Both the position numbers and the translations under genes were made by a program. From positions 1 to 32,508 of the forward strand of contig JACRCK010000112.1 in NCBI GenBank assembly GCA_016219065.1: 32,508 nucleotides of DNA, in the 5' to 3' direction. Source of the stretch: Deltaproteobacteria bacterium. GTDB taxonomy: Bacteria; Desulfobacterota; RBG-13-43-22. Below are positions 1 to 32,508 of the stretch, piece after piece; the first letter of the stretch is position 1, and the number at the start of each line of letters is the position of its first letter. Below the pieces are notes generated by a model. That model did not search any database and was not told the origin of the DNA. It saw nothing but the letters and a program-made list of their open reading frames with translations.

Positions 1-1039
1 CGGCCTGCCGCTGCACGGCGTAGCCCCGGACCTGCGGATCCGTGGAGGGTTGCCAGGTCAACACGACTTTGCGGATCAGCCCGGATTGCGCCGTCAGGCC
101 GGTGACCGCACCGGGGGGGCCGGCGGTGCTGATCTTAATGGGTTTGGTAGGCAGGCTGGTCATTTTGGAAGGAGCCACTGCCACCACCCGGTAATAAAAC
201 GTTTCCCCATCCGGCAGGTTGCTTTCTTCGTAACGGACTAGAGGGGCATCGACCTGCGGCAACAGGCTGACTTCCTGGTAAGGTCCCGCTTCCGTCGGCC
301 CGCGCAGGATTTTATAATTCAGCACCACGCTGGGGGGATCCGGTTGAATCTCGATCACGGTCCCACGGATCTTGCCCTGGGAGGATGCCACCCGGGGAAT
401 CGGAACACCCACCCCCAGGGTATCTCCGACCCGCAGCATTTCCTGGAAAAGCAGGGAAACCATCTTGCGGATCATTTGGTGGGCAAAGGCCGAAAGACTG
501 ATGGGCCGGTCCGTCACGGCGGAATCGGTCAGGCTCCAGACAATGGAACCATCGGCCACATCGATCAGGCGCACGGTGATCCCGATGGCAGCCATTTGGC
601 CTTTTTTGGCTCCCCGCGTTTCGTATTCAGGGACGGTGCCGACAATGACCCCGGGCACCCCTAGCGCCTGGCCCAGGTTGATGGCGGCCACCGTATCGAA
701 GATCATTTCCTTTTGTCCCGACGTCTGGCCGCTGAGGGCTCGCTCCATCTGGGTTCGCTCCACCAGACGGTATTTACCCAAAGCCAGCAGCTCCGCCGTA
801 AACATATCCGTAATACTGGCGCCGGCCAATTCGGTCGTCGCCCGAAAGGGCATGATCACCACCTTTTCATATACGCGATTCCCGGCCTGGGGGCTGACAA
901 AAACGCGGGTGACCCCCCCTTGATCTTCATTTCCGGCGGCGACCGTCTGACTGCCGCCCGTCGCCTGGGCGCCCAAGACCGGACCGGACGGTAACACCAG
1001 TAGTAGTCCGGCCAATATGCTGTAAAACCACAATTTCAT
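1..1039 (-). CDS. Secreted CsgG-like domain protein with fibronectin type III-like repeats, C-terminus beyond the left edge
   Basis: The first 346 codons are visible and the frame stays open to the window edge. Residues 1-26 look like a signal peptide ending near LGAQA; no lipobox cysteine is seen, so a soluble periplasmic or surface protein is more likely than a lipoprotein. Residues about 55-175 resemble CsgG/FlgO/LpoB-type domains (VVIMPFRATTELAG, then YRLVERTQMERAL, then a VPGVIVGTV strand and RLIDVADGSIVWS). From about 230 onward are two fibronectin type III-like modules (YKILRGP, YYRVVAVAP; then VTGLTAQ, VVLTWQPSTDPQVRGYAVQR). The ATG follows a clear GAGGAGG ribosome site. It lies 32 bases after amrA on the same strand and is probably cotranscribed. 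The exact role is unknown; an envelope assembly or surface-binding role is inference. Confidence 0.75.
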   Translation of the reverse strand, partial: MKLWFYSILAGLLLVLPSGPVLGAQATGGSQTVAAGNEDQGGVTRVFVSPQAGNRVYEKVVIMPFRATTELAGASITDMFTAELLALGKYRLVERTQMERALSGQTSGQKEMIFDTVAAINLGQALGVPGVIVGTVPEYETRGAKKGQMAAIGITVRLIDVADGSIVWSLTDSAVTDRPISLSAFAHQMIRKMVSLLFQEMLRVGDTLGVGVPIPRVASSQGKIRGTVIEIQPDPPSVVLNYKILRGPTEAGPYQEVSLLPQVDAPLVRYEESNLPDGETFYYRVVAVAPSKMTSLPTKPIKISTAGPPGAVTGLTAQSGLIRKVVLTWQPSTDPQVRGYAVQRQA

Positions 1040-1071
1040 ATAACTATTTCCTCCTCAGCGGCAGGTGGCCT

Positions 1072-1638
1072 TTAAAAAATTTCAGCCGAGAACACGTAGA
1101 TCCGGGTTTCCTCGTCTTTCCAGGCATCCCGGGGCAGCCCGGCCTTCAGGCAGGTATGTTCCAAAAACGTCTGTCGGTCCCAATCGTATTCGGTGGCCAC
1201 CTGGGGCAGCAGCAATCCCGCACGACCGCCCCTTTCCATAAACAGGCCGTGTTTCCCCACCTGGATTTCCTGGACATCCTGGATCAGACGAAAAGGGGTT
1301 AATACCGATATTTCAATATCCAGGTCGGAAAGCTCATTTTTAGTCAACGGAGGAAATCGGGGATCCTGGAAAGCGGCAGCCTGGGCCATTTCCATGATCG
1401 TCCGGTTCAATGGTTTGACGGCCTGGGTATAGCCGATGCACCCCCGCAGTTGGCCTTGCCGTTTGAGGGTCACGAAGGCCCCGCGCTTTTCCCCCAGCCG
1501 GGGAGTCTCCCCCTCGAGGGAAGGCAGCGGTTTGCCGGACAGCCGGTGTTCGATCGCCCCCCGGGCCAGTTTATGGAGCAAGGCCTTTTCTTCCGGAGAA
1601 TAATCCTCCGGATCCGGATTGCCGATGTTGTCTTTCAT
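1072..1638 (-). CDS. amrA: AmmeMemoRadiSam system protein A (AMMECR1 domain)
   Basis: This 188-residue protein is essentially one AMMECR1 domain. The family hallmark LRGCIGY is at residues 64-70, followed by FQDPRFPPLTKNEL and the LDIEISVLTPF strand typical of the family. The start ATG follows AAGGAGG and overlaps the stop codon of amrB (ATGA), so the two are translationally coupled; a longer open frame reaching upstream inside amrB lacks a ribosome site and is not the likely start. AMMECR1 and MEMO proteins commonly occur together and with a radical SAM enzyme (AmrS) in bacteria and archaea. The biochemical role is not settled. The radical SAM partner is not in this window. Confidence 0.9.
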   Translation of the reverse strand: MKDNIGNPDPEDYSPEEKALLHKLARGAIEHRLSGKPLPSLEGETPRLGEKRGAFVTLKRQGQLRGCIGYTQAVKPLNRTIMEMAQAAAFQDPRFPPLTKNELSDLDIEISVLTPFRLIQDVQEIQVGKHGLFMERGGRAGLLLPQVATEYDWDRQTFLEHTCLKAGLPRDAWKDEETRIYVFSAEIF

Positions 1639-2474
1639 GCGTTTTCCTCCTTGAACAGGGCGGCGGCCAGGTAACCCACCACACCGGACCGGTCCCCGGT
1701 CACGTCTCCCGAGTTGGCGTAGTGCAAGACCTGAGCGTGGGTCGCTCCCAACAGGCGGGCCGCCTTCATCACCGTAACCATGATGCCGCCCCCGCAGGCC
1801 TCCACCCGCTCGTCCCACAGATCCTGCAGCAGTCCGGCCTCGTCGAAGGCCGCTACCCGGTCCACGACTTTTTTATCCAGCAACCTCGCCTGTTCGTAGG
1901 GATGGAAATGGGAAAGGTCGGTGCTGGCCACCAGCAGCACCCGTTTTCCCCGGAGAACCTGGGCCAGGGCCCTGGAAATTTCCGTTGCGGTTTCTTCATC
2001 CTGGGAGCCCTGAATGATGGCCACTAGGGAAAAATCCTGGAGGGTTTCCTGCAGAAACGGTATCTGGATCTCCAGGGAATGTTCCTGGGCGTGCCCCTCG
2101 GGAACATAGCTAAAAACAGGACTCACTTGCCTCAAGCTTTCGGAAAGAACCGGATCTACCGGCACCACCCCCAGCGGGGTTTCATATCCGGTCTTGCGGT
2201 CGATCGAGGCCCCGCGAAAGGCGTGGCGGTGGCTGGGAGCCACGATCACCACCTGTTGGAAGGAATGCTGGAGCAACAATTGATAGGCGTGGGCGGCCAC
2301 GCCACCGGAGTACGTATACCCCGCGTGCGGGACGATCAAGGCTCGCAACGTCCCAGCCGGAGCGGCCGGCTCCGGAACGGCCCTTAAAAATCCCTGGATC
2401 TGTGACCGCAGACTTTCTGGACGTCCGGGATACCAACTCCCGGCAATGATGGATTTACGGATATCTGGAACCAT
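1635..2474 (-). CDS. amrB: AmmeMemoRadiSam system protein B (MEMO family)
   Basis: The protein has 279 residues when started at the ATG preceded by AGGAGG, seven bases away; an in-frame extension to 2633 has no ribosome site and runs into the upstream gene. MEMO features are clear: VPHAGYTYSG at 48-57, APSHRHAF at 79-86, EHSLEIQIPF at 131-140, STDLSHF at 184-190 and EACGGG at 225-230. His50, His82 and Cys227 correspond to the His-His-Cys metal site described for human MEMO1 (identification by motif position, an inference). MEMO is related to extradiol dioxygenases. The 3' end overlaps amrA by four bases. An extended -10 element at 2554 may give the pair its own promoter, apart from the diguanylate cyclase gene 109 bases upstream. 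Confidence 0.9.
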   Translation of the reverse strand: MVPDIRKSIIAGSWYPGRPESLRSQIQGFLRAVPEPAAPAGTLRALIVPHAGYTYSGGVAAHAYQLLLQHSFQQVVIVAPSHRHAFRGASIDRKTGYETPLGVVPVDPVLSESLRQVSPVFSYVPEGHAQEHSLEIQIPFLQETLQDFSLVAIIQGSQDEETATEISRALAQVLRGKRVLLVASTDLSHFHPYEQARLLDKKVVDRVAAFDEAGLLQDLWDERVEACGGGIMVTVMKAARLLGATHAQVLHYANSGDVTGDRSGVVGYLAAALFKEENA

Positions 2475-2553
2475 GGACAGCCTCCTGGATAAGGGGTCAA
2501 CACCGGCTTTTCCTCGAGCTTTAGGCGGCTCGCCACCCAGCGGTTTCCTGGTC

Positions 2554-2559
2554 AGTATA
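2554..2559 (-). promoter_or_regulatory. Possible extended -10 promoter for amrBA
   Basis: On the minus strand the sequence TATGGTATACT carries a near-consensus TATACT hexamer with the TGn extension just before it. It lies about 80 bases upstream of the amrB start in the 109-base gap after the diguanylate cyclase gene. No good -35 hexamer is seen, which is acceptable for an extended -10 promoter. Assigned by eye only. Confidence 0.4.
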
Positions 2560-2583
2560 CCATAAAGAGGAAAAAGGAAAAGG

Positions 2584-4737
2584 TCATCCCGAGTTTCCGG
2601 ACCGGGGGTTCTTTTTCTCCCGTTTTTTTTCATACATCAATCGGTCGGCCTGGGCCATGAGTTCTTCGATGGAAATCAACCGGCCGGGAACATGGCGGAC
2701 GACCCCCTGACTCACGGACAACGGATAGGGGTGCCGGCCTTTTTGATTATAGGCGGACAGGTTGTTGGTGAAACGGGCGTTCAATATTTCGGCATTGGCC
2801 GCCGAGGTACCCTCGATGGCCAGCACAACGAATTCATCCCCTCCGATCCGGGCCAGGATGTCCGGTTCCCGGAAGGTATCTTTTAAAATGTCCGCCACGG
2901 CCTGGAGGGCCCGGTCGCCCTCGGAGTGGCCGTAGTTGTCGTTGATGTCTTTCAAATCGTCCAGGTCGGCAAAGAGGAGAAAAATCCCTCGCTGCATCCG
3001 ATCGGCCATCTTTAACTGCTGCCTCGCCAGGGTCAGGAAGCCCCGGCGGTTGTACAGCCCGGTCAGTTCATCGATCAGGGAAAGGGCCCGTAATTCCTCC
3101 TGGGCTCTCTTTTGATCGGTAATGTCCCGCTCCATCACGAACAGATAGGATTGGCCCTCGATATGAAACTGGCTCAGGGAAACCTCCGCCTCGAAGCGAC
3201 GTCCATCCAATCCCTGATGGACCCACTCGAAACGCTGCGGCCCCTGGCGGATGGAATTCCGCACCAATTCGGTGCCTTTTTCTTCCGAGTTTTGACCGTC
3301 GGATTGCCGCTCCGGAGAGAAGCGGAAAGGCGTGCTGCCCAAGATTTCATTGCGGCTGCAGCCCAGCAGCCGCTCCGCGGCCGGGTTGCAGTCCACGAAA
3401 ATGATCCCCTTCATGACCAGAATGGCCTCCTGGGCCGTTTCGAACAAAATCCGGTAGCGGCGCTCGCTTTCGCGGGTGGCCTCTTCCATCCGTTTGCGTT
3501 CGGTGATATCCCGGATGATCGTCTGCAGAAAGGTTTCCTGGCCGATGAAGATGCGGTTCAGGCTGACCTCGGCATCGAAAGGCACCCCGTCGATCCGCAG
3601 GTATTTCCATTCAAAAAACTGGGGCGCCCCCTCCAGGGCCGCGTGCATCTTTTCCCGGGCGGCTTCCCGGGACGGGCGCCCGTCGGGTTGGCTGGGCGGA
3701 GAGAGTTCCCAGGGGGTTTTCCCGATGATCTGCTGGCGGCCGGCCTGGAACATGACCAGGGTCACCGTGTTGCAGTCCACCAGCAGCTCGCCCTTGGTCA
3801 GGCAGATGGCGTCGTGACCCGATTCAAACAGGTTGCGGTATTTGGCTTCGCTTTCCTTCAGAATCTCCTCGGCCTGCCTCTTTTCGGTCACATCCCGCGT
3901 CGTTCCCTTGAAACCGGTCCGCTCTCCTTCCGCATTTTTAATAAGGAAAACCGAAAACTCGACCAGCCGTACCGTGCCGTCCTTACGCACCGTTTTCACG
4001 GCCAGATCTTTGGCCGGCTGGCCGGTCTCGAAAACCACATGGAAAGTCCGGTTAACCCGTTCGGCTGTTTCGGCCGCGGTGAAGCCCTTGAAATTCAAAC
4101 CGATCAATTCCGGCGGCCGGTAGCCCAATATTTTCGCAAAGGCCTCATTGCAGAAAAGGTAATTGCCGGCCAGGTCCACTTCGTAGTATCCGTCCTCCAC
4201 GTTCTCCAGGAGGGTGCGGTACCGTTCCTCAGATTCCCGCAGGCTCTTTTCCGCCTTTTTGTTTTCGGTCACATCCCGAAAACTCCAGACCCGTCCGACG
4301 ACCTCGGTCCGGATCCGCTGGGGCTGGGAGTAGCGTTCGAAAAACCTTCCGTCCTTGAACTCCAGGAGATCATAACTCTCGGCCTCCGGATGGTTGTAGA
4401 GTTCCTGGACCTTCTGGAGGAAAGCCTCCGGCTCTTTGAGTTGATTCAGCACATAATGCAGGAGCTGTTGATCGTCCCGACTGCTCAAAATGTCCTCCGG
4501 GATCTGCCACAGGTCCGCGAAACGGCGGTTGGACAGGACGGTCATCCCCTCACGGTCCACCACCAGGATACCGTCGTGAGTCGATTCCAGTGTAGCCTGG
4601 AGCAGGGAGATGGTTTTAAGCCGCTCCTCCTCACTCCGGCGCCGCGCCGACTTCCCGGCCACGGTTTTTCCGGCGGCGGGACCAACCACCGACGGCAACG
4701 CCGATTTTCGTCCTTTGGTTTTGTGCTGATCCGTCAT
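2584..4737 (-). CDS. Diguanylate cyclase with four PAS domains
   Basis: This 717-residue protein has no predicted membrane segment. PAS domains lie at about 46-158, 171-287, 298-413 and 427-541, each ending in a DVTE/DITE-type C-cap. PAS3 and PAS4 are similar to each other (VDCN core, then SP..QPDG/SP..QSDG), suggesting internal duplication. The GGDEF domain occupies about 552-706, with [16 protein letters not shown], the intact GGDEF signature at 632-636 and an inhibitory RxxD site (REPD, 623-626) five residues before it. It should therefore make cyclic di-GMP with product feedback, controlled by cytoplasmic sensing. ATG 4737 was chosen because it follows GAGGGGGG and begins a plausible N-terminus; an in-frame extension to 4872 crosses the promoter region. 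A strong hairpin lies in its leader. Confidence 0.92.
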
Positions 4738-4761
4738 ACCCGGCCGCCCCCCTCGCCCTGG

Positions 4762-4790
4762 CCGCCGGCTGCCGGTTCGGCAGTCGGCGG
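4762..4790. other. Strong stem-loop in the diguanylate cyclase leader
   Basis: CCGCCG-G-CTGCCG, loop GTT, CGGCAG-T-CGGCGG: two six-pair blocks separated by one G/T mismatch. On the minus strand it would lie between the proposed promoter and the ATG, about 25 bases from the start codon, so it could affect translation or act as a protein site. It has no T-run and is not a terminator. Confidence 0.5.
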
Positions 4791-4804
4791 GTATTTGGGG
4801 TCCG

Positions 4805-4832
4805 AGAATAGCATAACCTCGGGATAAGGCAA
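4805..4832 (-). promoter_or_regulatory. Possible sigma70 promoter of the PAS-GGDEF gene
   Basis: Minus-strand TTGCCT, 16 bases, TATTCT, about 68 bases upstream of the ATG at 4737. An alternative -10 (TATGCT) lies a few bases away. By-eye assignment. Confidence 0.35.
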
Positions 4833-4865
4833 GCGTAAAGGGAAAGCGGCAGCGCCGTTTTTTTC

Positions 4866-4893
4866 TTGACATTCTTCCTTCGATTTCTATATA
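4866..4893 (+). promoter_or_regulatory. Sigma70 promoter of the tetR-RND operon
   Basis: A perfect -35 TTGACA (4866-4871), a 16-base spacer and TATATA (4888-4893). Transcription would begin about 4900, giving a leader of only about ten bases before the ATG at 4911. The downstream half is covered by the palindrome at 4891-4908. Confidence 0.65.
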
Positions 4894-4908
4894 CCTACCG
4901 GTAAGTAA
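4891..4908. promoter_or_regulatory. Palindromic operator, probable autoregulatory TetR site
   Basis: The 18-base site ATACCTACCGGTAAGTAA is an imperfect palindrome centred on CCGG, with seven of nine arm positions matching and a perfect TACCGGTA core. It overlaps the -10 and probable transcription start of the tetR-RND operon. Efflux-associated TetR regulators commonly bind such sites upstream of their own genes. Repression of the downstream operon is inferred. Confidence 0.6.
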
Positions 4909-4910
4909 AC

Positions 4911-5543
4911 ATGGAACCCGCTACCCGAAAATTCGCTCCAGTCTCCAGAAGGCCTCCCTCCGCCATCGACAGCAAAGCCCGGGAACGGTTGTTGACCGGC
5001 GCGGCCCGGCTCTTTTCTCGGAAGGGCTATGCCGCCACCACGGTACGGGAAATCGTGGCCGAGGCGGGCGTCTCCAAACCGGTTTTGTATTACTATTTCC
5101 AAAACAAGGAAGGGATTTATTCCGAACTCCTGCAGGGGGCCCTGGAGCGGTTCGACGCCCTGCTGGAGGAAACCCGGCAGCGGCAGGGCCGGGTGCTTGA
5201 CCGTCTGCTGTTTATGGCCGACCGGGTCCTGGCTTTGTTTTTAGACCAGATCGAAGTAGCCCGTCTGGCCTACTCGGTTTATTACGGCCCGCCACAGGGA
5301 ACGCCGGTCTTTGATTTGGACGCCTACCACCTCAAATTTCAGGCCCGGCTGACCGAATTGATCCGGGAAGGATTTACCGCCCGGGAATTCCGGCGGGGAA
5401 CCGTCGAAGATGTCACCTGGATGGTCCTGGCCGTACTAAATATGGCCCTGGAACTGCAGCTTTCCCATCCGGAAATGGGTTTCGGGCGCGAAAACCTGCG
5501 CCGAATCCTGAAGCTGCTGGTGACCGGGTTGAAAGGACCCTGA
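4911..5543 (+). CDS. TetR/AcrR family transcriptional repressor
   Basis: The 210-residue protein has a TetR helix-turn-helix at about 22-68 ([40 protein letters not shown]) and a ligand/dimerisation domain after it. It is the first gene of the RND operon, 22 bases before the adaptor gene, so it probably represses the pump until an inducer binds. The ligand cannot be read from sequence. There is no convincing ribosome site before ATG 4911 and the predicted leader is about ten bases, so translation may be near-leaderless; no better in-frame start exists before the DNA-binding domain. Confidence 0.92.
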
Positions 5544-5565
5544 TGCCCAGAAAGGAATACCCCTT

Positions 5566-6729
5566 ATGAAAAAAATTTGGAGAGCCGGCCTCGTCTGTCT
5601 GCTGGCCGGCAGCCTGCTCGGCTGCTCCGCATCGAAATCGGAAAAAGACCCCCAGGTTAAAGCAGCGGGTAAACCGCCGGTGGCCGTGGAAGCGGTCCGG
5701 GTGCAAGCCCGGGACCTGATCGAAGGGATCGACGTGGTCGGATCGCTCGCCCCCCGCTTGGAAAGCCGGGTAAAATCGGAATATGCCGGCATCGTCACCG
5801 AAGTGTACGTGACCGAGTGGGTCCACGTCAAAAAGGGACAACCCCTGGCCAAACTGGATACCCGGGAGGCCGACGCCGTATTGCAAAAGGCCCAGGCCGC
5901 CGTGGAAGCCGCCCGGGCCAATGTCCTGCAGGCCGAGGTGGGCGGAAACCGGGCCGACCGGGAAGCGGAGCGGGCGAAAAACTTGAAGGAATCCGGGTTG
6001 ATCACCCAGCAGAATTTTGACGACGCCCAGACCGAAAAAGCGGCAGCCCAAGCCCGCATTTCCGCCGCCAAAGCCCAGCTGCTGGCCGCCGAAAAAGAAC
6101 TGAATCAGATCCGGACCCGTTTGGCCAAGGCAGTCATCCGCGCTCCGCTCGATGGGGTGGTTGCCCAGCGGGACGCCAATGTGGGGGACTTGGTCGGAGA
6201 AGCGGGCTCCACCCGGATCATGTTTCGCATCGTGGACAACCGTCTGCTGGATTTGACCTTCACGGTCCCTTCCACCGAAATGGCCAAAATCCGGATCGGG
6301 CAGCCCCTGGACTTTACGACCGACGCCCTGCCGGGGCGCACGTTTACCGGTCAGATTAAATTTATCAATCCCGCGGTCAACGAAACGGACCGGTCGATGA
6401 AGGTCATTGCCGAAATCCGGAACGACCCGGAGGTCCTCAAGTCCGGCCTCTTTGTCAAAGGCCGGATCGTCACCGGGTTGCGGGCGCAGGTCCTGGTAAT
6501 TCCCAGGACGGCCCTGGTGGATTGGGACGTGAAAGCCCGCCAGGGCGATGTCTGGCTGATCCTGCAGGGCCAGGCCAAACGGCGGAAGGTGCAGACCGGG
6601 AGCCTCGAACGGGATTGGGTGGAAGTCGCCTCCGGCCTGACGGCTGGAGATCCGATCATCATCCGGGGCGGCTTTAATGTGCAGGAAGGCGACCGGGTCC
6701 AGGCCAGCGAATCGGCGGCGGGGAAATAG
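5566..6729 (+). CDS. RND efflux periplasmic adaptor (membrane fusion lipoprotein)
   Basis: The 387-residue protein has a lipoprotein signal with lipobox LLGC (Cys20). It then follows the HlyD/AcrA order: a biotinyl-lipoyl half (about 64-103, YAGIVTEVYVTEWVHVKKGQPLAKLD), an alpha-helical hairpin rich in Ala and Gln (about 105-185), the second lipoyl half (VIRAPLDGVVAQRDANVGDLV), a beta-barrel and a membrane-proximal domain. It would link the inner-membrane permease at 6733 to the TolC-like channel at 9880. The start follows AAAGGAA. Three bases separate its stop from the permease start. Confidence 0.93.
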   Translation: MKKIWRAGLVCLLAGSLLGCSASKSEKDPQVKAAGKPPVAVEAVRVQARDLIEGIDVVGSLAPRLESRVKSEYAGIVTEVYVTEWVHVKKGQPLAKLDTREADAVLQKAQAAVEAARANVLQAEVGGNRADREAERAKNLKESGLITQQNFDDAQTEKAAAQARISAAKAQLLAAEKELNQIRTRLAKAVIRAPLDGVVAQRDANVGDLVGEAGSTRIMFRIVDNRLLDLTFTVPSTEMAKIRIGQPLDFTTDALPGRTFTGQIKFINPAVNETDRSMKVIAEIRNDPEVLKSGLFVKGRIVTGLRAQVLVIPRTALVDWDVKARQGDVWLILQGQAKRRKVQTGSLERDWVEVASGLTAGDPIIIRGGFNVQEGDRVQASESAAGK

Positions 6730-6732
6730 GGC

Positions 6733-9700
6733 ATGTTTTTATCCAACCTTTCCATCAAACGGCCCATCTTCGCCGCGGTGATGATGCTGGCCTTGGTCAC
6801 CCTGGGTCTTTTCTCCTACCGCAAACTGCCCATCGACATGTACCCCGACGTGGAGATCCCGGTCCTGTCCATCGTCACCAAGTTCCCCGGGGCCTCACCG
6901 GAAACGGTCGAGCGGGAGGTGACCAAAAGGATCGAGGAGGCCGTCAACCCCATTCCCGGGGTCAAGCACGTCATCTCCATCTCCCGGGAAAGCGTCTCCC
7001 AGGTGGTGGTGGAATTCAACCTCGAGGTCCGGATCAATGAGGCCTCCCAGGAGGCCCGGGCCAAAGTCAACACCATCCGCGGAGACCTGCCCCAGGGGAT
7101 CGAAGAACCCATCATCCAGAAACTGGACGTCTCGGCCATTCCTTCGGTGTCTCTGGCCGTCCGTTCGGAGAAGTTGAGCGCCCGGGACCTGACTTCCCTG
7201 GTGGAAAAAAAGGTCAAACGCCGTTTCGAAAACTTGAGCGGGGTCGGTAAAGTGGACCTGGTCGGACAATCCAAACGGGAGGTCAACATCCTGATCGATC
7301 CGGTCCGCCTGGAAGCCCTGAAGATGGGAGTGGACGAGGTCGTGGCCGGACTCCAGGCCGAAAACGTCAACACCCCGCTGGGTCGGATGAGCCGTCTGGC
7401 CTCGGAGTATACCCTGCGGATCGCGGGCAAGCCGGAGGAGGTGGAAGGCTTTAAATCCATGGTCATCGGCCAGCGCTTCGGGCGACCGGTCACCCTGGGC
7501 GAAGTGGCCGCGATTCAGGACGGCATCGAGGAACAGCGCTCCCTGGCCCTGGTCAACGGGGTCCCGGCGGTGGCCATGAACATCCTGAAACAGTCCGGGG
7601 CCAATACCGTGGCCGTGGTGGAGCGGGTCAAGAAGGAAATTGGGCGCCTTCAGGCCGAACTGCCTCCGGGGACCCGGGTGGAAGTGGTCCGGGACGCCTC
7701 CGTCTTCATCCGGGATTCGGTCAAGGACGTCCAGGAGACCATCGTCATCGGGGCCATCCTGACCATCCTGATCGTCTTCTGCTTTTTAAATTCCTGGCGG
7801 TCTACGGTCATCACCGGACTGACCCTGCCCATCTCGGTGATCTCCTCGTTCATCGTCATGAACTTCATGGGGATGACCCTCAATGTCATGACCCTGATGG
7901 CCCTCTCTTTGGCCATCGGCCTGCTGATCGACGATGCCATCGTCGTGCGGGAAAACATCGTCCGCCACCTGGAGCGGGGGAAGGACCATTTCACCGCGGC
8001 CCGGGAGGGGACCGGCGAGATCGGCCTGGCCGTGCTGGCCACCACCTTTTCCATCGTGGCCGTCTTCGTCCCCGTGGCCTACATGAAAGGCATCGTGGGC
8101 CGCTTCTTTTTCCAGTTCGGGATCACCGTGACCTTCGCCGTCATGGTTTCCCTGTTCGTCTCCTTTACGTTGGACCCCATGCTCTCCTCCCGCTGGTTCG
8201 ACCCGGATATCGAGCGGAAGGGGAAAAGGCACTTCATCGCCCGCGGCCTGGACGTCTTCAACGGTTGGTTCGACCGGACCGCCGACCGCTACCGATCCCT
8301 GATCGGCTGGGCCCTGGACCATCGGGTCTGGGTCAGCGTCATCACCTCCCTGGCCTTTTTCGGAGGCCTGTTCATCTTCGGCACCCTGGAGAACGAATTC
8401 TTCCCCAAGTTCGACGCCGGGGAGTTCCAGATCAACTTGAAAACCGCCCCGGACGCCTCCATCGCAGAAAGCCGGGGTCGGCTGGCGGCGATCCTGACCG
8501 CTTTCCAAAAAATCCCGGAAATCAAGCATAGCTACGCCACCATCGGCGCCGGCGACACCGGGACGGTCCGGGACGTGGGCATCTATGTGAAGCTGAAGGA
8601 AGAAAAGGAGCGTCAGCGGACCCAGGCCCAGGTCCAGGAGGCGGTCCGGCTGGCCCTGAAGGACATTCCCGGTCTCCTGCCCTCCATCCTGGAGGCCGGC
8701 CGGATGGATGACCGCAAGCCCCTGCTGGTCAGCATCCGGGGGGACGATCTCGGTCTGCTCAAAAAATACGCCGCCCAATTGAAAAGAAAGATGTACGCCA
8801 TTCCGGGGATTGTGGATCTGGAAGTCACCCTGGAGCAGGATATCCCCGAATACCGGTTGATCGTGGACCGGGAGCGGGCCGTGGATGTAGGCGTCAACTC
8901 CGGCCAGATCGTCCGCACCCTGGGCGCCCTGGTGGGGGGACAGGCGGTCACCACCTACGAGGATGAAGACGGTGACGCGGTGAACGTCCGGGTCCGCCTG
9001 CCGCTGGCCCAGCGGGAAGATGTTTCCCAGGTCGAGCGCCTGGGGCTTTCCGTGCAGAAACCCGGGGTGGGGTCGGTGCTGGTCCCCCTGGGCGATCTGA
9101 TCCGCTACGAACGGCAGACCACCCCTTCGGAAATCGATCGCCAGGACCTGTCCCGCGAAGTAGTCATTTCCGCCAACCTCGACCGTCTGGCCTTGGGGAC
9201 GGCCGTCCAGCAGGTAAAAGCGGCTTCGACCGATATAAAAATGGCCCCGGGGTACCGGATCATTTACGCCGGGGAGACCGAACACATGGAAGAATCCTTC
9301 GGCTACATGGCGGAGGCCCTGCTGCTGGCCATCATCTTCGTCTACCTCATCCTGGCCGCCCAGTTCGAGTCCTTCATCGATCCCCTGGCCATCATGCTGT
9401 CTTTGCCCCTGTCCCTGGTGGGCATGGCCGGCATGCTGTTGTTCACCGGGGACACCGTCAACATGATGTCCCTGATCGGCCTCATCCTCCTGATGGGCCT
9501 GGTCACCAAGAACGCGATTCTGCTGGTGGATTACACCAAGGTCCTCCGTTCCCGGGGCCTGGAACGCCGGGAGGCCATCATCACCGCCGGCCGGACCCGG
9601 TTGCGCCCGATCCTGATGACCACCCTGGCCATGATCTTCGGCATGCTGCCCCTGGCCCTGGCTCTGGGGGCCGGTTCGGAAATGCGGGCCCCCATGGCCC

Positions 9701-9828
9701 GGGCGGTGATCGGGGGGTTGATCACCTCCACCCTGCTGACCCTGCTGGTCGTACCCGTGGTTTATTCCCTGCTGGACGATCTGGGCGGATGGGTGCGGCG
9801 GCGCAGGGGAAGGGATAAAAAACAATAA
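6733..9828 (+). CDS. RND multidrug efflux permease (HAE1-type)
   Basis: At 1031 residues it has the usual length and layout: TM1 (about 10-30), a large periplasmic loop, TM2-6, a second periplasmic loop and TM7-12. The proton-relay residues expected in this family are present: Asp400-Asp401 in [13 protein letters not shown] (TM4) and Lys926 in [13 protein letters not shown] (TM10). The N-terminus [11 protein letters not shown] and [17 protein letters not shown] are typical. It should export hydrophobic or amphiphilic compounds by proton antiport; the substrate cannot be assigned. The ribosome site is weak and translation is probably coupled to the adaptor gene. It is followed directly by an AT-rich repeat. 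Confidence 0.95.
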
Positions 9829-9866
9829 TTAATAATCAATAATTAATTGTTAATTGTTAATTATTG
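9823..9866. repeat. AT-rich tandem/inverted repeat between RND permease and TolC genes
   Basis: The heptamer TTAATTG occurs at 9843 and 9850 and nearly again at 9857. CAATAATTAA occurs at 9823-9832 and 9837-9846, and its inverse TTAATTATTG at 9857-9866, enclosing a ten-base loop. The composition is almost pure A/T in an otherwise very GC-rich operon. The repeat includes the permease stop codon and ends at the GGAGG of the next gene. Confidence 0.7.
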
Positions 9867-9879
9867 GAGGAAAGAAACC

Positions 9880-11211
9880 ATGCTGGAACCGTTTATAAGA
9901 CAATTATTATTTTCTATCATGATAGTTCTCCTGTGCTCAGGGTTCGTTTCCCAGGCGTCCGCCGGGGAAACGCCCGAACAGGGAATGGCGCTGACCTTGG
10001 AAGAGGCCCTGAAGCTGGCCCTGGTGCAAAACAAGGATATCCAGAAGGCCAAGGAATTCCGGAACCTGGTGGAGGGGAAGTACGTGGAGGAGCGGGCCGC
10101 TGCCCTGCCCCAACTGACCGGCCGGGCTGGTATCAGCCGGGATCGGGATGAAAGCCAGGCCGCTTTCAACCGGTTCTTCCCCGTAGAGCGGGAAACCCGG
10201 AATGCCGGCGTGGGCTTGAACCAGGTCATTTATACTTTCGGCCAGGTGGAAGCCGCCATCCGGGCCGCCGAAATCGGCCTTAAAACGGCCGACGACCAGT
10301 TAAAGATCAGCCACCAGGCGGTGATCAAGGACGTTTCCTCCGTCTTTTACGACGTCCTGCTGGCCAAAGAATTATATCGGGTGGCCCAGGAGAACCTGGA
10401 GCAGAAGAAACGCAATCATGAGGAGTCCAAAAAGAAATTCAAGCTGGGAGTGGGCACGGAATTCGATGTCCTGGTTTCCCAGGTGGCCATGGAAAACGCC
10501 CGTCCGGAAGTGATCCGGACCGCCAACCTGATCCAGCAATCCCGATTAAGGCTGGCTTTTCAATTGGGGCTGAGCGATGAAAGGGTGGACGGCCGGGGCT
10601 CCCTGGAGGCCCCGATCGGGACCTATCCCATGTACGAAGAATCCATCCGGACGGCTTTAAGCCGGCGCCCGGAGCTGAAAGAGTTCCGGCATCGGATCGG
10701 CATCGCTGAAGAGGTGGTCAAAATCAACAATGCCTTTGATAAACCGCGGTTGGATTTCAAGGCCGGGTACGGCTGGCAGGATATGATCCTGGAGAACACT
10801 CAGGCCGACGGGCCGACCTGGACCTTGGGCCTGTTCCTGACCTATCCTTTTTTTGACGGCCTCCGGGCCCGGGGCAAGGTGGCCCAGTCCAAAAGCGAGT
10901 TGACCACCCTGAAAATTGAGGAAGCCAAGTTCATCGACTCCGTGATCCTGCTGGTCCGCGACGCCGTCAACCGGGTCAAGGAGGCCGGTGAAATCGTCAA
11001 GGGCCTCACCGGAACGGTCACCCAGGCGGAGACCCTTTTGGCTCTGGCTGAGAAAGGGTTCCAATTCGGAGTCAAGACCCGGCTGGAAGTGGAAGACGCG
11101 CAACTCAACCAGGTCCAGGCCAAGTCGGACCTGGCCCGGGCCAAGCGGGATTACCTGGTGGCCCTGGTCAATCTGGACTGGAACATGGGGATTTTACAGG
11201 AGCCCCGATAA
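9880..11211 (+). CDS. TolC-family outer membrane efflux channel
   Basis: The protein has 443 residues from an ATG after GGAGG; an in-frame start at 9847 lies within the AT-rich repeat and lacks a ribosome site. A signal peptide (about residues 1-28) ends near SQASA. Two outer-membrane-efflux repeats follow, starting with LTLEEALKLALVQNKDIQKA (about 40) and ESIRTALSRRPELKEF (about 250), each with long coiled-coil helices. It completes a tripartite pump with the adaptor and permease. It is last of the RND set, although an MFS gene follows 19 bases later on the same strand. Confidence 0.93.
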   Translation: MLEPFIRQLLFSIMIVLLCSGFVSQASAGETPEQGMALTLEEALKLALVQNKDIQKAKEFRNLVEGKYVEERAAALPQLTGRAGISRDRDESQAAFNRFFPVERETRNAGVGLNQVIYTFGQVEAAIRAAEIGLKTADDQLKISHQAVIKDVSSVFYDVLLAKELYRVAQENLEQKKRNHEESKKKFKLGVGTEFDVLVSQVAMENARPEVIRTANLIQQSRLRLAFQLGLSDERVDGRGSLEAPIGTYPMYEESIRTALSRRPELKEFRHRIGIAEEVVKINNAFDKPRLDFKAGYGWQDMILENTQADGPTWTLGLFLTYPFFDGLRARGKVAQSKSELTTLKIEEAKFIDSVILLVRDAVNRVKEAGEIVKGLTGTVTQAETLLALAEKGFQFGVKTRLEVEDAQLNQVQAKSDLARAKRDYLVALVNLDWNMGILQEPR

Positions 11212-11230
11212 ACATTTATACGGATGCGCC

Positions 11231-12490
11231 TTGCCTACTTCCGAGCCGCCCCAGCACCTTTCCAAACCGGAAGAAAGCCCGAACTCCCCGGCCCCGGGTT
11301 CGGTTGCGGCGCAAAACGGCCACTGGCGGGCTTCCCTGGGTTCCCTCCTGTTTCTGGCCGGGATTTTTTTCGTCAATTTTATTTCCCGGATCATCTTCGG
11401 CCCCCTGCTGGTAGTCATTGAAAGGGACCTGCATTTATCTCACCTGGAGGCCGGCGCCCTCTTTTTCATCGTTACCCTTGGCTACAGCCTGGCCCTCCTG
11501 GGCTCCGGTTACCTGGCCAGCCGACTGACCCACCGGCGGATGATTTTCATATCCTCGCTGGGCACCGGGGCGGCCCTGGGCCTGCTTGCTCTGCCGCTGC
11601 CCTATCTGGGCCTCCAGGTCGGACTGTTGCTGTTGGGCTTGGCCGCCGGCCTCTACCTGCCCTCCGGCATGGCCACCTTAACTTCGATTGTGGCGCCCCG
11701 CCACTGGGGGAAAGCCCTGGCGGTCCATGAACTGGCCCCGAACCTGGGTTTCGTCGCCGCGCCCTTTTTGGCCGAAGCCTTTTTGCGCTGGTCATCCTGG
11801 CGCAGTCTGCTTTTAGTCTTCAGCTTCGTTTCCCTGTTGCTGGGGCTGGCCTACTCCCGCTCGGGAAAAGGCGGTGATTTTCTGGGCCGCCCCCCCACCC
11901 CGCAGGTGGTCGGGGGCTTGTTCCGGGACCCCTCCTTCTGGATCATGATGGTCATGTTCGGCCTGGGGATCGGGACCAGTTTCGGCGTTTACGCCATGTT
12001 CCCCATCTTCCTGATCAGCGAGCGCGGCCTGGACCGCACCTGGGCCAACACCCTGATCGCCCTGTCCCGGGTGGCCGGAATGTTTATGGCCTTTGCGGCC
12101 GGTTGGCTGGTCGACCGCTGGGGCGTCCGGAAATCCTTGACCATATTTCTGGGGGCCACGGGCCTGCTGACCGTACTGCTGGGCCTCCTGCCGGATCCCT
12201 GGTTGACAGTGACGGTCTTTTTGCAGCCCCTCATGGCCGTCTGTCTTTTCCCGGCCGGGTTTACGGCCATCAGCCGGATCGGCCCGCCGGAACTGCGCAA
12301 TATGGCCGTGGCCTTTACCGTGCCCCTGGGATTTTTAATCGGCGGCGGGGTGATCCCCACCGGCATCGGCTGGGCCGGGGAACAGGGGTCTTTCGCCACG
12401 GGGATTATCGGCACCGGCCTGTTCACCCTGCTCTGCCTGCCCCTGATCCGAAAAATCCGTTTGACCGCCATCGCCGAGCAGCAGACCTGA
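11231..12490 (+). CDS. MFS transporter
   Basis: About 419 residues with around 12 hydrophobic segments. The loop SRLTHRRMI and its second-half counterpart WLVDRWGVRKSL match the major facilitator loop 2-3 signature, and APRHWGKALAVHELAPNLGF suggests a solute transporter related to nitrate/sugar-phosphate or drug porters. The substrate is unknown. The start is uncertain: no ATG or GTG lies in this frame between the end of tolC and the first membrane helix. TTG 11231 is the best candidate although its ribosome site is poor. The stop shares one base with the next start (TGATG). Confidence 0.85.
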   Translation: MPTSEPPQHLSKPEESPNSPAPGSVAAQNGHWRASLGSLLFLAGIFFVNFISRIIFGPLLVVIERDLHLSHLEAGALFFIVTLGYSLALLGSGYLASRLTHRRMIFISSLGTGAALGLLALPLPYLGLQVGLLLLGLAAGLYLPSGMATLTSIVAPRHWGKALAVHELAPNLGFVAAPFLAEAFLRWSSWRSLLLVFSFVSLLLGLAYSRSGKGGDFLGRPPTPQVVGGLFRDPSFWIMMVMFGLGIGTSFGVYAMFPIFLISERGLDRTWANTLIALSRVAGMFMAFAAGWLVDRWGVRKSLTIFLGATGLLTVLLGLLPDPWLTVTVFLQPLMAVCLFPAGFTAISRIGPPELRNMAVAFTVPLGFLIGGGVIPTGIGWAGEQGSFATGIIGTGLFTLLCLPLIRKIRLTAIAEQQT

Positions 12491-13371
12491 TGGGCCGCCC
12501 CCGAAACCGAAACCTCCATCCTACCGAGGCCGGCCGGGCTTTGGTCACCCGTCCGGGCCCCCTCCTCTTGGTCGTCCTGTTTTCCTCCTGGCTGCTGCTG
12601 GGGATCAGCGGCGCGACCCCCACGGTCCTGTCCGACAGGGGGCAACCCCCTCCGGTCTTCGGCTATCAGGTCGTCCACACCTATCCCCACGACCCGGAGG
12701 CCTATACCCAGGGTCTGGTTTTTCATGACGGTTTTTTGTTTGAAAGCACCGGTCTGTACGGCCGGTCCAGTCTGCGCCAGGTGGACCTGGAAACCGGACG
12801 GGTTTTCCGGATAACCTCCCTGGAGCCCCGGTACTTCGGCGAGGGTTTGGCCCTCTGGGAGGATCACTGGATTCAACTGACCTGGCAGTCGCGGGTCGCC
12901 CTGATCTATGACTTCCCGACCTTCCGGTTGACGAACAAAATCCCCTATCCCCGGGAAGGATGGGGTTTAACGCACGACGGCCGGTCCCTGATCGCCAGCG
13001 ACGGGAGCGCCCAGCTCTATTTTCTGGATCCCCGGAGACTTACCGAAACGAAAAGGGTGGCGGTAACGGAGCAAGGCCGCCCGCTGGCCGGGCTGAACGA
13101 ACTGGAGTACGTCCGGGGAAAGGTTCTGGCCAATGTGTATCTGACCGACCGGATCGCCTGCATCGCTCCGGAAACCGGGGAGGTTCTCGGCTGGATCGAT
13201 TTGATGGGCCTGCTTCCGCCCGCCGACCGCACGCCCCGGACCGACGTGTTGAACGGGATCGCCTATGACGCCCGCCGGGATCGCCTCTTCGTGACCGGCA
13301 AGAACTGGCCGAAGCTGTACGAGATCCGACTGACGGAGCGGCCGTCATCCCGGTCAAGTCAACCCCGATAA
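12490..13371 (+). CDS. Glutaminyl-peptide cyclotransferase (glutamine cyclotransferase family)
   Basis: The 293-residue protein has a signal anchor or signal peptide at about residues 22-45, then a five-bladed propeller-type domain. Typical family motifs are YQVVHTYPHDPEAYTQGLVF, FFEST-like FLFESTGLYGRSSLR, YFGEGLAL, QLTW, REGWGLTHDG, LNELEYV and NGIAYD. The enzyme family converts N-terminal glutamine to pyroglutamate in the periplasm or outside the cell. It overlaps the MFS stop by one base and is coupled to it. A functional tie to the transporter is not obvious. It ends at a repeat-rich junction facing the convergent kinase gene. Confidence 0.9.
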   Translation: MGRPRNRNLHPTEAGRALVTRPGPLLLVVLFSSWLLLGISGATPTVLSDRGQPPPVFGYQVVHTYPHDPEAYTQGLVFHDGFLFESTGLYGRSSLRQVDLETGRVFRITSLEPRYFGEGLALWEDHWIQLTWQSRVALIYDFPTFRLTNKIPYPREGWGLTHDGRSLIASDGSAQLYFLDPRRLTETKRVAVTEQGRPLAGLNELEYVRGKVLANVYLTDRIACIAPETGEVLGWIDLMGLLPPADRTPRTDVLNGIAYDARRDRLFVTGKNWPKLYEIRLTERPSSRSSQPR

Positions 13372-13372
13372 A

Positions 13373-13441
13373 CCGGAGTAATGGAGTGCCGGAGTAATGG
13401 CCTTTAAACAATACTCCAATACTCCACCACTCCCTTACTCC
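13373..13441. repeat. GGAGTAATGG/TACTCC repeat cluster, possible bidirectional terminator
   Basis: CCGGAGTAATGG occurs twice (13373-13384, 13389-13400; period 16). ATACTCCA occurs in tandem (13411-13426) and TTACTCC at 13435-13441. The two halves are inverse: 13375-13387 pairs with 13413-13425 with one mismatch, across a CCTTTAAA-containing loop. It lies between two convergent genes, and the last codons and stop of the kinase gene are part of it. Confidence 0.65.
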
Positions 13442-16400
13442 AAGGCAAAACCCCTCAGCCGCATGGCTTCCCTCCGGTTATCCAGCAGCTCCCGGATCCG
13501 CTTGGCCAGCTCACTAGGGGAAAAAGGTTTCTGCAGGAAACGATCCCCCCGGCCCGGGTACCCCGGCCGTAGTGTCGCTTCCTCCGAATAGCCGGACATA
13601 AAGAGGACTTCGATTTCCGGTCTTAGCGCTTTGATTTGCTCGGCCAGCGTCTGCCCGCTGATGCCGGGCATGACCACGTCGGTGAGCAGCAGTTGGATAG
13701 GCCCTTCATAGCCCTTGCCGAGCCGGTAGGCCTCCTCACCGTTCCGGGCCTCCAGCAGGTTATACCCATAATGCGCCAGAACGCTCCGGGCCAACTGGCG
13801 AACCAGGTCGTTGTCTTCCACCAGGAGAATCGTTTCCGTTCCCCGGTAGGAGGGCGTCGTCTTCCCCGGCCGGATTTCCGCAACCGCCTCCCCTTCGATG
13901 CGGGGCAAATAGATCTTAAAGGACGTCCCCTGCCCCGGTTCGCTGTCCACCCAGATATAGCCGGTGCTCTGTTTGACGATCCCGTACACGGTGGATAAAC
14001 CCAATCCCGTCCCTTTCCCCAGTTCCTTGGTGGTAAAAAAGGGCTCAAAAATATGGGACTGGATCTCTTCGCTCATCCCCAGACCGTTATCGCTCACTTC
14101 CAATAAGACGTAGGCTCCGGATTTGGAACCTAGGTAACGTCGGACATCGGCATCCGTGATCTCGGCGTTGGCGGTGCCGATGGTCAACTTCCCGCCCCGG
14201 GGCATAGCATCCCGGGCGTTGACGATCAGGTTCATGATCACCTGATCGATCTGGCCCGGGTCGACCAGGACCCGTCCCAGATCCGGCGCCAGGTCGGTCT
14301 TTAATTCGATATCCTCCCCGATCATGCGCCGGAGCATCTTTTTCATATCCTCGATGACTTGATTGAGGTTCAGGATCTTCGGTTGCAGGACTTGTTTGCG
14401 GCTGAAGGCCAGCAGTTGGCGGGTCAGATCGGTGGCCCGGTCGGCCGCCTTTTTAATTTCCTGAATATCTCCGACCAGGGGATCGTCCCGGCGCAGTTCC
14501 AGCAGCATCAGGTCGGCGTGGCCGATGATGCTGGTCAGCAAGTTGTTGAAGTCGTGGGCCACCCCTCCGGCCAGACGGCCGATGGCCTCCATCTTCTGGG
14601 CCTGGAGGAACTGCAGCTCCAACTTCTTTTTCTCGGTAATATCGGTGGTAAACACCAATACCGCCGGTTGCCCCTCCCAGTTGATCACAACCACGGTCGA
14701 TTCCACCCAAACGGTGGTTCCGCCGAACCCGATCAGGCGGAGGGCGTAAAAGTGCGGGGCCGTTTCGTTGGACATTCGGTGGCGATAATAGCCGAGGGTC
14801 ATCTCCCGGTCGTCCGGATCGACGAAATCGATGAACGGCCGGCCGATCAAGTCTTCCAGTGATCGGTTGATAATGGCGGCGGCCCGCGGATTGGCAAACC
14901 GGATGAGACCATCCTGAAGTACCAGGATACCCTCGTTGGCATTTTCCACCAGAAGGCGGTAGCGCTCCTCCGATTTTTTCAGCGCCTCCTCCATCTGTTT
15001 GCGCTCGGAGATGTCGGTGATCACGGCGAAACTGCCCCGGAACTGCCCCTGTTCGTCGAACACCGGTTCGGGCGACATAAGGGTATGGAGCAGTTGGCCG
15101 TCCTTCCGGGTCCAGGCGACTTCATAGGGACCCTTTTCCCCTTTCCGCCGTCGCTCTCCCTGCTCCTGCAGGATTTTCCGGTTTTCCGGGTTTACAAAAT
15201 CGGTTATCAAACCGCCGACCATCTCCTCAGGCCGGTAGCCCATGAGCTCACAGAACCGCTTGTTGATATAGGTAACCTCGTTGTGTTCGTTCACCACGCC
15301 GAAGCCTTCCCGCATGGCTTCGACCAGCTTCCGGTGCTGCTGTTCCGATTGGCGCAAGGCGTCTTCGATCCGCTTGCGGCTGGTGATATCGGTCACTACG
15401 GCCACCAGACAGTCCTCTCCGGCATAGCGGATCGGCCGGGCGGAAAGCAGGGTGGTGAAGAGGCTGCCGTCTTTTTTCCGGTAGAGAATTTCAAAATTGG
15501 AGACCTCCCCCTTTTCCTGCATTTCCCGGATAAACCGCTGCCGGTCCTGATGATTGACGAACACGTTCAGGTCGGTCACCGTCCGGCCGATGGTTTCCTC
15601 CCGGGAAAACCCCGTCAACTGATAAAAATAATTGTTAACCTCCAGGTAGCGGCCGTCCTCCACCCGGGTGATGGTGATGGAATCCGGAACCGTGTCGAAA
15701 ATGAGGCGGGTCCGTTCCTCGCTTTCCCGGAGGGCCGCCTCGGCCTCGATCCGATCGGTAATATCTCTCATGAACACCAGGGAAACGCTTTTCCCCCGAT
15801 AGTGCAGGCGTTTGGCGGAAATCTCGAGGTAAATGGATCGGCCGTCTTTGCGGATCCCCTTAAAAATATATTTATCCGGGACCGGCTCGCCTTTCTGCCT
15901 TTGGCGGTTAATTTCCAGCACCCGGTCCCGATCGTCGGGGTGAATCATCTGGAGAATGGAATGGCCGACGATCTCCTCGGCGTTTTCATACCCGAATATT
16001 TCGATCAGCTTCGGGTTCACATAGTGGTGCAGGTCGCCCTGCACTATGGTAATGGCGTCATTGGACATCTCCACCACGGTTTGATACAATTCCCGGCTTT
16101 CCTGCAGCTTTTTTTCAGACTGCCGCAGCCCGGTAATATCGGTAATCACGCCCCGCAGGCCGACGGGCCGGTTGTCACGGATGATCGGGGCCGAGGCAAT
16201 AAGCCCCTGGAAACGGGTGCCGTCTTTTTTCAGGATTTCGTATTCCGATTCCTCGATTTTCTCCTCCTGCAGGGCTTTGCGAAAATCATTTTCGGCCCGG
16301 ACCCGATCTTTCGAGCTGATCATGTCCAGGACATTGAGCCCTTCCTGGAAATCCTCGGGCGTATACCCGAAAAAAGAAAAAGCCCCCTGGTTGGCGAAGG

Positions 16401-16893
16401 TTAAACGGCCGACCTGATCCGTTTCATAGATTATCACTGGGAGAAATTCCACCATCTCCCGGAACTTTTTTTCGCTTTCTCGGAGGGCCTCCCGGATGCG
16501 CCGCCGCTCCGAATCCTCCCGGGACTGGGAGATGACCACCTGGTCCCCGTCAATCTCCACCACGCGGGCGGACATCATGACCGGGTATTCCTGCCCGGCC
16601 TTGTTGCGCATGGTGGTCTCGAAGCCGGAACAGAATCCCTGGTTTTCCCGCAGGAGGGTCTTCAAGGCCTCCCGGTCTTCCGGATAGACCCAAAAATCAA
16701 GGTCCAGCGTTGAACGGCCGATCAATTCCCGCCGGGAATAGCCCATGGTGGCCTCAAAACGGTCATTCAGGTCCAGGATACAGCCGTCCCGGAGTCGGAC
16801 GACCAGCAGGCTGTCGGGTCCGCCATGCAGAAGTTGGCGGTACCAGTCACTAGGAGGCGGGGAAACATCTTGTTTCTCGGGGCGGGGTTCCAT
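13435..16893 (-). CDS. Hybrid histidine kinase with six PAS domains and a C-terminal receiver
   Basis: The 1152-residue protein has no clear membrane segment and is probably a cytosolic sensor. Six PAS modules run in series from about residue 16 to 755, most closed by DIT-type caps followed by short coiled linkers ([17 protein letters not shown]). A HisKA domain follows with phosphoacceptor His780 in [11 protein letters not shown], then HATPase ([37 protein letters not shown]), and a receiver from about 1020 with phosphoacceptor Asp1072 in LLTDVVMPG and Lys in LQKPF. A hybrid kinase with a terminal receiver and no Hpt domain needs an external partner; none is adjacent. The start follows AGGAG. 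The last codons lie in the repeat cluster shared with the convergent gene. Confidence 0.93.
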
Positions 16894-16917
16894 GAGGGTG
16901 TTGCTCCTAAAAAATTT

Positions 16918-16976
16918 AAAAGGGTGATACTCAATACCCCTCGATTCGGGTTATATATATGTCGCTTCACCCTTTT
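16918..16976. repeat. Inverted repeats in the divergent kinase/SDMH promoter region
   Basis: AAAAGGGTGA (16918-16927) is matched exactly by its inverse TCACCCTTTT (16967-16976). A second overlapping pair is ACTCAA (16929-16934) and TTGAGT (16975-16980). The loop contains TTATATATAT. The element lies 25 bases upstream of the kinase gene and may be an operator or leader structure. Confidence 0.45.
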
Positions 16977-16999
16977 GAGTGGGTAACCACCATATCTGG

Positions 17000-17005
17000 T
17001 ATAGT
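17000..17005 (+). promoter_or_regulatory. Possible promoter for the 17096-21745 gene cluster
   Basis: An extended -10 TGG-TATAGT, with TTGAGT 19 bases further upstream as a poorly spaced -35. It leaves a leader of about 85 bases before the first gene at 17096, in which no confident structure was identified. Confidence 0.4.
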
Positions 17006-17095
17006 CAACAGGTCCCGGCGAGGAGCTTAGGCGATCGGTGGAAAAAGCTTGTCAAACCGGACCTCTTACGTTACAACATTTTCAGGGGGTAGGCT

Positions 17096-17494
17096 ATGGC
17101 CTTTTGGAGGAGCAAAAAAGAAAAATCGTCCGCAACCCCATGGGCGGAAGGAAAGAGTTTCAAGGATTTTTTTAACGACGCGGTGGTGGAACTGGAAGGA
17201 TTGATGGCCCGGGCGCCGGGGTGGTATCATACCCTGCCGTACAGCGGGGCCATGTCCGTGGAGGAGGCCAAAAATTTCGAGATTGAAAAAAGGGCCCTCT
17301 GGCGGCGGGTCATTTACGACGCCCAGCGGACGCAATTGGCCGGTTTGAAATGGGAAACCCGGGGAGATGGGAAGGTCTGCCCGGATTGCCAGAAGCAGGA
17401 CGGCCGGATCTTTTCCCTGGAAGAATACGAAAGCCTGAATCAGATGGTCATGCACATCGGCTGCCGCTGCAATCTGGTTTCGGTCCGCGAATGA
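17096..17494 (+). CDS. Small protein with a phage MuF-like (head morphogenesis) cysteine domain
   Basis: The 132-residue protein starts at an ATG after GGGGGT. Its C-terminal half reads LKWETRGDGKVCPDCQKQDG, then a MHIGCRCNL ending. It carries Cys95-x2-Cys98 and His120-x2-Cys123-x-Cys125, which resembles the C-terminal part of the SPP1 gp7/Mu gpF head morphogenesis family (C-x2-C ... DG+IF ... H-x-x-C-R-C) and could bind zinc. The usual N-terminal part of those 300+ residue phage proteins is absent. Its own N-terminal half is basic then helical, with no membrane segment. There are no phage genes nearby; the next gene starts three bases after its stop, so it is probably a domesticated member of this operon. 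Function unknown. Confidence 0.75.
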   Translation: MAFWRSKKEKSSATPWAEGKSFKDFFNDAVVELEGLMARAPGWYHTLPYSGAMSVEEAKNFEIEKRALWRRVIYDAQRTQLAGLKWETRGDGKVCPDCQKQDGRIFSLEEYESLNQMVMHIGCRCNLVSVRE

Positions 17495-17497
17495 ATC

Positions 17498-18472
17498 ATG
17501 GCCCGGGCCTTGGGATTACTGTCCGGCGGTTTAGACAGCATGCTGGCCGCCCGTCTGCTTTCCGATCTGTCAATCGAAGTGCTGGGCCTGTCCTTCGTGA
17601 CCCCCTTTTTCGGACCGGACAAGGCCCGCAAAGCCGCGAAGCAACTGCAAATACCCCTTACGATCATCGATCTGACGACGCTCCATTGGGCGATGCTGAA
17701 AAATCCCCGACACGGCTTCGGGAAAAACCTGAACCCCTGCATCGACTGCCACGCCCTCATGCTCCAGGAAGCCGGAAAACTCCTGGGCCCGCTAGACGCT
17801 GATTTCCTGTTTACCGGCGAAGTCCTCGGCCAGCGACCCTTTTCCCAGACCAAGCCCTCGCTCCGGGCCGTGGAGAAGACCTCCGGCTATGTGGATCTGA
17901 TTCTGAGGCCCTTGAGTGCTCTCCTGTTGCCGGAGACCCGCCCGGAAAGGGAAGGTCTGGTGGATCGTTCCCGGCTGCTGGATATCAGCGGCCGGTCCCG
18001 TAAACGGCAGATGGCCCTGGCCGAGCAGTACGGGCTGAAGGACTATCCCAACCCGGCCGGAGGCTGCCTGCTGACGGACCCCCTGTTCAGCCGGCGCCTG
18101 AAAGAGCTCTGGCAACATGCCCCCGATCCGGACCTGCGGGAAGTGGCGCTTCTGAAAGTCGGTCGGCATTTCCGTCTGGCGAGCCGCTGCAAGGTGGTCA
18201 TCGGCCGCAACCAAAAAGAAAACGAACTCCTCGAAGACCGGGCCGCCCCGGAAGACGGGAAAGCCCGGACCCTCGGTTTTCCCGGTCCCCTCGCCCTGGC
18301 CGTCGGCCGGCCGGAACCCGGGGACTGGGAACAGGTGGCCCGACTGACGGCGGCTTACAGCGACGGTCCTACCGGACAGCCGCTGGCGGTGCAGCTTACG
18401 CAGGGGGACCGGGTTTGGAACCTCCAGGTGCCCAAAATGCCGAAGGAGGTCTTCCAGCCCTGGATGCTGTAA
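17498..18472 (+). CDS. PP-loop ATPase, ThiI/MnmA-like tRNA sulfurtransferase homologue with DUF814-like C-terminal part
   Basis: The 324-residue protein opens with the PP-loop SGGLDS (residues 9-14), which binds ATP for adenylation of a tRNA base or similar target. Cys81-x2-Cys84 (NPCIDCH) and Cys190 (PAGGCLLTD) are conserved-looking cysteines that could carry persulfide or a metal, and TGEVLGQRPFSQ is typical of this ThiI-like group. From about residue 215, LLKVGRHFRL and VVIGRNQKENELL resemble the DUF814/NFACT-R module, often found fused in these proteins. No THUMP or rhodanese domain is present, so it is not a canonical ThiI. It sits between the MuF-like gene and SDMH accessory genes; a role in sulfur or selenium transfer there is inference. 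Confidence 0.8.
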   Translation: MARALGLLSGGLDSMLAARLLSDLSIEVLGLSFVTPFFGPDKARKAAKQLQIPLTIIDLTTLHWAMLKNPRHGFGKNLNPCIDCHALMLQEAGKLLGPLDADFLFTGEVLGQRPFSQTKPSLRAVEKTSGYVDLILRPLSALLLPETRPEREGLVDRSRLLDISGRSRKRQMALAEQYGLKDYPNPAGGCLLTDPLFSRRLKELWQHAPDPDLREVALLKVGRHFRLASRCKVVIGRNQKENELLEDRAAPEDGKARTLGFPGPLALAVGRPEPGDWEQVARLTAAYSDGPTGQPLAVQLTQGDRVWNLQVPKMPKEVFQPWML

Positions 18473-19143
18473 TCGAACTGCAGGGGGTTTCCAAAAGTTA
18501 TCAGTCCGGTTCGGCCCGGGTCTGGGCCTTGAAAGGGATCGACCTGGCCGTCGGGGTCGGGGAACTGGTCGTCTTCTCCGGGAAAAGCGGCTGCGGCAAG
18601 ACGACCTTGCTGAACCTGGTCGGCGGGCTGGATGTGCCGTCGGCCGGGGAGGTCCGGGTGGCGGGGCGCAATATCGGCAGCCTCTCCGAGAAGGACCGGA
18701 CCCTGTATCGGCGGGACGAAGTCGGTACGGTGTTTCAATTCTTCCACCTGATCCCCATGCTAACCGTGGAGGAAAACATCGCCCTGCCCCATTGGCTGGC
18801 CGGGTTCCCGGAGCAACAAACCCGCTTACGGGTGGAGGTCCTGCTGGAACAAATGGAGCTGCGGCCCCGCCGGAAGCACCATCCTCACGAACTTTCCGGG
18901 GGGGAACAACAGCGGGTGGCCATTGCGCGAGCCCTGGTCAACTCCCCACGGATTATCCTGGCGGACGAACCGACCGGCAACCTGGATTCCCTGACCGGCG
19001 GTCAGGTATTGTCCCTGCTGCTGGACCTGAACCGCCACCAGGGGCAAACCATCCTGATGGCCACCCATTCTCGGGAGGCGGATCCGCTGGCCAGCCGCAT
19101 CGTAAAACTCAAGGACGGCCAAATTCAAGAAATCATCGGCTGA
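18415..19143 (+). CDS. Orphan ABC transporter ATPase (LolD/MacB-like)
   Basis: The ATPase domain is complete: Walker [15 protein letters not shown]-loop region [13 protein letters not shown], signature [15 protein letters not shown], Walker [13 protein letters not shown] and the H-loop MATHS. The sequence falls in the LolD/MacB/FtsE-like subfamily, whose members normally pair with a FtsX-like permease; none is in the window. The start is uncertain. TTG 18415 (after AGGGGG) gives 242 residues but overlaps the previous gene by 58 bases; CTG 18460, about ten bases after a perfect AAGGAGG at 18443-18449, would begin with the canonical [11 protein letters not shown] and overlaps by 13. Six bases separate its stop from the molybdopterin-binding gene. 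Confidence 0.88.
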
Positions 19144-19149
19144 AGGAAA

Positions 19150-20178
19150 ATGAAAAAAATAAAAATTAAAAACGCGGTCGGTCTGGTTCTCGGGCACGAC
19201 ATCACCCGGATCGTACCGGGCAGTTTCAAAGGGGTGGCCTTTAAAAAAGGGCACGTTATTCGTCCGGAAGATATTCCCGCCCTGCTGGATCTGGGCAAGG
19301 AGTCCATTTTCGTCCTGGATATTCCACCGGGGACCCTCCATGAAAACGACGCGGCGGAACGGCTGGCCCGGGCTTTGATCGGGGAACACCTGGCGCTGAA
19401 GGGTCCGGCAGAAGGCAAGATCAATCTGCACGCGGAAATCAAGGGCCTGTTAAAAATCAAGGTCCCGGCCCTGAACCGGGTCAACCTCGTTCCCCAGATC
19501 ATCGTCTCCACCCTGCACAACCATTCGGTCGTCCAGCCGGGAGACCCGGTGGCCGGCACCCGGATCATTCCCTTGACCATCGCTGAAAAAAGCATCGTTC
19601 GGGCCGAAACGATCTGCGCCCGAAATCGACCGATCATCACCCTCCGGCCCTTTCTCCCTAAAAAAGTGGGGGTCGTGGTGACCGGTTCCGAAGTCTATAC
19701 CGGCCGGGTCAAGAACGGGTTCGACCGTTGGGTGGGCGACAAGCTGATCGCCTACGGGTGCCAAATCCTCGAGCAAAAAACCGTCCCGGACAAGGTGGAG
19801 CGCATCTCCGGGGCTATCCGGGAAATGGTCACCCGGGGCTGCGATCTCATCGTCACCACCGGAGGCATGTCCATTGACCCCGACGATGTCACCCGCAAGG
19901 GCATCCGTCGGGCCGGGGCCAAAATTATCTTTTACGGCACTCCCGTCCTGCCGGGGGCCATGTTCCTCTATGCCCGCCTGGGGGAAATTCCCCTGCTGGG
20001 GCTTCCGGCCTGCGTGTTTTACCACCAGGTCACCTTATTTGACCTGATGCTCCCGGTGATTCTGGCCGGGGAGAAACCTACCCGCCAGGAAATCGCCGCC
20101 TTGGGACACGGGGGCTTCTGCCGCAACTGCCCGGAATGCCGGTTTCCCGTCTGTCCTTTCGGAAAAGGAGGTTTCTGA
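19150..20178 (+). CDS. Molybdopterin-binding (MoeA/MoaB-like) domain protein with a four-cysteine tail
   Basis: The 342-residue protein has an N-terminal part unlike MoeA (residues 1-165) and a molybdopterin-binding fold from about 175, with VVVTGSEVYTGRVKNGF, DLIVTTGGMSIDPDDVTRKG, and GTPVLPGAMFLYA with a GLPACVFYH ending. The C-terminus has Cys324-x2-Cys327-x2-Cys330-x4-Cys335 (CRNCPECRFPVCPFGKGGF), a motif able to bind zinc or an iron-sulfur cluster. It precedes yqeB with a one-base overlap (TGATG). A role in delivering or modifying molybdenum cofactor for molybdenum hydroxylases is inferred from the fold and neighbours. Confidence 0.88.
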   Translation: MKKIKIKNAVGLVLGHDITRIVPGSFKGVAFKKGHVIRPEDIPALLDLGKESIFVLDIPPGTLHENDAAERLARALIGEHLALKGPAEGKINLHAEIKGLLKIKVPALNRVNLVPQIIVSTLHNHSVVQPGDPVAGTRIIPLTIAEKSIVRAETICARNRPIITLRPFLPKKVGVVVTGSEVYTGRVKNGFDRWVGDKLIAYGCQILEQKTVPDKVERISGAIREMVTRGCDLIVTTGGMSIDPDDVTRKGIRRAGAKIIFYGTPVLPGAMFLYARLGEIPLLGLPACVFYHQVTLFDLMLPVILAGEKPTRQEIAALGHGGFCRNCPECRFPVCPFGKGGF

Positions 20179-20978
20179 TGCCGCTTCCTCGGCTCACCGT
20201 GCTGATCCGCGGGGCGGGCGAAATGGCCAGCGGGGTGGCCTGGCGCCTGCATCAAGCGCACTTCCGGGTGTTGCTGACCGAGGTCCCCGAACCGCTGGCC
20301 GTGCGCCGGGAGGTTTCGTTCTGCGAGGCGGTCTATGACGGCCGGAAAACGGTGGAAGGGGTGGAAGCCGTGTTGATCCCGGCCCCGGAAGAAGCCGCCG
20401 CCGTCTGGGAGACCAACCGCCTGCCGCTCCTGGTCGACCCGGACCTGACCCGGGCCCGGGCCCTGAATCCGGACGCCTTGGTGGACGCCATACTGGCCAA
20501 AAAAAATCTCGGCACCCGGATATCCGACGCTCCCTGGGTCATCGGCCTGGGGCCGGGGTTTCGAGCCGGCCGGGATTGCCATCTGGTGGTGGAAACCAAC
20601 CGGGGCCATAATCTGGGCCGCCTGTATACCGCAGGGGAGGCCGAACCGGATACCGGCGAACCGGGGATCATCGGCGGCTTTTCCCGGGAGCGGGTTCTCC
20701 GGGCGCCGGTGGCCGGCCGTCTCCAATCCCTCAAGTCCATCGGGGAGGCCGTGGAAGCCGGTGAAGTCGTGGCCTTCGTTTCCGGCCGGCCCGTCCCCTC
20801 TCCGATCAAGGGTATCCTCCGGGGATTGATCCGGGACCAGACCCCCGTAACCGCCCAGCTCAAAATAGGCGACGTGGACCCCCGGGGGAATCGGGCCTAC
20901 TGTTTCACCATCTCCGAGAAGGCCCGGGCTATCGCCGGGGCGATCCTGGAGGGGCTTTTACGACGCTTCCATCAGTAG
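20178..20978 (+). CDS. yqeB: Selenium-dependent molybdenum hydroxylase system protein, YqeB (EF2563) family
   Basis: The 266-residue protein starts at an ATG after AAAAGGAGG, overlapping the previous stop by one base. Family features are VLIRGAGEMASGVAWRLHQAHF (a dinucleotide-fold-like start), EVSFCEAVYDG, VIGLGPGFRAGRDCHLVVETNRGHNLGR, and GFSRERVLRAPVAGR. YqeB-family proteins are a genomic marker for SDMHs, in which molybdenum hydroxylases carry labile selenium. Neither selD nor a hydroxylase structural gene is in the window. Confidence 0.9.
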   Translation: MPLPRLTVLIRGAGEMASGVAWRLHQAHFRVLLTEVPEPLAVRREVSFCEAVYDGRKTVEGVEAVLIPAPEEAAAVWETNRLPLLVDPDLTRARALNPDALVDAILAKKNLGTRISDAPWVIGLGPGFRAGRDCHLVVETNRGHNLGRLYTAGEAEPDTGEPGIIGGFSRERVLRAPVAGRLQSLKSIGEAVEAGEVVAFVSGRPVPSPIKGILRGLIRDQTPVTAQLKIGDVDPRGNRAYCFTISEKARAIAGAILEGLLRRFHQ

Positions 20979-21022
20979 AAACGGATTCGCTGGTCCAGGC
21001 TCTGGACCCGGGGCCCCGGGAA

Positions 21023-21745
21023 TTGATCTCCCTGGTCGGGGCCGGCGGGAAAACCACCCTGATGTTCCTGCTGGCCGCGGAACTGGCCGGCCGTAAGTTC
21101 CGAGTCGTCACCACCACCACCACCAAGATATTCCCTCCCCAACCGGAAGAAAGCCCGCTGATCGTTACCGGTGAAACCGCTTCCTGGCCGCGGATCCGGG
21201 AAGCCCTCCGGCGGCACGGCCGGCTCACCTGGGTCGCCGCCTGGGGACCTCAAGGGAAACTGCTGGGGGTTTCGCCCGCCGCTTTGTCCCGCCTCTGGTC
21301 CCGGAGCTGGGTGGATTATATCATTGCCGAAACGGATGGCTCCGCCCGCAAGCCGATCAAGGCCCCCCGGGAGACGGAACCGCTGGTCTCGCCGGAAACC
21401 ACCATCTTCGTTTCCGTTTTCGGATTATCCGCCCTGGGCCAACCCCTGAACCAGGCTTCCTGTTTTCAGCCGGAACGGATCTCCCGCCTGACCGGTTTTC
21501 CGCCGGAGGCCCCCATAACGGGAGACCTCCTGACCCGTTTGGCCGTCCATCCTCTGGGGGGACTGAAGGGCTGGAAACCGGGGATGCGGGCCGTCTGCCT
21601 GTTGAATCAGAGCGATGCCCCGGCCGATCCCTCCGGGCTTCCGGGCCTGGCTGAGCATATCCTCCGCCAGGCCCCGGCCGCCATCGAACGGGTCGTCCTG
21701 GCCCGGTTGAAACCGGAAAAACACTTTACCGTCATCCGTTTGTAA
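21023..21745 (+). CDS. yqeC: SDMH accessory protein YqeC
   Basis: A P-loop protein with VGAGGKTTLMFLLAAELAG at the N-terminus, the VVTTTTTKIFPP stretch and IIAETDGSARKPIKAP, all typical of the YqeC family. TTG 21023 gives 240 residues and puts the P-loop at residue 6. The frame upstream reads SLVQALDPGPREL, which looks like the normal family N-terminus, but it contains no ATG, GTG or TTG. If that part is translated, the start would be a rare codon such as ACG 20960/20963 (six to nine bases after GGAGGGG) or CTG 20990. The gene follows yqeB closely and ends the cluster. Its last codons overlap a candidate Pho box for phoB. Confidence 0.88.
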   Translation: MISLVGAGGKTTLMFLLAAELAGRKFRVVTTTTTKIFPPQPEESPLIVTGETASWPRIREALRRHGRLTWVAAWGPQGKLLGVSPAALSRLWSRSWVDYIIAETDGSARKPIKAPRETEPLVSPETTIFVSVFGLSALGQPLNQASCFQPERISRLTGFPPEAPITGDLLTRLAVHPLGGLKGWKPGMRAVCLLNQSDAPADPSGLPGLAEHILRQAPAAIERVVLARLKPEKHFTVIRL

Positions 21746-21762
21746 CCTGCCCGCGTTAATAG
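21730..21762 (+). promoter_or_regulatory. Candidate Pho box upstream of phoB
   Basis: CGTCAT (21730-21735) and TGTAAC (21741-21746) are 11 bases apart, and TAATAG begins ten bases after the second. The spacing matches the other proposed Pho promoters here and CGTCAT matches five of six bases of the E. coli half-site TGTCAT. It lies in the last codons and stop of yqeC. The -10 match is poor, so this is the weakest of the four. Confidence 0.35.
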
Positions 21763-21809
21763 ACTTATATCATTAAAAATTATAGACAGGAAGCAGGACA
21801 GGTTATAAA

Positions 21810-22502
21810 ATGACAAACAAAGCAACCATGCCTAAGATACTGATCGTAGAAGACGATCCCGATATCCGGGAAGTGCTCCGCTTCAACCTGGAAAAAGCGG
21901 GGTATCATCTAGTATTGGCCGACGACGGGGAAAAGGCCTTGGTGCTGGCCCACAAACACGGCCCGGATCTTATTCTGCTGGACCTGATGCTGCCCGGCCT
22001 GGACGGTCTGGAAGTCTGCCGGGCACTGAAACGGGAACCCGCTACCGAGCCCATCCCGGTCATCATGGTAACCGCCAAGGGGGAAGAAATGGATCGGGTG
22101 GTCGGGCTGGAACTGGGTGCCGACGATTACGTCGTCAAACCCTTCAGCATCCGGGAAGTGCTGCTCCGGATCCGCAAGCTCATGGATCGGCAGGAAAAAA
22201 AGGCGGCCCCGGCCATCTTGAAAGCCGAGCCCCTGTTTATGGATCTGGACGGACACACCGCCCGGTTGAAAGATGAAAGGCTGGAATTGACGGCCACGGA
22301 ATTTCGGCTTCTGGCTCATCTGCTGCGATACCGCGGCCGGGTCCAGACCCGGGAAGTCCTCCTGGACAAAGTCTGGGGGTATTCTTTTGAGGGCTACGCC
22401 CGGACGATCGATACCCACATACGGCGTATCCGGAAAAAGCTGGAGGAACACCAGGACCTGATTGAAACGGTCCGGGGGGTGGGTTATCGTTTTCGTGCCT
22501 GA
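21810..22502 (+). CDS. phoB: PhoB-like response regulator (OmpR family)
   Basis: The 230-residue protein has a receiver (residues 8-120) with acidic pocket EDD (14-16), phosphoacceptor Asp58 in LILLDLMLPG, TAK (88-90) and Lys110 in VVKPF, then a winged-helix DNA-binding domain (ELTATEFRLLAHLLRYRG, DTHIRRIRKKLE, TVRGVGYRF). It is followed after 18 bases by a PhoR-like kinase and a few kilobases later by the Pst system, so it should activate phosphate starvation genes. ATG 21810 is preferred because AGGACAGG precedes it; an internal ATG at 21828 lacks a ribosome site. Confidence 0.92.
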   Translation: MTNKATMPKILIVEDDPDIREVLRFNLEKAGYHLVLADDGEKALVLAHKHGPDLILLDLMLPGLDGLEVCRALKREPATEPIPVIMVTAKGEEMDRVVGLELGADDYVVKPFSIREVLLRIRKLMDRQEKKAAPAILKAEPLFMDLDGHTARLKDERLELTATEFRLLAHLLRYRGRVQTREVLLDKVWGYSFEGYARTIDTHIRRIRKKLEEHQDLIETVRGVGYRFRA

Positions 22503-22520
22503 AAGGGCCGGTTTATTTCC

Positions 22521-24305
22521 ATGATTTATCGCCGCTACTGGAAATTTTTCGGGCTTTTTTTACTGCTGACCGTCCTGGTCACCGGGCTGGCCGCTTCCTA
22601 TATCGGGGAAAAGGTCCGGACCACGCTGCTGAACCAAATCAAGACCGAAATGCAGCGGGATTTAACCCATACTAAAAACCTGATTCAAAAAACATTTCTG
22701 CGGTCGCCCCTCCAGGTCTCCCTGCTGGATCAGGCGGCCAAGGAGCTGGGAACGGGCCTGGGGAAAAGGGTGTCCATCATTTCCGCCGACGGACACCTGC
22801 TGGGCGATTCGGCCCGGGAGCCCCGGACGATCGACCGGACCGACGACTACAGCCATCGGCCGGAGATTATCATGGCCCGGGAAAAAGGGTATGGACAGGT
22901 TATCCGGTTCAGCCCCTTCATGAATACCCAGGCCCTGTTCGCCGCCGCCCCCGTATTCAGGGAACGCCTCCCGGTCGGATTTGTCCGCCTGGCCTGGCCG
23001 CTCAACGAACTGGAGGAAACGGTTTACGACTTCCGACGCCGCCTGATCCTGATGGGCGGCCTGATCGGATCCCTGTCCCTCCTTTTCGGCATTTTTCTGC
23101 TCTGGTGGATGGGCCGCCCCCTCAAAGAGATCTCCGGCATGGCCGAACAGATGGCCGGGGGTAACCTGAAGCAGCCGCTCCATCTCCTGCCCCGGTCGGA
23201 ATTCACCCCCCTGGCCCGGTCCCTGGAGAAAATGTCCAAGGACCTGCGTTTGAAACTGGACCTGCTGGACGGGGAAACCAGCCGTCTCCGGGCCATCCTG
23301 CTGGCCATGCAGGAAGGGGTGCTGGTCACCAATGAAAAGGGATTGATCACCCTGGTCAATCCCTTTCTGCGCCAGGTCCTGGGCGGAGCCGTAACCCTGG
23401 AGAACCGGACCATCCAGGAGGTCTTCATGAACACGGAATTCCAGGAGGCCGTGGATCAGGCCCTGAAAGGGGAAAAATTCCAGCGCCTGGAGATCAGCCT
23501 GGGCTGGGATGTAATCCGGTATTTCGAAGTCCAGGTGGTGCCCCTGATTTCCGCCCACTTAACCCAGGGCGCCGTAGTCCTGTTTCATGACATTACCGAA
23601 CTACGACGCCTGCTCAAGGTCCGCCAGGATTTCGTGGCCAACGCCTCCCATGAATTGCGGACCCCCCTGACGGCCATCAGTGGGGCCTTGGAAACTCTGG
23701 AAAGCGTCTGCCCGGCGGAGGGAGACACCCGGAGATTCCTGGGCATCCTCCAGAAAAACGTCCGGCGCATGGTGTATCTGGTTTCCGACCTGCTCGATCT
23801 GTCCCAACTGGAAGACCAGGAACGGGCCGAACGATTTGTGGATGAAGTCAACGTAGCGGAAGTATTGAAAACGGCTCTATCCGGCATCGCTCCCCAGGCC
23901 CAGGAGAAAAATATCTCCCTATCCCTGGATCTGACCGGGCTGTCGTCCGAGGACTGCTCCCTTTTCTGGGAACGGGAGCGGATTTATCAAGCCATTTTCA
24001 ACCTGCTCGACAACGCCATCAAATACACGCCGCCCGGGGGAAAAGTGGTCTTATCCGCCCGCGAGGGGGAAAAGGAAATCAGCGTTTCGGTCACCGACAC
24101 CGGTCTGGGCATCCCCAGGGAGCATCTACCGCGCATCTTCGAACGTTTTTACCGGGTGGACCGGGACCGCTCCCGCGAACTGGGCGGCACCGGCCTGGGG
24201 CTTTCCATAGTTAAACATATCGTCGAGGCCCACAAAGGGAAGGTCGAAGCCCGCAGCGAACTCGGGCGCGGCTCGACCTTCACGATCACCTTCCCTAAAA
24301 AATAA
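22521..24305 (+). CDS. phoR: PhoR-like phosphate regulon sensor histidine kinase
   Basis: The 594-residue protein has TM1 at about 10-28, an extracytoplasmic sensor region (about 30-172), TM2 at about 175-197, a HAMP domain (GRPLKEISGMAEQMAGGNL), a PAS domain (about 254-358) and HisKA with His377 in NASHELRTPLTAISG. The HATPase domain follows (NLLDNAIKYTPPGG, VTDTGLGIP, ERFYRVDRDRS, LGGTGLGLSIVKHIVE). The periplasmic sensor makes it longer than E. coli PhoR, which has almost no external loop, but this layout is common in other phyla. It forms an operon with phoB and ends at a strong terminator. Confidence 0.92.
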   Translation: MIYRRYWKFFGLFLLLTVLVTGLAASYIGEKVRTTLLNQIKTEMQRDLTHTKNLIQKTFLRSPLQVSLLDQAAKELGTGLGKRVSIISADGHLLGDSAREPRTIDRTDDYSHRPEIIMAREKGYGQVIRFSPFMNTQALFAAAPVFRERLPVGFVRLAWPLNELEETVYDFRRRLILMGGLIGSLSLLFGIFLLWWMGRPLKEISGMAEQMAGGNLKQPLHLLPRSEFTPLARSLEKMSKDLRLKLDLLDGETSRLRAILLAMQEGVLVTNEKGLITLVNPFLRQVLGGAVTLENRTIQEVFMNTEFQEAVDQALKGEKFQRLEISLGWDVIRYFEVQVVPLISAHLTQGAVVLFHDITELRRLLKVRQDFVANASHELRTPLTAISGALETLESVCPAEGDTRRFLGILQKNVRRMVYLVSDLLDLSQLEDQERAERFVDEVNVAEVLKTALSGIAPQAQEKNISLSLDLTGLSSEDCSLFWERERIYQAIFNLLDNAIKYTPPGGKVVLSAREGEKEISVSVTDTGLGIPREHLPRIFERFYRVDRDRSRELGGTGLGLSIVKHIVEAHKGKVEARSELGRGSTFTITFPKK

Positions 24306-24338
24306 AAAATGGCCCGAAAAATACTCGGACCATTTTTT
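24304..24338. terminator. Bidirectional terminator after phoR
   Basis: AAAAAATGG-C-CCGA, loop, TCGG-A-CCATTTTTT: 13 pairs and one mismatch, with an A-run before and a T-run after. It can act on phoR transcripts and on the convergent porin gene. Confidence 0.85.
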
Positions 24339-24345
24339 ATGTGAA

Positions 24346-24374
24346 AAAGTCCGGGGTTTATTATCCCGGACTTT
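24346..24374 (-). terminator. Terminator of the porin gene
   Basis: Perfect ten-pair stem AAAGTCCGGG/CCCGGACTTT. On the minus strand it is followed by TTTTTC, so it suits the porin transcript; on the plus strand it has no T-run. Confidence 0.75.
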
Positions 24375-24389
24375 GGGCGGTAAATTTAT

Positions 24390-24427
24390 TTTAGAAAATG
24401 GCCCACGCTTTTAGGACATTTTCTAAA
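24390..24427. terminator. Third hairpin at the phoR/porin junction
   Basis: Perfect 11-pair stem TTTAGAAAATG/CATTTTCTAAA with a 16-base loop, immediately after the porin stop codon on the minus strand. AT-rich and without a long T-run, so it may protect the mRNA end rather than terminate. Confidence 0.5.
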
Positions 24428-24430
24428 ATT

Positions 24431-25696
24431 CTAAAACTTCAACTGAAACCCCAGTTGAAACTGGTCGAAATCTTTCGTGGTCTGGCTTTCAAAATCATTG
24501 TGCTGGTAGGCCGCGAAAGGCATGAACTCCTTGGACCAGTCATAGGACAGCCCCAGGACATAGGTGGTCGTAGCGTTATTGGAGACATCGGTATTGGGAT
24601 CGAAGTTGTAGTACCTGCCGAAGGCCCTCAATTTCTCCACCTTCGGGAGGCGGACGAAACCTTCGACCAGCCAGCCGCTGCGGCTGTTGTCCTCGGTGGA
24701 GGTTAAAGTCCCTTTCCCCCAGTAATATTGTCCGTAAAGAGTGAACCAGGGATGCTGCCAGGCCAGTTGGGCCAGATTGATCTGCGTATCGGGGAAGTCG
24801 TTGGTTTTTCCCTTGGCGGTGAAGTTGTTGTTGGACTGCCCGAACATTCCGTAATAGGACAGCACCAGTCCCTTCAACACCTCGACCCCCGGGGCCGGGC
24901 GGAAATAGACCAGCCCGCCAAAGGGTTTGTTGGTGTTGTTTTCGGAATTGGAGTAACCGGCCCCGTTATAAACACCGATTTGATAACCGGCCCATTTCCC
25001 TGCATAAGTCTTTCCGGCGTACTTGGTAAACCCGTCATCCATTTTTCCGCCGAGCGTCCCCCGGATATTGGCCCCGAAGTCCGCGGAGGCTTGAATGCCG
25101 AACTCATCCAGGAAGTGCTTGCCCTGAACGCGGTAAGGCCAGACATAGGAATCATACTGGTCGGAGGGGGTATGGGTCAACCCCAATTCGGTGACGGTGC
25201 TCCCGAAATACAGGTCGACATAAGCATATTTCATACGGAGTTCCAGCCCGTTGCCCTTGTCGTCGGCATCCCGGGAGGTGAAGAGGTCCGAGGTCAGGTT
25301 GAAGCCCAGCCAGTCATTCAGTTTCCCCGCCAGGGTCAGATAGCCCCGGTTCAGCAGGAACTGATTGGTGGACGGCCCGCCGTCCGCTGTTGACCGCAGG
25401 TTCCATTCGGCGAAGATCGTGGTCCCGAACTTGACCCCCTTCAGGTAGCCGGGCAGAAAATCGCCCTTCTGGCCCACCGCCTTGATTTCTTCCTGCAGCA
25501 CCTCTTTTTCGGCCTTGGCCTGTTTGCGGGCCTCATTCATCAGACCGTCCGCCTCTTCCTGGCTTAGGATGCCCTTCTGCTTCAAAAGGTTGATCAGGTG
25601 CAGGGCGTCGATCTCTCCCGCCTGAACCGGAGGCCAACCTCCCAAAAACCCCAGGAACCCGAAAATCATCAACCATAAACAAATCTTTCTCCTCAT
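24431..25696 (-). CDS. OprP/OprO-like (phosphate-selective) porin
   Basis: The 421-residue protein has a signal peptide (about 1-26, ending PVQAG), then a short helical/coiled stretch (about 30-75, LLKQKGILSQEEADGLMNEA with charged repeats) and a beta-barrel rich in alternating hydrophobic and aromatic residues. It ends in phenylalanine (FQLGFQLKF), the usual barrel-insertion signal. The N-terminal helix followed by a GTTIFAEWNL-type strand is typical of the OprP/OprO porin family. It lies between phoR and pstS with a Pho-box-like promoter, which supports uptake of phosphate or polyphosphate across the outer membrane. ATG 25696 follows AAGGAG; an upstream in-frame start at 25732 is less likely. 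Confidence 0.85.
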   Translation of the reverse strand: MRRKICLWLMIFGFLGFLGGWPPVQAGEIDALHLINLLKQKGILSQEEADGLMNEARKQAKAEKEVLQEEIKAVGQKGDFLPGYLKGVKFGTTIFAEWNLRSTADGGPSTNQFLLNRGYLTLAGKLNDWLGFNLTSDLFTSRDADDKGNGLELRMKYAYVDLYFGSTVTELGLTHTPSDQYDSYVWPYRVQGKHFLDEFGIQASADFGANIRGTLGGKMDDGFTKYAGKTYAGKWAGYQIGVYNGAGYSNSENNTNKPFGGLVYFRPAPGVEVLKGLVLSYYGMFGQSNNNFTAKGKTNDFPDTQINLAQLAWQHPWFTLYGQYYWGKGTLTSTEDNSRSGWLVEGFVRLPKVEKLRAFGRYYNFDPNTDVSNNATTTYVLGLSYDWSKEFMPFAAYQHNDFESQTTKDFDQFQLGFQLKF

Positions 25697-25757
25697 ACTT
25701 GCTCCTTTCTCCTTTTCCTCTTGGGAATTCACTCTATTCAGGGATGATTGGGAAAGG

Positions 25758-25790
25758 ACTGTAGTCCCTTAACGTTACAAAGTCGTGAAG
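25758..25790 (-). promoter_or_regulatory. Candidate Pho box and -10 of the porin gene
   Basis: On the minus strand: CTTCAC, five bases, TGTAAC (25779-25774), ten bases, TACAGT (25763-25758). The proximal half-site and the ten-base gap to the -10 match the pstS promoter; the distal half-site is degenerate. Confidence 0.45.
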
Positions 25791-25846
25791 GCCGAATGAA
25801 ATAAAGGTGACACGCTCAATCAGCCGGGAAATAAAATTCTCCAAAA

Positions 25847-25890
25847 TGTAACCGGATGATCACTCACTTGTTACCGGGGCTGAGTATTCT
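25847..25890 (+). promoter_or_regulatory. Candidate Pho boxes and -10 of the 71-residue ORF
   Basis: TGTAACCGG (25847) and TGTTACCGG (25869) are a near-repeat 22 bases apart, two turns of a Pho box array, with the weaker GATCAC in the intermediate position at 25858. TATTCT (25885-25890) begins ten bases after TGTTAC, the same geometry as at pstS. The rest of the 25697-25923 gap holds the porin promoter on the other strand. Confidence 0.5.
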
Positions 25891-25923
25891 TAGGCGCTTA
25901 GGGGCTGGGCAGAAAGGAACTGT

Positions 25924-26139
25924 ATGAAAATGAAAAAGCTGTTAAAAATTCTGATCCTGGACGGTAGCTCGGATATTACCTACCTGGTCCTCGGTCCGGG
26001 CATTACCATCCGGTCAACCCTTTCCAACGAAAAGGTCGCTCAATTGCTGGAAAAGGAGGCCATGGATTTGATTCTCGGCCCCCAAGGCCTTTACACCAGG
26101 CCTGCGGCCCGGAAATTCCCCCGGGACAAAGCGGCTTGA
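25924..26139 (+). CDS. 71-residue small protein, receiver-like, between porin and pstS
   Basis: The ATG follows AAAGGAA. The sequence LLKILILDGSSDITYLVLGPG, followed by SNEKVAQLLEKEAMDLILGP, resembles a shortened response-regulator receiver: a first strand KILIL with D/SSD in place of the acidic pocket, a helix and a DLIL strand. The phosphoacceptor Asp expected after DLIL is replaced by Gly-Pro, so it should not be phosphorylated. There is no signal peptide or membrane segment. A strong promoter starts at its stop codon and drives pstS. I do not recognise the family. Position and candidate Pho box suggest membership of the phosphate regulon; function is unknown. Confidence 0.65.
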   Translation: MKMKKLLKILILDGSSDITYLVLGPGITIRSTLSNEKVAQLLEKEAMDLILGPQGLYTRPAARKFPRDKAA

Positions 26140-26165
26140 CTCGCTTGGCGATAACTTAATACAAT
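26136..26165 (+). promoter_or_regulatory. Sigma70-type promoter upstream of pstS
   Basis: TTGACT (26136-26141), 18 bases, TACAAT (26160-26165), overlapping the stop of the 71-residue ORF. It would give a leader of about 100 bases before pstS and may provide basal expression. Confidence 0.5.
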
Positions 26166-26212
26166 GAAAGGAGGCGTATCAGGAGGGAAAAGTAATAGGG
26201 TTTTAATCATTT

Positions 26213-26245
26213 TGTAACAGAACCGTAACAATTAAATCTTATTTT
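26213..26245 (+). promoter_or_regulatory. Pho box and -10 of pstSCAB
   Basis: TGTAACA (26213-26219) and CGTAACA (26224-26230) are direct repeats exactly 11 bases apart; ten bases after CGTAAC comes TATTTT (26240-26245). A box of 11-base repeats replacing the -35, about ten bases before the -10, is the architecture of PhoB-activated promoters. Confidence 0.65.
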
Positions 26246-26273
26246 GTAATAAAATAAAAGGAGCACTCTAATA

Positions 26274-27170
26274 ATGAAAAAATATTTAATCTCAATGATA
26301 AGTGTCTTGAGTTTGGGGTTGGGACTGGTTGCCGGCCCGGCCGTGGCTAAAACTTTCCTGCAGGTAAAAGGCTCGGACACGGAAGTCAATGTCGTTCAGC
26401 GTCTGGCTGAAAATTACATGAAAAAAGATCCCAACATCAGTATCGCCGTAACCGGCGGAGGCTCCGGGGTGGGAATCGCCGCCATCATCAACAAGACCAC
26501 CGACCTGTCCAACTCCTCCCGCCCCATGAAGGATTCGGAAATCGCCAAAGCCAAGGCCAACGGCGTAAATCCCGTGGGGGTGGCCTTTGCCGTGGACGGC
26601 CTCTCGGTGATCGTCAATCCTAAAAATGCCATTAAATCGCTGACGATGGACCAGATCGGGCAGATCTTTCGGGGAGAGGTGACCAACTGGAAGCAGGTAG
26701 GCGGTCCCGACGGCCCCATCACCTTGTATGGCCGCCAACCCAACTCCGGTACTTTTGTATTCTTCCGGGAAGGCGTGGTCAAGGGTGACTACTCCAATAA
26801 AATGAACCAGATGAACGGCAACGCCCAGATCCTGGAAGCGGTTAAAAAGGATGCCGGAGGGATCGGCTACGTGGGCATCGGCTACGTGATGGACGACGCC
26901 GGCAAAGTGGTGGCCGGAATCCACGTCCTGGAAGTGGCCAAGGACAGCCGCAGCAAGCCCGTTTCCCCTCTGCAACTGGAAAACATCATGAGCGGCGCCT
27001 ATCCGATAACCCGGCCCCTCTACCAGTACTTCGACAAGAACAACCAGGCCAAGGTGGAGGGCTTCCTCAAATATGAACTCGGCCCGGAAGGCCTGGCCAT
27101 CATCAAAAAGGACGGTTTCTATCCTTTGACCGAGCAGTGGAAGAAACACAATGCCCAACTCGGCTTCTAG
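26274..27170 (+). CDS. pstS: PstS phosphate-binding protein
   Basis: The 298-residue protein has a signal peptide (about 1-25, ending PAVAK) and the phosphate-binding fold: LQVKGSDTEVN near the N-terminus, AVTGGGSGVGIAAI, and the phosphate-binding SGT motif in RQPNSGTFVFF. FYPLTEQWKK is near the C-terminus. It captures phosphate in the periplasm for PstCAB. The ATG follows AAGGAG at a spacing of ten. It is the first gene of a complete pstSCAB operon, nine bases before pstC. Confidence 0.95.
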   Translation: MKKYLISMISVLSLGLGLVAGPAVAKTFLQVKGSDTEVNVVQRLAENYMKKDPNISIAVTGGGSGVGIAAIINKTTDLSNSSRPMKDSEIAKAKANGVNPVGVAFAVDGLSVIVNPKNAIKSLTMDQIGQIFRGEVTNWKQVGGPDGPITLYGRQPNSGTFVFFREGVVKGDYSNKMNQMNGNAQILEAVKKDAGGIGYVGIGYVMDDAGKVVAGIHVLEVAKDSRSKPVSPLQLENIMSGAYPITRPLYQYFDKNNQAKVEGFLKYELGPEGLAIIKKDGFYPLTEQWKKHNAQLGF

Positions 27171-27179
27171 GGGCTCCAC

Positions 27180-28082
27180 ATGGAAATGGCCGGGATGAGC
27201 CGAAACTGGCGGCAATTTCAGGACGCCTCCATCCACCGTTTTTTCCAATTCAACGGGGTGCTGTCCATCCTGATCCTCCTGGGTATTTTCTTCATTCTCT
27301 TCAAGGACGGGCTGCCGGCCCTGCAGCAACTGGGAGCCGGCAGCTTCATCCGCATGATCTGGAACCCTACCTCCTTCGTGCAGGAGACCTACGGCCTGGG
27401 GGCCATGATCATCAGCACCCTGATGGTCACCTTTTTAGCCCTGCTCATCGCCGTCCCGGTCGGCTTGGGGTGCGCCGCTTATCTCTCCGAGGTGGCCCCC
27501 AACTGGGTCCGGGAAACCTTGAAGCCGGTGATCGAAATTCTGGCCGGTATTCCTTCGGTGGTCCTGGGCTTTTTGGGGATCGTGGTGGTCGGTCCCTGGA
27601 TCGCCCGGGTCTTCCATCTGCCCAACGGCCTCAATGCCCTCAACGGGGCCATACTGCTGGCGGTTATGAGCCTGCCCACCATCATCAGCATCTCCGAGGA
27701 TGCCATCTCGTCGGTACCCCGGGCCTATAAAGAGGCTTCCCTGGCCCTGGGGGCCAACAAGTGGCAGACCCTGATCCGGGTGGTCGTCCCATCGGCCCTT
27801 TCCGGGATCATCGCCTCGGTGATGCTCGGCATGGGGCGGGCCATCGGGGAGACCATGACCGTGCTCATGGCCACCGGCAACGCCCTGAAAACGCCGACCC
27901 ATATTCTGGAGGCCGTGCGGACTATGACGGCCACCATCGCCATCGAGCTGGGCGAGGTGCCCTTCGGCTCCGAGCATTACCACGGATTGTTCGTCATCGG
28001 CTTCGTCCTGTTCGTCATGACTTTCCTGGTCAACCTGGTGGCCGATATCGTCCTGGCCAGATACCAGGAAGTGGAGCGTTAG
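27180..28082 (+). CDS. pstC: PstC phosphate ABC transporter permease
   Basis: A 300-residue inner-membrane protein with about six hydrophobic segments (first at about 25-43) and the ABC permease EAA loop in AYKEASLALGANKWQTLIRVVVPSAL. VGLGCAAYLSEVAP and MGRAIGETMTVLMATGN are typical of PstC. Alternative nearby ATGs (27186, 27195) cannot be excluded; AGGGG precedes 27180. It forms the channel with PstA. Confidence 0.94.
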   Translation: MEMAGMSRNWRQFQDASIHRFFQFNGVLSILILLGIFFILFKDGLPALQQLGAGSFIRMIWNPTSFVQETYGLGAMIISTLMVTFLALLIAVPVGLGCAAYLSEVAPNWVRETLKPVIEILAGIPSVVLGFLGIVVVGPWIARVFHLPNGLNALNGAILLAVMSLPTIISISEDAISSVPRAYKEASLALGANKWQTLIRVVVPSALSGIIASVMLGMGRAIGETMTVLMATGNALKTPTHILEAVRTMTATIAIELGEVPFGSEHYHGLFVIGFVLFVMTFLVNLVADIVLARYQEVER

Positions 28083-28084
28083 CC

Positions 28085-28945
28085 GTGATCAACAAGTCCG
28101 TCACCGAAAAGATCGGCTTTGCCGTTTTAGGACTCTGCGGGCTCATGGTCGTTTTGACGCTCTTCGGCATACTCTGGGACATCGCCTATCACGGGGCCGC
28201 GGTAATCAACTGGGAATTTCTCACCCAGCCGCCCCGGGAAGGGATGACCCAGGGGGGAATTTTCCCGGCCTTGCTGGGGACCCTTTTCGTAAGTCTGATC
28301 ACGGTGCTCCTGTCCGTTCCCCTGGGCATGTTCAGCGCCATCTACCTGAACGAATACGCCCGTCAAGGGCGGCTGGTCCGGATGATCCGCCTTTCCATCC
28401 GCAATCTGTCCGGGGTCCCTTCCATCGTCTACGGACTTTTCGGCGTGGCCCTGTTCGTCCGGGTTTTTCATTTTGGGGCCAGCATCCTTTCGTCCGGACT
28501 GACCCTGGGTTTGTTGACCCTGCCCTGGACCATCACGGCCAGTGAAGAGGCCCTGAAAACCGTTCCCAAGTCTTATCGGGACGGGGCCCTGGCCCTGGGG
28601 GCCACCCAATGGCAGGCCATCCGCACCAATGTGCTGCCCTACGCCATCCCGGGCATGCTGACCGGCGCCATTCTGGGCCTGGCCCGTGCGGCCGGTGAAA
28701 CCGCTCCGATCCTTTTCACCGGGGCCGCTTTCTTCATCCCCGACCTGCCCAGGACCCTGTTCGACCAGTTCATGGCCCTGCCCTACCACCTGTACATTCT
28801 ATCGACCCAGCATCAGGACATCGCCACGGTGCGCCCCATCGCCTACGGAACCGCCCTGGTGCTTATCGCCCTCGTCCTCTGCCTGAACTTCGTCGCGGTG
28901 CTGATTCGGTATCATTACCGGAAGAAAGCCAGAATGGCGCAATAA
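28085..28945 (+). CDS. pstA: PstA phosphate ABC transporter permease
   Basis: The protein has 286 residues from GTG 28085, two bases after the pstC stop, with GGAG just upstream; a longer in-frame extension lies inside pstC and is not used. It has about six membrane segments and the EAA loop in [43 protein letters not shown] and [17 protein letters not shown] are typical of PstA. The stop shares one base with the pstB start. Confidence 0.94.
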
Positions 28946-29754
28946 TGGTAGCGATCGGAATAGACAAAAAATCGACTAGCGACGGGGGGTCCAACAATCA
29001 TCCGGTCAAAATCAGCGTCCAGGATCTGAATTTCTATTATGGCTCCCAGAAAGCCCTGGAAAATATCGACATGGACATTCCCGCCAACCAGGTTACGGCC
29101 TTCATCGGTCCTTCCGGGTGCGGGAAAAGCACTTTCCTGCGCTGTTTCAACCGGATGAACGAGACCATCCCGGGGACCCGGATCGAAGGGACGATCCTGC
29201 TGGACGGCAGCAACCTGTACGGCCCGGAAGTCGACGTGGTGGAGGTACGGCGCCGGGTGGGCATGGTCTTCCAGAAATCCAACCCTTTTCCCAAGACCAT
29301 TTTCGACAACGTGGCCTATGGCCTGCGCATCAACGGGATGAAGGACAAACTAAAAATCGCCGAAATCGTGGAAAAGAGCCTGAGGGATGCGGCCATTTGG
29401 GAAGAGGTCAAAGATCGGCTGTACGAATCGGCTCTGGGGCTCTCCGGCGGTCAGCAGCAGCGCCTGTGCATCGCCCGGGCCCTGGCCGTGCAGCCGGAAG
29501 TGATCCTCATGGATGAACCGGCCTCGGCCCTCGATCCCATCGCCACCCAGAAAATCGAGGACCTGATTCAAAAGCTGAAGAATAACTATACCATCGTCAT
29601 CGTCACCCACAATATGCAGCAGGCGGCGAGGGTTTCGGACCTGACCGCCTTTTTTTACCTGGGGAAACTGATCGAAGTCAACGAGACGGCCATTCTGTTT
29701 ACCCGCCCCAAATTGAGACAGACCGAAGATTACATCACCGGCCGTTTCGGGTAA
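28945..29754 (+). CDS. pstB: PstB phosphate ABC transporter ATPase
   Basis: The 269-residue protein has Walker [10 protein letters not shown] (about 55-63), a Q-loop in [20 protein letters not shown], signature [15 protein letters not shown], Walker [14 protein letters not shown] and H-loop VTHNMQQA, all typical of PstB. It energises uptake through PstCA. A terminator follows at once, so the usual phoU is not in this operon. Confidence 0.96.
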
Positions 29755-29755
29755 G

Positions 29756-29800
29756 CGCCGCTGGGATTTTTTGGCCCATTCCCGCGGCGTTCGATTTTTA
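29756..29800 (+). terminator. Terminator of pstSCAB
   Basis: CGCCGC-T-GGGA, loop, TCCC-GCGGCG, then TTCGATTTTT. It starts two bases after the pstB stop. The following 29801-29942 stretch holds no gene that I can see; a weak six-pair hairpin (CACGGC/GCCGTG, 29858-29886) is the only structure noticed. Confidence 0.75.
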
Positions 29801-29942
29801 TCCCTGCTGGAAGCGTTGCGGGTCCGGGACTCCTTCCGCCCCTTCCCTCAAAAACCACACGGCTAATCGTCGCGGGAAGGGCCGTGCCTGCACCGCCTTT
29901 TTTCCCTTCGAAATATGTTTTCCCGGAAACCCCTTCGTTTTG

Positions 29943-29948
29943 TATAAT
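29943..29948 (+). promoter_or_regulatory. -10 element of the AhpF-like gene
   Basis: A perfect TATAAT in TTTTGTATAATATC, 37 bases before the ATG. No clear -35 is seen (TTCCCG at 17 bases), which may mean activator dependence. Confidence 0.5.
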
Positions 29949-29984
29949 ATCTCGTTACATCAAGGTGCAAGAGGAGGAGGCGGA

Positions 29985-31622
29985 ATGAACAAGACCCCAG
30001 CCCGGGAAAAAAACGATCAGGAGGTCCTGCTGGATCAGTTGCAGCGCCAGGTCGCGGCCGTATTTGAAAAAATGCCCTATGACGTCCCTTTGCTGCTGTT
30101 CACCGACCCCCCCAAAAACGAGGTTTTCATACAAACCGCCCGGGAGGTCATTCGGACCTTTCGGAATATTTCCTCGAAAATCTCCCTGCGGGAATACGGC
30201 CTGACCCACAAGCTGGCCAAAAAATACAACGTGGACCGGGTGCCGACGCTGCTCTTCGACCCGGATCGCTATCCGTTGCGCTGGCTGGGAGTGCCGATCG
30301 GCGAAGAAGGACGGACCTTTTTGGAAATGCTGTTGATTATGGGTTATCGTGAGCCGGGCCTCGAGCGGGAAACCCAGAAAATCCTGGAGCGGATCAAGGA
30401 ACCCCGGGCCATGCAACTCTTCGTCAGTCCCACCTGCCCCTACTGCCCGCAACAGGCCATCAACGCCATCAAAGCGGTGATCGCCCGGCCCGAACTTTTT
30501 TCCCTGGAAATCATCGACATTCAGGTCAATCCGGATCTGGGCGACCGGTATAACGCCTTCGGGGTCCCCCTGACCCTGGCCAACGGCATCCAAATCGCTC
30601 AAGGGGCCCAGCCGGAAGAACTGTTTGCCTATTCGCTCGAAAAGATGGCCGAGCAAACCATTTATATACCCGACAATGACGCCCCGCTGGTCGAAACCGA
30701 ATTGGCGATCGTGGGCGGCGGCCCGGCCGGATTGACCGCCGGGATCTACGCCGCCCGCAGCGGCCTCAAGACCGTCATCGTCGAAAAGGGGGCCTTGGGC
30801 GGGCAAGTGGCCACCACCCCCGTAGTGGAAAATTATCCCAGCTTCACCCAGGTCGGCGGGAAGGCCCTGGTGGATCTCATGGTCAGCCACGCCCTGCAAT
30901 ACCTCCCCATTTTTCAGGGCGAGGAGGTCATGGAAATCCGCCCGGGCCTGCCCGTGGAATTACTGACCCCCCGGCGAAAAATTCAAGCCCGGGCGGTCCT
31001 GCTGGCCACGGGGGCGGTCTATCGCCACCTGGGAGTTCCCGGGGAACAGCGGTTGGCCGGTCGCGGCGTCAGTTATTGTTCCACCTGCGATGGTCCTTTG
31101 TTCAAGGGCAAAAAAGTGATCATGGTCGGCGGTGGCGACAGCGCGGTCACCGAGGCCCTGCATCTGCACCACCTGGGGGTGGGAGTGACCCTGGTCCACC
31201 GGAAAGACACCCTGCGGGCCCAGGAACACCTGGTCAAAAGCCTCCAGGAAAGCGCGCTGCCGGTGATCTGGGATACGGAAATCAAGGAAATAAAGGGTAC
31301 GGCGCGGGTTGAGGAAGTGGTGCTTTATAATAACCGCACCCGGGAATTGACCTCCCGGCCCGTCGACGGGGTCTTCATCGCCATCGGTTACGAACCGGCC
31401 ACGGCCCTGGCCCAAAAAATCGGGGCGGTCTTGACCCCCGACGGCTATATCCAACACGACGCCCGGCACCGCACCAATATCCCGGGGGTCTATTCCGCCG
31501 GGGACGTGGAAGGGGGTTTCAAGCAGATCGTCATCGCCGCCGGCCAGGGCTCCGAGGCCGCCCTGGCCATCTATGAAGATTTAATCCATCCCTACTGGCG
31601 GGCCTCTAACCCCGCCGTTTGA
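29985..31622 (+). CDS. AhpF/thioredoxin-reductase-like flavoprotein with N-terminal thioredoxin-fold region
   Basis: The 545-residue protein starts at an ATG after GAGGAGGAGG. Residues 10-230 form two thioredoxin-like folds as in AhpF; the first has no CxxC, the second has the active CPYC (Cys151, Cys154) in VSPTCPYCPQQAINAI. The flavoprotein part has FAD site AIVGGGPAGLTAG (about 241), redox Cys365-x2-Cys368 in YCSTCDGP, NAD(P)H site MVGGGDSAVTEA (about 380) and the FAD-contacting YSAGDVEGG near the C-terminus. It should pass electrons from NAD(P)H through both CxxC pairs to a peroxiredoxin or another disulfide partner; no ahpC is adjacent. The 3' end overlaps a convergent gene by 17 bases. 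Confidence 0.9.
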   Translation: MNKTPAREKNDQEVLLDQLQRQVAAVFEKMPYDVPLLLFTDPPKNEVFIQTAREVIRTFRNISSKISLREYGLTHKLAKKYNVDRVPTLLFDPDRYPLRWLGVPIGEEGRTFLEMLLIMGYREPGLERETQKILERIKEPRAMQLFVSPTCPYCPQQAINAIKAVIARPELFSLEIIDIQVNPDLGDRYNAFGVPLTLANGIQIAQGAQPEELFAYSLEKMAEQTIYIPDNDAPLVETELAIVGGGPAGLTAGIYAARSGLKTVIVEKGALGGQVATTPVVENYPSFTQVGGKALVDLMVSHALQYLPIFQGEEVMEIRPGLPVELLTPRRKIQARAVLLATGAVYRHLGVPGEQRLAGRGVSYCSTCDGPLFKGKKVIMVGGGDSAVTEALHLHHLGVGVTLVHRKDTLRAQEHLVKSLQESALPVIWDTEIKEIKGTARVEEVVLYNNRTRELTSRPVDGVFIAIGYEPATALAQKIGAVLTPDGYIQHDARHRTNIPGVYSAGDVEGGFKQIVIAAGQGSEAALAIYEDLIHPYWRASNPAV

Positions 31623-31851
31623 TATTCATGGTCCGCATGATGTCATAGGTCCCATCTTCAAACAGGACCGGCACCTGGGTGACATAATCGGGACGGGCGC
31701 AGCAGCCCGGGGCGAAATAATGGCCCGGCCTCTTGCCTTCCGGCAGACCGGTTCGCACTTGATCCAGTTCCTCGGCAGACAATACGCGACCGTTCACGCC
31801 CGCCAAGTCGATCACCCGGTCTCCGGGTTCGTATAGCCGTCTGGTTGTCAT
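31606..31851 (-). CDS. Hypothetical 81-residue protein, SH3/KOW-like start, Cys-Cys motif
   Basis: The sequence begins MTTRRLYEPGDRVIDLAGVNGRV, which resembles a small beta-barrel (SH3/KOW-like), and later has APGCCARPDYVTQVPVLFEDGTYDIM. I do not recognise a family. It is 17 bases downstream of the HigA-like gene on the same strand and likely cotranscribed, and its end overlaps the flavoprotein gene tail to tail. The ribosome site (AAGGAT) is too close to the ATG to be strong. It does not resemble RelE/HigB toxins. Confidence 0.5.
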   Translation of the reverse strand: MTTRRLYEPGDRVIDLAGVNGRVLSAEELDQVRTGLPEGKRPGHYFAPGCCARPDYVTQVPVLFEDGTYDIMRTMNIKRRG

Positions 31852-31868
31852 ATCCTTGCTGCCACGCT

Positions 31869-32186
31869 TTACGCTACGAGTCTGGTCTGCACTTCGCGCC
31901 CAATGTCATTAATGCGCGCTAAAACATCAGACAGGGCGTCTTTAGTTCGGGCCGTATCGTAATCCGTTTGTAGTCCAACCCAGAAGCCATCGCTGGTGCC
32001 GAAAAAACGGGAAAGGCGCAGGCCGGTATCGACGGTTATGGACCGCTTGCCGCTGATTATTTCACTTATACGTCGCTGCGATACCCCGATTTCTTTGGCC
32101 AGCCGATACTGGGTAATTCCCATAGGCTTCAAAAACTCCTCCAGCAAGATTTCTCCCGGGGTTGGGTATGGTATTTCACGGGCCAT
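31869..32186 (-). CDS. HigA-family helix-turn-helix protein
   Basis: The 105-residue protein starts at an ATG after GAAGGAGGG. PTPGEILLEEFLKPMGITQYRLAKEIGVSQRRISEIISGKRSITVDTGLRLSRFFGTSDGFWVGLQTDYD is classic HigA/VapI-type XRE sequence. HigA antitoxins normally follow a higB toxin; here there is no room for one upstream (190 bases) and the downstream 81-residue protein is unlike HigB. It may be a solitary regulator or an orphaned antitoxin. A consensus promoter with an overlapping inverted repeat upstream suggests autoregulation. Confidence 0.88.
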   Translation of the reverse strand: MAREIPYPTPGEILLEEFLKPMGITQYRLAKEIGVSQRRISEIISGKRSITVDTGLRLSRFFGTSDGFWVGLQTDYDTARTKDALSDVLARINDIGREVQTRLVA

Positions 32187-32248
32187 GTTTACCCTCCTTC
32201 GATCTTTCAAATGACTGGTAATAATTGAAAATTCGCTTGGGCGTTCTT

Positions 32249-32277
32249 ATACTAATAATAGGCGTTAGTGTTGTCAA
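32249..32277 (-). promoter_or_regulatory. Promoter and operator-like inverted repeat of the HigA-like gene
   Basis: Minus strand TTGACA (32277-32272), 17 bases, TAGTAT (32254-32249). The spacer and -10 contain the inverted repeat ACTAA/TTAGT (32251-32255 and 32265-32269), suited to autorepression by the HTH protein. The surrounding 32187-32377 gap is AT-rich compared with the rest of the window, apart from a C-rich run at 32348-32361; no gene was seen in it. Confidence 0.6.
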
Positions 32278-32377
32278 TCAAGCTGATAATAGATTAAGCT
32301 TTTTGGGAATATACATTAATGTTTTAGAAAAAAGTTTACCAAATGGTCCCCCCCGCCCCCCTTTATTAAACTCATCT

Positions 32378-32508
32378 TTACCCACAACCCTGGGGGCATG
32401 AGACCGCAGAGGGAGGGGGTTGAGGGGATAGGACAAAGGCGATATAAGCTTTGGTAATGTCATCCAAGCGCTGTAAGCCTCGCCAGATGGTTTCGGTACC
32501 GGGTGGGC
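32378..32508 (-). pseudogene. Possible C-terminal end of an IS4-type transposase, running off the right edge
   Basis: A minus-strand frame open from the edge reads PPGTETIWRGLQRLDDITKAY, then a low-complexity proline-rich stretch to a TAA at 32378-32380. The PPGT...WRG.QRL.DI pattern resembles the C-terminal end of IS4-family transposases. Only about 42 residues are visible, so it could be an intact gene beyond the edge or a remnant. The proline-rich run after it suggests that the native stop has been lost or changed. Confidence 0.4.

Follow-up and report, generated by a model that had tools for sequence, protein, structure and literature searches.

A frame of 71 codons lies directly upstream of pstS in a phosphate regulon, and the question was whether it encodes a protein, what that protein is derived from, and whether it has a role in phosphate signaling. 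The locus belongs to the window, i.e., the complete stretch of 32,508 nucleotides that was analyzed, and all coordinates refer to it. On the plus strand it contains genes for a phoB-type response regulator (21810–22502; Response_reg and Trans_reg_C domains) and a phoR-type histidine kinase (22521–24305; HAMP, PAS, HisKA, and HATPase_c domains). A divergent porin-like gene with a weak Porin_5 match follows on the minus strand (24431–25732) and is kept at the same place in the sister species. The small frame (25924–26139, plus strand) is 3.7 kb away from phoB and is followed on the same strand by pstS (26274–27170; PBP_like_2, E 3.6e-42), a pstC-type permease gene (27180–28082; BPD_transp_1), a frame with a second, pstA-type permease (27761–28945; BPD_transp_1 at residues 186–390), the true start of which is later than the start of the open frame, and the gene for the pstB ATPase (28945–29754; ABC_tran). 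Behind pstB, a protein of 560 amino acids with a thioredoxin-like domain and a pyridine nucleotide-disulphide oxidoreductase is encoded at 29940–31622. The first-pass annotation had assigned special interest to the small frame because phoU is absent from the operon. This holds for the pst operon, but the genome encodes PhoU twice at other sites (C368 and C185), and therefore the missing PhoU was dropped as a rationale for the small protein.

The small frame has an ATG start and a TGA stop, and an AGGA resembling a ribosome site is located 5 nt upstream of the ATG (25915–25918, plus strand). Thus, its own ribosome site and its position directly before pstS were as had been described. The sister species (G001) has an orthologue at the matching locus, with the same arrangement of phoB-phoR, divergent porin gene, small frame, and pstS. 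The orthologue has the same length of 71 codons, 52% amino-acid identity, and not a single indel (E 8.9e-18). When the 69 nucleotide differences were simulated neutrally, the frame stayed open in just about 20% of the runs, and an open frame together with a BLOSUM score at least as high as the observed one had a joint P of 0.0003 (0.03%). This shows that the frame is coding, though the constraint is weak. The short length and the weak selection would be in line with a chance open reading frame, but this explanation is extremely unlikely, because the coding test and the membership in a protein family (E 3.1e-22 against the family profile, of which the protein itself is a member) speak against it; family membership alone had already ruled it out. 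Taken together, the family search, the same-locus orthologue, the coding test, and the profile comparison identify 25924–26139 as a real, weakly constrained gene, and its product (MKMKKLLKILILDGSSDITYLVLGPGITIRSTLSNEKVAQLLEKEAMDLILGPQGLYTRPAARKFPRDKAA) as a half-receiver family protein of 71 amino acids, referred to below as the pst copy.

When the source genome (G000) and 58 relatives were searched, homologues were present in each of the five genomes from the source organism's own taxonomic family, which here represents the whole class; these genomes have been deposited as Deltaproteobacteria or Thermodesulfobacteriota MAGs. The profile found members in each of the five, three in G000, three in G001, one in G002, about eight in G003, and about 11 in G004. 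The E-values per genome were strong, and the family alignment comprised 24 members from all five genomes. The profile was also used to search 395 genomes of the phylum, and outside of the class nothing was retrieved at E 1e-5 except for four full response regulators; thus no member was found among the approximately 390 genomes of the phylum outside the class. When 84,980 species genomes were scanned with a narrower alignment, matches were confined to the same class, including Deltaproteobacteria bacterium RBG_13_43_22, an NC_groundwater_1539 MAG, and the Thermodesulfobacteriota MAG Prado115. Viral contigs and plasmids contained no relatives of the family, which makes phages or plasmids improbable carriers of the copies. 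The members share the consensus KILHIDxDxxIxYxIIRxGxxIxSxxSLExAxxLLKxxxFDLILSEPxNxAIL, and sequence searches of Pfam, NCBIfam, and PDB with the family gave no significant match. In the literature covered, which leaves out most subscription papers, no paper was found on truncated or partial receivers, and likewise none on the class name RBG-13-43-22. The proteins form an undescribed, class-restricted family of short half-receivers.

The relationship to receivers was revealed by profile-profile comparison. With hhalign, the family profile matched 36 receivers from these loci with a probability of 96.5% and a score of 51.3, while 150 column shuffles reached a maximum of 19.4 and 26 decoy or unrelated families a maximum of 21.2. 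The alignment spanned 47 columns with a single gap of four residues in alpha1, and it was confined to the first receiver half. All significant outgroup matches of the family profile were receivers, and they had one common register, in which the Glu of the SEP motif aligns with the phosphoacceptor Asp that closes beta3. In most members, an acidic residue (the Glu or Asp from "SEP/SDP/ADP", typically Glu) occupies this column, and the window protein has a Pro there. The acidic pair after beta1 is reduced to one acidic residue (ID) followed by a variable position in most members; the window protein has LDGSSD there. The conserved Thr/Ser and Lys of beta4 and beta5 are absent, because the protein ends before these elements. 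At the sequence level, the earlier description as a shortened receiver that lacks the phosphoacceptor Asp was therefore right, and the profile similarity indicates that the family derives from the first half of a receiver (beta1 to beta3). In Pfam searches, the window protein had no match to any Pfam family at E ≤ 1, and none of the 24 members matched Response_reg (PF00072) at E ≤ 0.5. As active-site residues and the second half are missing, the members cannot be phosphorylated like a receiver.

The predicted structure differed from a simply shortened receiver. AlphaFold modeled the window protein with a mean pLDDT of 78.5 as E7-12 E18-24 E27-33 H35-44 E49-52 E55-57, and a more typical member, L046, with the same order of elements and a pLDDT of about 93 over residues 11–50. 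In both models the second strand occupies the place of the receiver helix alpha1, and the (beta-alpha)5 fold is absent. The stretch equivalent to alpha1 has a higher propensity for strand than for helix, yet its hydrophobic moment still peaks at 100 degrees. Because both models rest on an alignment of 24 sequences, the fold change is a prediction only. A Foldseek search with the two models gave no match at E ≤ 0.001; the best, non-significant matches were RNase H-like TsaB/YeaZ proteins (E 0.08–0.2, TM about 0.33), and receivers were missing from the best 50. The high local confidence for L046, the order strand-strand-strand-helix-strand, and these matches would fit an independent mini-domain with RNase H-like topology, which would have become similar to receivers in beta1 and alpha2-beta3 by convergence. 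However, the similarity to the receiver profile is far above every control and extends over 47 columns with one small gap, the significant outgroup matches are receivers only, and a single TsaB sequence reached an hhalign score of just 14, within the control range. An origin independent of receivers is thus very unlikely.

Two features of the genomic context connect the family with two-component systems. At L035:3884-4495, a family member and a complete receiver form a single reading frame, with the receiver in the C-terminal position (Response_reg E 4.3e-34, residues 73–185); this receiver is of the NarL type and has no DNA-binding domain. In addition, eight of the 24 members are located within 1 kb of a receiver gene, seven of them on the same strand, compared to 1.04 expected from receiver densities, for which the totals of G003 and G004 are estimates. 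After orthologous pairs had been collapsed, 7 of 19 members were near receivers versus 0.86 expected (P 1.1e-5). In three cases (L039, L040, and L045), a similar single-domain receiver is encoded 84–394 bp upstream of the member and on the same strand, an arrangement that may go back to one ancestral event, and 6 of 18 were still near receivers when one more member was dropped for shared ancestry. Roughly one half of the members have no two-component gene nearby, and their neighbors include aroK, a radical SAM gene, and cytochrome genes. The fusion and the proximity to receivers support a predicted function of the family as modulators in two-component signaling. Four members in three genomes are preceded directly by a gene for an 81-amino-acid protein with cysteines (IDCPFQPGNLKISxxACLKRR...CQxCPI) and without a Pfam match (L048:7192-7437, L049:7233-7478, L096:6282-6539, and L095:408-782), and the two genes probably represent a conserved gene pair.

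Given the receiver ancestry, the receiver fusion, and the receiver proximity, the most probable mechanism of the family is binding to a two-component partner. Family members would bind a kinase or a true receiver independently of phosphorylation and would thereby tune the activity of the partner. At the pst locus, PhoR or PhoB, encoded just upstream, would be the natural partners. We infer the binding, the identity of the partner, and the direction of the effect. Receivers usually contact kinases by a face that includes alpha1, and this face would be lost with the beta-hairpin that is predicted instead of alpha1, which counts against the binding model.

Pseudo-receivers are frequent, and how they are controlled is poorly understood; to our knowledge, all that have been described keep the whole receiver fold. 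In comparison with the receiver domain (PF00072), the family shares the homology from beta1 to beta3, the one acidic residue after beta1, and the alpha2-beta3 segment "EALxLLKKExFDLIxSD", but it consists of the first half only, alpha1 is four residues shorter and predicted to be a strand, the phospho-Asp is replaced by Glu (Pro in the window protein), the region with Thr/Ser and Lys is missing, and no member reaches the Pfam model. The small size and the stand-alone nature are reminiscent of CheY/Spo0F-type single-domain regulators, and L039, L040, and L045 are encoded just downstream of such a protein, but such regulators are about 120 residues long and represent full receivers that can be phosphorylated. 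Like the pseudo-receivers (PsR/ALR), the family is related to receivers, lacks catalytic residues, and cannot be controlled by Asp phosphorylation. Proteins of that class are recognizable as receivers in which at least one of five catalytic residues is missing. They function without phosphorylation and retain a complete (beta-alpha)5 domain, which also applies to the six minor types of Pfam (Bourret et al., 2025, PMC12632262). In contrast, the family represents half a domain that Pfam does not recognize as a receiver, and it did not match any of the six minor types. Another parallel is offered by the small DUF1127 proteins, which bind PhoR and control pst genes (PMC12501420). They are also short stand-alone proteins, and the window protein is likewise proposed to contact PhoR/PhoB and to influence pst genes, but here PhoR binding is a proposal only, the sequences are unrelated, and the DUF1127 Pfam model matched neither the window protein nor the 24 members. 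A half-receiver family that has multiplied within a single bacterial class and occurs beside true receivers, or in fusion with one, would reveal how large a part of a receiver a signaling role requires, and the predicted change from helix to strand would be a rare natural fold change between homologues.

The evolution of the pst copy bears on its role in phosphate regulation. Between G000 and G001 it has a dN of 0.36 and a dS of 0.66 (dN/dS 0.55), while phoB, phoR, pstS, and the porin gene have dN/dS values of 0.09–0.17, and an aroK-linked family member, compared for the same genome pair, is under purifying selection with a value of 0.076. Its DNA identity to G001 (68%) does not exceed that of the flanking intergenic DNA (69–72%). 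Both family motifs, HID and SEP, have been lost, and the hydrophobic core, the RST and DLILGP segments, and the conserved C-terminal tail have been retained. In a family tree in which most forks are weak, the branch of the pst pair comprises 2.05 changes per site and is the longest save that of a remnant in G004, which has no firm position. This short remnant of the other genus (C61:16816-16911, E 1.2e-4) precedes pstS and is itself immediately preceded by a stop, and the same locus in G003 contains no such frame. Hence, the homologue search did find a family and a copy before pstS in the sister species, where the frame is intact and has a coding signature, but the conservation of the reading frame does not extend to G003 and G004. 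The proposal of a decoy or modulator of PhoB/PhoR fared accordingly: the link to two-component systems stands at the level of the family, whereas a Pho-specific role is weakened by the loss of the motifs, the faster evolution than that of the neighbors, the remnant in G004, and the absence in G003. Such a role of the pst copy is possible, but not strongly favored.

These results leave several explanations to be weighed. Tentatively, and with somewhat less than even confidence, the pst copy is regarded as a fast-evolving member of a class-restricted half-receiver family that would bind a two-component partner without phosphorylation, with PhoR and PhoB as the natural partners at this locus. It is also conceivable, and only somewhat less likely, that it is a decaying paralogue under nearly relaxed selection without a present role in phosphate control, while the family is functional elsewhere. 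The elevated dN/dS (0.55 versus 0.08–0.17 for the neighbors and the other family member), the long branch, the lost motifs, and the G004 remnant with stops at the same place, together with the lack of any frame in G003, are what decay would produce. However, the frames of both species are open at exactly 71 codons with a conserved C-terminal tail, core and segments are kept, and neutral histories would leave an open frame in only one of five cases and rarely with the observed coding constraint. The present evidence is thus almost evenly balanced between simple decay and a role at PhoR or PhoB that is weak or has diverged recently. An extension of the binding model to the whole lineage appears unlikely: the half-receiver mini-protein, with alpha1 turned into a strand and a new small fold, would have been multiplied until each genome had a dozen of them, which would serve as dedicated modulators of nearby two-component systems without being phosphorylatable themselves, including one inserted into the Pho regulon. 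For phosphate regulation as such, the finding is of lesser importance, as the pst copy is the most degraded one.

A further explanation assigns the function to the position of the gene, as a cis-acting leader whose translation between a distal element and the pstS promoter would tune pst expression, while the peptide would matter little. A canonical Pho box (TGTAACAGAACCGTAACA, 26213–26230, plus strand) is indeed present between the small gene and pstS; 0.01 occurrences were expected by chance, and it is kept in G000, G001, G003, and G004. Upstream of the gene lies a putative regulatory element (CCAAAATGTAACCGG...TGTTACCGG, 25841–25877, plus strand) with two near-identical 9-mers, TGTNACCGG, at 25847–25855 and 25869–25877, i.e., 22 bp apart, and matching TGTNACCTG copies are found in G001. 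The left part of the element is conserved in four genomes, one of which lacks the gene, and CCAAAATGT.A.C is common to all four. PhoB half-sites have a period of 11 bp, and 22 bp is twice this distance; control by PhoB through the spaced repeats is therefore possible. A strict direct-repeat pattern of degenerate half-sites matched nothing upstream of the gene. Of the Pho-box-like promoter that had been proposed for the gene, the repeat pair remains, but the canonical box lies on its other side, before pstS. The location between the upstream element and the proximal Pho box and the weak amino-acid constraint would suit a leader. On the other hand, the gene belongs to a protein family with sequence conservation at unrelated loci, pstS likely has its own promoter with the proximal Pho box, a part of the upstream element persists in G003 where the gene is absent, and a terminator-like site was not found in the stretch. 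A leader function is therefore quite unlikely. Between the porin-like gene and the small gene, TTAACGTTACAAAG (25760–25790) is also shared with G001; its minus-strand reading, CTTTGTAACGTTAA, might be a regulatory half-site of the porin gene.
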